Part shown: positions 1 through 64,000 of the stretch, piece by piece
How positions within the stretch are numbered: the stretch's first letter is position 1
How the letters are laid out: each line of letters starts with the position of its first letter
DNA from: Sinomonas atrocyanea
GTDB lineage: Bacteria; Actinomycetota; Actinomycetes; Actinomycetales; Micrococcaceae
Length of the DNA: 64,000 nucleotides
Direction: 5' to 3'
NCBI RefSeq assembly: GCF_030811715.1
Contig: NZ_JAUSRH010000004.1
Location: forward strand, 124,001-188,000
Notes under the pieces: model-generated
What the model was told of the DNA's origin: nothing
What the model saw: the letters and a program-made list of their open reading frames with translations, nothing else
The model's database searches: none
Made by a program: the position numbers and the translations under genes

Positions 1-372
1 GAGATGAGCGCCTACACCGAGGAGATCTTCGGCCCCGTCCTCGTCGTCGTCCGCGTCGAAGACCTCGAGGAAGGCATCCGGCTCATCAACGCCAATCCCT
101 ACGGCAACGGCACCGCGATCTTCACCACCAATGGCGCCGCCGCCCGCAAGTTCCAGCGTCAGGTCCAAGTCGGCATGGTCGGGGTCAACGTCCCGATCCC
201 TGTCCCGGTCGCCTACCACTCCTTCGGCGGCTGGAAGAACTCCCTCTTCGGAGACAAGCACATCTACGGCCCCGAAGGCGTGTCCTTCTACACCCGCGGC
301 AAGGTCATCACCCAGCGCTGGCCCGAGCCAACCCACGCCTCAGGCGCCTCCTACAACTTCCCCTCCAACTAG
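1..372 (+). CDS. mmsA: CoA-acylating methylmalonate-semialdehyde dehydrogenase, C-terminal part (5' end outside window)
   Basis: The frame is open through the left edge, so only the last ~123 residues are seen and the ATG at base 4 is internal. The piece carries the ALDH motif EEIFGPV at its N-terminus, [11 protein letters not shown] after it, and [11 protein letters not shown] towards the end; this combination is typical of the MmsA/IolA branch of the aldehyde dehydrogenase superfamily. The family oxidises methylmalonate or malonate semialdehyde to propionyl- or acetyl-CoA in valine, inositol and beta-alanine breakdown, in the cytoplasm. The catalytic Cys and most of the NAD-binding domain lie outside the window and cannot be checked. 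The next gene, on the other strand, is an unrelated recombinase, so nothing here tells which pathway it serves. Confidence 0.85.
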
Positions 373-557
373 AAAACGCCCCCGAGCCGACTTCACACAG
401 GGGGGCATACGAGCTGAGGAAGCAAAGCCCATCTGGCGCGGCGGCCCGTCATCTGTGGAGCCGCCGCGCTTCCTCCGCAGATCTGCAGCCAGTTCCCCGA
501 TCGCCCCAGCCAGCCGTGTTCGCCCATAACCCATCCGGCCCGGGCACACCCACCGGT

Positions 558-1142
558 TCAGAGCCTGGGATGCTGTTTGGAGAGGTGCCGATAGATGGTG
601 GGGCGGGTGACACCGAACTCTGCGGCAATCTGCGCCACGGTGTGGGCGCGCTTCCCGTCGGGCCCTGTCTCCTCGTACATCTGGCGCGCCAGGCGCACCT
701 GCCGCGGCCCGAGCTTGGGCTTCTGCCCGCCAGTACGGCCGCGGGCCCTGGCCGCGGCGAGGCCGTCCCGGGTCCGCTCGGACATCAGGGCGTGCTCGAA
801 CTCGGCAATCGCACCGAGGATGTGGAAGAACATCTTCCCCACCGCGGTCGAGGTGTCGATTCCCTGGTCCAGCACCACGAGGTCCACGCCCTTGGCTTGG
901 AGCTGCTTCGAGAGTTCGATCAGGTTCTCCAAAGACCGGCCGAGCCGGTCCAGCTTCGTCACCACCAGCTGGTCCCCCGCCCGGTTCGCCGAAAGCAGCG
1001 CCTTCTCCAGCCCTGGCCGAGAAGCGAGCTTCCCGGAGACCGAGTCCACGAAGACCTGCTCGCACCCAACTGCAGCGAGGGCATCACGCTGGGCGTCCAC
1101 ATGCTGGTCCCTCGTCGACACCCTCCCATACCCCACACGCAT
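558..1142 (-). CDS. Serine recombinase (resolvase/DNA invertase, Tn3/Pin type)
   Basis: A 194-residue small serine recombinase, normal length for the resolvase/invertase family. The N-terminal catalytic domain shows GYGRVSTRDQ, with the nucleophile Ser9, then TKLDRLGRS, FHILGAIAEFEHALMSERT and the hinge helix. The C-terminal ~50 residues form a helix-turn-helix (TVAQIAAEFGVTRPTIYRHL) that binds the crossover site. I chose the ATG at 1142 because the protein then starts MRVGYGRVST as in the family; the open frame extends 25 codons further upstream without family similarity. The domain looks intact. No transposase, terminal inverted repeat or passenger gene is visible nearby, so it is either a remnant of a mobile element or a domesticated site-specific recombinase. 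A possible recombination site lies just upstream at 1251-1290. Confidence 0.9.
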   Translation of the reverse strand: MRVGYGRVSTRDQHVDAQRDALAAVGCEQVFVDSVSGKLASRPGLEKALLSANRAGDQLVVTKLDRLGRSLENLIELSKQLQAKGVDLVVLDQGIDTSTAVGKMFFHILGAIAEFEHALMSERTRDGLAAARARGRTGGQKPKLGPRQVRLARQMYEETGPDGKRAHTVAQIAAEFGVTRPTIYRHLSKQHPRL

Positions 1143-1250
1143 GCCGGAGCTGTATCGAATAACTGGGGAAAGCATGGCGTAGGCGCGTACACGATAAGCA
1201 TCACAACCTGAGTCCACGAAATCCGCGGCAGGACGGGAGCAGTCCGGCGG

Positions 1251-1290
1251 TGTCTCATAAACGATCGTTCGCGTACAAGAACGGGTACAC
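1251..1290. other. Possible resolvase binding/crossover site
   Basis: About 110 bases upstream of the recombinase start, TGTCTCATAA at 1251-1260 resembles the Tn3-family res half-site consensus (TGTCYNNTA). It is followed at once by the perfect palindrome AACGATCGTT (1260-1269) and by two GTACA direct repeats within 1273-1297. Resolvase genes commonly sit next to their res site. The partner half-site is not obvious, so this is a suggestion. The whole gap 1143-1374 otherwise shows nothing I can name and looks lower in GC than its surroundings. Confidence 0.35.
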
Positions 1291-1374
1291 GGGCGTTCTC
1301 GAAGATTGGACGAGGACAGAAGCGTCGTCTAACGCCCCGAGCGCCAGGCGAGTTCCGGCGCCCCGAGACCAGCC

Positions 1375-1899
1375 CTAGTCGACCCGGGAATGCGCCCCCA
1401 GCGCATGGAACGCCTGGTCGTGGTACACGAGCGGCGCGCCCGGGCGCCCCTGCGCGAGCACCTCGAGCACGGTCGCGGCCAGCAGGACGGAGGCGCCCAC
1501 GGGCACCCGGTGGGTGATGGCGCAGCGCAGGGCCCAGGGGGCGGCGCGGAGCCAGGGCTCGCCGGTCGGCAGGGCCTCCCAGTCCATCGCGTCGGTGAAG
1601 CGGGGCGAGCCGGGAGTCGCGAACGTGCGGACCAGGTCGACCTGGCCGGCGTCGACGAGGTGCACCAGGACCGTCTCGGCCTCCGCGATGTGCACGGCCG
1701 AGCGGCCGCCGGAGACGGAGAAGGCCAGCGAGGGCGGGTCCACCGCCACGGAGGCGACCGAGGACGCGGTGAGCCCGACCGGCCCCTCGGGGCTCGCGGC
1801 CGTCACGACCGCCACGCCCGCGGGATGGGAGCGGAACGCGTCCCGGAAGAGGGCGGAGTCGGCGCCGGAGACGCTGAGGAAGGTCGGGGTCACAGTCAT
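1375..1899 (-). CDS. Flavin reductase family protein (FMN-binding split barrel), SoxR target
   Basis: A 174-residue protein of the flavin reductase-like FMN-binding split-barrel family. Members use NAD(P)H to reduce FMN/FAD or act as the reductase component of two-component monooxygenases. Family features are FRDAFRSHPAGVAVVTA at the N-terminus, GLTASSVASVAVDPPSLAFSV (the flavin-contacting strand region) and a C-terminal PLVYHDQAFHALG. The start at 1899 is preferred over an in-frame GTG at 1929, because the promoter and SoxR box at 1946-1976 then leave a normal leader. It lies downstream of soxR on the same strand, separated by about 100 bases that contain its own SoxR-type promoter. A role in handling redox-cycling compounds is therefore likely. 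The true substrate cannot be read from sequence. Confidence 0.85.
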   Translation of the reverse strand: MTVTPTFLSVSGADSALFRDAFRSHPAGVAVVTAASPEGPVGLTASSVASVAVDPPSLAFSVSGGRSAVHIAEAETVLVHLVDAGQVDLVRTFATPGSPRFTDAMDWEALPTGEPWLRAAPWALRCAITHRVPVGASVLLAATVLEVLAQGRPGAPLVYHDQAFHALGAHSRVD

Positions 1900-1945
1900 G
1901 CCTGGTCTTTCGTCGGGGCGCCCGAGCACCTCGGGGCCTCCTACG

Positions 1946-1976
1946 ACGCTAGGACCTCAACAATCGTTGAGGTCAA
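1946..1976 (-). promoter_or_regulatory. SoxR-type promoter with SoxR box (19-bp spacer)
   Basis: Read on the minus strand, a -35 TTGACC (1976-1971) and a -10 TAGCGT (1951-1946) are separated by 19 bp, the over-long spacer characteristic of MerR-family promoters. Covering the spacer is ACCTCAACAATCGTTGAGGT (1954-1973, plus strand), with 8-bp perfect arms and the CCTCAA-N6-TTGAGG layout of known SoxR boxes such as that of soxS. It drives the flavin reductase gene starting at 1899. SoxR is encoded immediately upstream. This is the clearest regulatory site in the window. Confidence 0.93.
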
Positions 1977-1999
1977 TCGAACGTGACCATTGTCACCCC

Positions 2000-2446
2000 T
2001 CACGGCTCGAGTGCGGAGGCCCCGGACGTGCCGAGCCTGTCGTCCGGGTTGACGAGGCTGCAGGTCGAGAGCGAGAGGCAGCCGCACGCGATGCACCCGT
2101 CGAGCCGGTCCCGCAGGTGCTCGAGCCGGGCGATCCGCTCGTCGATCTCGGCTCGCCACGCCCTCGAGAGCCGGCCCCAGTCCTGCTGGGTGGGCACGCC
2201 GTCGTGCGGAAGCAGCCCGAACGCCTCCGCGACCGTGGCCAGCGGGATGCCGGCCCGCTGGGCGGCCTTGATGACGGCCACGCGCCGCAGGATGGAGCGC
2301 GGGTAGCGCCGCTGGTTGCCGGAGGTGCGGCGGCTGTGGATCAGCCCCTGCCGCTCGTAGAAGTGCAGCGCGGAGACCGAGAGCCCGCTCCGCGCCGCGA
2401 GCTGGCCCACGGTGAGCTCCTCGGCCTCGCCGCTACCCGTCTCCAT
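2000..2446 (-). CDS. soxR: Redox-sensing transcriptional activator SoxR
   Basis: A 148-residue MerR-family protein. Residues ~10-75 form the winged helix-turn-helix ([26 protein letters not shown], then [15 protein letters not shown]). A dimerisation helix follows, then the [2Fe-2S] ligand motif [12 protein letters not shown], which has the exact C-x2-C-x-C-x5-C spacing that separates SoxR from other MerR proteins. SoxR is activated by oxidation of its cluster, in actinobacteria mainly by redox-active secondary metabolites or quinones, and remodels promoters with 19-bp spacers. One such promoter lies just downstream. The start overlaps the end of rnz by 14 bases, so soxR may be translated from an rnz-soxR message. 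No soxS exists here, as expected outside enterobacteria. Confidence 0.95.
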
Positions 2447-3353
2447 CGCGGTCCTCCTCCCCCATCCAGGCTCCGCGCCGCCGCGTGAACCCGAACCGGT
2501 CCAGGTCCGCCGCTGCGCGCACGACGGCGTCCCCGGCCCGCCGCCGCGCCTGGCCTTCCAGCTCGCCCACCTCTGGATACCGGGAGGAGAAGTGCGTCAG
2601 CACGAGGTTCCGGGCGCGCGCGGCGCCTGCAATCGCGCCGGCCTGCCCGGCGGTGAGGTGGAGGTACTGCTCGGCGAGCGCGGCGTCGTCGTCGCTGAAC
2701 GTGCACTCGGCGACGAGGAGGTCGGCGTCCTCGGCCAGCGCCACGGCGCCCTCGCACGGGGCGGTGTCCATGACGAAGGCGAACCGCTGGCCGCGGCGCG
2801 GCACGCTCACGTCCTCGATCCGCACACCGCCGAGGCGGCCCTCGCGCTGCAGCCGCGCTACGTCCGGGCCGTGGATGCCGGCGGCGGCGAGCCGCTCCCG
2901 CACGATGGTGCGCCCGTCCGGCTCCGCGAGCCGGTAGCCGAAGGTGTCGATGCGGTGCCGGAGGGGCTCGACGGTGAGCCCCGGGGCGATCTCCCCGGCC
3001 GCCCCGTGGGGCACGAGGCGCAGGTCGATCCCGGGCGTCGAGACGGCGACGAGGGCCCGGACCGTCTCCTCTCCGGAGGCGGGGTAGTGCAGCTGGACGG
3101 GATGCTCCACACGGTCCAGCGCCATGCGGGAGAGCACGCCGGGCAGCCCGTAGCAGTGGTCGCCGTGCACGTGGGTGAGGCAGATGCGCGTCACCTTCGT
3201 CGCGGCCACCCCGGCATGGATCATCTGGCGCTGCGTGCCCTCGCCCGGGTCGAAGAGGATCCCCTCGCCGTCCCAGAGCAGGAGGTAGCCGTTGTGGTTG
3301 CGGGCGCGCGTGGGCACCTGCGACGCGGTGCCGAGGACCACGAGTTCGCGCAT
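2433..3353 (-). CDS. rnz: Ribonuclease Z (tRNA 3'-endonuclease, metallo-beta-lactamase fold)
   Basis: A 306-residue MBL-fold protein of normal RNase Z length. The start [21 protein letters not shown] matches the family's N-terminus. The zinc-binding motif [13 protein letters not shown] is present (H-x-H-x-D-H), with VLTHFSSRY near the C-terminus supplying a further ligand and FVMDTA carrying the bridging Asp. The enzyme removes 3' trailers from tRNA precursors lacking CCA. A GATACT box lies exactly 6 nt before the ATG with no Shine-Dalgarno, so a leaderless message is plausible even though ureD ends only 49 bases upstream on the same strand. Its 3' end overlaps soxR by 14 bases. Confidence 0.93.
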
Positions 3354-3402
3354 CTGCCCAGTATCGCCCGCCCGGCGTCGCCCGCCCGGCCTCGCCGCGG
3401 CG

Positions 3403-4236
3403 TCAGTACTTGCGCAGGTCGAGGGCGCCCTGGCCGTGCCAGGCGGCGCGGAGAGCGTTGACCACGGCCAGGATGATCCCGTCCACGGCCTGCGTGGAGC
3501 GGCCGAGGACCCGCAGCGCGAACCCGGGCACGGGCAGGGCCGAGACGCCGCCGAGGAGGTCGCCGGCGCGCTCGGCGAGGAGCTTCCGGGCCAGGCCCAC
3601 GGTCTCCTCGCCCGCGCGCGGGTCGATTACAAGCATCGAGCCCAGATGCGAGCGGCCCTCGAGCAGCCCGAGGCTCGCGATGCCGTTCCTGCTGGCCGCG
3701 GGCTCAAGGATGAGGTTGTCCAGCGCCACGGGCCGGCCGCCCATGCTGACCTCGGTGCGCAGGCGGAGCCGCTCGTAGCCGAAGGGCGCCCCGGACGGCG
3801 ACCACCCCGGCGTCACGACTTCCGCCATGACGAGGCTCGCGGACGGGTCCATGTCGATCCGCGTCTCCTGCTCGTAGCGGGAGGCGCGGTAGGCGATGAG
3901 CTGGTCCGGGAGGTAGTCGAGCCGGGCGCCGGGCCCGAGCCGCACGGTGAGGTCCTGGACGGCCCGGTCCCGGGGGGTGCGGTAGACCTTGGTCGCGGCT
4001 TGGGTGGTGAGCAGCAGCTGGGCGCCGTCCTCCACGGTGACGTCGAGGCGGTACCGGTCGCCGTCCAGGTACGCCCCGCCGGGATTGACCACGACGTACG
4101 TCACCTGCCCGCTCCCGTCCAGGTACATGGGCCGCAGAACGCGGAGCGCCCCGCGGTGGTACTGCGCGGCGGCCACCGACCGTTCCCCGCGCCGGCCGAT
4201 CACGAGGTCGAGCTCGCCCCGGGCGAGCAGGCTCAT
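3403..4236 (-). CDS. ureD: Urease accessory protein UreD (UreH)
   Basis: A 277-residue UreD/UreH family protein. This chaperone binds apo-urease and, with UreF and UreG, delivers nickel to the active site. Recognisable segments are [12 protein letters not shown] in the N-terminal third, [18 protein letters not shown] in the middle and [11 protein letters not shown] after it. It is the last gene of the ureABCEFGD operon. Its ATG overlaps the stop of ureG (ATGA), indicating translational coupling. UreD at the 3' end rather than in front of ureA is the usual actinobacterial order. Confidence 0.93.
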
Positions 4237-4844
4237 ACGAGGTCCATCATGAGGACGTCGTGCTTGAGCCAGTGGATCACGCGCTCGAGGCCCTCGTCCG
4301 TCTTGAGGTTCGTGAAGCAGAAGGCCTTCTCGCCGCGGAATTCCCGCGAATCCGCCTCCATCACGGCCAGGTCGGCGCCCACGTGCGGGGCGAGGTCCGT
4401 CTTGTTGATGATGAACAGGTCCGACTTGATCATGCCCTGGCCGGCCTTGCGCGGGATCTTCTCCCCCTGCGCCACATCGATGATGTAGATGGAGAAGTCC
4501 ACGAGCTCGGGGCTGAACGTCGCCGAGAGGTTGTCCCCGCCGGACTCGATGAAGATCACCTGCAGGTCCGGGTGGGCCTCGATGAGCCCGTCGACGGCCG
4601 CCTGGTTCATCGAGGTGTCCTCGCGGATCGCGGTGTGCGGGCAGCCGCCGGTCTCCAGCCCGACGATCCGGTCGAGCGGCAGGACGCTCGTGTGCGCGAG
4701 GATCTTGGCGTCCTCGACCGTGTAGATGTCGTTCGTGATGGCGGCCATGGAGATCTCGTGGCTGAGGGCGCGGGTCAGGCGCTCCACGAGCTGGGTCTTG
4801 CCGGCTCCCACTGGGCCGCCGATTCCGATCTTCACCGCGTGCAT
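4233..4844 (-). CDS. ureG: Urease accessory GTPase UreG
   Basis: A 203-residue SIMIBI-class GTPase that powers nickel insertion into urease. The Walker A motif [11 protein letters not shown] lies at residues ~9-19. The UreG signature is [17 protein letters not shown], with the Cys-Pro-His nickel site, followed by [17 protein letters not shown], and the guanine-specificity motif [13 protein letters not shown] is near residue 150. A strong Shine-Dalgarno (AGGAAGGA) precedes the ATG. It is the sixth gene of the operon, 55 bases after ureF and overlapping ureD by four. The ureF-ureG gap holds a perfect 16-bp GC palindrome (GGGCGCCGCGGCGCCC, 4874-4889) that could form a hairpin in the message. Confidence 0.97.
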
Positions 4845-4899
4845 GCTGCTGTCCTTCCTGGTTCGTGATCTGGGGGCGCCGCGGCGCCCGACGGCCCGG

Positions 4900-5601
4900 T
4901 CAGCTCATGAAGAGCCGGGCCCGCTGGGTCTCGTGCTGCATCTGGGCGATCTCGAGCCCCGGCGGCACGCCGCCGAGGTCCCTGCGGTCGAGGCCCCCGA
5001 TCCGGTGCGCCGCCGCGTCGACGCGGGGCCGCAGGGCCGCGAGGACGCGCTGCCCCGCGTTCTGGCCCAGGGGCACACCGCGGACCGCGTTCTGCGTGAG
5101 GGCCGTGACGGTGGAGAACAGGTAGGAGCGGACCAGGACCTCCACCGGCGCACCGTGGTCCACGCCGATGAGCGCGAACGCGATGGCCTGGTGCCCGCGG
5201 CAGCGCCCCTCGTCCACGAGCCGCCCGTACTGCTCGAGCCGCGGCCCGGGGAGCGCGTTCCGGCCGATCTCGATGAGCCGCCGCCCTATGGTCACCCCCG
5301 CCGTGCGGAGCTGGAGCGGGAGGGCCTGGGCGTGCATGAGGGCGTCGAGGTCCTCGAGGTCGTCGGCAGCCGCTGCGGATTCACGGCCGACGCCGGCACT
5401 CGCCTCGGCGGCGAGGCGCACCGCGAGCCCGTCGGCGGGCACGAGCTGGTGGTCGAGGAACTGCTCGAGCCAGCCGCGGAAGCTCGCCTCGTCGTGGACG
5501 GCGCCCCGGTCGAGGTAGGTCTCGAGCCCGAAGCTGTGGGCGAAGGACCCGGTGGGCAGGGCCGAGTCGCACAGCTGCACCAGCGGCAGGAGCCAGTCCA
5601 T
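4900..5601 (-). CDS. ureF: Urease accessory protein UreF
   Basis: A 233-residue all-helical UreF protein, which works with UreD and UreG in urease maturation and is thought to gate the UreG GTPase. Diagnostic is the N-terminal [27 protein letters not shown], where [12 protein letters not shown] is the family signature, and the central region around residues 160-190 contains the [19 protein letters not shown] segment. It lies between ureE (16-base gap) and ureG. The Shine-Dalgarno is weak (AAGGG, somewhat distant), so translation probably depends on the preceding ureE. Confidence 0.92.
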
Positions 5602-5617
5602 CGTGCAGTCCGGCCCT

Positions 5618-6103
5618 TCAGTGGGTGTGCCCGGCGTGGCGGAACGGCACCGGCATCACGCGATCCTGCCGCGCGTAGGGGACGCGGTGGTGGTCGAGGT
5701 AGTCCTGGACGGTGTGGTCGTACTGGACCACCATGACCTCCGCCCCGTACTCGGAGCCGGCGTCGAAGAACTGCGCCTGCAGGTGCCGGTTGCCGAGCGC
5801 GTGCGCGGTCACGCCCATCTCGTGGATCGACCGCGGGGCGATCACGAGCACGTCCGTGGCCTCGACGGAGACGACCACGAGGCCGTGGTCGTCGCGCACG
5901 AGGATGTCGCCGTCGCGCAGGTCGCCGTCCGGCCCGGGGGGCGCGGAGAGCCGGAGCCCGATTTCGCGGCCGTGGTCCGTGGTCACGCGCTGGATGCGCC
6001 GCACGAGCGCGGCGCTGGGCAGCACGACCCTCTCCACGTGCGCGCGCTCGAGTTCCGCTGGATCGAGCTGCGCGAGGTTCCCGGCGATGCTCTCGACGAT
6101 CAC
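5618..6103 (-). CDS. ureE: Urease accessory protein UreE (nickel metallochaperone)
   Basis: A 161-residue protein. I place the start at the GTG at 6103, preceded by a GAAGGCGGAAA Shine-Dalgarno, because the upstream reading frame has no similarity to anything. Residues ~20-75 are the UreE N-terminal peptide-binding-like domain and residues ~80-145 the metal-binding domain, with the conserved GNRHLQAQF segment containing the interface histidine that binds nickel. The C-terminus has only a few histidines (FRHAGHTH) rather than the long His tail of some homologues, so nickel storage is not suggested. Confidence 0.92.
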   Translation of the reverse strand: MIVESIAGNLAQLDPAELERAHVERVVLPSAALVRRIQRVTTDHGREIGLRLSAPPGPDGDLRDGDILVRDDHGLVVVSVEATDVLVIAPRSIHEMGVTAHALGNRHLQAQFFDAGSEYGAEVMVVQYDHTVQDYLDHHRVPYARQDRVMPVPFRHAGHTH

Positions 6104-6150
6104 TGGTTTCCGCCTTCTCTCTCGTGGCCGGCTCTTCGGGACACGGTGGC

Positions 6151-7878
6151 TCAGAAGAGGAAGTAGCGCTGGGCCATCGGCAGGACGTCCACCGGTTCGC
6201 AGGTGGCCTCCTCGCCGTTGACCCGGACCTCGTAGGTCTCGGGGTCCACCTCGATCTGCGGCGTCTCCCCGTTGAACTTCAGGTCCGACTTGCGCAGGTT
6301 CCGGATGCCGCGCACGGCCCGGACGCGCTTGCGCAGGCCGAGGGCCTCGGGGACGCCGGCGTCCACGGCCGCCTGGGACATGAAGGTGATCGAGGAGGCG
6401 TGCACGGCCGTGCCCATCGCGCCGAACGAGGCGCGCATGGTCTGCGGCTGGGGCGTGGGGATCGACCCGTTCGAGTCGCCCATGAGGGAGCTGACGATCT
6501 GGCCGCCCTTGAGGACCGCGTACGGCTTGACGCCGAAGAACGCCGGGTCCCACAGGACGAGGTCCGCGAGCTTGCCCACCTCGATGCTGCCGATGTACTC
6601 GGCCACGCCGTGGGCGATGGCGGGGTTGATCGTGTACTTGGAGATGTACCGCTTGATGCGGAAGTTGTCCCCGCGGGCGCTGTCGGCGGCGAGCTTGCCG
6701 CGCTGGGCCTTCATCTTGTCCGCGACCTGCCAGGTGCGGATGATCACCTCGCCCACGCGGCCCATGGCCTGCGAGTCGGAGCTCGTGATCGAGAAGACCC
6801 CCAGGTCCTGCAGCACGTCCTCGGCGGCGATCGTCTCGGGGCGGATCCGCGAGTCCGCGAAGGCCACGTCCTCGGGGATGTCGGGGTTGAGGTGGTGGCA
6901 GACCATGAGCATGTCGAGATGCTCTTCCTCGGTGTTGCGGGTGTAGGGCAGTGTGGGGTTGGTCGAGGCCGGGAGCACGTTGGGCAGCCCGGCGATCCGG
7001 ATGATGTCCGGGGCATGCCCGCCGCCCGCGCCCTCGGTGTGGTACGTGTGGATGACCCGGCCGGCGATCGCCGCGATGGTGTCCTCGACGAAGCCGCCCT
7101 CGTTGAGCGTGTCCGTGTGGATGGCGACCTGGACGTCGTAGTGGTCCGCGACGCGCAGCGAGGCATCGATGGCCGCGGCAGTGGCGCCCCAGTCCTCGTG
7201 GACCTTGAGCCCGATCGCGCCGGCCTCGATCTGCTCGGCGAGCGGCTCGACCGAGCTCGCGTGGCCCTTGCCGAGGAAGCCCACGTTGAGCGGCACGTCC
7301 TCCACCGCCTTGAGCATGTTCGCGAGGTTCCACGGTCCGGGGGTGACGGTGGTCGCCTTGGTGCCCTCGGCGGGGCCCGTGCCGCCGCCGATGAAGGTCG
7401 TGATCCCCGAGTTCAGGGCGGTGGCGAATTGGTCGGGGCTGATGAAGTGGATGTGGGTGTCGATGCCGCCGGCGGTGACGATCCGGCCCTCGCCGGAGAT
7501 GACCTCGGTGCTGGGCCCGATCACGATCGTCACGCCGTCCATGATGTTCGGGTTGCCGGCCTTGCCGATCGCGAGGATGCGCCCGTCGCGCAGGCCGAGG
7601 TCCGCCTTGTAGATCCCGGTGTAGTCGAGGACGACCACGCTCGTGATGACCGTGTCGGCCACTGCGGGGTGCCCGGGGGCGGCGTCGCGCACGGTGTTGC
7701 CGTCCTGGCCCATGCCGTCGCGGATGACCTTGCCGCCGCCGAACACCGCCTCGTCGCCGTGGCCGGTGAGGTCGTCCTCGACCTCGAGAAAGAGGTCGGT
7801 GTCGGCCAGGCGCACGCAGTCGCCCCGGGTGGGCCCGTAGAGGTCCGCGTACTGGCGCCGGCTCATCTCGAAGCTCAT
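6151..7878 (-). CDS. ureC: Urease subunit alpha
   Basis: The 575-residue catalytic subunit, usual length ~570. Nickel ligands are visible: DTHIHF (His142, His144), the carbamylated lysine in GLKVHEDWG (Lys225) with its neighbouring His227, and the mobile flap [15 protein letters not shown] with the conserved Cys-His-His. The start at 7878 has a GGAGG Shine-Dalgarno; an in-frame extension upstream overlaps ureB in another frame and is not part of the protein. Together with UreA and UreB it hydrolyses urea to ammonia and carbamate in the cytoplasm. It follows ureB by 22 bases. Confidence 0.98.
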
Positions 7879-7900
7879 GGAAGTCCTCCCGTGCCTGCGG

Positions 7901-8209
7901 TCAGTCGAGGGGCCCGTTGACGGCGTTGGAGAAGCCGTGGACGGCCCGCGCTCCCGCCATGGCCACGAGGCGGACCGTCTTCCGGTCCCCGGGCTCGAAC
8001 CGGACGGCGGTGCCGGCGGGGATGTCGAGGTGGAAGCCCCGGGCCGCCGCACGGTCGAAGTCGAGGGCCCGGTTGGTCTCGGAGAAGTGGAAGTGGGAGC
8101 CGACCTGGACGGGGCGGTCGCCGGTGTTGGTCACCTCGAGCTCGACCGTCTCGCGCCCCTCGTTGCACACCACGGGGCCGTCGGCCAGGACGTATTCGCC
8201 GGGGATCAT
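7901..8209 (-). CDS. ureB: Urease subunit beta
   Basis: A 102-residue subunit of the normal length, beginning MIPGEYVL as most UreB proteins do. The conserved core is [24 protein letters not shown], then [18 protein letters not shown]. It packs against UreC in the (alpha-beta-gamma)3 urease. The three structural genes are separate here, not fused as in Helicobacter. It starts 9 bases after the stop of ureA. Confidence 0.97.
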
Positions 8210-8218
8210 GGGCTGCTC

Positions 8219-8521
8219 CTATCGGATGGGGTCGTGGACCGTGACGAGCTTGGTGCCGTCGGGAAACGTCGCCTCGACCTGCACGTCGTGCACCATCTCG
8301 GGCACGCCCTCCATGACGTCCTCGCGCGTGAGGACCGTGGTCCCGTAGCTCATGAGCTCGGCGACGGTCCTGCCGTCGCGCGCCCCCTCGATGAGCTCAT
8401 AGGTGATGATCGCGACGGCTTCCGGGAAGTTGAGCTTGAGCCCCCGGGCCTGCCGCCGGCGCGCGAGGTCCGCTGCCACCACGATCTGCAGCTTCTCCTG
8501 TTCGCGGGGTGTGAGGTGCAC
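8219..8521 (-). CDS. ureA: Urease subunit gamma
   Basis: A 100-residue subunit, exactly the usual size. The family pattern is [11 protein letters not shown] at the start, [26 protein letters not shown], then [27 protein letters not shown] at the end. The start is the GTG at 8521 with Shine-Dalgarno AAGGAGC; the open frame extends ~38 codons further without similarity. It is the first structural gene of ureABCEFGD. The promoter is not certain: a TAGGGT box on the minus strand near 8567-8562 is the best -10 candidate. No nickel permease gene is seen in the window. Confidence 0.97.
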
Positions 8522-8686
8522 GGCTGCTCCTTGCGCTCTGGCCGGGGCGGACCCCTTCACCCTAGGACTGCCGGCGGCGGTTGTGACGGAGGGACCGGGA
8601 AACTCTCCGGGAACTCCCAGACGGGCGCCGACCACGGCCGAGGCTCGCGGCCGCCCAGCCGAAGGACCTTCTGAAAGTCAGGCGGG

Positions 8687-8890
8687 CTAGAGCAGGCTGG
8701 CCTCGTGCGTCTCGCCCACCGGGACGGCGGCCGAGGTGGAGACGCTGTACAGGGTGGGGCTGTGGCGCGTGACGAGGATGCCGTGGCCGAAGGCGAGGGC
8801 GTGCGGCCGGATGGACTCCTCGGCGTCGTTGAGCAGGGAGTCGCGGGCGGCGGCGTGCGGCACGGACACGGTGATGTTGAGGTTGGTCAT
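8687..8890 (-). CDS. Small protein of unknown function upstream of urease
   Basis: A 67-residue protein, MTNLNITVSVPHAAARDSLL onward, with no cysteine cluster, signal peptide or membrane segment. An AGGAAGA Shine-Dalgarno sits 6 bases before the ATG, and codon use (GC-rich third positions) fits a real gene. It precedes ureA by about 165 bases on the same strand, so it could be co-transcribed with urease. A strong GC hairpin (CCCGGGG, six-base loop, CCCCCGGG; 8904-8924) lies in the leader just before its Shine-Dalgarno. I do not recognise the family and assign no function. Confidence 0.6.
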   Translation of the reverse strand: MTNLNITVSVPHAAARDSLLNDAEESIRPHALAFGHGILVTRHSPTLYSVSTSAAVPVGETHEASLL

Positions 8891-8903
8891 GGCGGTCTTC
8901 CTG

Positions 8904-8924
8904 CCCGGGGCGTCTGCCCCCGGG
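8904..8924 (-). other. GC-rich hairpin in the leader of the 67-residue gene
   Basis: Seven-base perfect arms CCCGGGG/CCCCGGG around a short loop end about 13 bases before the ATG at 8890 and would place the Shine-Dalgarno just after the stem. There is no U-tract, so it is not an ordinary terminator. It could modulate translation of this gene or of the urease message. I could not match it to a known riboswitch class. Confidence 0.4.
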
Positions 8925-9105
8925 ATCTCCTGTGGTGCCCCTGCCCCCGTCAGAAAGCATGATGATTCGGCCGCGCGGTAGCGCCTGCCAGCGTGTTGTC
9001 GGTTGGCATCTGATTGTGAGGCCGTGGCCCCCTCCGCGCAAGCTCATGCCATCCGGTGCCGCCCGGGACGGCCCGGAGGGCGCAGCCCCCGGCCGCGGGC
9101 GTCAG

Positions 9106-9618
9106 TCAGTGCCGGGAATTCACCTCGTTGCGGGCGTCCGTGATGGCCTGGATGAGGCGCGCGACCATGCCCTCCACGAGCTCGAGCTGCGCGGGGGTGT
9201 ACTCGGCGAGGACCGGGAGCATGTGCCGGACCATCGGGTCGAACATCTCCCGGCCCGTCTCCCGGGCGCTCGGGGTGGGGGTCACCTCGACCTGCCGGCG
9301 GTCGGTGCTCGAGTGGCGGCGCTCGAGGTGGCCCGAGGCCTCGAGCCTGTCGATCACCGAGGTCATGGCGGCGGAGCTGAGCACGAGCCGCTCGCGCAGC
9401 GCGCCGGGGGTGGCGTGCTCCCCGTGGCGCTCGGCCTCCATGACAGCGTTGAGCGCGTGGACGTCGTTGCGCGCGAGGCCGTGCTTGCGCCGCACGGTCT
9501 CGGCGTAGCGGTCCGCCTCGTTGGTGAACTTCTGCAGGAGGAACATGAGCTCGAAGCCAGGGGCCCCGCGCATCTGCTCACGGTCCCGGCTCGGGTCTGA
9601 ATCATGCACGGCGGACAT
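9106..9618 (-). CDS. MarR family transcriptional regulator at the end of the carotenoid operon
   Basis: A 170-residue winged-helix protein of the MarR family. Residues ~40-110 hold the DNA-binding domain (LARNDVHALNAVMEAERHGEHATPGALRERLVLSSAAMTSVIDRLEASGHLERRHSSTDRRQVEV), with the characteristic R-x-x-S-x-x-D-R-R wing; flanking helices form the dimer interface. Its start is one base beyond the stop of the photolyase gene, so it is almost certainly the last gene of the crt-phr transcript. In Corynebacterium glutamicum a MarR-type protein, CrtR, controls the carotenoid operon from a divergent position. This one could play the same part by feedback, but that is an inference from context. Confidence 0.9.
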   Translation of the reverse strand: MSAVHDSDPSRDREQMRGAPGFELMFLLQKFTNEADRYAETVRRKHGLARNDVHALNAVMEAERHGEHATPGALRERLVLSSAAMTSVIDRLEASGHLERRHSSTDRRQVEVTPTPSARETGREMFDPMVRHMLPVLAEYTPAQLELVEGMVARLIQAITDARNEVNSRH

Positions 9619-9619
9619 T

Positions 9620-11149
9620 CTAGGCTCGCCGCCTTCCCTGGCCGCGGCCCTGCGCCTCGCTGAGCGAGCGGTAGGCCTCGAGCGCCTCGGCCCGGCTCTC
9701 GCCGAGGTCCACGCACTCGTCGGGGTACTCGTCGGTCCCGAGCTCGGGGATCCAGGCCCTCGCGTAGGCGCCGTGCGGGTCGAACTTCTTCTGCTGCGTG
9801 CGCGGGTTGAAGACGCGGAAGAACGGGGCGGCGTCCGCGCCCGACCCCGCGACCCACTGCCAGTTGAACGGGTTCGACGCGGGGTCCGCGTCCACGAGCG
9901 TGTCCCAGAACCACCGCTCGCCGAGGCGCCAGTGGATGCCGAGGTTCTTCACGAGCAGGCTCGCCGAGACCATCCGGACCCGGTTGTGCATCCATCCGGT
10001 GGCCCACAGCTCGCGCTGCCCGGCATCGACCATCGGGAAGCCGGTGCGCCCGCGCCGCCACGCGTCGAGCAGCCGGTTCGCCTCCCGGTCGCCGAGCACG
10101 ACGGCGGGCGGGGCCCCGTGCGCGCCGCCCCGCCCGGCGTCGTGCGCGCCGCCCCGCCCGGCGTCGTGCGCGCCGCCCCGGGGGGTGTGCGGGAGCCACC
10201 AGGGGTACGCGTCGAACTCGCGGCGGAGGTTCTCCGAGGCGAGGTCGGCGTGGTGGTAGAGGGTGTGCCAGGCGAACTCGCGCCAGCCGAGCTCGGAGGC
10301 GAACACGGCGCTGCCCTCGGGGGCGGCGCGGCGCCGGTCGGCCACGGCGTGCCAGACCTGGAACGGGCTCACGTGGCCCCAGCGCAGGTACGGCGAGAGG
10401 CGGCTCGTGCCGGCGCGGTCGGGGAGGTCCCGCTCGTCGGGGTACAGCGCCACCGCCGTGTCCGCGGTGTCCGGCCCCACGAAGTCCCTCAGGAGGGCCA
10501 GTCCGGCCTCCTCCCCCGGGGTCCAGGCCTCGGCGAGCGGACCGGACCAGTCGGGGTCCCGGGGCAGGAGCGCCCACGCGTCGAGGTCGTCTCCCGCGGG
10601 CACGGTCTCGGGCGCCTCGCGCTGGGGGCGCGGGATGGGGAGCGGGTGGCGGTGGTCCCGGCCCGAGAGCTCCTTCCAGAACGGGGTGAACACCTTGTAG
10701 CCCGTGCCCTGCTGGGTCACCACGTCCCACGGCTCGTGCAGGAGGGAGGCCTGGAAGCTCTCGGCCTCCCGGCCCGCGCGGCGCAGGAGCGACTTCACCG
10801 CGGTGTCGGCGCGCCGCTCGGGGCCGCCGTAGCGGCGGTTCCACGCCACGTAGCCGGCCCGCGCCTTCGCGGCCACGTCGGGCACCACGGCCCCTGCGGG
10901 GCCCCGGCGCAGCACGAGCGGCACGCCGAGGCGCCCGAGCGAGGCGCGCAGGTCCTCGAGGGCGTGGTGGAGCCACCAGCGCGCGGCGCCGCCGAGCGGC
11001 CGGATCCCGGGGGACTCCTCGTCGAGGACGTAGAGCGCCAGAGTGGGGCCGTGGGCGAGGGCGGCGCGCAGGGCCGGGTTGTCGCGGACCCGCAGGTCGT
11101 CGCGGAACCAGACGAGGGCCGGGGTGGGGGCGGAATCGGTGGAGGTCAT
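9620..11149 (-). CDS. phr: Deoxyribodipyrimidine photolyase (cryptochrome/photolyase family)
   Basis: A 509-residue flavoprotein that repairs cyclobutane pyrimidine dimers using light. Residues ~1-135 are the antenna-binding Rossmann domain (LVWFRDDLRVRDNPAL). The FAD-binding domain shows TSRLSPYLRWGHVSP, LGWREFAWHTLYHH, GRTGFPMVDAGQRELWATGW, HNRVRMVSASLLVKNL and NPFNWQWVAGSGADAAPFFR, all class I photolyase hallmarks including the electron-transfer tryptophans. Its ATG overlaps the stop of crtEb (ATGA), coupling DNA repair to carotenoid synthesis, both light-protective. Odd: between the antenna-linker region and the FAD lobe there is a 24-bp tandem repeat giving three RGGAHDAG-like units, not part of the family fold. 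Confidence 0.96.
   Translation of the reverse strand: MTSTDSAPTPALVWFRDDLRVRDNPALRAALAHGPTLALYVLDEESPGIRPLGGAARWWLHHALEDLRASLGRLGVPLVLRRGPAGAVVPDVAAKARAGYVAWNRRYGGPERRADTAVKSLLRRAGREAESFQASLLHEPWDVVTQQGTGYKVFTPFWKELSGRDHRHPLPIPRPQREAPETVPAGDDLDAWALLPRDPDWSGPLAEAWTPGEEAGLALLRDFVGPDTADTAVALYPDERDLPDRAGTSRLSPYLRWGHVSPFQVWHAVADRRRAAPEGSAVFASELGWREFAWHTLYHHADLASENLRREFDAYPWWLPHTPRGGAHDAGRGGAHDAGRGGAHGAPPAVVLGDREANRLLDAWRRGRTGFPMVDAGQRELWATGWMHNRVRMVSASLLVKNLGIHWRLGERWFWDTLVDADPASNPFNWQWVAGSGADAAPFFRVFNPRTQQKKFDPHGAYARAWIPELGTDEYPDECVDLGESRAEALEAYRSLSEAQGRGQGRRRA
10117..10180. repeat. 24-bp tandem repeat inside the photolyase gene
   Basis: A 24-bp unit beginning CGTGCGCGCCGCCCCGCCCG starts at 10117, 10141 and 10165 (the last copy partial, 16 bases). 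On the coding strand it keeps the reading frame, adding eight residues per copy (RGGAHDAG). Such arrays expand and contract by slippage, so copy number may vary between strains without breaking the gene. Confidence 0.9.
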
Positions 11150-12060
11150 GCGTGCATCCAGACGGAGATGATGAGGAGGGTGACGGCGAAGCCGGTGAGG
11201 TAGTTGAGCCAGAGGAAGCGGCGCCAGCCGGCGCGGGTGGCGCCGGCGCCCGGGTCCGTGACGGACCAGAACGCCCCGGCGTTGGCCGCGTACGGGAGGA
11301 CGAGCACGGGGGCGAGCCGCACGAGGCCCTCCGCCCACACGGAGAGGGCGAGCAGGAGCATGCCGGCGGCGAGGTAGGCGACGACGGCGAGCCGCACGGT
11401 GGCGCGGGCACCGAACAGGGTGGCGATCGAGCCGATGCCGGCCTCGCGGTCCGGGCCGATGTCCTGCACGGCGCCGAACGCGTGGCTCGCCATCCCCCAG
11501 AGGAAGAACGCCGCGAGGACGGCAACCGCCGTGGGGCTCGCCGCGCCGCCGGCGAGCGCCAGCCCGTAGACGGCCGGGGACACGAAGTGGGTGCTGGAGG
11601 TGATGGAGTCCAGGACCGGGCGCTCCTTGAAGCGCAGGCGCGGGACGCTGTACGCGGCCACGGCGAAGAGCGAGACCGCGAGGACGGCCCAGCTCGCCGG
11701 CGTGCCGCCCGCGACGAGCGCGGCGACGAACGGCACGCACGCGCCCCACGCGGCCACGAGCGCGGCCCGGTGCATCGGCGGCGGGAGCACCGCGCCCTCG
11801 GCCCCGCCCTTGCGCGGGTTGAGGACGTCGGAGGCGTAGTCGAAGACGTCGTTCGTGCCGTACATCGCGAGGTTGTACGGCACGAGGAAGAACAGCGTGC
11901 CGACCACGAGCCGCCAGTCCACCCCGCCGCCGGCGAGCAGGTACGCGGCCGCGAACGGGTAGGCGGTGTTGACCCACGAGAGCGGGCGGGAGGAGACGAG
12001 CAGGGCCCCCGCGAGGGAGTGGCGGGCCGGGCTGGCCGGGGCGGCGGAGGCGGCGGTCAT
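11146..12060 (-). CDS. crtEb: Lycopene elongase/prenyltransferase (UbiA family, C50 carotenoid)
   Basis: A 304-residue integral membrane prenyltransferase with about eight hydrophobic helices. The UbiA aspartate-rich motif is clear at residues ~70-83: TNDVFDYASDVLN (N-D-x-x-D-x-x-x-D); the second Asp-rich loop is near QDIGPDREAG. CrtEb adds C5 prenyl units to each end of lycopene to give flavuxanthin-type C50 carotenoids, which CrtYe/CrtYf then cyclise. The ATG at 12060 has a GAGGAG Shine-Dalgarno and overlaps the crtYf stop by four bases; the stop overlaps the photolyase start. Position and motifs match the decaprenoxanthin cluster of C. glutamicum. Confidence 0.92.
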   Translation of the reverse strand: MTAASAAPASPARHSLAGALLVSSRPLSWVNTAYPFAAAYLLAGGGVDWRLVVGTLFFLVPYNLAMYGTNDVFDYASDVLNPRKGGAEGAVLPPPMHRAALVAAWGACVPFVAALVAGGTPASWAVLAVSLFAVAAYSVPRLRFKERPVLDSITSSTHFVSPAVYGLALAGGAASPTAVAVLAAFFLWGMASHAFGAVQDIGPDREAGIGSIATLFGARATVRLAVVAYLAAGMLLLALSVWAEGLVRLAPVLVLPYAANAGAFWSVTDPGAGATRAGWRRFLWLNYLTGFAVTLLIISVWMHA

Positions 12061-12434
12061 GGGCGCTCCTCGGTTCTCAGGGCGCGCGCCCTCGGCGCAC
12101 GACGGCGGTCTTCCGGGCTGGCGCTGCCCCGGGCCTGCCGGGCCGTGAGGGCGCGCCACAGGAGGGGCACGAGGACGGCGGCGGCGAGTGGGTACGCGAG
12201 GTCCTCGACCGGCACGGCGCCGAGGAACAGGCCCGTGAGCGCCGAGGGGGCGTAGGCGTACAGGCCGAGGAGGATGAGCAGGTTGTCGAACACGGCGGTG
12301 AGCGCGAGCAGCACCGCGCCGCCGGCCAGGACGGCCGTCCAGGTGCCCGGCCGGCGTCGTGCGCGGCGGGACAGCAGCGCGGCGAGCGCCCCCGCCAGGG
12401 CGAGGAAGACGAGGTCGACCACGAGGTAGCTCAC
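12057..12434 (-). CDS. crtYf: C50 carotenoid epsilon-cyclase subunit CrtYf
   Basis: A 125-residue membrane protein with three hydrophobic segments of the lycopene cyclase domain type. Characteristic are ALTAVFDNLLILLGLYAY and the motif GAVPVEDLAYPLAAAVLVP (P-x-E-D), which in this family supplies the acidic residues for protonating the carotenoid. The C-terminal ~25 residues are Arg/Ala-rich and probably cytoplasmic. It starts at a GTG that overlaps the stop of crtYe (GTGA). CrtYe and CrtYf act as a heterodimer, so neither alone should cyclise. Which of the two neighbouring subunits is called e or f follows gene order in C. glutamicum. Confidence 0.9.
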   Translation of the reverse strand: MSYLVVDLVFLALAGALAALLSRRARRRPGTWTAVLAGGAVLLALTAVFDNLLILLGLYAYAPSALTGLFLGAVPVEDLAYPLAAAVLVPLLWRALTARQARGSASPEDRRRAPRARALRTEERP

Positions 12435-12766
12435 GGGCGGGCCCCCTGCCGCCTGGCCGCCCGGGCGGCGAGGGCGTGCTCCGCCCCGGTGTAGAGGGCG
12501 AGGGCGGTGTAGCAGAAGAACGCGAGGAAGACGGGCTCCTCGAGGGGCATCTGGGGCGCGAGCATGATCCCGGTCATGAGCGGCGAGCCCGGGTGGAGGA
12601 AGACCCCGGCAGCGATCCCGGCCGCGTCCCACGCGAGGAAGAACACGGTGCCGGCCGCGACCGTGAGGGCGGCGGCGCGGGGCGCGCGCCAGAACGCGAG
12701 GCGGAAGCGGGCGTCCAGGGTCGCCACGCCGGCGGCGGAGACGAGGAGGGCGATCAGGTAGGCCAT
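12431..12766 (-). CDS. crtYe: C50 carotenoid epsilon-cyclase subunit CrtYe
   Basis: A 111-residue membrane protein with three predicted helices, homologous to half of the fused CarR-type lycopene cyclases. The motif APQMPLEEPVFLAFFCYTAL carries the P-L-E-E acidic pair equivalent to the P-x-E-D of its partner, and AWDAAGIAAGVFLHP precedes it. The ATG at 12766 lies inside the 3' end of crtI (13-base overlap). It forms the cyclase with CrtYf, making the epsilon rings of decaprenoxanthin-like pigments in the membrane. Confidence 0.9.
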   Translation of the reverse strand: MAYLIALLVSAAGVATLDARFRLAFWRAPRAAALTVAAGTVFFLAWDAAGIAAGVFLHPGSPLMTGIMLAPQMPLEEPVFLAFFCYTALALYTGAEHALAARAARRQGARP

Positions 12767-14451
12767 GGGGCCTCCTGGCGGGCGGGCGGGGCCGGACGCG
12801 CCGCCGGGCTCGGCCCAGCGCCCACGGGGCCGCGCACCGGGACGAGCGCCGGGCCGACGGGGCCCGGGCGCCGCTCGCCGCGCACGCGCTTGAGCACGAG
12901 CTCGGCGCTGATGAGGCACATCGGGACGCCGATGCCGGGGCGGACGGAGGCGCCCGCGTAGAGCAGGCCCGCCACGCGCCGGCTCGCGTTGGGCGGGCGG
13001 AAGAACGCGCTCTGGCCGAGGGTGTGGGCGAGGCCGAGGGCCCCGCCGCGCCACGCGTTGACGTCCTCGGCGAAGTCCGCGGGGCCGATGGTGCGGCGCA
13101 CGGCGATGCGCCCGGCCAGGTCGGGGATCCCGGCCCAGCCGGCGATCTGACCGATGGCGGCGTCCGCGATCGCCTCGACCTGCGCAGAGCCCGCGCCGCC
13201 CACGCCGCCGCGGCCCCAAGCCGGGGCCGCGGCCGTGGGGACGAGGACGAACAGGCTCTCGTCGCCGGCCGGGGCCGCCCGATGGTCCGTGGCGCTCGTG
13301 CGCGAGACGTACAGGGAGGTCGTGGCCGCGGGGGCGCGGCCGTCCCCGATCCGGGCGAAGCCATCCTGCCAGTCGCGGGAGAAGAACAGGCTGTGGTGGG
13401 CCAGCTCGGGCAGCGCCCCGCGCACGCCCAGGCAGGCCAGGACCGCGCCGGGGCCCGGGTCGCGCCGGACCCAGGCGGACTCCGGCTGGCTGCGCAGCGC
13501 CGGGGGCAGGAGCTCGGTCTCGAGGTGGTGCAGGTCCGCGGCGCCGACCACCACGGAGGCGCCGGAGCGGTGCTGGCGCCCGTCCGCGTCCTGCCAGACC
13601 ACGCCCTCGACCCTGGCGCCGTCGGGGGCCGGGCCGGTGACGATGCTCTCGGCCCGCGCGCCCGTGCGAATCTGCACGCCGGCGGCGCGGGCGAGGCGCT
13701 CCATCGCGTCCACGAGGGCCGCGAAGCCTCCCTCGGGGTACAGGACCCCTTGGGTGAGGTCGAGGTGGCTCATGAGCTCGTACAGGGCCGGGGCCCGGTA
13801 CGGGGTGGTGCCGAGGAACACGGCCGGGTAGCCGAGGATCTGGCGCTGCCGCGGGTCCCGGAACCGCCGGGCCACCCGCCCGTGCAGGGTCTGGCCGAGG
13901 AGCGCCGCCAGGCGCGGCAGGCGCCTGAGGACCTCGCCGTGGGCGAGCCCGCGGAGGGAGGCGAAGTCGTCGTAGAGGAAGTGGGCGAGGGCCACGGCGT
14001 AGGCGTCCTCGGCCTCCTCGAGGTACCGGGTGAGCGCTTCCCCCGAGCCGGGGTCGAGGGACTCGAACAGCGCGGCGGCGGCCTCGCGCCCGGCCGGCAC
14101 GTCCACCGGGCGCTGCTCGCCCTCGAAGAACACACGGTAGCCGGGGTCGAGGCGGTGCAGGTTCAGCTCGGCGGAGGCGCTGGAGCCCATGAGCCGGAAC
14201 CAGTGGTCGATCACCTCGGGCATGAGGTACCACGAGGGGCCCGTGTCGAAGAGGAAGCCATCCGCCTCCCAGCGCCCGGCGCGTCCGCCGAGCGTTGGCT
14301 GCTGCTCGAGGAGCTGGACGGCGTGGCCGTCCCGGGCCAGCAGGCCGGCGGTCGCGAGCCCGGAGATCCCGCCGCCGATCACCACCACGGCGCTGGGCCG
14401 CTGGGGCCGTCCAGGCACCCGTGCGGGGCGCTGGCGCTGGGGGCGGTTCAC
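12754..14451 (-). CDS. crtI: Phytoene desaturase
   Basis: A 565-residue FAD-dependent desaturase that converts phytoene to lycopene. The dinucleotide-binding motif AVVVIGGGISGLATAGLL lies at residues ~21-38, followed by GRAGRWEADGFLFDTGPSWYLMPEV, typical of bacterial CrtI. The C-terminal FAD segment is GLLYAGASVRPGIGVPMCLISAELV. The start is a GTG forming a GTGA overlap with the crtB stop. A ~45-residue Pro/Ala-rich tail (GPVGPALVPVRGPVGAG and on) follows the conserved end and makes the protein longer than most homologues; it overlaps the crtYe start and has no obvious function. Confidence 0.95.
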   Translation of the reverse strand: MNRPQRQRPARVPGRPQRPSAVVVIGGGISGLATAGLLARDGHAVQLLEQQPTLGGRAGRWEADGFLFDTGPSWYLMPEVIDHWFRLMGSSASAELNLHRLDPGYRVFFEGEQRPVDVPAGREAAAALFESLDPGSGEALTRYLEEAEDAYAVALAHFLYDDFASLRGLAHGEVLRRLPRLAALLGQTLHGRVARRFRDPRQRQILGYPAVFLGTTPYRAPALYELMSHLDLTQGVLYPEGGFAALVDAMERLARAAGVQIRTGARAESIVTGPAPDGARVEGVVWQDADGRQHRSGASVVVGAADLHHLETELLPPALRSQPESAWVRRDPGPGAVLACLGVRGALPELAHHSLFFSRDWQDGFARIGDGRAPAATTSLYVSRTSATDHRAAPAGDESLFVLVPTAAAPAWGRGGVGGAGSAQVEAIADAAIGQIAGWAGIPDLAGRIAVRRTIGPADFAEDVNAWRGGALGLAHTLGQSAFFRPPNASRRVAGLLYAGASVRPGIGVPMCLISAELVLKRVRGERRPGPVGPALVPVRGPVGAGPSPAARPAPPARQEAPWPT

Positions 14452-15362
14452 GCCGCCCTCCCCTCGGCCGCCGCCGGCGAGGCCCCGGCGTCGTGCGCGA
14501 ACGCCGGCCCGGTCCCCGCCACCGCGGCCGCCGCGAGGCGGAGCTTGACGTGCCCCGGGACGCGGACCCGCGTGGTGACCAGCACCCGGGCGGGGCAGGC
14601 GTCGATGCGGTCGGCGAGCTCGGAGAAGAGCGAGTGGGCGAGGGCCACGGCCCGCTTCGGGCCCGGCGGGAGCATCCGCAGGCCCGGGAGGGAGGCGTCG
14701 AGGTCGCCGCGCAGGTCCGCGACGAGGGCGTGCTTCTGCTGCTCGGTCAGGCGGCGCGGGTCCACGCCGGGGAAGTAGGCGCGGCCGAGCTCCTCGCCGT
14801 CCTGGCCGAGGTCGCGCAGGAAGTTGACCTTCTGGAACGCCGCCCCGAGGCAGCGGGCCGAGTGCTCCATCGCGGCCCGGTCGGCCGGGAGCACGGCCAG
14901 ACCGGCAAGGAACACGCGCAGGCACATGAGCCCCACCACCTCGGCCGAGCCGTAGATGTAGGCGCCGAGGGAGTCCTCGGAGTGGGCGTGCGGGTCGCAG
15001 TCGCGGCGCATCGAGGCGAAGAAGGGCGCCACGAGGTCGCCGCCGATCCCGGCCCGCCGCGCAGTCTGGGCGAAGGCGTGGACCACGGGGTTGGTGCTGT
15101 AGCCGAGCTCGAGGGCCAGGGAGGTCTCCTCCTCGAGCCGGCCGAGCTGGGCGAGGACCTGCGGGCCGGTGAGCCCAGCCTCGGCGGCGGCCCCGTCCAC
15201 GGCTTCGTCGGCGATACGCACGAGGGCGTAGACGTTCTCGATGTCCTCGCGCTGCCCGGCGCCGAGGAGGCGGCAGGCGAGGCCGAACGAGGTCGAGTAG
15301 CGGCGGATCACCACGGCGGCGCCGGCCACGGCGGCGGCGGTGTACGCCTCGAGGGCTCCCAT
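14448..15362 (-). CDS. crtB: Phytoene synthase
   Basis: A 304-residue squalene/phytoene synthase family enzyme that condenses two geranylgeranyl diphosphates into phytoene. The first aspartate motif appears as RIADEAVDG (D-E-x-x-D, residues ~50-56) and the second as FLRDLGQDGEELGRAYFP (D-x-x-x-D). RRYSTSFGLACRLL near the N-terminus is also conserved. It begins one base after the idsA/crtE stop and overlaps crtI. About 20 extra residues follow the conserved end. Confidence 0.95.
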   Translation of the reverse strand: MGALEAYTAAAVAGAAVVIRRYSTSFGLACRLLGAGQREDIENVYALVRIADEAVDGAAAEAGLTGPQVLAQLGRLEEETSLALELGYSTNPVVHAFAQTARRAGIGGDLVAPFFASMRRDCDPHAHSEDSLGAYIYGSAEVVGLMCLRVFLAGLAVLPADRAAMEHSARCLGAAFQKVNFLRDLGQDGEELGRAYFPGVDPRRLTEQQKHALVADLRGDLDASLPGLRMLPPGPKRAVALAHSLFSELADRIDACPARVLVTTRVRVPGHVKLRLAAAAVAGTGPAFAHDAGASPAAAEGRAA

Positions 15363-15363
15363 C

Positions 15364-16497
15364 TCAGCGCTCCCGGTGGAGGACGTGGTTGCAGATCCGG
15401 GTCAGCTCGGACCGCAGCGCCGGGGGGAGGTCGCCGCGGCGGGCCTCCTCGAGCGCGTCCGTGACCATCGAGTGGGCGAGGGTGAGCGCGTAGGACTCGG
15501 CGCCGCTGGCCTCGAGGGCCGCGCGGACGCGGTCGACGTCGGCCTCCTCGCCCAGCGTGGCCGTCCCGGGGGCCAGGTGGCGGGCCACGTCGGGATCCTG
15601 GCGCGCGTAGGCGGTGAGGACCGTCAGCTTGCCCTCGCGCAGGTCCGAGGTGACGGACTTGCCGGTCTGGCCGGCGTCGCCGAAGGTGCCCAGGACGTCG
15701 TCGATGACCTGGTACGCGGTGCCCACGAGCATGCCGACCCGGGCCACGTCCTCGGCACGCTCAGCGGGGGCGCCGGCGAGGATGGCGCCGAGGCGCAGCG
15801 GGGCCGCGAAGGAGTAGGCGGCCGTCTTGAGCTGCTCCATGGCGAGGACGTCCTCGACCGTGCGCTCGGCGTCGTGGGCCATGAGCACGTCGTCGAGCTC
15901 CCCGGCGGCGGCGTCGGTCACGGCGGAGTGCAGCACGTCCGCGATCCGGGGGGCGAGCTCCTCGTCGCGGCAGGCCCGGTCCGCGAGGCGGAACGCGCCG
16001 GTGAGGAGGAGGTCGCCCGCGATGACCGCGATGGAGGCGCCCAGGTGGCGGGCCTCGGCGTCGGGCAGGCCCCGGGCCGCCGCGTCCTCGCGGTACTGGC
16101 CGGCCAGGTTGGTGCGGCCGCGGCGCACGAAGTCCCGGTCGATCACGTCGTCGTGCACCACGAGCGCGCCGTGCAGGAGCTCGACGGCGGCGCCGAGGGT
16201 CGCGCAGGCCTCCACGTCGGTGCCGCCGAAGGCCGAGTAGGCGTGGAAGACGAGCTGGGGCCTCAGCCGCTTGCCGCCCTGCAGGCACTCCTCGATCCGC
16301 TCCCACAGGAGGGCCAGGCCGGGGGTGCCGGCGGTGCCGCGGGAGGTGCCCACCCAGGTCTCGAGGACCTGCTCGGTGGCCGGCCCCACCTCGTCCCACG
16401 TGAGCCGCGGGGCGGCCTCCTGGGGCTGTTCGGCCGCGGCGGCGCGGGCGCGGGTGTCGGGAAGCGTGAGACCGGGGTTCGTGGTCGCGGATCGCAT
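15364..16497 (-). CDS. idsA: Geranylgeranyl diphosphate synthase (polyprenyl synthetase)
   Basis: A 377-residue trans-prenyltransferase supplying GGPP for the pathway (crtE/idsA role). The first aspartate-rich motif is VVHDDVIDRDFVRRGR (D-D-x-x-D, with the RRG arginines), the second YQVIDDVLGTFGD. GGKRLRPQL near residue 80 binds isopentenyl diphosphate. It is the first gene of the crt operon. The ~30 N-terminal residues before the conserved helix are Ala/Glu-rich and variable in the family. A regulatory region shared with the divergent membrane-protein operon lies at 16498-16604. Confidence 0.93.
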   Translation of the reverse strand: MRSATTNPGLTLPDTRARAAAAEQPQEAAPRLTWDEVGPATEQVLETWVGTSRGTAGTPGLALLWERIEECLQGGKRLRPQLVFHAYSAFGGTDVEACATLGAAVELLHGALVVHDDVIDRDFVRRGRTNLAGQYREDAAARGLPDAEARHLGASIAVIAGDLLLTGAFRLADRACRDEELAPRIADVLHSAVTDAAAGELDDVLMAHDAERTVEDVLAMEQLKTAAYSFAAPLRLGAILAGAPAERAEDVARVGMLVGTAYQVIDDVLGTFGDAGQTGKSVTSDLREGKLTVLTAYARQDPDVARHLAPGTATLGEEADVDRVRAALEASGAESYALTLAHSMVTDALEEARRGDLPPALRSELTRICNHVLHRER

Positions 16498-16541
16498 GGG
16501 TCCTCCTCTGGGGGCCGTTCCCAGCCCGTCCTCTCGACTTC

Positions 16542-16570
16542 TTGATGTCTCGATTAACTACAAATATGAT
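16542..16570 (+). promoter_or_regulatory. Promoter of the TspO-like operon with possible operator
   Basis: On the plus strand TTGATG (16542-16547) and TATGAT (16565-16570) are separated by 17 bp, a good housekeeping promoter, 34 bases before the ATG at 16605. Overlapping the -10 is an imperfect dyad ACAAATATGATTGT (16561-16574, with ACAA/TTGT arms), in an AT-rich island unlike its surroundings. Since the crt operon runs the other way from here, a repressor bound at this spot could control both directions. The minus-strand promoter itself is not clear to me. Confidence 0.6.
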
Positions 16571-16604
16571 TGTCTAGGATCGTCCGGTTTGTAAAGGGGG
16601 AGCG

Positions 16605-17489
16605 ATGCACCAGCAGGAACACACCGCCGGCGGGGCCCGGCCGAGGCCCGTGGCCGCCGCGGTCCTCACCGCCGCGTCCGCCGTCGCGGCGATCGTCCTC
16701 GCCGCGTGGGGCTCCGGAGCGTTCGGCGGGACCACCGTCCAGGACGCCGCCGGCGGGTACCTCTCCGCGACGGCCACTCCCGTGGCCCCGGCGGCAGCGG
16801 CCTTCTCGATCTGGAGCCTCATCTACGTGGGCCTGCTGGCCTACGCCGTATGGCAGCTGCTCCCCCGCGCCCTGGCCAGCGGGCGGCAGCGGGCGCTGCG
16901 CCCCTGGGCGGCCGCGTCGATGCTCCTCAACGCCGCCTGGCTCTGGGCGGCCCAGATCGGCTCCCCCTCCGTGGCGCTGCCGGTCACGCTCGTGGTCATG
17001 CTCGCCCTCCTCGCCGTGCTGTGCCGCATGCTGGTGCTCCACCTCAGCACCCCGGCCGGCTCTTTCCTAGAGTCCACGGTCTCCGACGGCACCTTCGGCC
17101 TCTACCTCGGGTGGATCTGCGTCGCCACGGTCGCCAACGCCGCAGCCCTCGTGGCCGCGCTGCTCGGCATCGCGCCCGGGGCGGCCAGGCCTGCGCTCCC
17201 CGGCGGGACCAGCGCGGCGGCGGTGGCGATCGTCGTCCTCGCCGTGGCCGTCGCCGTCGGGGTGGCCCTCGCCCTGCGCGGCCGGATCTCTCCCCTGCTC
17301 TCCTTCGCGTGGGGCCTCGCCTGGATCGCCGTGGGCCGGCTCACCGGGCCGCTCGGGATGCCCGAGGTGGGCGTCACCGCGGCGGTCGCGGCCGCCGTCG
17401 TCCTCGCCGTGGCGATCGCCGCACGCCTGCGGGCCGGGCGCCGCCCCGGCCCCACCACCGCCCGCCGTTCCAAGGAGGCCCCCGCATGA
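16605..17489 (+). CDS. TspO/MBR-like tryptophan-rich membrane protein
   Basis: A 294-residue integral membrane protein with about seven to eight hydrophobic segments. Features such as PVAPAAAAFSIWSLIYVGLLAYAVWQ (F-x-I-W-x-x-I-Y) and MLLNAAWLWAAQIG (N-x-x-W) resemble the tryptophan-rich sensory protein (TspO/MBR) group, whose members bind porphyrins or affect tetrapyrrole and carotenoid expression; this one is longer than the classical 160-residue TspO. The Shine-Dalgarno is GGGGGAG. It is the first gene of a three-gene operon divergent from crt, and its stop overlaps the next start (ATGA). Function is not established. Confidence 0.75.
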   Translation: MHQQEHTAGGARPRPVAAAVLTAASAVAAIVLAAWGSGAFGGTTVQDAAGGYLSATATPVAPAAAAFSIWSLIYVGLLAYAVWQLLPRALASGRQRALRPWAAASMLLNAAWLWAAQIGSPSVALPVTLVVMLALLAVLCRMLVLHLSTPAGSFLESTVSDGTFGLYLGWICVATVANAAALVAALLGIAPGAARPALPGGTSAAAVAIVVLAVAVAVGVALALRGRISPLLSFAWGLAWIAVGRLTGPLGMPEVGVTAAVAAAVVLAVAIAARLRAGRRPGPTTARRSKEAPA

Positions 17490-19042
17490 GCCGCGTCATC
17501 GCCGTCACCGGCGCCACCGGATACATCGGCGGCCGCCTCGTGCCCCGCCTGCTCGCCGCCGGCAACCGCGTGCGCGTGCTGACCCGGGACGCCTCCAAGC
17601 TCCGCGACGTGCCCTGGGGGCACGACGTCGAGGTGGTCACCGGCAGCCTCGACGACCCCACGGCGGCGGCCGAGCTGTGCGCCGGCGCGGAGGTCGCCTA
17701 CTACCTCGTGCACTCGATGGGCAGCCACGCCGACGCCGACTTCCCCGCCCGCGAGCGCGCGTGCGCCGAGACGCTGGGGGCCGCCGCGCGGGAGGCCGGG
17801 GTGCAGCGGATCGTCTACCTGAGCGGCCTCAACCCGGGCACGAGGCTCAGCCGCCACCTCGCCTCCCGCACCGAGGTGGGCCGGATCCTGCTGGAGTCCG
17901 GCGTGCCCACGGCCGTGCTGCAGGCCGGTCTCGTGATCGGCTCCGGATCGGCGAGCTTCGAGATGGTCCGCCACCTCACGGACGTGCTGCCCGTCATGCC
18001 CGCGCCGCGCTGGGTGCTCAACCGGGTCCAGCCCATCGCCGTCCGGGACGCCCTGCACTACCTCGAGGCGGCCGCGGACCTTCCCTCGGACGTGAACCGG
18101 GCCTTCGACATCGGCGGCCCGGACGTGCTCACCTACGCGGACATGATGCGCGGGTACGCGAAGGCCGCCGGGCTGCGCGCGCCCGTGATCCTCGCCCTGC
18201 CCGTGCTCACTCCGTGGCTCGCGGCCCAGTGGGTCAACCTCGTCACCCCCATCCCGCGGGCCCTCGCCATCCCGCTCGTCGAGTCGCTGCAGAACGACTG
18301 CGTGGTCCGCGAGCACAGCATCGATGCCTACGTGCCCCGGCCCGAGGGGGGCCTCACGTCCTACCAGCGGGCCGTGGAGCTCGCGCTCGGGAAGATCGCC
18401 AAGGGCGAGGTCGAGACCACGTGGGCCAGCTCCTCGCCGCTGGACGCGCCGAGCGACCCGCTGCCCAGCGACCCGGGCTGGTCCGGCGGGACCGTCTTCA
18501 CCGATGTGCGGACGGAGGCCTCCACCGCCCCGCCGGAGCGCCTCTGGGAGGTCGTCGAGGGGATCGGCGGCGAGAACGGATGGTACTCGTTCCCGCTCGC
18601 CTGGGCCGTGCGCGGCTGGATCGACAAGGCCGTGGGCGGGGTGGGCCTGCGCCGCGGCCGCCGCAACCCGCACCGGCTCCAGCTCGGCGAGGCCCTGGAC
18701 TGGTGGCGCGTCGAGGCCCTCGAGCCCGGCCGGCTCCTGCGGCTGCGCGCCGAGATGCGCGTGCCCGGCCGCGCGTGGCTCGAGATGACGGTCGAGCCCC
18801 GCGGCACCGGCAGCACCTACTCCCAGCGGGCGGTGTTCGTCCCCCACGGGCTGGCCGGGCGGCTGTACTGGTTCTCCGTGCTCCCCTTCCACGGGGTGAT
18901 CTTCCGCGGCATGGCCTCGCGGATCGCCGCGGCGGCGGAGGCGGACCGGTCCGCCGGCGGCTCCGCGCCTGCCGCCCCCGCGGCTCCTGCCGCACCCGCC
19001 TCACCCGCCGCCTCCGCGGCACCCCGAGAGGACCACCCATGA
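17486..19042 (+). CDS. SDR-family NAD(P)H-binding protein with C-terminal DUF2867 domain
   Basis: A 518-residue two-domain protein. Residues 1-~290 form an atypical short-chain dehydrogenase/NmrA-like Rossmann domain (VIAVTGATGYIGGRLVPRLL, glycine motif at 8-13; YYLVHSMG; IVYLSGL). Residues ~320-480 match DUF2867 (WYSFPLAWAVRGWIDKAVGGVGLRRGRRNP, then DWWRVEALEPGRLLRLRAEM), a START-like fold often fused to this type of SDR. The last ~40 residues are an Ala/Pro low-complexity tail (APAAPAAPAAPASPAAS). It overlaps both neighbours by ATGA. Context beside carotenoid genes and an MMPL exporter suggests modification or handling of a lipid-like compound, but the substrate is unknown. Confidence 0.88.
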   Translation: MSRVIAVTGATGYIGGRLVPRLLAAGNRVRVLTRDASKLRDVPWGHDVEVVTGSLDDPTAAAELCAGAEVAYYLVHSMGSHADADFPARERACAETLGAAAREAGVQRIVYLSGLNPGTRLSRHLASRTEVGRILLESGVPTAVLQAGLVIGSGSASFEMVRHLTDVLPVMPAPRWVLNRVQPIAVRDALHYLEAAADLPSDVNRAFDIGGPDVLTYADMMRGYAKAAGLRAPVILALPVLTPWLAAQWVNLVTPIPRALAIPLVESLQNDCVVREHSIDAYVPRPEGGLTSYQRAVELALGKIAKGEVETTWASSSPLDAPSDPLPSDPGWSGGTVFTDVRTEASTAPPERLWEVVEGIGGENGWYSFPLAWAVRGWIDKAVGGVGLRRGRRNPHRLQLGEALDWWRVEALEPGRLLRLRAEMRVPGRAWLEMTVEPRGTGSTYSQRAVFVPHGLAGRLYWFSVLPFHGVIFRGMASRIAAAAEADRSAGGSAPAAPAAPAAPASPAASAAPREDHP

Positions 19043-21306
19043 CGACCTTCCGGCGGGGCCTGCGCTGGCTCTTCCCCACCCTCCTCGTCCTCGCCTGGTT
19101 CGCGCTCAGCGGGCTCGGCGGCCCGACCTTCGGCAAGCTCTCCTCCGTCTCGAGCAACGACCAGGCGACCTTCCTCCCCGCGAGCGCGGAGTCCACGGAG
19201 GTGCGCGCCTGGCAGGAGAAGTTCACGGCGTCGAACGCGATCCCCGCGCTCGTCGTCGTGGAGAAGGACGGCACGCTCTCCCGGGACGACCTGGCCGCGC
19301 TCGCCCCCCTCGCGGCCAAGCTCGGCTCCGTGGAGGGCGTGGCCCCGCCGGCCGGCGGCGCGCCCTCGAGCGTCGTCGGCCCCATCCCGTCCAAGGACGG
19401 CCGCGCGGCCGAGTTCATTGTCCCGGTCGCGGACGCGGACCAGGTCCGCACCGTCGTCTCCGGCCTGCGGGACGCGGCCGGCACCGTTCCCGACGGCCTG
19501 CGGGCCTACGTCACCGGGCCGGCCGGGCTCACGGCGGACCTCGTCTCGGCATTCGGCGGGATCGACGGGATCCTGCTCCTCGTCGCGGTCGGGGCGGTCT
19601 TCGTGATCCTCGCCCTCGTCTACCGCTCCGTGGTGCTGCCTTTCGTGGTGCTGTTCTCCGCCATCGCGGCGCTGTGCGGGGCGATCCTCGCCATCTACTG
19701 GTTCGCGAAGGCCGGGTGGATCAGCCTCAACGGCCAGAGCCAGGGCATCCTCTCGATCCTCGTGATCGGCGCGGCGACCGACTACGCGCTGCTCCTCGTG
19801 GCCCGCTACCGCGAGGCGCTCCACGCGGTCGAGTCCCGCTGGGACGCCATGCGCCGTGCCTGGCGCGCCGCGTTCGAGCCGATCCTGGCCTCCGGCGCCA
19901 CGGTGATCCTGGCGCTGCTGTGCCTGCTCTTCTCCGACCTGAACTCCAACCGCAGCCTCGGCCCCATCGCTGCCATGGGCATCGCCTTCTCGCTCCTGTC
20001 CTCGCTCACGTTCCTGCCCGCGCTGCTGGTCCTGTTCGGCCGCTCCGCCTTCTGGCCGCTGCGTCCGGCGTACGACGCCGGGCACGCGGCTCCGCGGCAC
20101 GCCGCACGGGCCGCGCGGGCCGGGGCTGGGGCCGCGGCCGGCCGGGGCGCGGCGGGCGGCGCGGCCGGTGCGCCCGAGGGGCTCGAAGACGTCCGCGGCC
20201 TGTGGCGGCGGGTCGGGGTCCTGATCGCCCGGCGCCCCCGCACCACGTGGATCGTGGCCCTCGTGCTGCTGTGCCTCGGGGCGGCCGGCCTCCCCCAGCT
20301 CAAGGCGAACGGGGTCGAGCAGACCCAGCTCGTGCTCACGGCGACGGACTCCGTGGACGGGCAGAAGGCCCTCGCCCGCCACTTCGACGCGGGCTCCGGC
20401 AGCCCCGTGGTGGTCGTGGCCGCCCAGGACCGGGCGGCGGACGTCCTCAAGAAGGTCCAGGACACCCCCGGCATCAGCTCGGCCTCCGTCTATGCCGGTG
20501 CCACCGCGCCCGGTGCGCCAGCCGCAGGGGCGAGTGCCGCCGTCGTGCGCGACGGGCGGGTGCTGGTCAACGCCGTGCTTGCGAGCCAGCCGGACTCCGC
20601 AGAGGCCGAGCGGACGGTGACTGACCTGCGCTCCTCGCTCGACGCCGTCGACCCGCAGGCCCTCGTGGGCGGCGTGACCGCGATCGCGCTCGACACCAAC
20701 CTCACCGCCCAGGCCGACCTGCGCAGGATCATCCCCCTCGTGCTCGGGGTGATCCTGCTCGTGCTGATCCTGCTGCTGCGCTCGATCGTGGCGCCGCTGA
20801 TCCTCATCGGCTCGGTGGTGCTCTCCTACGCGGCCGCGCTCGGGGTCTCGGCGCTCGTGTTCAACCGCCTGCTCGGGTTCCCCGGTGCGGATGCCGCCGT
20901 GCCGCTGTTCGGGTTCGTGTTCCTCGTGGCGCTGGGCGTGGACTACAACATCTTCCTCATGACCCGGGTGCGGGAGGAGTCTCTGGCCCACGGGACGCGG
21001 CCGGGGATCCTGCGCGGGCTCTCCCTGACCGGCGGGGTGATCACGTCTGCGGGGATCGTGCTCGCGGCGACGTTCGCGGCGCTCGGGGTCATCCCGATCC
21101 TGTTCCTCGTGCAGATCGCGTTCATCGTCGCGTTCGGGGTGCTGCTGGACACCGTGGTGGTGCGGTCGCTGCTCGTGCCGGCGGTGGCCTACGACCTCGG
21201 CCGGGCGATCTGGTGGCCCTCCCGCCTGTGGCGCGGGTCCCCCTCCTCCCCCGCGTCCCCGGCCTCCCCGGCATCCCCGGCGCCGAAGGAGCCCGTCCCG
21301 CGTTGA
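19039..21306 (+). CDS. MMPL/RND family transporter
   Basis: A 755-residue MMPL-type RND exporter. It has two repeated halves, each with an extracytoplasmic loop after the first helix and a cluster of helices. Family signatures are ILVIGAATDYALLLVARYRE in the first half and VALGVDYNIFLMTRVREES in the second, with the TDY/VDY acidic residues of the proton path. An Ala/Gly/Arg-rich linker (~residues 355-385) joins the halves, and the C-terminus ends in a SPASPASPASPAP repeat. In C. glutamicum the carotenoid operon contains an MMPL gene (cmrT); this gene is the likely counterpart but has moved to the divergent operon. It may export a lipid or pigment-related molecule. Confidence 0.92.
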   Translation: MTTFRRGLRWLFPTLLVLAWFALSGLGGPTFGKLSSVSSNDQATFLPASAESTEVRAWQEKFTASNAIPALVVVEKDGTLSRDDLAALAPLAAKLGSVEGVAPPAGGAPSSVVGPIPSKDGRAAEFIVPVADADQVRTVVSGLRDAAGTVPDGLRAYVTGPAGLTADLVSAFGGIDGILLLVAVGAVFVILALVYRSVVLPFVVLFSAIAALCGAILAIYWFAKAGWISLNGQSQGILSILVIGAATDYALLLVARYREALHAVESRWDAMRRAWRAAFEPILASGATVILALLCLLFSDLNSNRSLGPIAAMGIAFSLLSSLTFLPALLVLFGRSAFWPLRPAYDAGHAAPRHAARAARAGAGAAAGRGAAGGAAGAPEGLEDVRGLWRRVGVLIARRPRTTWIVALVLLCLGAAGLPQLKANGVEQTQLVLTATDSVDGQKALARHFDAGSGSPVVVVAAQDRAADVLKKVQDTPGISSASVYAGATAPGAPAAGASAAVVRDGRVLVNAVLASQPDSAEAERTVTDLRSSLDAVDPQALVGGVTAIALDTNLTAQADLRRIIPLVLGVILLVLILLLRSIVAPLILIGSVVLSYAAALGVSALVFNRLLGFPGADAAVPLFGFVFLVALGVDYNIFLMTRVREESLAHGTRPGILRGLSLTGGVITSAGIVLAATFAALGVIPILFLVQIAFIVAFGVLLDTVVVRSLLVPAVAYDLGRAIWWPSRLWRGSPSSPASPASPASPAPKEPVPR

Positions 21307-21343
21307 GGGGTCATGTCCCTGCGCTGAGGGGTCATGTCCCTGC
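21304..21343 (+). repeat. Direct repeat of a 19-bp near-palindromic unit after the MMPL gene
   Basis: TGAGGGGTCATGTCCCTGC occurs at 21304-21322 and, unchanged, at 21325-21343. Each unit centres on GGGTCATGTCCC, an almost perfect palindrome. The first copy includes the MMPL stop codon. The rest of the gap up to 21491 shows no gene. It may be a copy of a dispersed intergenic element or a paired protein-binding site. Confidence 0.85.
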
Positions 21344-21491
21344 CCGGGCCGGCGGGCAGGTTTCCCCAGAGCCAGCCGGCTCCGCGCCCGGCGCACCGAC
21401 GGAATCGGCCGCCACGCCGAAGGCCGGGACCCGGCCCTGGGGAGACCTGCACGCAGCGCGCACCCCAGGCCCCGAGGTCCCCGGCCGGCTC

Positions 21492-22523
21492 CTACTCCTC
21501 GGTCTGCTTGGCCCAAAGGTTCACGCCGGCATCGACGGCGTCGCGGTCGATCGCGTTGAGCTCCTCGGTGGTCAGGGGCGGGCCGGAGAGCGCATCGAGG
21601 TTCGTGTCGAGCTGCTCGACCGAGGACGCGCCGATCACGGCCGAGGTCACCCTCGGGTCGCGCAGCGCCCACTGCAGGGCGAGCTGGGCGAGCTTCTGCC
21701 CGCGCGCCGCGGCGATGTCGTTGAGCCGGCGCACGTGCCCCAGGGTGCGCTCGTCGAGGTGGCCCTCCTGGATGGTGGAGCCCTTGCGGGCGGCGCGGGA
21801 GTCCGAGGGGATGCCGTCCAGGTAGCGGTCCGTGAGCACCCCCTGGGCGAGGGCGGTGAAGACGATGCAGCCCATGCCCTGGGTGGCCAGCTCGTCGAGG
21901 AGGTCCTCCTCGATCCAGCGGTTGAGCATCGAGTACGAGGGCTGGTGGATGAGCAGCGGCGTGCCGAGCTCGCGGGCGATCTGCGCGGCCTCCCGTGTCT
22001 TCGCCGCCGAGTAGGAGGAGATGCCCACGTAGAGCGCCCGCCCGGAGCGGACCGCGGTGTCGAGTGCCATCATGGTCTCCTCGACCGGCGTCTCGGAGTC
22101 GAAGCGGTGGCTGTAGAAGATGTCCACGTAGTCGAGGCCGAGCCGGGCGAGCGACTGGTCCAGGCTCGCGAGCACGTACTTCCGCGATCCGCCGCCCTGA
22201 CCGTACGGGCCTGGCCACATGTCGTAGCCGGCCTTGGTGGAGATGACGAGCTCGTCGCGGTACGGGGCGAAGTCGTCCTTGAGGTACCGGCCCATGTTCT
22301 CCTCGGCGCGGCCGTAGGGCGGGCCGTAGTTGTTGGCGAGGTCGAAGTGGGTCACGCCGCGGTCGAAGGCCCGCCGCAGGATCGCCCGCTGAGTGTCCTC
22401 CGGCCGATCGTTGCCGAAGTTCTGCCACAGTCCCAGCGAGAGCGCCGGGAGCTTGAGCCCGCTCCTGCCGGTGAAGCGGTACTCCATGCGGTCATAGCGG
22501 TCATCGGCTGCTGTGTAGGACAT
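21492..22523 (-). CDS. mgrA: Aldo/keto reductase, L-glyceraldehyde-3-phosphate reductase (YghZ/MgrA) type
   Basis: A 343-residue TIM-barrel NADPH-dependent reductase. The catalytic tetrad is visible: Asp and Tyr in FDLANNYGPPYGRAE, Lys in VISTKAGYDMW and His in IFYSHRFDSET. The segment GRKYVLASLDQSL-like SRKYVLASLDQSLARLGLDYVDIFYSHR and the length place it in the AKR14/YghZ group, which detoxifies methylglyoxal and L-glyceraldehyde-3-phosphate. The C-terminal cofactor-binding part is VIGASSVEQLDTNL. Shine-Dalgarno GAAGGGGA precedes the ATG. It stands alone on the minus strand. Confidence 0.92.
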   Translation of the reverse strand: MSYTAADDRYDRMEYRFTGRSGLKLPALSLGLWQNFGNDRPEDTQRAILRRAFDRGVTHFDLANNYGPPYGRAEENMGRYLKDDFAPYRDELVISTKAGYDMWPGPYGQGGGSRKYVLASLDQSLARLGLDYVDIFYSHRFDSETPVEETMMALDTAVRSGRALYVGISSYSAAKTREAAQIARELGTPLLIHQPSYSMLNRWIEEDLLDELATQGMGCIVFTALAQGVLTDRYLDGIPSDSRAARKGSTIQEGHLDERTLGHVRRLNDIAAARGQKLAQLALQWALRDPRVTSAVIGASSVEQLDTNLDALSGPPLTTEELNAIDRDAVDAGVNLWAKQTEE

Positions 22524-22660
22524 AGGGGTCCCCTTCGCTCGGCTGCGGTCTGCTGGACGTTCCGCGGTTCTCGTGGGCGTTCCGCGCCTAGCCTACGGAA
22601 GCCGGGCGCCGGACACGACCGGGGCGTGAGGTTCTTAGAGATCGCTTAGACCGGGGTCCC

Positions 22661-22666
22661 TAGCCT
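22661..22666 (+). promoter_or_regulatory. -10 box of a probable leaderless promoter
   Basis: TAGCCT ends exactly 6 nt before the ATG at 22673, which has no Shine-Dalgarno. The expected transcription start, ~7 nt after a -10 box, falls on the A of ATG. The same TAGCCT-N6-ATG arrangement recurs before three other genes in the window (starts 25240, 33641 and 51617). Confidence 0.6.
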
Positions 22667-22672
22667 CGTTCC

Positions 22673-23461
22673 ATGACACGTCCCGGATCCGGCCCCACCG
22701 CGGCCAGCCGCCCCCAGCAGCAGGCCTCCGCCCTCCGGAAGGTCCCGGAGGTCACGGCGGCGTTCTGGGCGGTGAAGCTCCTGACCACGGCGCTCGGCGA
22801 GTCAGCCTCGGATGCCCTGGTGACCACGGTGGACCCGTACCTGGCCGTCGGCGGCGCGTTCCTGCTCTTCGCGGCCGCGCTCGCCCTGCAGCTGCGCGTG
22901 CGCCGGTACATCCCGTGGGTCTACTGGGCGGCCGTGGCCATGGTCGCCGTGTTCGGGACGATGGCCGCGGACGTGCTCCACGTGGTCCTCGCCGTGCCGT
23001 ATGCGGCCTCGACCGCGGGGTTCGCGGTGGTGCTGGCCGCGGTCTTCTGGCTCTGGCACCGCGCCGAGGGCACGCTGTCGATCCACAGCGTGACCGCGGG
23101 CCGGTCCGAGCTCTTCTACTGGGCCGCCGTCTGCGCCACGTTCGCCCTCGGAACGGCGGCCGGAGACCTCCTCGCCTACACGGCGGGCCTCGGATTCCTC
23201 ACCGCGGGCATCGTCTTCGCGGCCCTGTTCGCCGTCCCGCTGCTCAGCCGCCGCTCCGTGGGCCTGCCCGAGACCGCCGCGTTCTGGAGCGCCTACATCC
23301 TCACGCGCCCGCTCGGCGCCTCGTTCGCGGACTGGACCGGCAAGGGCCCCGAGGTGGGGGGCCTGGGCTGGGGGGACGGGCCCGTGGCGGCGGCGCTCCT
23401 GCTCCTCATCATGTTCTTCGTCGGCGGCCTCCAGCGCCGGCAGGTCCCCAAGGCCCCGTGA
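22673..23461 (+). CDS. Membrane protein with four internal repeats (COG4705-like)
   Basis: A 262-residue protein made of four tandem units of ~55 residues, each with two membrane helices. The first helix of each unit carries the pattern [FY]W-x6/7-[LF]G-x3/4-D: FWAVKLLTTALGESASD, YWAAVAMVAVFGTMAAD, YWAAVCATFALGTAAGD and FWSAYILTRPLGASFAD. It resembles proteins annotated as uncharacterised membrane-anchored protein (COG4705). The repeated, evenly spaced acidic residues inside the membrane suggest transport or ion binding, but no substrate is known. It is transcribed divergently from the aldo/keto reductase and probably from a leaderless message. Confidence 0.85.
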   Translation: MTRPGSGPTAASRPQQQASALRKVPEVTAAFWAVKLLTTALGESASDALVTTVDPYLAVGGAFLLFAAALALQLRVRRYIPWVYWAAVAMVAVFGTMAADVLHVVLAVPYAASTAGFAVVLAAVFWLWHRAEGTLSIHSVTAGRSELFYWAAVCATFALGTAAGDLLAYTAGLGFLTAGIVFAALFAVPLLSRRSVGLPETAAFWSAYILTRPLGASFADWTGKGPEVGGLGWGDGPVAAALLLLIMFFVGGLQRRQVPKAP

Positions 23462-23467
23462 CGCCGC

Positions 23468-25240
23468 TCAGCCGTTGAGGCCACCCCACGGCGGCGGCTC
23501 GTCCGCGAGCCGTCGGGCGGCCTCGAGCATCGCCGCGTGCACGAACGCCTGCGGGAAGTTGCCGCGCAGCTGGCGCTGCTCGACGTCGTACTCCTCCGTG
23601 AACAGCCCGGAGGTGCCGCACGCGGCCCGGTTCCGCTCGAAGAACCGGGCGGCGTTGATGGGGTCCCCGCTCTGGTGCAGGGCCATGGCGAGGTCGAACC
23701 CGCACAGCAGGAACGCGCCCTCGGACTGGTCGAGGGGCCGATCGTCCTGGCGGAACCGGTAGACATAGCCGTGGCGCGCCAAGTCCTCGCGGATGGCGGC
23801 AAGCGTCGCGACGGAGCGGGGGTCCTGCGGCGCGAGGGCACCGCGCAGCACCGGCCGGAGGAGTGCGGCGTCGACCCTCTCGTCGTGGGGGGCGCGCTGC
23901 CAGCGCCCGCTGGGATGGAGGCAGTCCTTCGTGACGTCGGCGATGAGCTCGTCAGCCTGGGACGTCCAGCGGGAGCCCTGCCGGGCGGGCGCGTGCCGGC
24001 CGATCGCGCGGAGCCCCGCGGCGCAGATCAGGCGGGAGTGCGCCCAGCGCGCCGGCTCCAGCTCCCAGATTCCGGCATCCGGCTCCTCGTGCCGCTGGGC
24101 GATGGCCTCCACCGCGATCTCCGCCGCCTTCCACTGGTCCAGGTCGAGCCGGTCGTGGTCGGCCGCGGTCGCGAACAGCAGGAGGGCCTCCCCGAACGCG
24201 TCGAGCTGGAACTGGTCGTTGACCCAGTTCCCGGCCCTGCCGGAGCCGCCCGGGTAGCCCGGAAGGCCGACGTCGTGCTCGTCCGGCACGCGGCCGCCGT
24301 CCACCGTGTAGGCCGGGCTCATCTGCGCACCGTCCTCCTGGAGCCTCGCGGCGACGAACGCGACGGCGTCGTCCAGGAGCGGGAACTCCTTGCACGAGGC
24401 GACCGCGATCCCGGTGAAGCACTGGTCCCGGATCCAGGCGTAGCGGTAGTCGTAGTTGCGCCGCTGCTCCGCGCGCTCGGGCAGGCCCATCGTGGCCGCG
24501 GCGACCATCGCTCCCCCGGCTCCCGTGAGGCCCCGGAGCACGGCGTAGGACTGCCGCGCGTCGTCGGATGCGATGGTGTTCTCGAACTGCGGCACCTCCT
24601 TGTGCCAGCCGTACTCGGTGGCGCTCCAGGTCTCGTCGGGGCGCACCGGCTCGGAGGGGAGCTCGGCGTCGGAGACCTCCAGGACGAGGTCGTGCCGGGC
24701 CCCCTCCTCGAGGCGGACGATGAATTCGAGGGCGCCGTCCACCGCCTTCGCCCCGGCGGCCCCCGTCAGCCTGATCCGCAGCGGCCCCGAGCGCGCGCTC
24801 CACACGCCCTCGGATTCCTCGCTCAGGCGGGACATCCGGTGCCGGCCGAAGCCCGCGCGCGCATTGACGACGACGCGCACCTCGGCCGGGCCCTGCACGG
24901 CCCGGATGCGGCGCAGGATGATGGCCCGGTGCGGGTCTCCGGGGTAGGCGAGGGCTTCGCGGCATTCGGTGATCCCGCCGGGTGTGATCCAGCGGCTGAC
25001 CCAGATGAGGGTCCCGTCCTCGTAGCGGCCGCCCCAGACGAACCGGGGGTCGGTCGGCGTCACGGCGAAGCAGCCCGAACCGCCGATCATGGAGGAGAAG
25101 ACGGCGTCGTCGTGCCACTGCGGGGCGCACATCCAGACGATGTCGCCGCGGGGCCCGAGCAGTGCCGCGCGCTCCCCGTCGGCCAGCATCGCGTACTCGC
25201 GCAGCACGTGGGGCGGGAACTCCTCGACACCACCAACCAT
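23468..25240 (-). CDS. Glycoside hydrolase family 15 protein (glucoamylase/trehalase-like)
   Basis: A 590-residue cytoplasmic protein with the two-part GH15 architecture. Residues ~1-200 form the N-terminal beta-sandwich (YAMLADGERAALLGPRGDIVW) and residues ~230-590 the (alpha/alpha)6 barrel. NYDYRYAWIRDQCFTG contains the W-I-R-D substrate-binding motif. DAGIWELEPARWAHSRL holds the first catalytic Glu, and a second carboxylate is expected near residue 515-520. Actinobacterial members hydrolyse trehalose, glucans or related alpha-glucosides. There is no signal peptide. It is divergent from an aldose epimerase-like gene. Its promoter (25247-25275) is leaderless-type and covered by a TTGCG-N4-CGCAA palindrome. 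Confidence 0.93.
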   Translation of the reverse strand: MVGGVEEFPPHVLREYAMLADGERAALLGPRGDIVWMCAPQWHDDAVFSSMIGGSGCFAVTPTDPRFVWGGRYEDGTLIWVSRWITPGGITECREALAYPGDPHRAIILRRIRAVQGPAEVRVVVNARAGFGRHRMSRLSEESEGVWSARSGPLRIRLTGAAGAKAVDGALEFIVRLEEGARHDLVLEVSDAELPSEPVRPDETWSATEYGWHKEVPQFENTIASDDARQSYAVLRGLTGAGGAMVAAATMGLPERAEQRRNYDYRYAWIRDQCFTGIAVASCKEFPLLDDAVAFVAARLQEDGAQMSPAYTVDGGRVPDEHDVGLPGYPGGSGRAGNWVNDQFQLDAFGEALLLFATAADHDRLDLDQWKAAEIAVEAIAQRHEEPDAGIWELEPARWAHSRLICAAGLRAIGRHAPARQGSRWTSQADELIADVTKDCLHPSGRWQRAPHDERVDAALLRPVLRGALAPQDPRSVATLAAIREDLARHGYVYRFRQDDRPLDQSEGAFLLCGFDLAMALHQSGDPINAARFFERNRAACGTSGLFTEEYDVEQRQLRGNFPQAFVHAAMLEAARRLADEPPPWGGLNG

Positions 25241-25246
25241 GGCAGC

Positions 25247-25275
25247 AGGCTATGGCAACCGTTGCGTGGACGCAA
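25247..25275 (-). promoter_or_regulatory. Promoter of the GH15 gene overlapped by a TTGCG-N4-CGCAA operator
   Basis: On the minus strand -35 TTGCGT (25275-25270), a 17-bp spacer and -10 TAGCCT (25252-25247) precede the ATG at 25240 by exactly 6 nt, so the message is probably leaderless. The perfect palindrome TTGCGTGGACGCAA (25262-25275, plus strand) covers the -35 box, a typical repressor position. A second small dyad, GCAACCGTTGC (25255-25265), overlaps the spacer. Confidence 0.7.
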
Positions 25276-25312
25276 TGATTCCGGCGCGGCCGCGCGCGCC
25301 CCGCACCCCGGT

Positions 25313-25342
25313 GTTTCACCTCCGTCCGTTGCGGGTACGCAA
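25313..25342 (+). promoter_or_regulatory. Second TTGCG-N4-CGCAA palindrome, overlapping a SigB/SigF-like promoter
   Basis: TTGCGGGTACGCAA at 25329-25342 repeats the operator seen 54 bp to the left, on the side facing the epimerase-like gene at 25404. The same bases contain GGGTAC (25333-25338), which with GTTT at 25313-25316 gives GTTT-N16-GGGTAC, the layout of actinobacterial SigB/SigF stress promoters. The two readings are compatible: a repressor site on a stress-sigma promoter. A sigma factor of that class is encoded at 49470-50249. Confidence 0.55.
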
Positions 25343-25403
25343 CCATTGCAAGTGGACCGCCCGCGGCTCCATCGCGGGAGCCTCCCGGACAGGAGGGAAC
25401 AGC

Positions 25404-26360
25404 ATGGACCCCGAAGAAGGCACGCCCCCCGCCCAGGACGCCCTGCCGCCGTCGGGGCGGCAGTTCACTCTCGCGTTCGCCGGGCAGACGGCCCTCGTCA
25501 CCGAAGTCGGCGGCTCGCTGCGCCGCTACACGGTGGACGGGCACGACCTCCTGGACGGCTACGGCGAGGAGGAGATGTGCACCGGCGCCCGGGGCCAGTC
25601 CCTCATCCCCTGGCCCAACCGCATCCGCCACGGGCGCTACGACTGGCACGGCCGCAGCGAGCAGCTCGATCTCAGCGAGCCGGCGAAGGGCGGGGCGATC
25701 CACGGGCTGACCCGGTGGGCGAACTGGGAGGTGGAGCAGCAGGCGGAGAGCTACCTCAGCCTCGTCCACACGCAGCACGCGTGCCAGGGCTGGCCCTGGG
25801 TCCTCTCCTGTCGGCTCGAGTACAGGCTGGACGCCACCGGCCTCTCCGTCCGCACCACGGCGGTGAACCGCAGCAGCACGCCCTGCCCCTTCGGAACGGG
25901 CGCCCATCCCTATCTCACGGTCGGCACCCGGGTCATCGACGGCGCGCTGGCCCAGGTGCCCGGCAGCGTGTACCTCCCGGTCGACGCCGAGGGCATCCCG
26001 ACCGGGCACGAGCCAGTAGACGGCACCCAGTGCGACCTGCGCAGCATGCAGCCCCTCGGCTCCCGCCAGATCGACGTGACCTACACCGAACTCGCGCGCG
26101 ACGACGACGGCCGGGCCCGCGTCCGGCTCGCCCACCCCGACGGCTCCCCCGAGATCGCCCTGTGGGCCGACGAGGCCTACCCGTACTTCGAGATCTTCAC
26201 CGGGGACACCCTGCCCCAGGAGGACCGGCGGCGCACCGGGCTGGGCGTCGAGCCCATGACCTGCGCCCCGGACGCCTTCAATTCCGGCGAGGGGCTCATC
26301 ACCCTGGCCCCCGGCGCTGCCCACACCGCCGCCTGGGGGATTGAACCACACGCCCGCTGA
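25404..26360 (+). CDS. Aldose 1-epimerase family protein
   Basis: A 318-residue galactose mutarotase-fold protein. The start at 25404 has a strong AGGAGG Shine-Dalgarno; the frame is open further upstream but that part overlaps the GH15 gene. Family motifs are SLIPWPNRIRHGRYDWHG (with the conserved N-R), AIHGLTRWANWEV (catalytic-region His), PFGTGAHPYLTVG (G-x-H-P-Y, general acid His) and GLGVEPMTCAPDAFNSGEGL (catalytic Glu). Epimerases interconvert alpha and beta anomers of hexoses or hexose-6-phosphates. Next to a GH15 enzyme it probably handles glucose released from a glucan or trehalose. Confidence 0.92.
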   Translation: MDPEEGTPPAQDALPPSGRQFTLAFAGQTALVTEVGGSLRRYTVDGHDLLDGYGEEEMCTGARGQSLIPWPNRIRHGRYDWHGRSEQLDLSEPAKGGAIHGLTRWANWEVEQQAESYLSLVHTQHACQGWPWVLSCRLEYRLDATGLSVRTTAVNRSSTPCPFGTGAHPYLTVGTRVIDGALAQVPGSVYLPVDAEGIPTGHEPVDGTQCDLRSMQPLGSRQIDVTYTELARDDDGRARVRLAHPDGSPEIALWADEAYPYFEIFTGDTLPQEDRRRTGLGVEPMTCAPDAFNSGEGLITLAPGAAHTAAWGIEPHAR

Positions 26361-26382
26361 CGGAACGCCCGCGCCAGCACCA

Positions 26383-26414
26383 CCAGAACTGAAGGAACCG
26401 CCAGAACTGAAGGA
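26383..26414 (+). repeat. Short direct repeat upstream of the SDR gene
   Basis: CCAGAACTGAAGGA occurs at 26383-26396 and again at 26401-26414, ending in the AAGGAGAGG Shine-Dalgarno of the gene at 26424. The duplication doubles the ribosome-binding sequence; whether it matters is unclear. Confidence 0.7.
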
Positions 26415-26423
26415 GAGGTCCAG

Positions 26424-27440
26424 ATGGGAACAGCACGTCGCATCGTCGTCGTCACCGGGGCGAGCGGGGGGATCGGCCGCGCCTCGGCGATCGCCTTCGG
26501 GAAGGCGGGCGACGCCGTCGCCCTCCTCGCGCGCGGCGAGGCAGGTCTCGCCGCGGCCGCGGCAGACGTCGAGGCCGCCGGCGGCACGGCCCTGCCGATT
26601 CCCGTCGACGTCGCGGACCACGAGGCCCTCGACGCGGCCGCCGAGCGGGTCGAGCGGGAACTCGGGCCGATCGACGTGTGGGTCAACGTCGCCTTCACCT
26701 CGGTCTTCTCCCGCTTCCACGAGATCGAGCCGGAGGAGTACAAGCGGGTCACCGAGGTCAGCTACCTCGGCTACGTCTACGGCACCATGTCCGCGCTCAA
26801 GCGCATGCGGCCGCGGGACCGGGGGACGATCGTGCAGGTCGGCTCGGCGCTGGCCTACCGCGGCATCCCGCTCCAGACGGCCTACTGCGGCGCCAAGCAC
26901 GCCATCCAGGGCTTCAATGAGTCCCTCCGCACCGAGCTGCTCCACGAGAACAGCGGGATCCGCACCACGATGGTCCAGATGCCGGCGGTCAACACGCCCC
27001 AGTTCTCGTGGGTGCTCTCCCGCCTGCCGAATCACGCCCAGCCGGTGCCGCCCATCTACCAGCCGGAGGTCGCCGCCCGCGGGGTGTTCCATGCCGCCGC
27101 GCATCCCGAGCGGCGCGAGTACTGGGTAGGCGGGAGCACCGCTGCCACCCTCATCGCCAACGCGGTGGCCCCGGGGGTCCTCGACCGCTACCTGGCCAGG
27201 ACCGGCTTCAAGGCCCAGCAGACCCCGGACCCGCGGGACCCGGACCAGCCGGTGAACCTCTGGAAGCCCGCAGACGCCGAACGGGACTTCGGTGCGCACG
27301 GGGTGTTCGACGCCAAGTCCTCGCCGCGCAGCCTCCAGCTGGTCGCCTCGCAGCACCACGGTGCCGTGGCCGCCGCGGCAGGGGTCGTCCTGGCCGGGGC
27401 CGCGGCGGCGGTCGGCGCACTCGTGCGGAGGGCCCGGTGA
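26424..27440 (+). CDS. Short-chain dehydrogenase/reductase with C-terminal membrane anchor
   Basis: A 338-residue protein. Residues 1-~245 are a classical SDR domain: TGASGGIGRASA (cofactor motif), DVADHEAL, NVAFTS in place of the usual NNAG, catalytic Ser in VGSALAYRG and the Y-x-x-x-K pair in TAYCGAKHAIQGF. A ~60-residue linker follows. The last ~25 residues (GAVAAAAGVVLAGAAAAVGALVRRAR) look like a membrane helix with positive residues behind it, so the enzyme may sit on the inner face of the membrane. Its stop overlaps the next gene (GTGA). Such long SDRs are common in actinobacteria; the substrate is unknown. Confidence 0.9.
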   Translation: MGTARRIVVVTGASGGIGRASAIAFGKAGDAVALLARGEAGLAAAAADVEAAGGTALPIPVDVADHEALDAAAERVERELGPIDVWVNVAFTSVFSRFHEIEPEEYKRVTEVSYLGYVYGTMSALKRMRPRDRGTIVQVGSALAYRGIPLQTAYCGAKHAIQGFNESLRTELLHENSGIRTTMVQMPAVNTPQFSWVLSRLPNHAQPVPPIYQPEVAARGVFHAAAHPERREYWVGGSTAATLIANAVAPGVLDRYLARTGFKAQQTPDPRDPDQPVNLWKPADAERDFGAHGVFDAKSSPRSLQLVASQHHGAVAAAAGVVLAGAAAAVGALVRRAR

Positions 27441-27754
27441 GGCCGCTCGAGGCGGTGCGGGCCGCGTACGGCGTCACCGAGCTGCTCGCACCGGGGGCGG
27501 TGGAGCGCCTGCTCCTCGGCCACCGGCCGGATGAGCGCGCCCGGAGGGTGATCCGCATCCTCGGGGCCCGGCACCTGGTCCAGGCGCTCGTGACGGCGCG
27601 CGGAGGCCGCACGCTCCACCGCCTCGGCGGCGCCGTCGACGTGATCCACGCCGTCACGATGGCGGCGCTGGCGGGAGCCGATCCGAGGCGGCGGCGTGCC
27701 GCGTCCGTCAACGCCGCGATCGCGCTCGTGTTCGCTGCCGGAGAGCTTCGCTGA
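27437..27754 (+). CDS. Small protein of unknown function coupled to the SDR
   Basis: A 105-residue protein starting at a GTG that overlaps the SDR stop by four bases. It contains the segments AVRAAYGVTELLAPGAVERLLLGH, RVIRILGARHLVQALVTARG and DVIHAVTMAALAGADPRRRRAA, with two or three moderately hydrophobic helices in the second half. Overlapping translation with the membrane-anchored SDR suggests that the two work together. I do not recognise a characterised family. Confidence 0.75.
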   Translation: MRPLEAVRAAYGVTELLAPGAVERLLLGHRPDERARRVIRILGARHLVQALVTARGGRTLHRLGGAVDVIHAVTMAALAGADPRRRRAASVNAAIALVFAAGELR

Positions 27755-27755
27755 G

Positions 27756-27787
27756 GGCCGGGGTCCGCCGAAGGCGGGCGTCCGGCC
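27756..27787. terminator. Stem-loop between convergent genes
   Basis: GGCCGG (27756-27761) pairs with CCGGCC (27782-27787), enclosing a second perfect stem CCGCC-GAA-GGCGG. It starts directly after the stop of the small gene at 27754 and faces the MarR gene ending at 27822. There is no clear U-tract, as is often the case in high-GC actinobacteria. It probably acts as a terminator. Confidence 0.55.
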
Positions 27788-27821
27788 GAGCCTGAGGGCC
27801 GGGCCTGGGGGGCCGGGCCGG

Positions 27822-28307
27822 TCAGCCGCCCAGCCCGAGCGTGAACCGGCCGTCCTCCGTGCCCAGGCCGCCGCCGGCGTCGGCGAACGCGGCCATGGCT
27901 TCGGCCACGGCCTCCCGGGAATCCGCGGGCATGGAGCTGATGACGTCCGCGATGGCGCGCCGCCGGTGCTCCATCACAGTCTCCACGAGCTCCCGACCCT
28001 TGGGGGTGAGGTCCAGCTGGAGGAACCGCCGGTCGGCGGGATCGTCGCGGCGGCTCACGAAGCCTGCGACGACCAGCCGATCGCACGTGCGGGTCGCATT
28101 GGAGGCGTGCACGCCCAGTTCGCGCGCCACAGCCCCGAGATTCTGCGGGCCGCGGAATCCGAGGAACACGAGGACGCGCAGCTGGGGCGTGGTGACGAGG
28201 TCCTCGACCTCGACCACAGAGGTCGCGGCGACGCGCAGCAGGACGTCGGCGGCCCTCATCACGGCGTCCACCTGGTCGCGGCGGGTGCGGAACCCGGTCT
28301 TCTCCAT
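27822..28307 (-). CDS. MarR family transcriptional regulator
   Basis: A 161-residue MarR protein. The winged helix-turn-helix spans residues ~40-110 (TTPQLRVLVFLGFRG, LGAVARELGVHASNATRTCDRLVVAGFVSRRDDPADRRFLQLDLT), with the R-x-D-x-x-D-R-R wing. The ATG at 28307 has no spaced Shine-Dalgarno but a GATACT box exactly 6 nt upstream, so it is probably leaderless with its own promoter rather than the last gene of the cat operon, whose catC ends 54 bases before. A TTGCG-N4-CGCAA palindrome covers the -35 region, consistent with autoregulation; MarR-family sites commonly have TTGC/GCAA arms. Confidence 0.9.
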   Translation of the reverse strand: MEKTGFRTRRDQVDAVMRAADVLLRVAATSVVEVEDLVTTPQLRVLVFLGFRGPQNLGAVARELGVHASNATRTCDRLVVAGFVSRRDDPADRRFLQLDLTPKGRELVETVMEHRRRAIADVISSMPADSREAVAEAMAAFADAGGGLGTEDGRFTLGLGG

Positions 28308-28313
28308 CGCTCC

Positions 28314-28342
28314 AGTATCCGCTTCCCTTGCGCCCGCGCAAA
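28314..28342 (-). promoter_or_regulatory. MarR gene promoter with TTGCG-N4-CGCAA operator
   Basis: On the minus strand TTTGCG (28342-28337), 17 bp and GATACT (28319-28314) form a promoter ending 6 nt before the ATG at 28307. The palindrome at 28328-28341, TTGCGCCCGCGCAA, has perfect arms and overlaps the -35. It is one of four sites of this form in the window. Confidence 0.6.
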
Positions 28343-28361
28343 GCTTGCGGCACAACAGGTT

Positions 28362-28640
28362 TCAGGCGATGGCGGAGGGGTGGCGCGCCAGCGGCGTCAC
28401 GTCGATGTCCATGTACGGGAAGAGCGGCAGGCTCGAGAGGAGCTCGTGCAGCTCGTCGTGGCCCTCGACGTCGAACACAGAATAGTTCGCATACTCCCCG
28501 GCGATGCGCCACAGGTGCGGCCAGCGTCCGTCCCGCTGGAGCGACTGCGAATAGGCCTTCTCGCGGGCCTTGACCTCCGCGGCCTGCGCGGGCGGCATGT
28601 CCGCGGGCAGGCGGACGTCCATGCGGACCAGGTACAGCAT
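28362..28640 (-). CDS. catC: Muconolactone delta-isomerase
   Basis: A 92-residue protein of the MIase family, the usual length. It begins MLYLVRMDVRLPADMP as in known CatC proteins and carries the conserved KAREKAYSQSLQRDGRWPHLWRIAGEYANYSVFDVEGHDELHELLSSLPLFPYMDIDVTPLA, with the active-site Glu near residue 32. It isomerises (+)-muconolactone to 3-oxoadipate enol-lactone in the catechol ortho-cleavage branch of the beta-ketoadipate pathway. It follows catB by 10 bases. Later genes of the pathway (catD/pcaD, pcaIJ, pcaF) are not in the window. Confidence 0.96.
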   Translation of the reverse strand: MLYLVRMDVRLPADMPPAQAAEVKAREKAYSQSLQRDGRWPHLWRIAGEYANYSVFDVEGHDELHELLSSLPLFPYMDIDVTPLARHPSAIA

Positions 28641-28650
28641 CGGGGACCTC

Positions 28651-29754
28651 CTAGGAGTCTTGGCGGTAGCGGGCCAGCTTGGCCTCGTCGATCTCGGCGC
28701 CCACGCCGGGCGCCTCGCGGACGCGCAGGGCGCCGTCGCGGATCTCGAGCGGCTCGGCGAGGAGGTCGTCGGCCATGTCGAGGAAGTTGGAGAGCTCTCC
28801 GGCGCGGCGCTGGCTCGCCTCGTGGGCGGCTCCGAAGGTGACGGTCGCGAGAGACCCGATCTGGGTGTCGATCTGGTTGCCCATGGTCACGTCGACACCG
28901 AGCCCGGTGCACAGGCCGAGGATCTCGGTGGCCTGGGTGAAGCCGCTGCGGGCGGTCTTGATGCAGACCGCGGTGCAGCCGCCGGAGAGGAGCTCGCGGG
29001 AGACGTCGCCGGGGGTGGGCACAGACTCGTCGCCCACGATCGGGACCGGCGAATGCTGCACAAGCCGCCGGCGGCCCATCGCCTCGGCCGCGTCGCAGGG
29101 CTCCTCGAGTGCGGACAGCCCCAGGCCCTCCGTGCGGCGCAGCACCTCCAGGGCCTCGTTGGCGCTCCACCCCCGGTTGGCGTCGAGGTAGATCTCGGCC
29201 TCGTCGCCGAGGCCCTCCCGCAGGACCCGCGCCGCCTCGACGTCGAGGGCCAGCGGCCGCCGGCCGGTCTTGAGCTTGAAGGTGGTGACCCCGTACTGCT
29301 CACGGAAGCGCAGGGCCTCCTCGAGCAGCTCGGGCGCGGGACGGAAGCCGAGCATGTGCGCCACGCGCATGCCGTCCGCGTACCCGCCGAGGAGCCGGTG
29401 CACGGGCACTGCCAGGGCCTTCCCCACGAGGTCCCACAGGGCGATGTCGATCGCACCCTTGGCGGTCGCGTTGTGGACCGTGCGGCCCATGATCCGCTGG
29501 GCCTTCTCGCGGTCGAGCGGGTCGAGGCCCACCAGCTGCGGGGCGAACAGGTCGCGCACCACGGCGATGATGGACTCCTGCGTCTCCCCGTACGTGTAGG
29601 GCCGCGGCGGGGCGTCCGCGACGCCCACAAGCCCCTCGTCCGTGGAGATCCGGATCAGCACGTGCTCCGCGGTGTGCACCTCCCCGCTGGCGAACCTCAG
29701 CGGGTGGGTGTACGGGATCGCGTAGGGGATCGCCTCGATGCGTTCAATCTTCAC
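28651..29754 (-). CDS. catB: Muconate cycloisomerase
   Basis: A 367-residue enolase-superfamily enzyme that cyclises cis,cis-muconate to muconolactone. Catalytic pieces are in place: FKLKTG (Lys160/Lys162, the K-x-K base), metal ligands Asp191 (YLDANRGW), Glu217 (SALEEPCD) and Asp242 (VGDES), and Lys266 in CIKTARSG. The start is the GTG at 29754, supported by a CCAGGAGG Shine-Dalgarno and by the start VKIERIEAIPY; it overlaps the end of the LysR gene by 11 bases, so the two are co-transcribed. Confidence 0.96.
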   Translation of the reverse strand: MKIERIEAIPYAIPYTHPLRFASGEVHTAEHVLIRISTDEGLVGVADAPPRPYTYGETQESIIAVVRDLFAPQLVGLDPLDREKAQRIMGRTVHNATAKGAIDIALWDLVGKALAVPVHRLLGGYADGMRVAHMLGFRPAPELLEEALRFREQYGVTTFKLKTGRRPLALDVEAARVLREGLGDEAEIYLDANRGWSANEALEVLRRTEGLGLSALEEPCDAAEAMGRRRLVQHSPVPIVGDESVPTPGDVSRELLSGGCTAVCIKTARSGFTQATEILGLCTGLGVDVTMGNQIDTQIGSLATVTFGAAHEASQRRAGELSNFLDMADDLLAEPLEIRDGALRVREAPGVGAEIDEAKLARYRQDS

Positions 29755-30697
29755 GCGCGGCCTCCTGGGCAAGGGGTGAGCGGACGACGGCGAGGGGCCG
29801 GCTCCCGCGGGGAGCGCGCCCGGGTGCCGGGACAGTGTCGAACAGTTCGAGGAGCCGCCGCACGAGCGGCGTCTCCTCGCCCGCGCGCCAGGCGACGGCG
29901 AGGTCGACGGCGGGCGGGTGCGCGAGTGGGCGGAAGACGATGCCCTCGATCGTGAGGATGCGCGAGGCCATGGGCACGAGGGCCATCCCCATGCCGGCGG
30001 CGACGAGGGAGAGGAGGGTGGAGGTCTCGGCCGCCTCCTGCACCACCCGGGGCGTGAAGCCCTCGGCACGGCAGGCCTCGCGGAAGATCCGGGTGACCAC
30101 GGAGTCCGCCGGGTAGCCGACGAACGGCTCGTCCGCGAGGTCGCGGAGGTCGAGTTCGGCGTGGTCGGCCCACGGCGAGCCGGCGGGCAGCGCTGCGACG
30201 AGGCGGTCCTGCTCGAGCGGGGCGAGGGCCACCTCAGGTGAGGCCACCGGCGGGCGGAGCACCGCGACGTCGAGGCTCCCCTCCTCGAGCCCCCGGACCA
30301 TCTGCGGGGTGAGCATCTCGCCGTGGACGCTGAGCTTGAGGCCCGGCAGCTCGGTGCGTGCCCTCTTCACCAGGGTGGGCAGCAGGCGGTAGGTCGCGGA
30401 ACCGGAGAGTCCGATCCTGATCACCCCGGCGGCACCCGCGCCCACCTCGGCGACGTCCGATTCCAGTTCCTCGAGGTCGCGCAGGATGCGGCGGCCACGG
30501 TCGAGGAGGAGCTCGCCGGCGGGGGTGAGCTCGACTCTGCGGGTGGTCCGCTCGAACAGCTGGGTGCCCAGCTGCTCCTCGAGCTGCCTGATCTGCTGCG
30601 ACAGCGGGGGCTGCGCCATGTGGAGGCGCTGCGCGGCACGGCCGAAGTGGCGCTCCTCCGCGACGGCGATGAAGTAGCGCAGATGCCTGGTCTCCAT
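29744..30697 (-). CDS. LysR-type transcriptional regulator between benR and catB
   Basis: A 317-residue LTTR. The N-terminal helix-turn-helix is METRHLRYFIAVAEERHFGRAAQRLHMAQPPLSQQIRQLEEQLG; residues ~90-300 form the effector-binding domain. The group with the METRHLRYF start includes CatR/BenM/CatM-type activators that respond to cis,cis-muconate or benzoate, which fits the position directly in front of catB. The ATG at 30697 has an AGGAGG Shine-Dalgarno. Unusually for a LysR gene it is not divergent from its likely target but co-directional and overlapping it. I therefore propose a CatR role without assigning the symbol. Confidence 0.88.
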   Translation of the reverse strand: METRHLRYFIAVAEERHFGRAAQRLHMAQPPLSQQIRQLEEQLGTQLFERTTRRVELTPAGELLLDRGRRILRDLEELESDVAEVGAGAAGVIRIGLSGSATYRLLPTLVKRARTELPGLKLSVHGEMLTPQMVRGLEEGSLDVAVLRPPVASPEVALAPLEQDRLVAALPAGSPWADHAELDLRDLADEPFVGYPADSVVTRIFREACRAEGFTPRVVQEAAETSTLLSLVAAGMGMALVPMASRILTIEGIVFRPLAHPPAVDLAVAWRAGEETPLVRRLLELFDTVPAPGRAPRGSRPLAVVRSPLAQEAARED

Positions 30698-30800
30698 CGG
30701 TCCTCCTGGTGCTCGGCCGCGGCCCGTCCGGGCTGCTTCCCGTTTCACCTTAGGCGCGCGGTTGTGTCGAGGGAAATACCCAAACGAGCCGCATCAAGAG

Positions 30801-33641
30801 CTAGGGGATATCAATCCCGTCCGTCGCACCGGACCGGTAGACCGCTGCGAGCTCCGACCTCGAGCCGATGCCCAGCTTCGCGTAGATGCGGGTGAGGTGG
30901 TACTGCACGGTCTTGACGGAGACGAAGAGTTCCCGCGCGGCCTCGCGGTTGCTCCGCCCGGCGGCCACGAGCCGCGCGACGGCCTCCTCCTGGGATGTGA
31001 ACGGCGCGGAGGGCGGGCCGCTCGGGGCGGACTCGTCCGGCTCTCCCGCCGGGCCGGCCGCGCGGATCCGGAATGCCCCGGTGCCGGCGGCCTGGAGCTC
31101 CCGCTCGCAGCGGGCCACGTACACGCTCGCACCGAGGCCCGCGAAGCCGTCGCGTGCCCGGGCGAGCACCGCAGTGGCATCCCTGCGCCTGCCGGCACGG
31201 CGGAGCGTCTGCCCGTAGGCGAAGCGGACGCGGGCCGTGCCCCAGGGGAGCGCCAGGCCCTCGATCGCCGCGAGTGCCTCCTCGAACGTGTGCACGGCCT
31301 CGTCGGTCTGGCCCCGGGCGCCCAGAAGCCGGCCGCGCACGGAGCCCAGGCGCGCCATCGTGCTGCGGTGGCCCGCCGCGGCGGCCGCTTCCTCGAGCGG
31401 GGCCAGGAAGGCATCGGCCGGGTCGAGGTCGCCGACCATCACCAGCGCGTTGGCGTAGACGTCCTGCCACGGCCAGAACCCCGGCTGATCGAGCCCGGAG
31501 GACCGGTCCATCCGGACCACTGGCTCGTAGTCACGCAGCACTCCCGCGTAGTCCCCCACGCTCTCGTGCACCGCCGCAGCCGCCATCGCCGCCGCCACCT
31601 GCATCACCGGGTAGGCTTCCGGACCCACCTGGGCCCGGCCGCTGTGCTCGGCCGCCTCGCCGGCCCGGCCCCGGAGGGCACTGATCTGCGCCACCGTCAG
31701 GTGCAGGAGCGGGGCCACGAGGTCCATGCCCACCGGCCCATTCAAGGCGATGCCTGCATGCGCGGTCGCGAGGGCGTCGTCCCAGCGTCCCGCCGCGAAC
31801 TCGGCCCGGGCGAGCCAGCCGTGCGCCCACAGCGCGATCCTCAGCGAGCCCGGCCGCGGCGCGGGAGGGATCGCTGCGCGCAGCTCGAGCCGCGCGGCGT
31901 CGAGATCGTCCAGGGCGAGTGCGAGCCAGCCCCGGCCGAGGTGGAGGCGCTGGTCGCGGGCGGCGAGGTGCGGAGACGCCGCGAGCTCGTCGTAGGCGCG
32001 CCGGGCCTCGTCACACCGCCCCATCGAGCCGAGGGCAAGGCCCAGCATGGCGCGGGATTCGATGCCGGCGGAGCTGTCCGGTCCGGCGAGGCGCACCGCG
32101 GTCTCGGTCCAGGCGAGCATGCCGCGGCCGTCCCAGTTCCCGAGGGCGTCGAGGACCCTGTACTGGGCGATGCGCGCGGACAGGTCCGCCGGGGAGGCCG
32201 GGGACCGGTGCTCCCACGCGCGGCGAAGCAGCACCCCCGCCCGGCGCGCCTGCCCCCGGTGGATTGCGTAGTAGGCGAGCGCGGCGTCGCGGCCGGGGGT
32301 CTGCGGCAGCGACTCGATCTGCCGGGCCAGCGGGGCGGCGCGCTCGAGGTCACCTGCGGCGACCATCGCCTCGGCCGCCCGCACCAGCCGGTCCTCGCGC
32401 AGTGCCGGGTCGGCATGCAGCCGCGCCGCGGCGACCAGCGCGTCGGCGGCCGCGCCCCAGTCGCCCGCCTCGGCCTCCTCCTCGGCGAGGCGGTCCACGG
32501 TGGCGGCCAGGGCGGCGTCGGGCGTCGGCGCCGCAGCGACCAGGTGACGGACTCTCTCCGCGGTGGTGGGGGCAGTCTCGGCGGCCCGGGCGTGCAGGGC
32601 TGCCGCGCGCAGTGGTCCGAGCCCGTGGTGCACGGCCTCTCGGGCGAGCGCGTCCGGGAAGGTGAGGCGGAGGCCGCCCGCCACCGTGTGGCACTCGAGG
32701 AGCCCAGCGGCCCAGGCCGCGTCCGCCGCCTCGAGCAGCGCGGGGTCGCCGGGCAGGCCGGCCAGCGCCGCCGCGTCCGCGGCGTCCGGGGCGTCGCCGA
32801 GCACGCTCGCCGCCTCGACGAGGGCCCGGGCCTGCGGCGGGAGGGCGGCGAGGGCAGCCGCGGTGCGCGCGGCGACGGAACGGACGACGCCGCGCGGCCC
32901 CTCCGCGGCGAACCGCGCCTCCCCTGCCTCCTCGACCCCGTCGGCGATCGCCTCGAGGGCCAGCTCCGGGACGCCCCCGCTGGCGCGCCAGAGCCCGTTC
33001 AGTGCTCCTGCCGCGAGGTCCAGCCCGTACCGTGCGGCGGCCAGCTCCTTCAGCCCCTCGACGGTGAGCGGTCCGAGGTGCAGCCGCCGTGCGCCCACGG
33101 CCGCGGCGAAGACGGCCGCCGCGCTGCCGGGACGGGTTCCCGCTGGCCCGCACGTGGCCAGGACGGCGACCCCTGACGGGTGGCGGCGGAGCGCGAAGGC
33201 CAGGGCCTCGAGGGACAGGACGTCGGCGTGCTCGAGCGCATCGAGCACCACGAGCACGGGGCCGCGGCCCGCAAGCGCGGCAAGGCGGTCCAGTGCGGCG
33301 CGTCCCGCGGCCAGCCACCCGGGCGGTTCCCCGGCGGCCCAGGAGTCGGCGCCCACGCCGGCGGGGGGCCCGGCCGGGTTCGGCCCGGCCGGGGTTTCCT
33401 CGGGGCCGGGGACGATGCCGAGCTGGGCGAGGAGGCCGCCGTCCAGCGCCTGCTCCCAGGGCGTGGCGGAGGCCCAGAGGATCTCCGCCTCGGGACGGGA
33501 CGCGGCGAACGCCCTGGCGAGGGCCGTCTTGCCGATGCCCGCTGGCCCCTCGACCACGGCGCAGGGGGCAGCGCCCAGGAGGGCGTCCAGCGCGGACAGC
33601 TCCCGGGCGCGCGCAACCACGGCCTCGTGGGGGTTCACCAT
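30801..33641 (-). CDS. benR: LuxR family ATPase regulator (LAL/BenR type)
   Basis: A 946-residue large ATP-binding LuxR regulator. The N-terminal NTPase domain has a Walker A VEGPAGIGKTALARAF (Thr39) and Walker B VLVVLDALEH; the middle ~550 residues are helical repeats of TPR type; the last ~65 residues are a LuxR helix-turn-helix (FTSQEEAVARLVAAGRSNREAARELFVSVKTVQYHLTRIYAKLGI). In C. glutamicum the gene behind benABCD, benR, encodes this type of activator, so the symbol rests on position and architecture. It is 51 bases after benD and has TAGCCT exactly 6 nt before its ATG with no properly spaced Shine-Dalgarno, suggesting an extra leaderless promoter that would maintain activator supply independently of benA transcription. 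Confidence 0.85.
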   Translation of the reverse strand: MVNPHEAVVARARELSALDALLGAAPCAVVEGPAGIGKTALARAFAASRPEAEILWASATPWEQALDGGLLAQLGIVPGPEETPAGPNPAGPPAGVGADSWAAGEPPGWLAAGRAALDRLAALAGRGPVLVVLDALEHADVLSLEALAFALRRHPSGVAVLATCGPAGTRPGSAAAVFAAAVGARRLHLGPLTVEGLKELAAARYGLDLAAGALNGLWRASGGVPELALEAIADGVEEAGEARFAAEGPRGVVRSVAARTAAALAALPPQARALVEAASVLGDAPDAADAAALAGLPGDPALLEAADAAWAAGLLECHTVAGGLRLTFPDALAREAVHHGLGPLRAAALHARAAETAPTTAERVRHLVAAAPTPDAALAATVDRLAEEEAEAGDWGAAADALVAAARLHADPALREDRLVRAAEAMVAAGDLERAAPLARQIESLPQTPGRDAALAYYAIHRGQARRAGVLLRRAWEHRSPASPADLSARIAQYRVLDALGNWDGRGMLAWTETAVRLAGPDSSAGIESRAMLGLALGSMGRCDEARRAYDELAASPHLAARDQRLHLGRGWLALALDDLDAARLELRAAIPPAPRPGSLRIALWAHGWLARAEFAAGRWDDALATAHAGIALNGPVGMDLVAPLLHLTVAQISALRGRAGEAAEHSGRAQVGPEAYPVMQVAAAMAAAAVHESVGDYAGVLRDYEPVVRMDRSSGLDQPGFWPWQDVYANALVMVGDLDPADAFLAPLEEAAAAAGHRSTMARLGSVRGRLLGARGQTDEAVHTFEEALAAIEGLALPWGTARVRFAYGQTLRRAGRRRDATAVLARARDGFAGLGASVYVARCERELQAAGTGAFRIRAAGPAGEPDESAPSGPPSAPFTSQEEAVARLVAAGRSNREAARELFVSVKTVQYHLTRIYAKLGIGSRSELAAVYRSGATDGIDIP

Positions 33642-33647
33642 GCTCCG

Positions 33648-33653
33648 AGGCTA
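33648..33653 (-). promoter_or_regulatory. -10 box of a probable leaderless benR promoter
   Basis: TAGCCT on the minus strand ends 6 nt before the benR ATG (33641). GGAG lies only one base before the ATG, too close to serve as a Shine-Dalgarno. The box sits in the 51-base benD-benR gap. No good -35 was found, so the promoter may be weak. Confidence 0.5.
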
Positions 33654-33692
33654 GCGCCTCCGTCGGCTCGGTGCCGCGGCTTCCCCCTCTGC

Positions 33693-34550
33693 CTAACCCA
33701 GGTCTCCCCCGGCGACGGGCAGGACGGTTCCCGTGATGTAGGAGGCCTCGTCGGAGGCGAGGAAGCAGATCGCGGCGGCCTGTTCGGCGAGGGTCCCGTA
33801 CCGCTTCAGGAGGGACGACTCGACCGTCTGGTCCACGATCTGCTGGTACCACTCCTTCTCCTGCTCGGTACCGGGCAGGGGGCCGCGCTGGACCGCGCGC
33901 GGCGGGGCCTCGGTACCGCCGGGGGCGGTCGCGACGACGCGGACCCCGTGCGGGGCGGCCTCGAGCGCGAGCGCGGTCGTGATGGCGCGCACCCCGCCCT
34001 TGGCCGCGGCGTACGGGACGCGGTTGACGCCGCGGGTGGCCACGGAGGAGACGTTGACGATCGTGCCGGATCCCTGGCCGATGAGGTGGGGCAGGGCGGC
34101 CCGGCACATCCACAGGGTGGGGAACAGGGAGCGCCGCACCTCCTTCTCGATCTCCTCGGGGGTGTAGTGCTCGTACGGCTTGGCCCAGATGGTCCCGCCC
34201 ACGTTGTTCACCACGACGTCGATGCGCCCCGCGGCGGCGACGGCCGCCTCGGTGGCGGCCAGCGCGCCGTCGAACGTCTCGAGGTCCGCGGTGACGGCGT
34301 GCGCCGCGGCGGCAGCGGCGCCGGAGGCCGACCCGCCGGTGCGGATCCCGTCCGCCACGTCGTGGACCAGATCCGCCCGGTCCACGAGGGTGACCTCGCC
34401 GCCCTCCGCCGCGATCCGCTCGGCCACGGCCCGCCCGATGCCCTGTGCCGCACCGGTGACCACCACGGCCTTGCCGGAGAACCGGCCGGGGTGGACGGAC
34501 ACGGCGGCCTCGGCGAGGGTCTCTGGGACTGTGCCCGCTGCGCTGCTCAT
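33693..34550 (-). CDS. benD: 1,6-dihydroxycyclohexa-2,4-diene-1-carboxylate dehydrogenase
   Basis: A 285-residue SDR. VTGAAQGIGRAVAERIAAEG is the NAD-binding motif, NNVGGTIWAKPYEHYTPEEI is typical of BenD/XylL, catalytic Ser lies in NVSSVATRGVNRVPYAAAKGG with the Y-x-x-x-K pair, and SSLLKRYGTLAEQAAAICFLASDEASYITGTVLPVAGGDLG ends the protein. It oxidises the benzoate cis-diol to catechol with loss of CO2. It is longer than most BenD (~260) because of ~20 N-terminal residues and an Ala-rich insertion near residue 75. It overlaps benC by ATGA. Confidence 0.95.
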   Translation of the reverse strand: MSSAAGTVPETLAEAAVSVHPGRFSGKAVVVTGAAQGIGRAVAERIAAEGGEVTLVDRADLVHDVADGIRTGGSASGAAAAAAHAVTADLETFDGALAATEAAVAAAGRIDVVVNNVGGTIWAKPYEHYTPEEIEKEVRRSLFPTLWMCRAALPHLIGQGSGTIVNVSSVATRGVNRVPYAAAKGGVRAITTALALEAAPHGVRVVATAPGGTEAPPRAVQRGPLPGTEQEKEWYQQIVDQTVESSLLKRYGTLAEQAAAICFLASDEASYITGTVLPVAGGDLG

Positions 34551-35617
34551 GCGGCGCCGGCCGCGGCGAGCGCGGGGGCCGGGACGGCGCCCACGGCGAA
34601 CCGCTCGTAGTAGAAGTTCGCCGGCTCGATCCCCTCGCCCTCGAAGTAGCGGCGCACGGCGTCGACCATGGCCGGCGGCCCACAGAGGTACACGTCCACG
34701 TCGCCGTCGTTGAGGTGCTCGGGCAGCAGGTGCTGCGTGACGTAGCCCTTCCGCGGGTGCTGCGACTCCGCGTCGGCCACGATGGTGCTGAACGTGAACC
34801 CCGGGATGGCGGCCGCGTACCGCTCGAGGGCCTCGACCTCGATGAGGTCCTTGTCCCACGTGGCGCCGTAGGCGAGGTGGATCGGGTGCCCGGGGGCTGT
34901 CCCGCCGGCGGCTGCCTGGGCGATCTTCTCGAGCATGGCCAGCTGCGGCGCGATGCCCGTGCCCCCGGCGAGCATGAGCACCGGGCGCTTCACCTCGCGG
35001 AGGAAGAAGCTGCCCTTGGGGCCCTCGAGGACGAGGGTGTCGCCTACCGCTGCCCGTTCCTTGAGGTAGGTGGTCATGGCCCCGTCCGGGGCGGTGCGGA
35101 TCAGGAAGGTGAGCTGCTCGGCGTCGGGGCCGCTGCTGAACGAGTAGCTGCGCTGCTGGTCCGTGCCCGGCACGAGGACGTTCATGTACTGGCCGGGAAG
35201 GTAGGCGAGCTGCTCCCGGTCCTCCACGGAAAGGGTGAGGCCCGCGGTGTTGTCCGCGTACCAGTGGAGCTGATCGATGGTGGCGGTGAAGCGGCCCACG
35301 CCGCTCTTGGCCATCTCCGCGGTGCCGGAGATCCGCAGGACGAGGTCGCTCTCGGGGGTCATCTGGCACGGGAGGCAGTAGCCGGCGACGGCCTCGTCCT
35401 CGGTGAGGGCCTCCTCGATGTAGTCCCCGCCGTCGTAGGAGCCGGACTCGCAGAAGGCCTTGCAGGTGCCGCACGCGCCGTCGCGGCAGTCGAGGGGGAT
35501 GTTGATCCGCGCCCGGTAGGAGGCGTCGGCGACCGTCTGGCCGGGGGTGACGCTGATGAAGCGGGTGACGCCGTCCTCGAAGGAGAGCGCGACGCTGTGC
35601 CCAGTGTTCGCAGTCAT
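34547..35617 (-). CDS. benC: Benzoate 1,2-dioxygenase, electron-transfer (reductase) component
   Basis: A 356-residue reductase with three domains: plant-type [2Fe-2S] ferredoxin (Cys44, Cys49, Cys52 in DCRDGACGTCKAFC, and Cys84 in GYCLPCQM), an FAD domain (GQYMNVLVPGTDQQRSYSFSS with the R-x-Y-S motif) and an NADH domain (LMLAGGTGIAPQLAMLE and a C-terminal VYLCGPPAMVDAVRRYF). It passes electrons from NADH to the BenAB oxygenase. It starts 13 bases after benB and overlaps benD. Confidence 0.97.
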   Translation of the reverse strand: MTANTGHSVALSFEDGVTRFISVTPGQTVADASYRARINIPLDCRDGACGTCKAFCESGSYDGGDYIEEALTEDEAVAGYCLPCQMTPESDLVLRISGTAEMAKSGVGRFTATIDQLHWYADNTAGLTLSVEDREQLAYLPGQYMNVLVPGTDQQRSYSFSSGPDAEQLTFLIRTAPDGAMTTYLKERAAVGDTLVLEGPKGSFFLREVKRPVLMLAGGTGIAPQLAMLEKIAQAAAGGTAPGHPIHLAYGATWDKDLIEVEALERYAAAIPGFTFSTIVADAESQHPRKGYVTQHLLPEHLNDGDVDVYLCGPPAMVDAVRRYFEGEGIEPANFYYERFAVGAVPAPALAAAGAA

Positions 35618-35630
35618 GAGCTGGTCCTTC

Positions 35631-36149
35631 CTAGATGTGGTAGATGTCCACGACGTGGTGGATGTAGTCGTTCTTGAGGACCACCTTCTTCTTGGTGATC
35701 ACCGGCTGCGTGCCGGAGAAGTCGATCGTGTAGAACGAGACCCCGAAGTAGGTGTCCACCGTGTTGTAGCGGTAGTAGAGCGTGAACCAGTTGAAGCGGA
35801 CGTCGACGAGGTCGCCCTCCTGGCGCAGGATCTCGACATTGGTGATGTTGTGGCCGGTGCGCGGGTCGGGGAGGCTCGTGGCGCCCGAGCGCTCGGTCTT
35901 GATGCGGAAGACCCGGTCCTCGAGGCCGCCGCGGTTGGGGTAGTAGATGAGTGAGATCTCGCGCTGCGGGTCCTCGGTGAGCGTGTCGTCGTCGGCCCAC
36001 GCGGGCATCCAGAACTCCGCCTCGGGGTGGTAGCAGTCGACCCAGCGGTCGAACTCGCGGTCGTCGAGGAAGCCGGCCTCGCGGTAGAGGAACTGGCGGA
36101 TGTCCTCGAGCCCGATGGTCCCGGGAACGATCGTGGTCATGAGCGTCAT
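35631..36149 (-). CDS. benB: Benzoate 1,2-dioxygenase, small (beta) subunit
   Basis: A 172-residue ring-hydroxylating dioxygenase beta subunit of the SnoaL/NTF2-like fold. Conserved segments are LYREAGFLDDREFDRWVDCYHPEAEFWMPAW and EISLIYYPNRGGLEDRVFRIKTERS, typical of BenB/XylY. The ATG at 36149 has an AAGGAGA Shine-Dalgarno; a second Met three codons later is less well placed. It forms an alpha3-beta3 enzyme with BenA. It lies 26 bases after benA. Confidence 0.97.
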   Translation of the reverse strand: MTLMTTIVPGTIGLEDIRQFLYREAGFLDDREFDRWVDCYHPEAEFWMPAWADDDTLTEDPQREISLIYYPNRGGLEDRVFRIKTERSGATSLPDPRTGHNITNVEILRQEGDLVDVRFNWFTLYYRYNTVDTYFGVSFYTIDFSGTQPVITKKKVVLKNDYIHHVVDIYHI

Positions 36150-36175
36150 GGGGTTCTCCTTCTGGTGCCTGCAGG

Positions 36176-37525
36176 TCAGCGGGACTCGGCCTCGACGGCG
36201 GCCCGCATGCACTCGCGCCAGTAGCCGTGCTGGATCGGGTACAGGCCTTCGTCCTCGGTCTTCACCCCGCTCGAGATGGGGTTGAGGCCGAGGCCCTTCG
36301 CCGTCTCGTCGGGGCCGGTGATCTGGTGGGCCTGGCCGCGGCTCATGTCGTTCCACGGCGCGGCGGTGGCGAGGTAGGTCTTCTGGCAGGAGCGGAACTC
36401 CTCGAGGTCGTCGGGGGTGGCCATGCCCGTGGCGTTGAAGAAGTCCTCGTACTGGCGGATGCGGTTGGCGCGCGCCTCGGCGGATTCGCCCTTCGGGGCG
36501 ATGCAGTAGATCGTCACCTCGGTCTTGTCCACGGAGATCGGCCGGAAGTGGCGGATCTGCGAGCTGAACTGGTCCATGAGGTAGACGTTCGGATAGAGGC
36601 AGAGGTTGCGGGAGGCGCCGATCATGAACTCCGCGCGCTCGGCGCCGAACCGCTGGCTCCATTCCTCGCGCTTGTCGAAGTTGGGGCGGTCCTCGGGGTT
36701 GCCCCACCACATCCACAGCAGCAGGTGGCCGTGCTCGAACGAGTAGTAGCCCCCGCCCTGCTTGCCCCACGTGCCGGCGTCCATGGCCTTGGTCTCGTTG
36801 GCCGACTCGCCCGTGCCGCGCCGGGCCGTGGTGGCGGCGTAGTTCCAGTGGGTGGCGGAGACGTGATAGCCGTCCGCACCGTTCTCCGCCTGGACCTTCC
36901 AGTTGCCGTCGTACGTGTAGGTGGAGGCGCCGCGGAGCACCTCGAGGCCCTCGGGTGACTGGTCCACGATCAGGTCGATCACCTTGGCGGCCTCGCCGAG
37001 GTGCTCCTCGAGCGGCTTGACGTCCGGGTTGACGCTGCCGAAGAGGAAGCCGCGGTAGCTCTCGAACCGGGCCACCTTGGTCAGGTCGTGCGAGCCCTCC
37101 TTGTTGAACTGCTCAGGGTAGCCGGCGCCCTTGGGGTCCTTGACCTTGAGCAGCTTGCCGTTGTTGGAGAACGTCCAGCCGTGGAACGGGCAGGTGAAGG
37201 TGGTGCGGTTGTCCGTCTTCCGGCGGCACAGCATCGCGCCGCGGTGGCTGCACGCGTTGATGTGGGCGTGCAGCTCGCCGTCCTTGGCGCGGGAGATCAC
37301 GACCGGCTGGCGGCCGATGTAGGTGGTGAAGTAGTCCCCGACCTCGGGGATCTGGCTCTCGTGGGCGAGGTAGACCCAGTTCCCCTCGAAGATGTACTTC
37401 ATCTCGAGCTCGAACAGCTCCTCGTCGGTGAAGATGCTGCGCTTGGCCCGGAAGGTTCCGGTGGACGCGTCCTCGATGAGCGCGTCGGAGAGCTGGGCGC
37501 GGACATGGTCCAGGGTTTCCGTCAT
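36176..37525 (-). CDS. benA: Benzoate 1,2-dioxygenase, large (alpha) subunit
   Basis: A 449-residue Rieske non-haem iron oxygenase. The Rieske ligands are Cys92 and His94 (ACSHRG) and Cys112 and His115 (TCPFHGW); the mononuclear iron histidines are His221 and His226 in [16 protein letters not shown], with the bridging Asp218. It dihydroxylates benzoate at C1 and C2. The start at 37525 has a GGGAGAA Shine-Dalgarno. It is the first gene of the operon benABCD-benR-lysR-catBC. The 250-base gap to the divergent catA must carry the BenR-dependent control elements, but I could not identify a convincing benA promoter or BenR site there. Confidence 0.97.
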
Positions 37526-37681
37526 GGTGTTCTCCCTTTGCCTGTGGCTTTCCACGACGTCGACGCCGCGGGCTTGAACGATCCTGTCAACTGGTGGCCT
37601 GGATCACACTGGGGCATTTCCTAGGGTCGGCCAAGGGTGCTTTTGAAACTCCACGGATATCAATTCAATGGAACTAGGTAT

Positions 37682-37711
37682 TTGTGCAGCGGCAATTGCT
37701 CCTCCTAGCGT
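37682..37711 (+). promoter_or_regulatory. Possible catA promoter
   Basis: TTGTGC (37682-37687) and TAGCGT (37706-37711) on the plus strand are 18 bp apart and would start transcription ~58 bases before the catA ATG. It is the best match in the 37526-37775 gap. Nothing else in this gap can be named. Confidence 0.45.
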
Positions 37712-37775
37712 GAAGGGCAATGCGAGCTGCCTGTGCCGCCCGCCACACCCCAGCTGTTCATCGAGGAGGATGACC

Positions 37776-38636
37776 ATGAGCCAGACCCTGAGCGAATTCG
37801 ACGCGAAGGCTGCCGAATCCGGGAACAAGGCCACCGAGCGCTTCAAGTCCAGCGGCAAGCGCGCCGCCCTCGAGGTGCCCAAGGAGCGCGTCTCGCTCCT
37901 GGCCCGCGAGGTCCTCGAGGCGGTGTACGCCACCATCCGCACCCACAAGGTCACCTACGACGAGTACAACGCCCTCAAGGAGTGGCTGATCGGGGTCGGC
38001 GAGGACGGCGAGTGGCCCCTCTTCCTCGACGTGTGGGTCGAGCACGTGGTCGAAGAGGTCGCGACCGAGGACCGCAAGGGCTCGAAGGGCACGATCGAGG
38101 GCCCCTACTACGTCCCCGACTCCCCCGCGCAGCCGACTCCGGCGCGCCTGCCGCGCCGCGAGGACGAGCCGGGCACGGAGCTGACGTGGAGGGGCCAGAT
38201 CCGCGGTCTCGACGGCAGCGGGCTCGCGGGCGGCAAGGTCGAGATCTGGCACGCCGACGGCGCCGGCTTCTACTCCCAGTACGCCCCCGGCCTGCCCGAG
38301 TGGAACCTCCGCGGCACGGTCCTCGCCGACGAGGACGGGAACTTCGAGATCCAGACCATGCGCCCGGCGCCGTACCAGATCCCGACCGACGGCGCGTGCG
38401 GCAAGCTCATCGCGGCAGCCGGCTGGCACGCGTGGCGCCCCGCCCACATCCACGTCAAGGTCTCCGCGCCGGGCCACCAGCAGATCACCGCACAGCTGTA
38501 CTTCCCGGGCGATGCCCACAACGACGACGACATCGCCTCGGCAGTCAAGCCCGAGCTCATCCTCGACCCGAAGCCGGCCGCCGAGGGCGCCGGCGAGGAG
38601 ATGGTCTACGACTTCACCCTCGATCCCGAGGACTGA
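37776..38636 (+). CDS. catA: Catechol 1,2-dioxygenase
   Basis: A 286-residue intradiol dioxygenase that cleaves catechol to cis,cis-muconate. The iron ligands are all present at the family positions: Tyr166 (GFYSQY), Tyr200 (PAPYQIPTDG), His224 and His226 (RPAHIHVKV). Residues 1-~105 form the helical dimerisation 'zipper' domain. I use the ATG at 37776 rather than the one at 37770, because the GAGGAGG Shine-Dalgarno (37763-37769) is 6 bases from the former. It is transcribed away from benA, so the two ends of the benzoate-to-muconate route share one control region. Confidence 0.97.
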   Translation: MSQTLSEFDAKAAESGNKATERFKSSGKRAALEVPKERVSLLAREVLEAVYATIRTHKVTYDEYNALKEWLIGVGEDGEWPLFLDVWVEHVVEEVATEDRKGSKGTIEGPYYVPDSPAQPTPARLPRREDEPGTELTWRGQIRGLDGSGLAGGKVEIWHADGAGFYSQYAPGLPEWNLRGTVLADEDGNFEIQTMRPAPYQIPTDGACGKLIAAAGWHAWRPAHIHVKVSAPGHQQITAQLYFPGDAHNDDDIASAVKPELILDPKPAAEGAGEEMVYDFTLDPED

Positions 38637-38741
38637 GCCCGCGGCGACCTCTGGGTGCCCCGTCCTGCGCGCTGCGCCGGGCGGGGCACCATGGTCTGTG
38701 GCCTCTGGCCCCGCAACGTCCCCGCGCGGTCTACTGCGGAG

Positions 38742-41468
38742 ATGAACCGCGAGGCCGCCGCCGAGACCGGGGTCCACGTGGATCCGCGTGCCTCAGTGGA
38801 CCGGCTCCTGCGGGACCTGCGCTCGAGCCGCCGCGGCCTGACCGCCCGGGAGGCGGTGCGGCGCCAAGTGGTCTACGGGCCCAACGCGCTCACGCGGAGG
38901 GGCGGCCGCCGGTGGCCCCGGCAGATCCTCGGCCAGCTCACCCAGCCGCTCGCCCTCCTGCTCTGGCTGGCCGCCGTCCTGAGCTGGGTGACGGGATCCG
39001 GAGCCCTCGCCGCCGCCATCGTCGCCGTGATCGTCCTCAACGCGGCGTTCGCGTTCCTCCAGGAGCGCCACGCCGAGCACGCCGTCGAGGCCCTCGCCGC
39101 CTACCTGCCGCCCTCGGCCCGCGCTGTCCGCGACGGCCAGGAGGTGCTCGTCGACGCCCGGCTCCTCGTCCCCGGGGACGTGATCGTGGTGCGCGAGGGC
39201 GACCGCGTCTCGGCCGATGCGCGGCTCCTGGCCGGCTCGGTGGAGATGGACGTCTCGACCCTCACGGGAGAATCGCTGCCCGTGCTGCGCAGCGCCGACG
39301 CCGGAGGCCCGCTCGCGCAGCGCCTCCTGGAGGCCTCGGACTCGGTGTTCAGCGGCACGAGCTGCACGGGCGGCGAGGCGACCGCGCTGGTCTTCGCCAC
39401 CGGCATGCACACGGAGCTGGGCCGCATCGCGGCACTGTCGGAGAGGGTCGGCCACGAAAGCAGCCCGCTCGAGAAGCAGGTGACCCGCGTCGCCCGGGTG
39501 ATTGCCGTCGTCGCCCTCCTCATGGGCGGAGCCTTCATCCCGGTCGGCACCCTCCTGGCCGGCCTGCCCCTCGGCGACGCGATGAACTTCGCGATCGGGC
39601 TCCTCGTGGCCAACGTCCCCGAAGGACTGCTGCCCACGATCACGCTCGCCCTCGCCGTCGGCGTCCGGGTGCTGGCCCGCGAGGGCGCGCTCGTGAAGCG
39701 GATCTCCGCGGTCGAGACGCTCGGCTCCACGAGCGTGGTCTGCACCGACAAGACCGGCACCCTGACCATGAACAGGATGCGGGCCGTGGCACTGTGGACC
39801 CCGGAGACGGGGACCGTGACGGTCGACGCCGCCCTCCCGCCTGCCGCTGGCGGCTCGGGCCTCGCCCGGCTCGCCGCCGCGGCCGTGGCCTGCAGCAACG
39901 CGAGCCTCGGTGCAGACGGCACCGAGGCCGGCGACCCGACCGAGCTGGCCTTCCTGCACGCCGCCCGGGCGCTCGGGCTGCCCAGCGGCCGGGAAGGCGT
40001 CACCAGGCTCGCCCAGTTCCACTTCGACCCGGCGCTGCGGCGCATGTCCACGGTCGACGCCGAGGGCAGCGGGGCCTGGGTCCACTGCAAGGGCGCGCCC
40101 GAGGAGCTGCTGCCGCTGTGCCGCTGGGCGGCCGCCCCGGGCGGAGGCCGGACGCCGCTCTCCGAGGCTGAGCGCGCCCAGGTGGTTGCGGCCGTGGACG
40201 CGTGGGCCGAGCAGGGGCTGCGCGTGCTCGCCGTGGCCGAGCGCAGCGTTGCGGGAGACCCGGCCGCGCTCACCCGGGCTGAGGCCGAGAGCGGGCTCAC
40301 CCTGCTGGGCGTTGCCGCGCTGCTGGACCCGCCGCGGCCCGAGGTCTCGGACGCCGTGGCCAGCTGCCACGCCGCGGGGATCCGGCTCATCATCGTCACC
40401 GGCGACCACGGCCTGACCGCCCGCGGGGTCGCCGCGCGCGTGGGGATCGGGGGCGGGGACATCCGCGTGGTCAACGGCACCGAGCTGGACGCCATGCCCG
40501 AGGCCGAGCTCGACGCGCTGCTCGGCACGGAGCAGGAGCTCATCTTCGCGCGCAGCTCCCCCGAGGCGAAGCTGAGGATCGCCGATTCGCTCCGCGACCT
40601 CGGTTACGTCGTCGCGATGACGGGCGACGGCGTCAATGACGCTCCGGCGCTGCACCGCGCCGACATCGGGGTCGCCATGGGCCGGTCCGGCACGGACGTG
40701 GCGCGGGAGGCCGCCGCCATGGTGCTCACGGACGACGACTTCGCCTCCATCGTCAGCGCGGTCCGCTCGGGGCGCCGTGTCTACGACAACGTGCGCAAGT
40801 TCATCGTCTACATCTTCGCCCACGCGACCCCCGAGGTCGTGCCGTTCCTCCTCTATGCCGTGGCCGGCGGGGCGGTGCCGCTGCCCCTGACGGTCATGCA
40901 GATCCTTGCCGTGGACCTGGGCACGGAGACGCTGCCGGCGCTCGCCCTCGGCCGCGAGCCCGAGGAGCCCGGCACGATGGAGCGGCCGCCCCGCGAGCGC
41001 GGGCAGAACGTGATCGACGGTCCCATGCTCGCCCGCGCGTGGGGGCTGCTGGGCGGCGTCTCGGCCGTCCTGGTCACGGGCGTCTTCCTCGCGGCCCTCC
41101 TCGCCGGGGGATGGCACTACGGCGAGTCCACCGCTTCCGGCCACCTCCACGCAGTATGGGTGCAGGCCACCACGATGTCCTTCCTCGGGATCGTCGCGTG
41201 CCAGATCGGCACCGCGTTCGCTGCGCGCACCCAGACCGCTTCCCTCCCCCAGATCGGAGTGGGCACCAACCGCCTCCTGCTGTGGGGCATCGCCTTCGAG
41301 ATCGCCTTCTCCGCGGCCATCGTCTGCGTCCCGCCGCTGCAGGCCGTCTTCGGGACGGCGGTCCCGGCTCCCTGGCAGCTGCTCCTGCTCGTCCCATTCC
41401 CGTTCGTGGTGTGGGGCGCAGACGAGATCTTCCGATGGTTCCGCCGGCATCGGGCCCTCCGGCTCTGA
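38742..41468 (+). CDS. P2-type cation-transporting ATPase
   Basis: A 908-residue P-type ATPase. Order of domains: cation ATPase N-terminus (~10-80), TM1-2, actuator domain with STLTGES, TM3-4, phosphorylation site [11 protein letters not shown], nucleotide domain with [10 protein letters not shown], hinge [12 protein letters not shown], then six C-terminal helices. The TM4 motif reads [21 protein letters not shown]; the N-V-P-E-G-L-L form is the one of Na+,K+- and H+,K+-ATPases rather than the A-I-P-E-G-L-P of bacterial Ca2+ pumps. The ion is therefore open: Ca2+, Na+ or K+/H+ are possible. The start at 38742 follows GCGGAG; an upstream in-frame start is less likely. No partner gene is evident. 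Confidence 0.92.
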
Positions 41469-41482
41469 CGTCGGCGGGATCG

Positions 41483-43159
41483 CTAGTGATGGTGTCCAGC
41501 CCAGAGCTGCAGCCACAGCAGCAGCCGAGTGTCGGCGTCGCCGAGGTCAATGCCGAACACGGGGTGGATGCGCGAGAGGCGGTAGCGGACGGTGTTCACG
41601 TGGAGTCCGAGCTGCTTCGCCGCTTCGATGGCGTTGCTGCCGACATCAAGATAGACACGGAGCGTTTCGGCAAAGGACGTCTTGTGCTCGGCATCGTAGT
41701 CAGCAATCAGCGTTGCATACTCACCAGGAAGATGGCCTGCCTGCTCCAGTTCCATGACCATGTGGCGCAGGCTGAGCCGAGCGCCCAATGACTCCCGGTC
41801 GGCGACCACGCCCCCGGACTCGGCCGTCACCCGACCTCCGTCGAGGTCGCGGACGAGCTCGGCGAGCACCGCTTCTGCATCCGTTCGTGATTGCTCCAAC
41901 CTGTTCAGCGGAGCGATTCCGCCGAGGCCGGCGACGACCGGGCGGGAAAGCACTCGCGCCCCGTTCTGCACAACGCGCAGTATCGCTTCCCGATGGAACC
42001 GCCGCGAGGACTCATCAGTGTGGGGCAGAACGATGTACACGATGTGGTCAGCGAGACCGCAGACGGCGGAGGGGAGGCGCACCGCGCACGCCGTTCGCAC
42101 GACGTCGAACAGTCGCAGACGCGCCTGCAGCGTCTCAAGCGGATCAGGCTGCAGGGGCCACGAGCTGACGGCTGCGATCCGCACCGACGCTGAGGTGATG
42201 CCCAGTCTCAGGGCAGTCAGCTCCGCCCGTTCAGGTTCGAACAGCAGCGGCTTCACCAGATCGACCTGCCGGGTCAGATTGGACACGTAGGTCGTGCGGC
42301 GGTGCAGGAGGTGCAGAGCCGCGACATTCCCGGCCTCCCTCATCACCCGGGCGGTATCGGCTCCGATGCTCTCCGCCGAGGTCAGCAGCCACAGCGAACC
42401 GAGCACCGAGTCGGCCGCGCGGATGGCCACAGCACAGCGCCTGAGTCCGGGCTCCTCGGTCACCACGTCGACGACGTCGCGAGAGGCGTGCACCCGCCGG
42501 TAGTCGACGTCGTTCTGTTCGGTCTGCGGAACATGCAGGCGCAGAATCGAATTCCGTCTGGTGTCGTCGATCGGCTGGTCCGGCAGCGTCGAGTAGGCGA
42601 GAATCGTCTGCTCGGGGTCAGCGATGGCGATCGCGCCTCCAGCAAGTCCGGCCACGGTGTTGGCCAGGTCGAAGAGATCTCCTGGTCGGATATCCACAAG
42701 TGTTCGCCCGGTAGTCCGGTGGGGAGCGACTGCCGCGTCGATGATCTCGGCGAGCTGGTTCCACGGTGTGGAGTCCGCAGCGCGGAACAGGGCCAATCCC
42801 ACCGCCCGGGCCGCCTCCCGAAGCTGCTCGTCCGAAGCTGCGTTGGCCTTGTAGACCAGGGCCGCATACCCCGCCTCTTTCAGCTCCTCGAGGCGGCGGC
42901 GAAGGCGCTTTCCCGAAAGGGACAGACCGATGCCCAGAGCGACCGCACCGGGGAAAGGGGTCGGCTGCGCATTCGGGTCATAGAGGACCGACCCGGAGAC
43001 ACAACGATCGCGAGCGCCGGCGCCCTCCACCAAGCGGACGAACTCCGTTCCGATAAGCCTGCTCATCGAGTCCACAGTGGGAAGGCCTTCATCGACGGTC
43101 GGCGCGACGGGCCGGGCCGGCCCTGGTGCCTCGCCGCCCAGCTCTTGGTAGTTGATCAC
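41483..43159 (-). CDS. PucR family transcriptional regulator
   Basis: A 558-residue regulator. Residues ~145-300 look like a GAF-type sensor; the C-terminal ~60 residues are the PucR helix-turn-helix (FAETLRVYLDVGSNAIEAAKQLGLHVNTVRYRLSRIHPVFGIDL). PucR-type proteins are activators of catabolic operons (purines, amino acids, hydroxy acids). It is divergent from the oxidase-ABC transporter operon starting at 43260 and is the likely regulator of it. The GTG at 43159 lacks a clear Shine-Dalgarno; a Met at residue 32 is an alternative start. The gene appears lower in GC than its neighbours. Confidence 0.9.
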   Translation of the reverse strand: MINYQELGGEAPGPARPVAPTVDEGLPTVDSMSRLIGTEFVRLVEGAGARDRCVSGSVLYDPNAQPTPFPGAVALGIGLSLSGKRLRRRLEELKEAGYAALVYKANAASDEQLREAARAVGLALFRAADSTPWNQLAEIIDAAVAPHRTTGRTLVDIRPGDLFDLANTVAGLAGGAIAIADPEQTILAYSTLPDQPIDDTRRNSILRLHVPQTEQNDVDYRRVHASRDVVDVVTEEPGLRRCAVAIRAADSVLGSLWLLTSAESIGADTARVMREAGNVAALHLLHRRTTYVSNLTRQVDLVKPLLFEPERAELTALRLGITSASVRIAAVSSWPLQPDPLETLQARLRLFDVVRTACAVRLPSAVCGLADHIVYIVLPHTDESSRRFHREAILRVVQNGARVLSRPVVAGLGGIAPLNRLEQSRTDAEAVLAELVRDLDGGRVTAESGGVVADRESLGARLSLRHMVMELEQAGHLPGEYATLIADYDAEHKTSFAETLRVYLDVGSNAIEAAKQLGLHVNTVRYRLSRIHPVFGIDLGDADTRLLLWLQLWAGHHH

Positions 43160-43259
43160 AATCGTCTGGCCGTCCGTTCGTCGCTAGGTCCATGGTGAGA
43201 CGAGGCTTCCGATTTTAGGGTGAATTCAGGCTCAATGGCCCACCATCGAAAGGCGCCAC

Positions 43260-44546
43260 GTGAAGTTCAGTGACATCAGGCAGCTCGTGCAGGTCAAGGC
43301 ACCTGTCGTGTCGAGGCAACGCAGAGTTCTGGCCAACGCCTACAACGTGGCGGAATTCCGCGCGGCCGCACGCCGCGTCCTTCCTGCCGGCATCTTCGAC
43401 TACCTGGACGGCGGCTCCGAGGACGAGGTCACCCTGCGGCGCAACCGAGAGGTGTTCGGAGCGTGGGGCCTGATGCCGTCGTGGGGGCCCGTATCTGGCC
43501 CCGATACCTCCACTTCCTTGCTGGGGAGAAGGAGTGCGCTGCCGGTGATGCTCACTCCGACGGGGGCAACGAGGCTGTTCCATCCCGAAGGTGAGCTGGC
43601 TGTTGCCGAGGGCGCGGCTGCGGCAGGAATACCGTACGGATTGGCCGGGATGAGCACGGTGGCGATGGAATCGATCGCCGAGCGCTTCCCGGACCTCGAC
43701 CGCTGGTTCAACTTCGGACTCTCCCGGGACGCCGACGTCCGCGACGAGAAGCTGGCACGCTGCAAGGCGGCGGGCTTCAACACCCTCATCGTCGGTGTGG
43801 ACACCCGAGCACTGGGGTCCAGGGAACGGGACCTGCGCAACGGTTTCACCGCTCCGCCCAGCCTGACCCTCTCGACCCTCGTCGACATCGCCAGCCGTCC
43901 GGGCTGGTGGGCCAACTTCCTCCGCGCGGAGGGGCTCAGCTTTCCGAACCTGTCTCCCCTGGGCTCCAACCCCACCGTGACGCCCTCGATGTGGCAACAG
44001 ATTCTCGGGCACTCCGACTCGAGCAGCGGCTGGGCAGAATTGGAAGCGCTCCGCGAGGTCTGGGACGGGAAGATCGTTCTCAAGGGCTGCGTGAACCCTG
44101 CCGACGTTGCCCGCGCGGCCAGCATCGGCCTCGACGCAGTGCAGCTCAGCAATCACGGCGGCCGCCAGCTGGACCACATGCTCAGCCCTATGGAGGTCCT
44201 GCAGGAATCCCGTCAGCGGGCGGGAAGCGCACTGGAGATCTTTGTCGACTCCGGCATCCGCCGTGGAAGCGACGTCGTCAAGGCCATAGCCCTCGGCGCG
44301 GACGGCTGTGCCATCGGCCGACCCTATCTGTACGGCTTGGTCGCCGCGGGCTCCGCCGGGGTCAGCCGGATCATCGAGATCTTCGGCGAGGAGCTGCGCC
44401 GGACCATGACGCTTGTGGGAGTCTCCACAGTGGCCGAGCTGAAGTCCAGAGGATCAGAGATCGTGCGAGATCTGAGGCATGCTGCTGAGGCGGGAGCCGA
44501 GGCTCCGGCACGCGCCAAAGAAGCACCGCTGCTCACCACGAACTGA
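43260..44546 (+). CDS. FMN-dependent 2-hydroxy-acid oxidase family protein, substrate-tyrosine-less variant
   Basis: A 428-residue TIM-barrel flavoprotein of the lactate dehydrogenase/glycolate oxidase family. Catalytic and FMN residues are present: Lys275 (IVLKG), His299 and Arg302 (LSNHGGRQLDH), Asp181 and Arg188 (GVDTRALGSRERD), and DSGIRRGSDVVKAIALGADGCAIGRPYLYG. The two tyrosines that bind the substrate carboxylate and hydroxyl in glycolate oxidase (Tyr24, Tyr129) are replaced: the first by Phe33 (NVAEFRAAAR), the second by Gly153 (WFNFGLSRD where W-F-Q-L-Y is usual). Lactate or glycolate is therefore an unsafe prediction. The start is a GTG after GAAAGG. It leads an operon with an ABC importer. 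Confidence 0.85.
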   Translation: MKFSDIRQLVQVKAPVVSRQRRVLANAYNVAEFRAAARRVLPAGIFDYLDGGSEDEVTLRRNREVFGAWGLMPSWGPVSGPDTSTSLLGRRSALPVMLTPTGATRLFHPEGELAVAEGAAAAGIPYGLAGMSTVAMESIAERFPDLDRWFNFGLSRDADVRDEKLARCKAAGFNTLIVGVDTRALGSRERDLRNGFTAPPSLTLSTLVDIASRPGWWANFLRAEGLSFPNLSPLGSNPTVTPSMWQQILGHSDSSSGWAELEALREVWDGKIVLKGCVNPADVARAASIGLDAVQLSNHGGRQLDHMLSPMEVLQESRQRAGSALEIFVDSGIRRGSDVVKAIALGADGCAIGRPYLYGLVAAGSAGVSRIIEIFGEELRRTMTLVGVSTVAELKSRGSEIVRDLRHAAEAGAEAPARAKEAPLLTTN

Positions 44547-44604
44547 CCGCTTTCCCCACATCGCCTGGATTCGAGCAGGCGACCCGCCAAACGAAGGATC
44601 ATCC

Positions 44605-45522
44605 ATGCGCCTCAGCTACAAAGTCCCGGCACTTGCCGCCACGGCCGTCCTGCTCCTGACCGGATGCGTCGACAACTCCGGATCAGCCGCGAATGGGGCG
44701 TCGGGGTCCGCAGGTTCCCCGGGCTCTGCCGATACGACGACTGTCAAGAAGGACGATGCACTTGCAGCCCTCCTGCCGGACAAGATGAAGAGTGCTGGGA
44801 CGCTCAACGTCGGAATGGCCAACAACTACCCGCCGAACGAGTTCAAGGACCCCAACGGGGCGCCGGCCGGCTGGTCCGTCGACCTGACCAAAGCGTTGGG
44901 CCAGAAGCTGGGGCTGAAGGTCAATTTCGACATCGGCACGTTCGACAACATCCTGCCTGCGGTGAAGGCGGGAAAGGACGACATGGGCATGTCCTCCTTC
45001 AGCGACACCGTGGAGCGTGAGAAGCAGGTCGATTTCGTCAATTACTACTCCGCCGGCATCCAGTGGGCGTCCCCGGCGGGAAAGACGGTCGACCCGAAGA
45101 ACGCGTGCGGGCTCAAGGTGGCGGTGCAGGCGACCACCTACGAGGACACGCATGAGGTGCCGGCCAAGTCCAAGGCATGCACGGACGCCGGAAAGCCGGC
45201 CATCTCGGTCTTCAAGTTCGACACGCAGGACCAGGCCACCAACGCCCTCGCAGTCGGACAGGTCGATGCCATGAGCGCCGATTCGCCCGTGACCCTTTAC
45301 GCCATTTCCCAGACGAAGGGTAAGCTGCAGACCGCCGGGGACGCGTTCGAGGTGGCCCCGTACGGGATGCCGGTTGCCAAGGACAGCGCCTTCAAGACGG
45401 TGCTGCAGAAGGCCCTCCAGGCCCTCATCGACGACGGCACTTACCAGAAGATCCTTTCCAAGTGGGGCGTGGAAAGCGGCGGGGTCAAGACCGCCACCGT
45501 CAACATCGCTTCGAAAGGCTAA
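44605..45522 (+). CDS. ABC transporter substrate-binding lipoprotein, polar amino acid type
   Basis: A 305-residue periplasmic-binding-fold lipoprotein. The signal peptide ends in the lipobox LLLTGC (Cys21), followed by a Ser/Gly-rich linker to ~residue 45. The SBP family 3 domain starts at GTLNVGMANNYPPNEFKDPNG and shows WSVDLTKALGQKLGL and DDMGMSSFSDTVEREKQVDFV. Family 3 proteins bind amino acids, opines or related small acids. Shine-Dalgarno GAAGGA. It stands between the hydroxy-acid oxidase-like gene and the permease; the order suggests that the imported compound, or a product of it, is the oxidase substrate. Confidence 0.93.
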   Translation: MRLSYKVPALAATAVLLLTGCVDNSGSAANGASGSAGSPGSADTTTVKKDDALAALLPDKMKSAGTLNVGMANNYPPNEFKDPNGAPAGWSVDLTKALGQKLGLKVNFDIGTFDNILPAVKAGKDDMGMSSFSDTVEREKQVDFVNYYSAGIQWASPAGKTVDPKNACGLKVAVQATTYEDTHEVPAKSKACTDAGKPAISVFKFDTQDQATNALAVGQVDAMSADSPVTLYAISQTKGKLQTAGDAFEVAPYGMPVAKDSAFKTVLQKALQALIDDGTYQKILSKWGVESGGVKTATVNIASKG

Positions 45523-45528
45523 GCATCG

Positions 45529-46518
45529 ATGAATCCCCGGGACCCCGGCCGTACAGGCGCAGCCGACGCTGAGTCCGCGGACGCCGGGCAGGAAGGCGAA
45601 GCGATCAAGGCGATTCCGCTCCGTCACCCGTGGCGCAACCTCGTCGCGGTGATCCTTGTCCTGATGCTGGCCGTCTTCATCATCGATGCAGCGCAGCGGG
45701 AAGACTACGGCTGGGCCGACGTCGGCAAGTACGTCTTCGACAAGCGCATCAGCGCAGCCGCTCTGGTCACCCTCCAGCTGACCGTCTATGCGATGGTCAT
45801 CGCGATCACGTTGGGTCTGGTGCTGGCCATCATGCGCCTCTCCCCCAACCCCGTGCTGAAGAGCATCGCCTGGCTGTACATCTGGATCTTCCGCGGCACA
45901 CCGGTCTACGTGCAGCTGGTCTTCTGGGGCATCATCCCGCTGATCTACCCCGACCTCACGTTCGGTATCCCGTTCATGACCCCGTGGGTCTCAGTTCCCA
46001 ACAGCATCTTCACGAATCTCTTCGTCACGGCCGCCATAGGGCTGGGCCTCAACGAGGCGTCCTACATGTCTGAAATCGTCAGGGCCGGGCTCCTCGCCGT
46101 GGACAGGGGACAGGAGGAGGCATCCCGCGCTCTGGCGATGTCCTGGGGACAGACGATGCGTTACGTCGTCGTTCCCCAGGCGATGCGCATCATTGTCCCG
46201 CCGACTGGCAATGAGATCATCTCGATGCTGAAGACCACCTCGCTGGTAGCCGCGATCCCCCTGAGCATCGACTTGTACGGGGTGTCCCGCGGGATCTCCG
46301 CCGTCACGTTCACCCCCGTGCCTCTGCTGATCGTCGCCTCTCTCTGGTACCTGCTCTTCACCTCGGTCCTCATGGTGGGCCAGCACTTCATAGAGAAGCG
46401 GTTCTCCCGCGGATCCGGCCAGCGCCGCGAAGGCAAGGGGCCGCACCCCGAAGGCACAGAAGCGAGCATGGCGCTTCCCCCGGCTCCGACGGGCAACGAA
46501 GCAGGAGGCAAGGGATGA
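45529..46518 (+). CDS. Amino-acid-type ABC transporter permease
   Basis: A 329-residue inner-membrane permease of the HisM/GlnP type. The N-terminal ~45 residues are hydrophilic, followed by a helix ([16 protein letters not shown]), the core [34 protein letters not shown] and the EAA loop [28 protein letters not shown]. About 30 Gly/Pro/Glu-rich residues close the protein. Only one permease is encoded, so it probably acts as a homodimer. It starts 6 bases after the binding protein and overlaps the ATPase gene. Confidence 0.94.
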
Positions 46519-47282
46519 ACAGCGAACCCATGGTGGTCGCCGAGCGGGTGTCCAAGAGCTTCGGAGCCAATCGTGTGCTCAGGAGCATCAGCCTGAAGGT
46601 CCAGCCCGGCGAGGTGCTCTGCATCGTCGGGCCCAGCGGCTCGGGCAAGTCAACATTCCTCCGGTGCATCAATCACCTCGAACGGGTCGATGCAGGCCGG
46701 CTCTCAGTAGAGGGACAGCTGGTGGGGTACCGCCAGAAGGGGGGCAGGCTCTACGAGCTCAGGCCGAACGAGGCGGCGTACCAGCGCCGTGACATCGGCA
46801 TGGTCTTCCAACGGTTCAACCTCTTCCCGCACCTCACAGCGTTGGAGAACATCATTCTTGCCCCCATGAGGGTGAAGCGAAGCCCGAAGGCAGAGGCGAC
46901 GGCGCGGGCAATGGAACTCCTCGGGCGCGTCGGCCTAGCCGGCAAAGCCAATGAATATCCCGCGCACCTGTCCGGAGGCCAGCAGCAGCGCGTGGCCATT
47001 GCACGTGCCCTGGCGATGGACCCGAAGCTGATGCTGTTCGACGAGCCAACCAGCGCCCTCGACCCAGAACTGGTCGGGGAAGTACTCGACGTGATGAAGG
47101 AACTGGCCAGGAGCGGGATGACCATGATCGTGGTCACCCATGAAATGGGCTTTGCCCGCGAGGTCGCCGATTCGCTGGTCTTCATGGACGGAGGGGTCGT
47201 CGTCGAATCCGGAAACCCGCGCGACGTGCTGACGAACCCGCAGCACGAGCGCACGAAGGCGTTCCTCGCGAAAGTGCTCTAG
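46515..47282 (+). CDS. Amino-acid-type ABC transporter ATP-binding protein
   Basis: A 255-residue GlnQ/HisP-type ATPase. Walker [11 protein letters not shown]-loop [17 protein letters not shown], signature [15 protein letters not shown], Walker [16 protein letters not shown] and switch His in VTHEMGFA are all intact. It has the ~12-residue insertion after the first subdomain ([20 protein letters not shown]) seen in some members. Its ATG overlaps the permease stop (ATGA). It completes the oxidase-binding protein-permease-ATPase operon. Confidence 0.95.
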
Positions 47283-47352
47283 ACACGAGGTGCGAGCCGC
47301 CGGGTGTTGCCCGCGGTGGGTCTCACGCCCCGACTGCCTCTTGTCTTGACCG

Positions 47353-48687
47353 ATGCAGGGCAGCGATCCGAGAGTGTCCCCTGTGAGGCGCGAGGCGGTC
47401 CGAGAATACCTGGCCAGTTCGCTCTGGGCGATGCCGACGGCTGCGGTCGTCGTTGCGCTCATCGTCGGCGCTTGGCTGTCCTCGGTCCTCGTCGATCCCG
47501 CGTCGCCCCTTGCTGTCCTGCTGTTCGAGGGGACCGCCGACGACGCGCGCAGCCTCCTCGTCAGCATCGCCAGCACCATGGTCACAGTCATCGCTCTGGT
47601 CCTCGGCCTGACGGTGGTGGCCCTCCAGCTCGCATCGACGCAGTTCAGCCCGCGGCTGTTGAGGAACTTCCTCCGGGACATCCCCAATCAGCTGACCTTG
47701 AGCGTCTTCGTCGCGACCTTCGCCTACAGCACGGCAGGGCTGTACACGGTCGGCATCGCCAGCGGCCAGCGCGTCGAGACCTATCCCCGGCTCGCCGTCA
47801 GCGGCGCGCTGCTCCTCCTGTTCGTGAGCATGGTCATGCTTGTCTACTTCGTGCACCATCTCGCGCATTCGATCCAGATCGACCAGGTGATGAAGGGCGT
47901 CGAGAAGGCGACGCTGAGAGTGCTCGAGCACTCCTTCGTCGAGGGAGACCCCCACGTGCGGCTGCCGACGCCGCCCGACGGTGCGATCGCCTTGTCTGCG
48001 GCGAGGTCCGGGTACGTCCAGGCGATCCATGTCGGGGCCCTCGTCGCGGCGCTGGAGGCCAGGAACCTGAGCGCCCTGATTGTCCCGATCGTCGGGCGCC
48101 ACGTCGTCGCGGGGACACCGCTCGCATGGGTCTGGGACACGGACGGCGGGGACCGGCCTTCGCTGGCTCCCCGGCCTCTGGCAGACCTGCGCCGGGTGAT
48201 TCTGCAGGCCGTCAGGGTCGGCTATGAACGCACCCTCGAACAGGATGTCGCCTTCGGCATCCGCCAGCTCGCCGACATCGCGTCCAAGGCACTCTCGCCC
48301 GCGGTGAATGACCCCTACACGGCGAACCAGGCAGTGGACCACCTGGCCTCGATCCTCGCTGCCCTCACCGTCCGGCAGCACGGGCCCCGAGCAGTGAGGG
48401 ACCGGCAGGGCGTGGTGCGGCTGCACGTGCCCGCCCGCGACTTCGAGTACCTCTTGGAGCTCGCGCTCGGACAGGTGCGCCGCTACGGGGCGAACGAGCC
48501 ACGCGTAGTCCGCGCTCTCCTTCGCGTATGCCGCGACGTCGGAGGGTTCGGCGACGAGGCCCACCGCGCCGTCGTCCGGCGCTACGTCGAGACGCTCCTC
48601 GACGATGTCCAGCGCATGGTTCCCCAAACCGCGGACCGCGAGCCCCTGCTGGCCGAAGGTGCCGCGGTCCTAGCGGTGCTCGCCTAG
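47353..48687 (+). CDS. DUF2254 membrane protein
   Basis: A 444-residue protein with four N-terminal membrane helices (about residues 25-45, 65-90, 110-130 and 145-170) and a large soluble C-terminal part. The helix-loop STMVTVIALVLGLTVVALQLASTQFSPRLLRNFLRD and the later FGIRQLADIASKALSPAVNDPYTA are hallmarks of DUF2254, a widespread family without established function. The assigned ATG lacks a good Shine-Dalgarno; a GTG at residue 9 is an alternative. It is probably monocistronic. Confidence 0.88.
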   Translation: MQGSDPRVSPVRREAVREYLASSLWAMPTAAVVVALIVGAWLSSVLVDPASPLAVLLFEGTADDARSLLVSIASTMVTVIALVLGLTVVALQLASTQFSPRLLRNFLRDIPNQLTLSVFVATFAYSTAGLYTVGIASGQRVETYPRLAVSGALLLLFVSMVMLVYFVHHLAHSIQIDQVMKGVEKATLRVLEHSFVEGDPHVRLPTPPDGAIALSAARSGYVQAIHVGALVAALEARNLSALIVPIVGRHVVAGTPLAWVWDTDGGDRPSLAPRPLADLRRVILQAVRVGYERTLEQDVAFGIRQLADIASKALSPAVNDPYTANQAVDHLASILAALTVRQHGPRAVRDRQGVVRLHVPARDFEYLLELALGQVRRYGANEPRVVRALLRVCRDVGGFGDEAHRAVVRRYVETLLDDVQRMVPQTADREPLLAEGAAVLAVLA

Positions 48688-48742
48688 ACCTCCGGGCCGC
48701 TCAAGCCTCGGCCGTCCACGTCCCTCCGATGCGTGAGGGTTG

Positions 48743-48907
48743 TCACCGGCCCCGCCGCCACGCGTCGAGTGCGGCCGCCCTGTCGCGCTCCCTCATGGCT
48801 TCCGCATTCTGGGAGAACCTCTTCTCGCTCTCTGCGATCATCGATGCGGCCCGTTCCAGCCGTCCGATCAGGCTCTCCAAACGGTCGAGTACCTCGTCGT
48901 CGCCCAT
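48743..48907 (-). CDS. Small helical protein of unknown function
   Basis: A 54-residue protein starting MGDDEVLDRLESLIGRLERA and rich in Glu, Arg and Ala with heptad-like spacing of Leu/Ile/Met, so a coiled coil is likely. The ATG at 48907 has an excellent GGAGGAAG Shine-Dalgarno. It lies on the strand opposite DUF2254. No family recognised. The 257-base region to its right (48908-49164) contains a small GC dyad (CCGGCC-GA-GGCCGG, 49016-49029) but no gene I can support. Confidence 0.6.
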   Translation of the reverse strand: MGDDEVLDRLESLIGRLERAASMIAESEKRFSQNAEAMRERDRAAALDAWRRGR

Positions 48908-49164
48908 GTCTTCCTCCCGCTCCTGAACGCCGCCTCCGGAGGGTGATTGCCCTGCATCCAAAGTCGCACCGCCGCCTCGATGCCGTCACGCGTATTCAGT
49001 ACTCGATTTCGAGGCCCGGCCGAGGCCGGCACTACCCGAACCGCGCGCGAATCCTGCGGAGGGCACCCTCTAGGACCCCACCCGGATGCCGACTGCGTAG
49101 TCGTCCGCGTCACCGATGGACCTCTCTCGGCATCTCCCCCGCGTCGCGCGGTATCTTCGAAAGC

Positions 49165-49473
49165 ATGCCCAACCCCGACGCCCCGTCGCTGCACGAGACG
49201 ATGCTCGAGATGATCCATGAGGCCCGCAGGCGCGGGATGTCGCACAACATGTACTCCCTGGGGGCCTGCGATCTGCTGCTGGAGATCCACGCCCCGGGCG
49301 GGGAGGCGATGGGTTCGCCGCGTGCAGGCTGCCTCGAGCGGTGGCCCTGCAGCACCGTGCTGGGCATCATCGGTGGTCTGGGACGCGTCCCCGAGTGGCA
49401 GTCGGGGTCCTTGACAGGCCACCCAGGCGACCCCAGCAGGTCCGCCTGGAGCGGCACCTCGTCCGTTCGCTAG
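49165..49473 (+). CDS. Hypothetical protein, tentative
   Basis: A 102-residue frame starting MPNPDAPSLHETMLEMIHEA. The first ~50 residues (HEARRRGMSHNMYSLGACDLLLEIHAPGG) look protein-like; the rest is rich in Gly/Ser/Pro and may be non-native. The Shine-Dalgarno is weak (GAAAG). Its stop overlaps the stop of the sigma-factor gene on the other strand. It may be real only in its first part, or be a decayed gene. No family recognised. Confidence 0.4.
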   Translation: MPNPDAPSLHETMLEMIHEARRRGMSHNMYSLGACDLLLEIHAPGGEAMGSPRAGCLERWPCSTVLGIIGGLGRVPEWQSGSLTGHPGDPSRSAWSGTSSVR

Positions 49474-50249
49474 GCGTCCACGGCCACGCGTGGACGCAGC
49501 CTTGTGAACAGGCGGTTCAGGCACCGCGAAACGTGCATCTGGTTCGTTCCGAGCCGCCGGGCAATCTCCGCCTGGGTCAGCTCCATGCCGAAGCGCAGGC
49601 GGAGGAGCTCGAGATCCTCCGGTGAGGCGTCGACGAGGGCAGCGGCGACCGTCTGGACAGCTTCGACCCGGGCGAATCCGGGGTCCTCACACGCTGCAAT
49701 CCTGGCGGGAATCTCGTCGGGGCGGTCTTCTTCGCGATCGGCCACTTCGATCGGCGGAGTCATCATCGCGGCGTCGGCAGCGTTGGCCTCGACGATCCTC
49801 TCCACTGATACCTGCATCTCCTGCGCGAGCTCTTCGGTCGTGGGCTCCCGGCCCAGCCGCTGCTGGAGCCGGGGCATCACCGAGCGCACCCTGAGCCGCA
49901 GGTCCAGTACAGGACGGGGCGGTCTGACCATCCAGCTCTGGTCCCGCAGGTAGTGCTTGATCTCCCCTTCGATGCTCGCCACCGCGTACGGGACGAAGCC
50001 GTGCCCCAGGTCCTCGCGGTATCTCCTCGCGGCCTTCACCAGGGCCAGCCGCGCCACCTGACGCAGATCCTCCTGGTCGTGGCCCGGGCACCTGAACCGA
50101 TGGGCCAGCGCGTCCGCGAGCCCCACATATTCGGCCGCCAGGTCCGCCGGCCCCGAGGCCCGGTCCCCCTCGCGGCATCCGGTCCCCTCACCCCCCGAGG
50201 GGCTGTCGCCACCAGCAGAGCGGCGCGGGCGATTGCGGGTGTTCTCCAT
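49470..50249 (-). CDS. RNA polymerase sigma factor, SigB/SigF/SigG group
   Basis: A 259-residue group 3 sigma-70 protein. After ~35 disordered residues, region 2 is seen in YVGLADALAHRFRCPGHDQEDLRQVARLALVKAARRYREDLGHGFVPYAVASIEGEIKHYLRDQSWMVRPPR, region 3 around residues 125-180 (LGREPTTEELAQEMQVSVERI) and region 4 in LTQAEIARRLGTNQMHVSRCLNRLFTRL. Length and region 3 place it with stress/sporulation-type sigma factors of actinobacteria. Its promoter (50289-50317) carries a TTGCG-N4-CGCAA palindrome. No anti-sigma partner (RsbW/UsfX-type kinase or antagonist) is encoded nearby, which is unusual for this group. Confidence 0.93.
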   Translation of the reverse strand: MENTRNRPRRSAGGDSPSGGEGTGCREGDRASGPADLAAEYVGLADALAHRFRCPGHDQEDLRQVARLALVKAARRYREDLGHGFVPYAVASIEGEIKHYLRDQSWMVRPPRPVLDLRLRVRSVMPRLQQRLGREPTTEELAQEMQVSVERIVEANAADAAMMTPPIEVADREEDRPDEIPARIAACEDPGFARVEAVQTVAAALVDASPEDLELLRLRFGMELTQAEIARRLGTNQMHVSRCLNRLFTRLRPRVAVDA

Positions 50250-50288
50250 GACGGACCTCCTTGCTGGGAAAGCCGAACAGGTGCCGCG

Positions 50289-50317
50289 ATTCTAGGAAAA
50301 CAATTGCGCACCCGCAA
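50289..50317 (-). promoter_or_regulatory. Sigma-factor promoter with TTGCG-N4-CGCAA operator
   Basis: On the minus strand -35 TTGCGG (50317-50312), a 17-bp spacer and -10 TAGAAT (50294-50289) form a good promoter ~40 bases before the ATG. The palindrome TTGCG-CACC-CGCAA (50304-50317) covers the -35. On the minus strand it reads TTGCGGGTGCGCAA, 13 of 14 identical to the site at 25329-25342. Two degenerate copies, TTGCGCTCATGCAA (50366-50379) and TTGCCTGACGCAA (50384-50396), lie on the side of the divergent exchanger gene. Confidence 0.7.
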
Positions 50318-50464
50318 CCATTTTTCCCAGAAGCGGCGGATGCAAACGTGGATCCTTCTAGTCAGTTGCGCTCATGCAATTGTTTGCCTGACGCAACGGG
50401 CGGGAATCAGTGGGTGGAGTCGACCCGGAGGCGTCCCGGGTCCGGACCGAACGGAGGATCACCT

Positions 50465-51529
50465 ATGTCGTCGTGGCCGCTGTGGTTGCTGCTGCTGCTC
50501 TTCGTCGCCGCCGCCGCGGTCATCTGGGTGGCGGGCATCCAGCTCTCGAAGCAGACCGACGTCCTCGACGCGCGGCTGCATCTGGGCTCGGCACTGGGCG
50601 GCCTGATCCTGCTCGCCGTGGCCACCAACCTGCCCGAGATCGCCATCACGGTCAGTGCCGCCATCTCGGGCAACCTGGGAGTCGCGGTCGGCAACATCCT
50701 CGGCGGCATCGCGGTCCAGACGGTGGTCCTGGTGGCCCTGGACGCCTTCGGCACACGAAAGGGAGAACCCCTGATGTACCGGGCGTCCTCCCTGACGCTC
50801 GTCATCGAGGCCGTGACCGTGGTGGGCGTCCTGGGAGTCGTGGTCGCCGGTAGCCAGATGCCCTCGAGCCTCGTCGCCTTCCACCTGACCCCCGCCGCCG
50901 TCCTCATCACCGCCGTGTGGATCGTCGGCCTCCTCGCCGTCCAGCGGAGCCAGAAGGGCCTGCCCTGGCACGAGCAGGGCAACGCCCCCGGATCCCAGGC
51001 CAAGCCGAAGGGACACAGCAAGGACCCCGGCGACGGCAGCAAGGGCAAGAAGGTCGGCACGGGCCGCGCCGCCCTGATCTTCGCCGTGGCCGCCGTGGCC
51101 ACCCTGGTCGCCGGCGTCGTGCTCGAGCGCAGCGGCGACGAGATCGCCGGCCACATCGGCCTCTCCGGAGTCCTCTTCGGCGCCACCATCCTCGCACTGG
51201 CCACCTCCCTGCCCGAGATCTCCACCGGACTGGCGTCCGTCAAGCAGGGCGACTACAGGCTCGCCGTCAGCGACATCTTCGGCGGGAATGCCTTCCTGCC
51301 CGTGCTCTTCCTCGTCGCAGTGCTCATCTCCGGCCAGCCCGTGCTGCCGCAGGCGCACAACACCGACATCTACCTCACGGCCCTCGCGATCCTCCTGACC
51401 CTCGTCTACGTCATGAGCCTGATCTTCCGCCCCAGGCGCAGGATCGCGGGCATGGGCGCCGATTCGTTCATCGTGCTGGTCCTCTACCTGCTCGGCGTCG
51501 CGGGACTCTTCGCCGTCGCCTCCGGATAG
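50465..51529 (+). CDS. Sodium/calcium exchanger family (CaCA) membrane protein
   Basis: A 354-residue integral membrane protein with two homologous halves. Each carries an alpha-repeat: GLILLAVATNLPEIAITVSAAISGNLGVAVGNILGG in the first and GATILALATSLPEISTGLASVKQGDYRLAVSDIFGGNAF in the second, with the ion-binding A-T-x-L-P-E glutamates. A hydrophilic Lys/Gly-rich loop of ~45 residues connects them. Substrate ion (Ca2+/H+, Na+ or K+) cannot be told. The start has a GGAGGATC Shine-Dalgarno. It is divergent from the sigma factor, with which it shares a regulatory region. Confidence 0.92.
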   Translation: MSSWPLWLLLLLFVAAAAVIWVAGIQLSKQTDVLDARLHLGSALGGLILLAVATNLPEIAITVSAAISGNLGVAVGNILGGIAVQTVVLVALDAFGTRKGEPLMYRASSLTLVIEAVTVVGVLGVVVAGSQMPSSLVAFHLTPAAVLITAVWIVGLLAVQRSQKGLPWHEQGNAPGSQAKPKGHSKDPGDGSKGKKVGTGRAALIFAVAAVATLVAGVVLERSGDEIAGHIGLSGVLFGATILALATSLPEISTGLASVKQGDYRLAVSDIFGGNAFLPVLFLVAVLISGQPVLPQAHNTDIYLTALAILLTLVYVMSLIFRPRRRIAGMGADSFIVLVLYLLGVAGLFAVASG

Positions 51530-51604
51530 GCCGCACCCCGCGCGGCCAACCCGGCGCGGCCCGCGCCGGGCCCATCGGCCCTGACGCCGCCGACGGCCCC
51601 TGCG

Positions 51605-51610
51605 TAGCCT
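51605..51610 (+). promoter_or_regulatory. -10 box of a probable leaderless ABC exporter promoter
   Basis: TAGCCT lies exactly 6 nt before the ATG at 51617, which has no Shine-Dalgarno; CTGACG 18 bp upstream is a possible -35. Transcription would begin at the A of the start codon. Confidence 0.6.
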
Positions 51611-51616
51611 CGCTGT

Positions 51617-52585
51617 ATGGACGGAGTGCCGGCCATCCGCGTGCGCGATCTGGTGAAGACCTTCGGCGACGTCACCGCCGTCGACCGTCTGAGCTTCGAC
51701 GTCGCCGCCGGCGAGGTGTTCGCGTTCCTCGGCCCGAACGGGGCCGGGAAGTCGACCGCGATCAACGTCCTGTGCACCCTCGCCTCCCCCACCTCGGGGG
51801 CCGCGAGCGTGGGCGGGTTCGACGTCGTGGCCAACCCCCACGAGGTCCGCGCCCACATCGGCCTCGTGTTCCAGGAGACCACGCTGGACAAGCAGCTCAC
51901 GGCCGAGGAGAACCTGCGCTTCCATGCGGTCCTGTACGGGGTCCCGCGGGTGCAGCGGGGCGCCAGGATCGCACACGTCCTCGAGCTCGTGGGCCTCTCG
52001 GCGCGCAGGAAGGACCTCGTGGCGACGTTCTCCGGCGGCATGGCCCGGCGGCTCGAGATCGCGCGCGCCATGCTGCACACGCCGGCGGTCCTCTTCCTCG
52101 ACGAGCCCACGATCGGCCTCGACCCGCAGACCCGGGCCGTCATGTGGGAGGACATCCTCACGCTGCGCCGCGAGGAGGGGGTGACGGTGTTCCTCACGAC
52201 CCACTACATGGACGAGGCCGAGGTCGCCGACCGCATCGGGATCATCGACCAGGGGCGGCTGATCGCCCTCGGCACCCCGGAGGAGCTCAAGGCGGCCGCA
52301 GGCGCGGAGAGCATCCTCCTGCACACGGCGGACGACGACGCGGCGCGGCTCACGCTCGAGGCGTCCGGCTACCGCTGCACCCCGGACGGCGGCCGGCTCG
52401 CTGTCGAGGCGACGCACGCCGCGACGGAGCTGCCCGCGGTCATCGCGCTGCTCGGCGGCAGCGTGCTCTCGGCCCAGATCCATGAGCCGTCCCTGGACGA
52501 CATGTTCCTGCACTACACGGGCCGGCAGATCCGCGACCAGAGTGAGCAGCAGGCGTTCCCGCCGGCGTGGCGGAGCAGGAGGTAG
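51617..52585 (+). CDS. ABC exporter ATP-binding protein, DrrA type
   Basis: A 322-residue ATPase of the drug/daunorubicin-resistance class. Walker A GPNGAGKST, Q-loop VFQETTLDKQLTAEENL, signature FSGGMARRLEIARAM, Walker B AVLFLDEPTIGLDPQTRAVMWE and switch His in TTHYMDEAE are present. The C-terminal ~85 residues (after EELKAAAG) are the DrrA C-terminal domain ending in HEPSLDDMFLHYTGRQIRD, which contributes to pump assembly. Two bases separate it from the permease gene. The substrate is unknown; antibiotics, lipids or pigments are typical. Confidence 0.94.
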   Translation: MDGVPAIRVRDLVKTFGDVTAVDRLSFDVAAGEVFAFLGPNGAGKSTAINVLCTLASPTSGAASVGGFDVVANPHEVRAHIGLVFQETTLDKQLTAEENLRFHAVLYGVPRVQRGARIAHVLELVGLSARRKDLVATFSGGMARRLEIARAMLHTPAVLFLDEPTIGLDPQTRAVMWEDILTLRREEGVTVFLTTHYMDEAEVADRIGIIDQGRLIALGTPEELKAAAGAESILLHTADDDAARLTLEASGYRCTPDGGRLAVEATHAATELPAVIALLGGSVLSAQIHEPSLDDMFLHYTGRQIRDQSEQQAFPPAWRSRR

Positions 52586-52587
52586 AG

Positions 52588-53439
52588 ATGGCGTCCATCA
52601 GGACCGCCTCGCTCGGAACGGTGTCCCTCGGCGCGGTGTCCCTCGGCACGATCGGCATGGTCTGGCAGCGCGAGCTGCTGCGGTACGTACGCACTCCCTC
52701 GCGCATCTTCACCGGGCTCGCCCAGCCGCTCCTGTTCCTGTTCGTGCTCGGCTACGGCATGGGCAGCCTCGTCGGCTCGACGGGCGGGCTGGACTTCCGC
52801 ATGTTCGTCTTCCCCGGCATCGTGGCCATGAGCGTCGTGTCGACGTCGATCTTCAGCGCCATCTCGATCGTCTGGGACCGGGAGTTCGGGTTCCTGCGCG
52901 AGATGCTCGTGGCCCCGGTGCCGCGCTGGGCGCTCGTGATGGGCAAGACGGCAGGCGGCGCGACAGTCGCCACGGGGCAGGGCACCATCATGCTCGTGCT
53001 CGCGCCGCTCGTCGGGGTGGACCTCACGGTCCTGACCATCGCCGCGGTGATCGCCATCGAGTTCGTCATGGCCGCCGCGCTCACGGCATTCGGGGTGTTC
53101 GTGGCGAGCCGCATCACCCGCATGGAGGGCTTCCAGATGGTCATGCAGCTCGTGCTGCTGCCCATGATCTTCCTCTCGGGGGCGCTGTTCCCGCTCGCCG
53201 GGCTGCCGCTGTGGCTCGACATCCTCACCCGCCTCAACCCGCTGACCTACGCGGTCGCGCCGCTGCGCTCGGTGGTCTTCGGGGCCCAGAACCTGCCGGC
53301 CGCGGCGCTGGCCCGCTTCCCGAGCGACGTGACGCTGTTCGGCTGGACCCTCTCGGTCTGGACCGAACTGGCGATCACCGTGGTGTTCGCCGCCGTCTTC
53401 CTCGCCCTCGCGGTCAGGGGGTTCGGGCGCCGGCTCTGA
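52588..53439 (+). CDS. ABC-2 type exporter permease, DrrB type
   Basis: A 283-residue membrane protein with six helices of the ABC-2 family. The conserved parts are MVWQRELLRYVRTPSRIFTGLAQPLLFLFVLGYG, ISIVWDREFGFLREMLVAPVPRWALVMGKTAGG (the family's F-L-R-E-x-L-V-A-P loop) and LPMIFLSGALFPLAGLPLWLDILTRLNPLTYAV. I use the ATG at 52588, five bases after AGGAGG; a GTG seven codons upstream would overlap the ATPase gene. It pairs with the preceding ATPase. Confidence 0.94.
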   Translation: MASIRTASLGTVSLGAVSLGTIGMVWQRELLRYVRTPSRIFTGLAQPLLFLFVLGYGMGSLVGSTGGLDFRMFVFPGIVAMSVVSTSIFSAISIVWDREFGFLREMLVAPVPRWALVMGKTAGGATVATGQGTIMLVLAPLVGVDLTVLTIAAVIAIEFVMAAALTAFGVFVASRITRMEGFQMVMQLVLLPMIFLSGALFPLAGLPLWLDILTRLNPLTYAVAPLRSVVFGAQNLPAAALARFPSDVTLFGWTLSVWTELAITVVFAAVFLALAVRGFGRRL

Positions 53440-53476
53440 CTCACTGCCGCAGCACGGCGGCGGCCCGCGAGCGCGG

Positions 53477-54289
53477 CTAGCTGGCTTCCTCGGCGCCCAG
53501 CCGGCCGGAGGTCCCGGCGTGCGCCCCCTGCGCGATCGTGACGCGGACTCCGGCCCGGCGGAAGAGCTCGACCTCGTGCGGATCGGCATCGGCGTCGGTG
53601 ACCAGCATCCAGGGCAGGGGCAGCCGCACCCAGGCGTGGAAGGGACGCTGGCCGAGCTTGCTCGAGTCTGCGAGAACGTAGACGTCGGCCCCCCGTCGGG
53701 CCATCAGTTCCTTCAGACGGGTCTGGGCCTGGTCCGCCTCGCAGATCCCATCGTCCGCCGTCACAGCGTCGGCACCCAGGAACACCCTGTCGAACGTCAT
53801 GCGCTCGAGGGCCGCCTCGGCCAGGGGGCCAACGAAGGTCTGGCTCACACTGCGCAGCCGCCCCCCGAGGCAGTCGACGTGGATCCCCGGGGAATCGGCG
53901 AGCTCCTGGACGGTGTTGAGGGCCGGCGTGGTGACGGTGAGGCCGCTGCGGTCGCGCAGGGCGTGGGCGAGCGCGCCGACGGTGGACCCGCCGTCGAGCA
54001 GGATCGATTCGCCGGCCTGGACCTGCCCGGCGGCCCACTGCGCGATGGCCTGCTTCTCCTCGAAGGCCTCGCCGATCCGCTGCCGGAGGGACGCCTCAGG
54101 GTGCGCGCCGATCGCGAGCGCGCCGCCGTAGGTCCTGGCCAGCTTCCCTTCGTCGTTCAGGAGCGCAAGGTCCCGGCGGATCGTGGAGGCTGTCACGTTG
54201 AAGCGCTGCGAGAGCTCCTCGACCGACGTCAGCCCCGCCGTGGTGGCAAGGCGGTAGATCTCTTCCCGCCGGGCTTTTGCCGTCGTCAT
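53477..54289 (-). CDS. DeoR/GlpR family transcriptional regulator
   Basis: A 270-residue sugar-responsive repressor. N-terminal helix-turn-helix: AKARREEIYRLATTAGLTSVEELSQRFNVTASTIRRDLALLNDEGKLARTYGGAL, the DeoR signature. The C-terminal sensor domain has the ISOCOT-like GESILLDGGSTVGALAHALRD and later VYVLADSSKLGQRPFHAWV. These proteins sense phosphorylated sugar intermediates. It is the last gene of the minus-strand sugar-acid operon, 98 bases after the SDR. It is the obvious candidate for binding the inverted 15-bp sites at 58170-58283. Shine-Dalgarno AAGGGGA supports the ATG at 54289. Confidence 0.93.
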   Translation of the reverse strand: MTTAKARREEIYRLATTAGLTSVEELSQRFNVTASTIRRDLALLNDEGKLARTYGGALAIGAHPEASLRQRIGEAFEEKQAIAQWAAGQVQAGESILLDGGSTVGALAHALRDRSGLTVTTPALNTVQELADSPGIHVDCLGGRLRSVSQTFVGPLAEAALERMTFDRVFLGADAVTADDGICEADQAQTRLKELMARRGADVYVLADSSKLGQRPFHAWVRLPLPWMLVTDADADPHEVELFRRAGVRVTIAQGAHAGTSGRLGAEEAS

Positions 54290-54387
54290 CCGGGTCCCCT
54301 TCGGCTCACGTGGGCGCACGGGCTCGACAGTGAGCCGGCGCCTCCCCTCATGGTAGCCAGTGGTGCGGCGCGGCCGCGGGGCGCGCG

Positions 54388-55068
54388 CTATAGCGACGCC
54401 CCGGCGCAGATGACGTAGTCCTGTCCCGTGATCGATCCGCCATGAGGGCCGATGAGGAAAGCTACGAGGGCCGCTACATCGTCCGGGTCGACGAGGTGGC
54501 CGAGCGGGGTCGACACGGGGGGCACCTCCGCCCGTCTCGGGTCGGAGAGCATCGGGGTGTCCGTGGGGCCGGGCGAGACCACGTTGACGGTGATCCGGCG
54601 GGGCGCAAGCTCCTTGGCCCAGGACCTGCCGAGTCCGAGGAGCGCGGCCTTGGTCGCGGCGTAGTGGCTCTTGCCCGCGGCGCCGGCAGCGGTCCTGCTG
54701 CCGAGGAGCACGATCCGGCCGCCGTCCGGCATCGACGGCACGAGGGTGTCCGCGAGGACGCTCGCCGCCGCGACGTGGACGGCGAACATCTCCTGCAGCG
54801 CCGCCGTGTCGAGGCCGCCCAAGCGGCCCGTGCGCTGCAGCCCGGCGGCGTGGACCAGCGCACTGGCAGGAGCGAGGCCCGTGACGGCGTCGGCGACCGA
54901 GTGCGGATCAGCGAGGTCGGCGTGGCACCAGCTGAACCTATCGCCGAGGTCGGTCTCCCTGCGGCTCAGCCCGGTGACACGCCACCCTTCCGACAGGAGA
55001 CGTTCCGCGATCGCGCGTCCGATGCCGGAGCTGCAGCCGGTGACGACGGCGTGCTGCTGCTCATGCAT
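54388..55068 (-). CDS. Short-chain dehydrogenase/reductase of the sugar-acid locus
   Basis: A 226-residue classical SDR: AVVTGCSSGIGRAIAERLLSEGW (cofactor motif), LVHAAGLQRTG in place of N-N-A-G, LLGSRTAAGAAGKSHYAATKAALLG (Ser, Tyr and Lys of the catalytic triad) and VVSPGPTDTPM. No Asp/Arg at the end of beta-2 settles NAD versus NADP use. The C-terminal SITGQDYVICAGASL is typical of sugar or acyl SDRs. It overlaps the sialidase-like gene by eight bases. In this setting it probably oxidises a hydroxyl of a sugar acid. Confidence 0.92.
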   Translation of the reverse strand: MHEQQHAVVTGCSSGIGRAIAERLLSEGWRVTGLSRRETDLGDRFSWCHADLADPHSVADAVTGLAPASALVHAAGLQRTGRLGGLDTAALQEMFAVHVAAASVLADTLVPSMPDGGRIVLLGSRTAAGAAGKSHYAATKAALLGLGRSWAKELAPRRITVNVVSPGPTDTPMLSDPRRAEVPPVSTPLGHLVDPDDVAALVAFLIGPHGGSITGQDYVICAGASL

Positions 55069-56314
55069 CGGTGTCGCCGCCGGGGGTGGTGGCGCCGCCG
55101 TAGGCCCACTCCGGACGGACCTTGACGTACTTGATGGCCCGGCGGAAGTAGGTGTAGGCGATGTTGAGCTCGCCGTCCGGTCCTTGGTGGATGGAGGGGT
55201 AGGAGAACTCGCGGTTCAGCCCGTCGCGGGAGTTGTTGGACAGGCAGTAGCCGTCCCCGACCTCGAGGTTCCGGCGGATGGGCCAGGTCCGCCCCGAGTC
55301 CTCCGAGATCGCGAGGGTCATGGGGGCGCGCGGGGTCCCCCAGAAGGCGGTCCGCCCGGCCGCCTGAGGGGCGGGCTCGGCAGCGGGCGTGCCGGACTCT
55401 GGCGTGCCCTCCTCGATGAGGCCGTCGTCGTCGATCTCGTCGTAGAGGGAGAGGCGCCGCTCGGTCGTCTCCTCTGCGCGGCGGTGGTTGTAGACGAGGG
55501 CGAGCCGGCCGTCGGCGAGGGCCGTGAACTGGATGGACGAGTTGTTGTTCGGCAGCTCGGTGGGCTCGGGCTCGCTCCACGTGGCGCCATCGTCGCTGGA
55601 CCGGGACTCGTAGATCGAATCGGCCCAGCGGCTGCGGTAGAGGGCCAGGAGGGACCCGTCGGGGAGCGGCTGGATGTCCATGTGGACGCAGCCGACGCTT
55701 CCGGGCACGAGCTGCTCGTGCCAGGTGCGGCCCTCGTCGTCCGAGACCATCACAGCACTGTCGTCATTGTTGCCGACCCACTTCTCTCCCGGGGTGGTGA
55801 GGCAGCGGAAGACCGGGACGAGCCACCGGCCGGAGGGGAGGATCAGGGGCGGCTGCCGCACGAAGACGCCGCCGGCCTCGGTGGTCGGGAACAGGGTCTC
55901 CACCGGGCCCCACGTCCTGCCGCTGTCGGTCGAGATGCGGCGGCGGACCTCGGCGGTGTCCTGGTTGCCGGCGCGCTGCGCCGTGTACAGGAGCCAGACC
56001 TCCTCTCCCCCGGGGGTGAAGAGGATGGGGTTCTGCTCGGAGCGCGTGCCGTCGTCCGAGAGCTGCTGGGGCTCCGACCAGTGGCCGCTGCCGGGTTCGA
56101 GGGCGGAGAACCACACCGAGATGTCGCCGATGCCCTCCTGCGTGCCGCCGAACCACACACAGCCCAAGCGCCCGTCGGGGAGGGTCTGGAGGTTGGCGGC
56201 GTGGGACTGGACGGTGGCTGCGGGTAGGTAGGCGAAGGTTGCCCCGTCGGCGTCGCGGAGGATGCCGTCGCGGGTGATCGCGCTGTAGGCGCTGTCGATA
56301 GTGTTGCTGGTCAT
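55061..56314 (-). CDS. Sialidase-fold (BNR/Asp-box) protein without signal peptide
   Basis: A 417-residue six-bladed beta-propeller protein. Four Asp-box motifs (S-x-D-x-G-x-T-W) are visible: STDSGRTWG (~residue 128), SDDEGRTWH (~191), SSDDGATWS (~241) and SEDSGRTWP (~345). The family is annotated as predicted neuraminidase/exo-alpha-sialidase. No signal peptide, lipobox or membrane helix is present, and the operon around it encodes cytoplasmic sugar-acid enzymes, so it probably acts on an imported small molecule. A canonical F/Y-R-I-P arginine motif at the N-terminus is not seen. Hydrolysis of sialic acid is therefore uncertain. It starts 7 bases after the aldolase gene. Confidence 0.85.
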   Translation of the reverse strand: MTSNTIDSAYSAITRDGILRDADGATFAYLPAATVQSHAANLQTLPDGRLGCVWFGGTQEGIGDISVWFSALEPGSGHWSEPQQLSDDGTRSEQNPILFTPGGEEVWLLYTAQRAGNQDTAEVRRRISTDSGRTWGPVETLFPTTEAGGVFVRQPPLILPSGRWLVPVFRCLTTPGEKWVGNNDDSAVMVSDDEGRTWHEQLVPGSVGCVHMDIQPLPDGSLLALYRSRWADSIYESRSSDDGATWSEPEPTELPNNNSSIQFTALADGRLALVYNHRRAEETTERRLSLYDEIDDDGLIEEGTPESGTPAAEPAPQAAGRTAFWGTPRAPMTLAISEDSGRTWPIRRNLEVGDGYCLSNNSRDGLNREFSYPSIHQGPDGELNIAYTYFRRAIKYVKVRPEWAYGGATTPGGDTDA

Positions 56315-56321
56315 GGCGTTC

Positions 56322-57101
56322 TCAGTCCTGTGGAGTGGCTGCGTCGAGGTGGGCCTTGGCGGCCAGTTCGAGGTGGGTGAGGTCGGAGGCGACCGTCGCG
56401 AACGTGTACCCCTGCTGGAACCGCTGGGCCGCGATCGCCCCGGCCGCCGTATGGATCCCCGCCGCGATGCCGGCCGCTGCTGCCGCGTCTGCGACGACGG
56501 CGAGGGCCTGGTCGAACTCGGCCTGGACGGCGGGGTCGCCGGGGAAGGCGCCGCCGACGGCGAGGGTGAGGTCGGACGGGCCGACGTAGATGCCGTCGAG
56601 CCCGGGGGTCGCGCAGATCTCCTTGACGTTGGCCAGGCCCTCGGGGGTCTCGATCATCGCGAAGACGAGCGTTGTGGCATCGGCCTCGGCCGGGACGGGC
56701 CCGATCCGGAGGGCGGAGCGCATCGGGCCGTAGGAGCGGCGCCCCAGCGGCGGGTACTTCGCGGCGGCGACGGCCGCGGCGGCGTCGTCGGCGCTGTCGA
56801 TGAGCGGGACGATGACGCCGACCGCGCCGGCGTCGAGCGCCTTGCCGATCGAGGTCGGGCTGTTGCCGTCGACCCGGACCAGGCCGACCGCGCGCTGGGA
56901 GGCGTCGATGGCCATGAGCCCGTGGAGCACGCCCGAATAGCCGAGCAGCCCGTGCTGGGCGTCGAGGGCCACGTAGTCGTAGCCCAGCCGGGCGATCCGC
57001 TCGGTGGCCACCGGTGCGTCGAGCACGGACCAGTAGCCGACGGCGCGCTCGCGCGCGCGGATCTTCCGGGCGAACTCGAGGACCTGAGGTGAGGACGTCA
57101 T
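56322..57101 (-). CDS. HpcH/HpaI family aldolase
   Basis: A 259-residue class II pyruvate-dependent aldolase fold. Family pieces are YVALDAQHGLLGYS (base-region His), GVIVPLIDSADDAAA, the metal ligand Glu in FAMIETPEGLANVKEI and the second ligand Asp in GIYVGPSDLTLAVGG. Members (HpaI, GarL, YfaU) split 2-keto-3-deoxy sugar acids into pyruvate and an aldehyde. Within this operon it is the likely carbon-carbon cleavage step. It starts 33 bases after the aldo/keto reductase gene. Confidence 0.93.
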   Translation of the reverse strand: MTSSPQVLEFARKIRARERAVGYWSVLDAPVATERIARLGYDYVALDAQHGLLGYSGVLHGLMAIDASQRAVGLVRVDGNSPTSIGKALDAGAVGVIVPLIDSADDAAAAVAAAKYPPLGRRSYGPMRSALRIGPVPAEADATTLVFAMIETPEGLANVKEICATPGLDGIYVGPSDLTLAVGGAFPGDPAVQAEFDQALAVVADAAAAAGIAAGIHTAAGAIAAQRFQQGYTFATVASDLTHLELAAKAHLDAATPQD

Positions 57102-57134
57102 GATGGGTCTGCTTCCGTTTCTCGTGGGCTCGGG

Positions 57135-58118
57135 TCAGCGGTTGTAGGCGGGCATCGGACCGCGCAGCATGGCGCCGACGCTATCGCACGCCTCGACGAC
57201 GTCGGCAGCCAGCGGGCCTTGGGCGACCGCGGCGATGTTCGCGCGCAGCTGCTCCGGTTTGGACCCGCCGAGGAGCACCGATCCGACGCCGTCGCGGTGG
57301 GCCAGCCACCGCAGTGCGAGCTCGATGAGGGACAGGCCGGCGGCGTCGGCGATGCCACTCAGGGCCTGCACGGCGTCGAAGAGCCGGGGGTCCCAGTAGC
57401 GCTGCGTGTACATCGCCGCGAGCCGGGAGTCGCCGAAGCGCCCCTCCGTCGGCTTCGCCTCGAACCGGTGCCTGCCGGTGAGCAGTCCCCCGCCCAGCGG
57501 GTTGTAGACCATGGTGTGCACCGCATGGGTCGCGGCGAACTCCAGGTACTCCTCCTCGACCCGGCGTGCGAGCAGGTTGTAGAGCTGCTGGGCCACGACG
57601 GGCCGAGGGGCCCCTGCCTTGTCCGCGACATGGATGAGGTCGGCAATCTGCCAGGCGGCGAAGTTGGAGACGCCCAGGGCCTTGATCTTGCCCTCCGCGG
57701 CCAGCTCGGCGACGGCGCCGAGCGTCTCCTCGATCGGCACGGAGCGGTCCGGCTGGTGGAGATAGAAGAGGTCGACGCTCTCCACGTCCAGGCGCTTCAG
57801 GCTTCCCTCGAGGGAGAGCCGGAGGCCCTGAGCCGACAGGGGCGAGTGGTCGCCGTGGTCGGGATGCGGCATGCCGGCCTTCGTGGCGAGGACGACCTCG
57901 TCCCTGCGCCCCTTGAGCAGGCGGGCCAGGATCTCCTCGGTCCTGCCGCCCGCGTAGCCGTTGGCGGTGTCGACCGCCGTGATGCCGGCGCCGAGCGCCT
58001 CGTCGAAGATCACCCGGGCGGTGGCTTCGTCGACAGTGTCGCCGAAGGTCATGGTGCCGAGGACCAGCTTCGAGAGGGGAAGTTCCTGCGGGGGAACGGC
58101 GGCGGGGTGGTTGCTCAT
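57135..58118 (-). CDS. Aldo/keto reductase of the sugar-acid locus
   Basis: A 327-residue AKR. Catalytic residues: Asp and Tyr in TAVDTANGYAGGRTEE, Lys in VVLATKAGMPH and His in DLFYLHQPDRSVP. SVLLGGSKPEQLRANI is the cofactor-binding C-terminal motif. The ATG at 58118 fits the family's start and has an AGGAC Shine-Dalgarno. It is the first gene of the minus-strand operon (AKR, aldolase, sialidase-like, SDR, DeoR). One of the two inverted 15-bp operators lies 51 bases upstream of it. A role in reducing an aldehyde released by the aldolase is plausible but unproven. Confidence 0.92.
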   Translation of the reverse strand: MSNHPAAVPPQELPLSKLVLGTMTFGDTVDEATARVIFDEALGAGITAVDTANGYAGGRTEEILARLLKGRRDEVVLATKAGMPHPDHGDHSPLSAQGLRLSLEGSLKRLDVESVDLFYLHQPDRSVPIEETLGAVAELAAEGKIKALGVSNFAAWQIADLIHVADKAGAPRPVVAQQLYNLLARRVEEEYLEFAATHAVHTMVYNPLGGGLLTGRHRFEAKPTEGRFGDSRLAAMYTQRYWDPRLFDAVQALSGIADAAGLSLIELALRWLAHRDGVGSVLLGGSKPEQLRANIAAVAQGPLAADVVEACDSVGAMLRGPMPAYNR

Positions 58119-58169
58119 AGTCGTCCTGTCGGTGGAGGGTGGGATCTGCCGACCGGGCAACTGCGCATT

Positions 58170-58184
58170 CTGCGCGAAACACGC
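58170..58184 (-). promoter_or_regulatory. Left operator of an inverted 15-bp pair (AKR side)
   Basis: CTGCGCGAAACACGC on the plus strand, i.e. GCGTGTTTCGCGCAG reading towards the aldo/keto reductase gene, whose ATG is 51 bases away. It is the exact reverse complement of the site at 58269-58283. A partial third copy, CTGCGCGAA, lies at 58244-58252. TTTCG/CGAAA elements are common in DeoR-family operators. Confidence 0.75.
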
Positions 58185-58268
58185 ACTCTGACGCCGTCTT
58201 CCTCGCCCAGCGATCCGCCTTCGGTGTTTCCACTATCCCATTACTGCGCGAATTGAGCAATAGGACTA

Positions 58269-58283
58269 GCGTGTTTCGCGCAG
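58269..58283 (+). promoter_or_regulatory. Right operator of an inverted 15-bp pair (kinase-PdxA side)
   Basis: GCGTGTTTCGCGCAG lies 57 bases before the ATG at 58341 and overlaps a possible -10 box, TAGCGT (58267-58272). It is identical, in the opposite orientation, to the site in front of the aldo/keto reductase gene, so the same factor should repress both divergent operons. Confidence 0.75.
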
Positions 58284-58340
58284 CTGTGTCATGCTTGCTG
58301 GTGACGCAGCTCTCACAGCACGGTGGAAAGGAGGATGGAC

Positions 58341-60608
58341 ATGGCGAAGGTTCTCGTCCAGGCGGACGACTTCTCGGGTGCCGCGGAAGTCGGCCAGCAG
58401 TTCACGGCCCACGGGTTCACTGCGCGGATCGCGCTGACGACGGCGGGCACGCACCTCCGCGATCCGTCCTCCGGCACTGCCGAGGTCGTCATCCTGGACA
58501 CCCACACCCGCAGTGCGTCGCCCACGGCCGCCCGAGCCGCCGTCAGGACCGCCCTCACGAGTGTCGAACCCACGGCAGTCGTCTTCAAGAAGACCGATTC
58601 GCTCTGGCGGGGCAACGTCGGCCCGGAGCTGTCGGCGCTGGCCGAGCTCGGATACGACGTGGTGCTTGCCGGCGCCTTCCCTGCGATGGGAAGGACGGTC
58701 GTGGGGGGCGAGCCCTCGGTGGCCGGCGTCCCTCTCCGCGCTTCCGGCCTCTGGAGCGTCGAACCGCGCCCTGCCCCGGAGAACCTGAGCGAGCTCTTCG
58801 CCACCGACAGCAGCGTCCGGTTCGTGGGGCTCGACGAGGTCCGGTCCCCGGGCCTCACTGAGCACATCGGGTCGGTCCTCGCCGGCGGAGACCCCGCCGT
58901 GGTGGTCGTCGACGGCGAGACGGAGGCGGACCTCTCCGCCGTCGTCGAGGCCGTCGTCTCCCTGCGGTTCTCCTCAGGCCGCCGCCCCGTTGCCCTCGCC
59001 GGCACGGGACAGCTCGCGGGCCTGCTCGCCCAGCGACTGGCCAAAGAAGCTGCGCACACCGCGCACTCTCCTGCCGCTGCAATGCCCGCCACGGTGACAG
59101 ACCGCGGCGCGGTGCTCGCCGTCGTCGGCTCCGCCTCCCCCGCCGCACGGCGGCAGCTGGAGCACCTCGGCGCCGAGGGATTCGACGTCGTCGACCTCCC
59201 TTCACACGAGGACGGGCCGCGGAACGTCCGCGCAGCCCTCGCGGAGGGCCGGTCCATCGCCCTGACTGTTCCCGCGGGTCCACAGGACCCGGCCCGCTCG
59301 GCGGCAATCGTCGCCCGGCTCGCGCAGCTGGCCCGCCAGGCACAGCAGGGCCTCCGGAGTGACCTCATCCTCACGGGCGGGGAGACGGCCCGGGAAATCC
59401 TCGATGCCCTCGGCATCGCCTCCCTCATTCCCATCGCCGCAGTCCAGCACGGCGCCGTGGTCTGCATGGCCGACGACGGCCGGCTCGTCGCCACCAAGCC
59501 CGGCAGCTTCGGGGACCCGCTCGTCCTCGCCCAGCTGTACCGCGCAATCCAGTCCTCGAACCATCCCCGAGAAACAACGGAGACCTCTATGACCAGTCCA
59601 CAGGACGACAGGCCCTTCATCGCCGTCACGATGGGCGACGGCGCCGGGATCGGACCCGAAGTCACCGTCGGCGCCCTCATCCACGCTGGCGCCTATGCCG
59701 ACAGCCGCCCGGTGGTGATCGGCGACGCCCACCGGCTGCGCCTGGCCGCCGAGGCGCTCGGCGTCGCCGCCGAGATCGTCACGGTCCAGGCGGTCGAGGA
59801 GGCCGAGTTCACCCTCGGGCGGGTCAACGTGATCGACCCGGAGCTCCTCCCCGCGGACCTCCCGTGGGGCATCGAATCCGCCGAGGCCGGCAACGCCGCG
59901 TACCACTACGTGCGGATCGCGTGCGGGCTGGCGATGGCGGGCAAGGTCCAGGGGATCTGCACCGCGCCGCTGAACAAGGCCGCGCTGCACCGGGCCGGCC
60001 ACGTCTACCCGGGCCACACCGAACTGCTCGCGCACTTCATGGGCGTCGACGAGGTGTCGATGATGCTCTCCACCCCCAAGGTCAAGGTCATCCACGTGAC
60101 CACGCACATCGGCCTGGTGGACGCGATCCGGAAGATCGAGCCTGGCCTGGTCGAGCGCACGGTCCGCAGGGGCGACGAGGCCATGAAGCGCGCGGGCGTC
60201 GCCCACCCAACGATCGGCGTCTGCGCCATCAACCCCCATGCCGGGGAGAACGGGCTCTTCGGCTACGGCGAGGAGGAGGAGAAGATCGTTCCCGCGATCG
60301 CGAAGCTCCAGGCCGACGGGATCGACGCCCGCGGGCCGCTCCCGGCGGACACCGCCTTCTTCCTCGCAGGCCGCGGCGACTACGACCTCATCGTCGCCAT
60401 GTACCACGACCAGGGCCACGGCCCCGTCAAGGTCCTGGGCATTGAGGCCGGAGTCAACATCACGGTCGGGCTCCCCGTCATCCGCACCTCGGTGGACCAC
60501 GGCACCGCCTTCGACATAGCCGGCAAGGGCATCGCCGATGTCCGCAGCATGATCGAGGCCCTCCGCCAGGCGGCAGAGATGTCGCCCCGCCTGGCACTCC
60601 AGCAGTAG
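58341..60608 (+). CDS. Fused four-carbon acid sugar kinase (DUF1537) and PdxA2-type dehydrogenase
   Basis: A single 755-residue frame joining two proteins normally encoded separately. Residues 1-~405 are a DUF1537 kinase (VLVQADDFSGAAEVGQQF; FKKTDSLWRGNVGPEL; LILTGGETAREIL). Residues ~417-755 are a PdxA-family dehydrogenase (FIAVTMGDGAGIGPEV; metal-binding HVYPGHTELLAHF and MYHDQGHGPVK). In known pathways the kinase phosphorylates a threonate- or erythronate-type acid and PdxA2 oxidatively decarboxylates the product to dihydroxyacetone phosphate. Between the domains, a GGAG six bases before an in-frame ATG (59589) survives, so PdxA2 could also be made alone. The start follows AAGGAGG by six bases. 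It heads the plus-strand operon with the transporter. Confidence 0.92.
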   Translation: MAKVLVQADDFSGAAEVGQQFTAHGFTARIALTTAGTHLRDPSSGTAEVVILDTHTRSASPTAARAAVRTALTSVEPTAVVFKKTDSLWRGNVGPELSALAELGYDVVLAGAFPAMGRTVVGGEPSVAGVPLRASGLWSVEPRPAPENLSELFATDSSVRFVGLDEVRSPGLTEHIGSVLAGGDPAVVVVDGETEADLSAVVEAVVSLRFSSGRRPVALAGTGQLAGLLAQRLAKEAAHTAHSPAAAMPATVTDRGAVLAVVGSASPAARRQLEHLGAEGFDVVDLPSHEDGPRNVRAALAEGRSIALTVPAGPQDPARSAAIVARLAQLARQAQQGLRSDLILTGGETAREILDALGIASLIPIAAVQHGAVVCMADDGRLVATKPGSFGDPLVLAQLYRAIQSSNHPRETTETSMTSPQDDRPFIAVTMGDGAGIGPEVTVGALIHAGAYADSRPVVIGDAHRLRLAAEALGVAAEIVTVQAVEEAEFTLGRVNVIDPELLPADLPWGIESAEAGNAAYHYVRIACGLAMAGKVQGICTAPLNKAALHRAGHVYPGHTELLAHFMGVDEVSMMLSTPKVKVIHVTTHIGLVDAIRKIEPGLVERTVRRGDEAMKRAGVAHPTIGVCAINPHAGENGLFGYGEEEEKIVPAIAKLQADGIDARGPLPADTAFFLAGRGDYDLIVAMYHDQGHGPVKVLGIEAGVNITVGLPVIRTSVDHGTAFDIAGKGIADVRSMIEALRQAAEMSPRLALQQ
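59579..59591 (+). promoter_or_regulatory. Internal Shine-Dalgarno and start codon within the fusion gene
   Basis: GGAG (59579-59582), six bases, ATG (59589-59591), in frame with the fusion at residue 417 and coinciding with the start of the PdxA domain (MTSPQDDRPFIAVTMGDG). It looks like the former start of a separate pdxA2 gene whose upstream stop codon was lost, and may still be used. Confidence 0.65.
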
Positions 60609-60673
60609 GCCGAGCGTCCCGCTGCAGTTCCTCACCGCAACTTCTCACTACAACGAAGTAGAAGGAATCAAGC

Positions 60674-62023
60674 ATGTCCAATGTCCTGAACCCGACCCCT
60701 GAGCAGAAGGCCATCTGGGTCCGCCGGGCCATCGTGGCCGGCGTCATCGGCACCACGATCGAGTGGTACGACTTCGTCCTCTTCGGCACGGCGTCGGCCC
60801 TGGTGTTCAACACGCTCTTCTTCCCCAAGTTCGACCCGCTGATCGGCACCGCCGCGGCGCTGACCACCACCGCCATCGGATACTTCTTCCGCCCCCTCGG
60901 CGGATTCGTGTTCGGCGCCCTCGGCGACCGGATCGGCCGCAAGAACGTCCTCGCGGCAACGCTGGTCCTCATGGGGCTGTCCACCGCACTCATCGGGGCC
61001 CTGCCGACCTATGCGCAGGCCGGCATCTGGGCGCCGATCCTGATGCTCCTCCTGCGCATCCTGCAGGGAATCGGCGCGGGGGCCGAGTTCGGAGGGGCCC
61101 AGGTCATGGTCTCGGAGCACGCGAGCAAGAAGCGCCAGGGCCTGCTCACGAGCCTGCCCGGCGCGGGCCTGGCTCTGGGCATCATGCTCGGCACGTCGTT
61201 CTACTCCCTCCTGGACTTCATGCCCAGGAACGAGTTCATGGCCTACGGCTGGCGCCTTCCCTTCCTGGCCAGCGTGATCGGCATCGGCATCGGCCTGTTC
61301 ATCCGGATGCGCGTCATGGAGTCCCCCGAATTCCTGGCCGTCACCCGCACGAAGGAGCGACCCAAGAGCCCCGTCAGAGAGGTCTTCGCCTCCCATAAGC
61401 GGAACTGGTTCGTGTCCATGTTCGCCTGCTTCGCCGAGAACGCGACCACCAACCTCGTCAAGACCTTCGTCCTGGCCTATGCGGCGACCTTCCTCCACCT
61501 CGACAAGAGCGTGGGGCTCAACGGCCTCTTCGTCGCCTCGCTCGTCAGCCTCTTCACCTACCCGCTTTTTGGATGGCTGGGTGACCGCCTTGGCATCGCC
61601 CGGGTCTACATCGGCTCCGCCATCGGGGTGGCGCTGTTCATCTTCCCGATGTTCTGGATGATCAACACCAAGTCGGTTCCGGTGGTCATCATCGCCATCG
61701 TCCTCACCTACGCCATCGTCGTCCGCGGCATGTCGGCCACGCAGGGCGCGTACCTGGCCAACCTCTTCCCGGCACGCATCCGCTTCACCGGCCTCGCCTC
61801 CTCCCGCGAGGTCGGCAGCGCGATCTCCGGCGGCATCGGTCCCGTCCTGGCCACGCTCCTGCTGGCGGCGACCCACTCCTACGTGCCTGTCGCGCTCTAC
61901 ATGATCAGCCAGGCCGCGATCACGATCGCCGCCGTCTGGATCGGGCCGAGCAAGCACAGGGCCGTCGATGCGGACACGGACGCTGTGCAGGAACCCGCGG
62001 CGGCACCCCTCCAGGCTTCCTGA
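60674..62023 (+). CDS. MFS transporter, metabolite:H+ symporter (MHS) family
   Basis: A 449-residue 12-helix transporter. MHS-type features: TTIEWYDFVLFGTASALVF in TM1, FRPLGGFVFGALGDRIGRKNVLAATL between TM2 and TM3, and RILQGIGAGAEFGGAQVMVSEHASKKRQGLLTSLPGAGLALG in TM4-5. The family takes up organic and sugar acids with protons. It lies 65 bases after the kinase-PdxA2 fusion on the same strand and probably imports the substrate of this locus. Shine-Dalgarno AGAAGGA. A strong terminator follows at 62052. Confidence 0.93.
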   Translation: MSNVLNPTPEQKAIWVRRAIVAGVIGTTIEWYDFVLFGTASALVFNTLFFPKFDPLIGTAAALTTTAIGYFFRPLGGFVFGALGDRIGRKNVLAATLVLMGLSTALIGALPTYAQAGIWAPILMLLLRILQGIGAGAEFGGAQVMVSEHASKKRQGLLTSLPGAGLALGIMLGTSFYSLLDFMPRNEFMAYGWRLPFLASVIGIGIGLFIRMRVMESPEFLAVTRTKERPKSPVREVFASHKRNWFVSMFACFAENATTNLVKTFVLAYAATFLHLDKSVGLNGLFVASLVSLFTYPLFGWLGDRLGIARVYIGSAIGVALFIFPMFWMINTKSVPVVIIAIVLTYAIVVRGMSATQGAYLANLFPARIRFTGLASSREVGSAISGGIGPVLATLLLAATHSYVPVALYMISQAAITIAAVWIGPSKHRAVDADTDAVQEPAAAPLQAS

Positions 62024-62051
62024 CCGCCCCGGCACAGACCGCCGAACGCTC

Positions 62052-62090
62052 ATCCCGCGGGCGGGTCCCCTCAGGACCCGCCCGCGGGAT
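62052..62090. terminator. Bidirectional stem-loop terminator
   Basis: A perfect inverted repeat with 17-bp arms (ATCCCGCGGGCGGGTCC and its complement) around a CCTCA loop lies between the convergent transporter and lysG genes and touches the lysG stop codon. It is the strongest hairpin seen in the window and should terminate transcription from both sides despite the absence of a U-tract. Confidence 0.9.
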
Positions 62091-62995
62091 CAGCGCTGCC
62101 GCAGCACAGCGGCGGCCCGCACGACGGCGTCGCCCACCTCTGCGAGGCCGGGCGAGTCGAGCGTCCACGACTGCCAGTAGAGCCCCAGGTCCTCTCGCCA
62201 GTCGGGGGCCAGCTCCACGAGGTCGCCCCCCGGGTCCTGCTGGTCCGGCACCATCCCCCAGCCGAGCCCGGCGCGCACGGCCTCGACGTACTGGACGGAG
62301 TCCGGGATGAAGTGCTGCGGCGGTGTCGCCTCGGGCGCCACCCGGGCCAGGAGCGCGAGCTGGTGGCTGTCCTTGCGGTCGTACTGCATGACGGGTGCCA
62401 CCGCGAGCGCCTCCGGCGTCGCCCCGCGCGGGAACCACCGCGCCGCGAACTCCGCCGAGGCCTTGGCCCGGTACACCATGGTCCCCAGGGGCCGAACGCT
62501 GCAGCCCTGGACGGGCCGCGGGTCCGCGGTGACGGCGCCGACGGCGTCGCCGGAGCGGAGGAGATCCGCCGTCGCGTGCTCGTCGTCGCGCAGGAGCTCG
62601 ACGGCGATCCGGCCTCCCAGCGCCACCTCGCGGATCGCGGGGGGCAGCCACGTGGCGATCGAATCGGCGTTGGCCACGATCGGCACGCGCAGCAGCTCGG
62701 TGCCGGCGCCAGCGGAACCCGGGCCGCCGGCGTCGTGCGCCTGCTCGAAGCGGAGGGCGAGCAGCGCCTCGTCGGCGAGCAGGAGCAGCTGGCGGGCCGA
62801 GCGCAGGAGCCGCTCCCCCGCCGGTGTGGGCACCACCGGCTTGAGCCGGCGCACGAGCACGCTGCCCACCGAGCGCTCGAGCGCCTTGATCCGCTGGCTC
62901 ACGGCGGAGGGGGTGATGCGCAGCTCGTCGGCTGCAGCCTCGAACGTCTCCTGGTCCACGACGGCCGCGAGGGCCCTCAGCTGCTCCAAGTCCAT
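62090..62995 (-). CDS. lysG: LysR-type regulator LysG (ArgP/IciA family)
   Basis: A 301-residue LTTR of the ArgP/LysG branch. N-terminal helix-turn-helix: LEQLRALAAVVDQETFEAAADELRITPSAVSQRIKALERSVGSVLV; effector domain with VPIVANADSIATWLPPAI (typical of ArgP/LysG, lysine/arginine sensing) and YVEAVRAGLGWGMVPDQQ. It is divergent from lysE, the standard arrangement in actinobacteria, where LysG activates lysE in response to basic amino acids. TAGCAT lies exactly 6 nt before the ATG, with no Shine-Dalgarno, suggesting a leaderless message. Confidence 0.94.
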   Translation of the reverse strand: MDLEQLRALAAVVDQETFEAAADELRITPSAVSQRIKALERSVGSVLVRRLKPVVPTPAGERLLRSARQLLLLADEALLALRFEQAHDAGGPGSAGAGTELLRVPIVANADSIATWLPPAIREVALGGRIAVELLRDDEHATADLLRSGDAVGAVTADPRPVQGCSVRPLGTMVYRAKASAEFAARWFPRGATPEALAVAPVMQYDRKDSHQLALLARVAPEATPPQHFIPDSVQYVEAVRAGLGWGMVPDQQDPGGDLVELAPDWREDLGLYWQSWTLDSPGLAEVGDAVVRAAAVLRQR

Positions 62996-63053
62996 GAAGA
63001 GATGCTAATGCCTCTGCAGATATAGTTAGTTGATCTTCATACCTCGGCGCCCG

Positions 63054-63059
63054 TACCGT
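63054..63059 (+). promoter_or_regulatory. -10 box of a probable leaderless lysE promoter
   Basis: TACCGT lies exactly 6 nt before the GTG start at 63066. AAGG directly abuts the GTG, too close for a Shine-Dalgarno. A TATAGT sequence at 63021-63026 is an alternative upstream -10 that would give a ~30-base leader. Confidence 0.45.
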
Positions 63060-63065
63060 CGAAGG

Positions 63066-63668
63066 GTGCTGCTCTCCTACCTCGCCGGACTCGGCGCCAG
63101 CCTCGGCCTGATCGTGGTGATCGGGGCGCAGAACGCGTTCGTGCTGCGGCAGGGGATCAAGCGCGAATGGGTGCTGCCCGTCGTGGTGCTGTGCGCGCTG
63201 AGCGATGCGGTGCTGATCTTCGCCGGGGTTGCCGGGATCGGCGCGGCGGTACAGGGCGCGCCCCTCCTCCTGCAGGTCATCCGCTGGGTCGGAGCAGCGT
63301 TCCTCGTGGCGTACGGGTTCTTCGCCGCCAGGCGCGCACTCCATCCCGGCGCGCTCCGGGCTGCGGGAGGAACCGGCCCGGCAGGCCTCGCGGCCACGCT
63401 CGGGACGGTCCTCGCGCTGACCTGGCTCAACCCGCACGTCTACCTCGACACCCTCGTGCTCCTGGGCTCCCTCGCCAACGCGCAGGGCGCGGGGCGCTGG
63501 GCCTTCGGGTTCGGCGCGGCGTCCGCGAGCGCCCTGTGGTTCCCGGTCCTCGGGTACGGGGCGCGGGCGCTGAGCGGATTCTTCGCCCGGCCGGCGGCAT
63601 GGCGGGTCCTGGACGGCGGCGTCGCGGTGCTCATGGTCGCCCTCGCGGCCATGCTCGTCCTCGGTTGA
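63066..63668 (+). CDS. lysE: LysE family amino acid exporter
   Basis: A 200-residue LysE/ArgO-type membrane protein with about six hydrophobic segments. LGASLGLIVVIGAQNAFVLRQGIKREWVLPVVVLCALSDAVLI at the N-terminus and ALTWLNPHVYLDTLVLLGSLA in the middle are the two family signatures (G-A-Q-N-A and N-P-H). It exports L-lysine and L-arginine when they accumulate. The GTG at 63066 gives the family's normal N-terminus; an upstream ATG would add a charged 12-residue leader. It is divergent from lysG. Confidence 0.93.
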   Translation: MLLSYLAGLGASLGLIVVIGAQNAFVLRQGIKREWVLPVVVLCALSDAVLIFAGVAGIGAAVQGAPLLLQVIRWVGAAFLVAYGFFAARRALHPGALRAAGGTGPAGLAATLGTVLALTWLNPHVYLDTLVLLGSLANAQGAGRWAFGFGAASASALWFPVLGYGARALSGFFARPAAWRVLDGGVAVLMVALAAMLVLG

Positions 63669-63785
63669 GGCCCCCGCCGCTGACTCTTTCAGTTTGGCGC
63701 AGCCGACGGCGCGCCCTGATTGCCACGGGAGGAGCCGGGTAATCGCCAGACGCCCCACCTGCGCCAGAACCAAGGAGAGACTGCC

Positions 63786-64000
63786 ATGACAGAGACCCCA
63801 GCAGGCCCCACGGAACCCGACGTCGTCGACATCCTCACCCGCGACCACCAGGAGATGGTCGAGCTGATCAGCCGGATCGAGGGCGCACCCGACTCAGGGA
63901 CGCGCCGCGACCTCGCGGACACGGTGATCGCCGAGGTCATGCGCCACGCCGTCGCAGAGGAGATGTACGTCTACCCGGCCGTCGAGAAGCATGTCCCCGA
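63786..64000 (+). CDS. Hemerythrin HHE cation-binding domain protein, 3' end outside window
   Basis: The first 71 residues of a protein starting MTETPAGPTEPDVVDILTRD. The hemerythrin-like pattern is visible in DILTRDHQEMVELISRIE (first His of the helix bundle) and VIAEVMRHAVAEEMYVYPAVEKH (His and Glu ligands). Bacterial HHE proteins bind di-iron or haem-iron and are linked to oxygen or nitric oxide handling or iron-sulphur repair. The ATG has an AAGGAGA Shine-Dalgarno. The frame runs off the right edge, so length and further domains are unknown. Confidence 0.88.
   Translation, partial: MTETPAGPTEPDVVDILTRDHQEMVELISRIEGAPDSGTRRDLADTVIAEVMRHAVAEEMYVYPAVEKHVP

Follow-up and report, generated by a model that had tools for sequence, protein, structure and literature searches.

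A single catabolic gene in the window, i.e. the stretch of 64,000 nucleotides from Sinomonas atrocyanea analyzed here, probably specifies two products, namely a kinase-PdxA2 fusion protein and a free PdxA2 enzyme, with the fusion and its internal start apparently each under selection. Kinase-PdxA2 fusions are of a known kind, and it is the conserved internal start at the joint that likely makes for two products. The retention of the Shine-Dalgarno (SD) motif and start codon, the weak folding of the mRNA around them and the predominance of frame-keeping changes in the linker together suggest that selection maintains the fusion as well as the internal start. The gene comprises the following elements:

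58341..60608, forward strand: fused coding sequence for a DUF1537 four-carbon acid sugar kinase and PdxA2, 755 aa, based on the frame, the domains and intact orthologs in the genus
58327..58334, forward strand: SD motif AAAGGAGG of the full-length product, from the sequence
58353..59006, forward strand: SBD_N (PF07005), the N-terminal domain of the kinase, residues 5-222, Pfam 1.6e-35, 123.4 bits (cut-off 25)
59115..59519, forward strand: NBD_C (PF17042), the C-terminal nucleotide-binding domain of the kinase, residues 259-393, Pfam 1.9e-18, 67.9 bits (cut-off 28.3)
59562..59594, forward strand: interdomain linker, residues 408-418, predicted as disordered (pLDDT < 50) in an AlphaFold2 model
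59579..59582, forward strand: internal SD motif GGAG, 6 nt upstream of ATG 59589
59589..60608, forward strand: nested in-frame ORF for the putative free PdxA2, 339 aa, with a start conserved in fused genes and weak mRNA structure
59703..60572, forward strand: PdxA domain (PF04166), residues 455-744, Pfam 1.4e-101

The frame runs without interruption for 755 codons from ATG 58341 to TAG 60606-60608. Two further in-frame starts, GTG 58323 and ATG 58335, lie upstream; ATG 58341 is preferred because AAAGGAGG fits it. The first-pass annotation, made from the letters of the DNA, had described one uninterrupted frame with a complete kinase and a complete PdxA, and a GGAG and an ATG at the domain boundary. 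The frame and the Pfam domains bear this out: the domain search that it had proposed recovered SBD_N, NBD_C and PdxA in the 755-aa protein, and the GGAG at 59579-59582 is followed by the ATG at 59589-59591, which encodes Met417. It had also allowed that a sequencing error might hide a stop codon near 59560-59588; this is excluded because same-genus orthologs with 86% (G002), 76% (G006) and 73% (G009) identity share the single frame. That an assembly or sequencing artefact masks a stop codon is accordingly a negligible prospect, refuted by these orthologs and by the same open frame in independent genomes of the family, and we found no point in its support. The fused gene is present once in the genome (4.2 Mb, 27 contigs). 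A 455-codon open frame antisense to the kinase half (58313-59680, reverse strand) probably results from the high GC content.

The SBD_N and NBD_C scores exceed their Pfam cut-offs and place the first half in the DUF1537/four-carbon acid sugar kinase family, while the PdxA domain and its histidines place the second half in the PdxA/PdxA2 family, as does a score of 345.6 bits with the PdxA model TIGR00557 (cut-off 290.35). Across 36 aligned fused proteins, D9, D10, K84, D86, S87, R90 and G91 of SBD_N, T345, G346, G347 and T349 of NBD_C, and H559, H633 and H689 of PdxA are invariant; by analogy with E. coli PdxA, we take the three histidines to be metal ligands. Given this invariance in both halves, the kinase and the PdxA half both look active. 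The AlphaFold2 model, which was built from 36 sequences with a pTM of 0.58 and is unreliable in domain placement and in residues 691-730, has two folded domains joined via the disordered linker. Foldseek matched the PdxA structures 4jqp and 6e85 and the DUF1537 structures 5dmh, 3dqq and 1yzy.

The genome codes for PdxS, lacks PdxJ and has the fused PdxA as its only copy. Thus, PLP would be made by another route and a role of the PdxA half in vitamin B6 synthesis was rejected in favor of a catabolic one, as expected of PdxA2 rather than biosynthetic PdxA. In characterized catabolic pathways the kinase and PdxA2 genes lie side by side. Zhang 2016 and Thiaville 2016 reportedly described a pathway for D-threonate and related acids that uses a DUF1537 kinase and PdxA2. 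Passages in later papers likewise describe this pair in the utilization of these acids (PMC10971088, PMC9997740, PMC7954711). The fused gene shares with the D-threonate pathway the same two enzyme families and a predicted kinase step followed directly by a decarboxylating dehydrogenase step. However, it differs in having both enzymes in one polypeptide and in falling under the cut-offs of the curated models, with 119.3 against 450 bits for the D-threonate kinase (NF047819), 73.7 against 350 bits for the 3-oxo-tetronate kinase (NF043035) and 321.3 against 583 bits for the D-threonate 4-phosphate dehydrogenase (NF002891). An assignment of the precise substrate by these models was consequently rejected.

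The first-pass annotation had implied that the fusion is rare, and had called for a survey of relatives for fused and split forms. In this survey fused forms proved widespread, with split forms also present. Of 395 genomes of the family, 101 have a match and at least 38 have both halves in one open frame. In a species-level genome set, fused forms occur in Micrococcaceae, Microbacteriaceae, Streptomyces, Nonomuraea, Rhodococcus, Klenkia, Salinicola, Burkholderia and an Acidobacteriales MAG, i.e. in Actinobacteria, Proteobacteria and Acidobacteria, and many other members of this set have split forms. A class-wide search gave mostly split or partial matches and was left out as a validation set. 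Within the genus itself, two genomes (G010 and G011) have split genes with a PdxA 89-90% identical to that of the window. Three further same-genus genomes (L158, L159 and L160) have a different split kinase-PdxA pair, with a PdxA 62-63% identical, that is placed outside the window clade. This spread across phyla, together with a listing from 2016 in which a DUF1537 protein is fused to a vitamin B6 gene and the fusion led to its kinase function (PMC4921024, Table 4), means that the fusion itself was already known. The passage around that table, which likewise has DUF1537 joined to a B6-pathway gene, does not name PdxA and mentions neither an internal start nor two products. A passage on the Arabidopsis LTD protein (PMC12540250) similarly describes a fusion of L-threonate pathway enzymes, although this is a plant protein, with homology to each of the three enzymes in the three-step bacterial pathway.

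At the joint, an in-frame ATG or GTG with an SD motif, i.e. a match of four bases or longer near the start codon, is present in 53 of 54 non-redundant fused genes, including 21 of 21 in the Arthrobacter clade and 21 of 21 in the window clade, these genes being related to one another such that the counts are not independent. They thus have the conserved internal start and SD by which in-frame nested genes are recognized. By comparison, only 10.4% of other segments of the same fused genes pass this test, 25% of their other in-frame ATGs carry an SD motif, and synonymous shuffling that preserves the protein is expected to yield an equal SD in 14.6 of 53 genes on average. In the window clade the three start-codon columns are 0.90, 1.00 and 1.00 identical as against 0.3-0.6 for most linker columns, and members differ in the codon phase of the SD (0, 1 or 2), its spacing being 4-10. 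The use of all three phases and the conservation of the start above that of the linker argue that selection acts on nucleotides. In the Arthrobacter clade, the GGA at -9 to -7 and the ATG are both invariant. The mRNA at the internal start is also weakly folded, with a mean energy of -8.3 versus -26.2 kcal/mol in other segments of the same genes, and of -8.5 versus -16.3 in synonymous shuffles (median P 0.007). For the gene of the window taken singly, neither the SD (P = 0.36 by synonymous shuffling) nor the structure (P = 0.14) is significant. The internal SD is hence far beyond chance across the family but not for this one gene. Split relatives of both clades have the same signals at the PdxA start, often within an ATGA overlap. 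The earlier suggestion of a possible dual expression of free PdxA2 is thus well supported by the comparative evidence. In the part of the literature covered, we found no earlier description of the internal start of kinase-PdxA2 fusions.

On the PdxA tree (121 rows, a quick method with SH-aLRT only) at least 17 switches between the fused and the split state are needed, 13 of them forced by starred branches. This rejects a single change of state, and such frequent toggling indicates that the pathway can do without the fusion. The window clade has 21 of 26 members fused and the Arthrobacter clade 21 of 23. The two Frigoribacterium strains Leaf186 (L049), which is fused, and Leaf8 (L059), which is split with an ATGA overlap, have 93% identity across the joint, where a lone one-base indel in the linker sets them apart; a 1-nt indel likewise separates the members of the sister pairs L143/L123 and L030/L126, and in the split members of these pairs the end of the kinase overlaps the PdxA start through ATGA. 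In the clear sister pairs the switch is hence a frameshift, in one direction or the other, rather than a lost stop codon. The first-pass annotation had invoked stop-codon loss as the origin of a bifunctional enzyme: the bifunctional kinase-PdxA2 fusion stands, and may, as that annotation proposed, channel an unstable phosphorylated intermediate; stop-codon loss is unsupported as its route, none being seen in these pairs, while the linker of the split pair in the genus itself (G010/G011) is too divergent to tell the route. Of the 29 changes in linker length that these two mostly fused clades require, 24 keep the frame and 5 alter it (P = 6e-8 against a one-in-three null, which ignores the cost of out-of-frame tails, whose avoidance could equally keep the frame), a bias that speaks for selection on the fused frame.

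These data bear on two rival explanations. In one, only the 755-aa protein matters and channels the phosphorylated acid, the internal start being a non-functional relic of a recent joining. The completeness of both domains in a single frame, the existence of split relatives and the unexceptional start of the window gene, when taken alone, are all consistent with this. The first-pass annotation had likewise called the start a relic; yet a relic would be expected to erode in lineages that stay fused, whereas all fused members of both clades, and all but one of the 54 fused genes, keep it, and the mRNA at this site is less structured than synonymous changes would predict. We therefore regard this explanation as unlikely. 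In the other, translation of PdxA2 begins mostly at its own start, as it does in split operons, and the kinase merely reads on into PdxA because one-base indels in the linker are near-neutral. Frequent toggling by single-base indels and a translation start region common to fused and split forms favor it; however, most linker-length changes preserve the frame, and the proportion of fused members in each of the two clades exceeds the one-in-three prediction of free toggling, making it quite improbable.

In the reading that we prefer, with two products under selection, ribosomes starting at ATG 58341 would make the 755-aa protein. Its kinase half would phosphorylate a sugar acid of four carbons, or a related one, and the phosphorylated product would then be oxidized and decarboxylated by the PdxA2 half. 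A second initiation within the disordered linker, at ATG 59589 with a GGAG of its own and in an unstructured segment of the mRNA, would yield the free 339-aa PdxA2. PdxA forms dimers in which the active site is shared. The fused PdxA half would therefore have to pair with another subunit, and free PdxA2 could be that partner; alternatively, free PdxA2 may tune the ratio of the two activities. We infer all three of these aspects, namely the accumulation of both proteins, the pairing or ratio adjustment by free PdxA2, and the substrate. Evenly balanced, in our estimate, is the broader proposal of a recurrent dual-product family, in which the fused frame and internal start are both selected, one-base indels toggle between an ATGA overlap and a nested gene, and free PdxA2 forms a mixed oligomer with the fused half.

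Long and short products from one frame of a metabolic enzyme are also seen in aspartokinase, but its short product serves as a regulatory subunit, whereas that of the fused gene would be an enzyme complete in itself. Likewise, two-polypeptide endolysins (PMC9430671) and Cas11b (PMC11899642) use an internal in-frame start to make a second product from the C-terminal part; these are unrelated proteins in which that product was shown experimentally, as opposed to being predicted from sequence as in the present case. Annotation would record a single product for the fused genes; should the internal start prove functional, a free PdxA2 would have gone unnoticed in dozens of species. How gene fusions originate can also be studied in this family as a natural experiment: in sister strains that are one base apart at the joint and have the same start signals, the costs and benefits of fusing consecutive enzymes would be directly measurable.

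The fused gene is flanked by the following genes:

60674..62023, forward strand: MFS metabolite/H+ symporter, beside the kinase-PdxA pair also in G002, G009, G010 and G011
57135..58160, reverse strand: aldo/keto reductase, divergent
56322..57101, reverse strand: HpcH/HpaI-type aldolase
55061..56314, reverse strand: BNR-repeat (sialidase-like) protein
54388..55068, reverse strand: SDR oxidoreductase
53477..54319, reverse strand: DeoR-family regulator, the most frequent neighbor of kinase-PdxA2 pairs

The symporter is probably in the same operon as the fused gene. The DeoR regulator adjoins most kinase-PdxA pairs, and the BNR, SDR, aldolase and reductase genes recur in several distant genomes. 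Subsets of the divergent cluster (53477-58160) are found near kinase-PdxA2 genes in Streptomyces, Tamaricihabitans, Rhodococcus, Mycolicibacterium and Microbacterium. Further along, at 62090-63668, a LysR regulator is divergent from a LysE-type exporter, which is a common arrangement.
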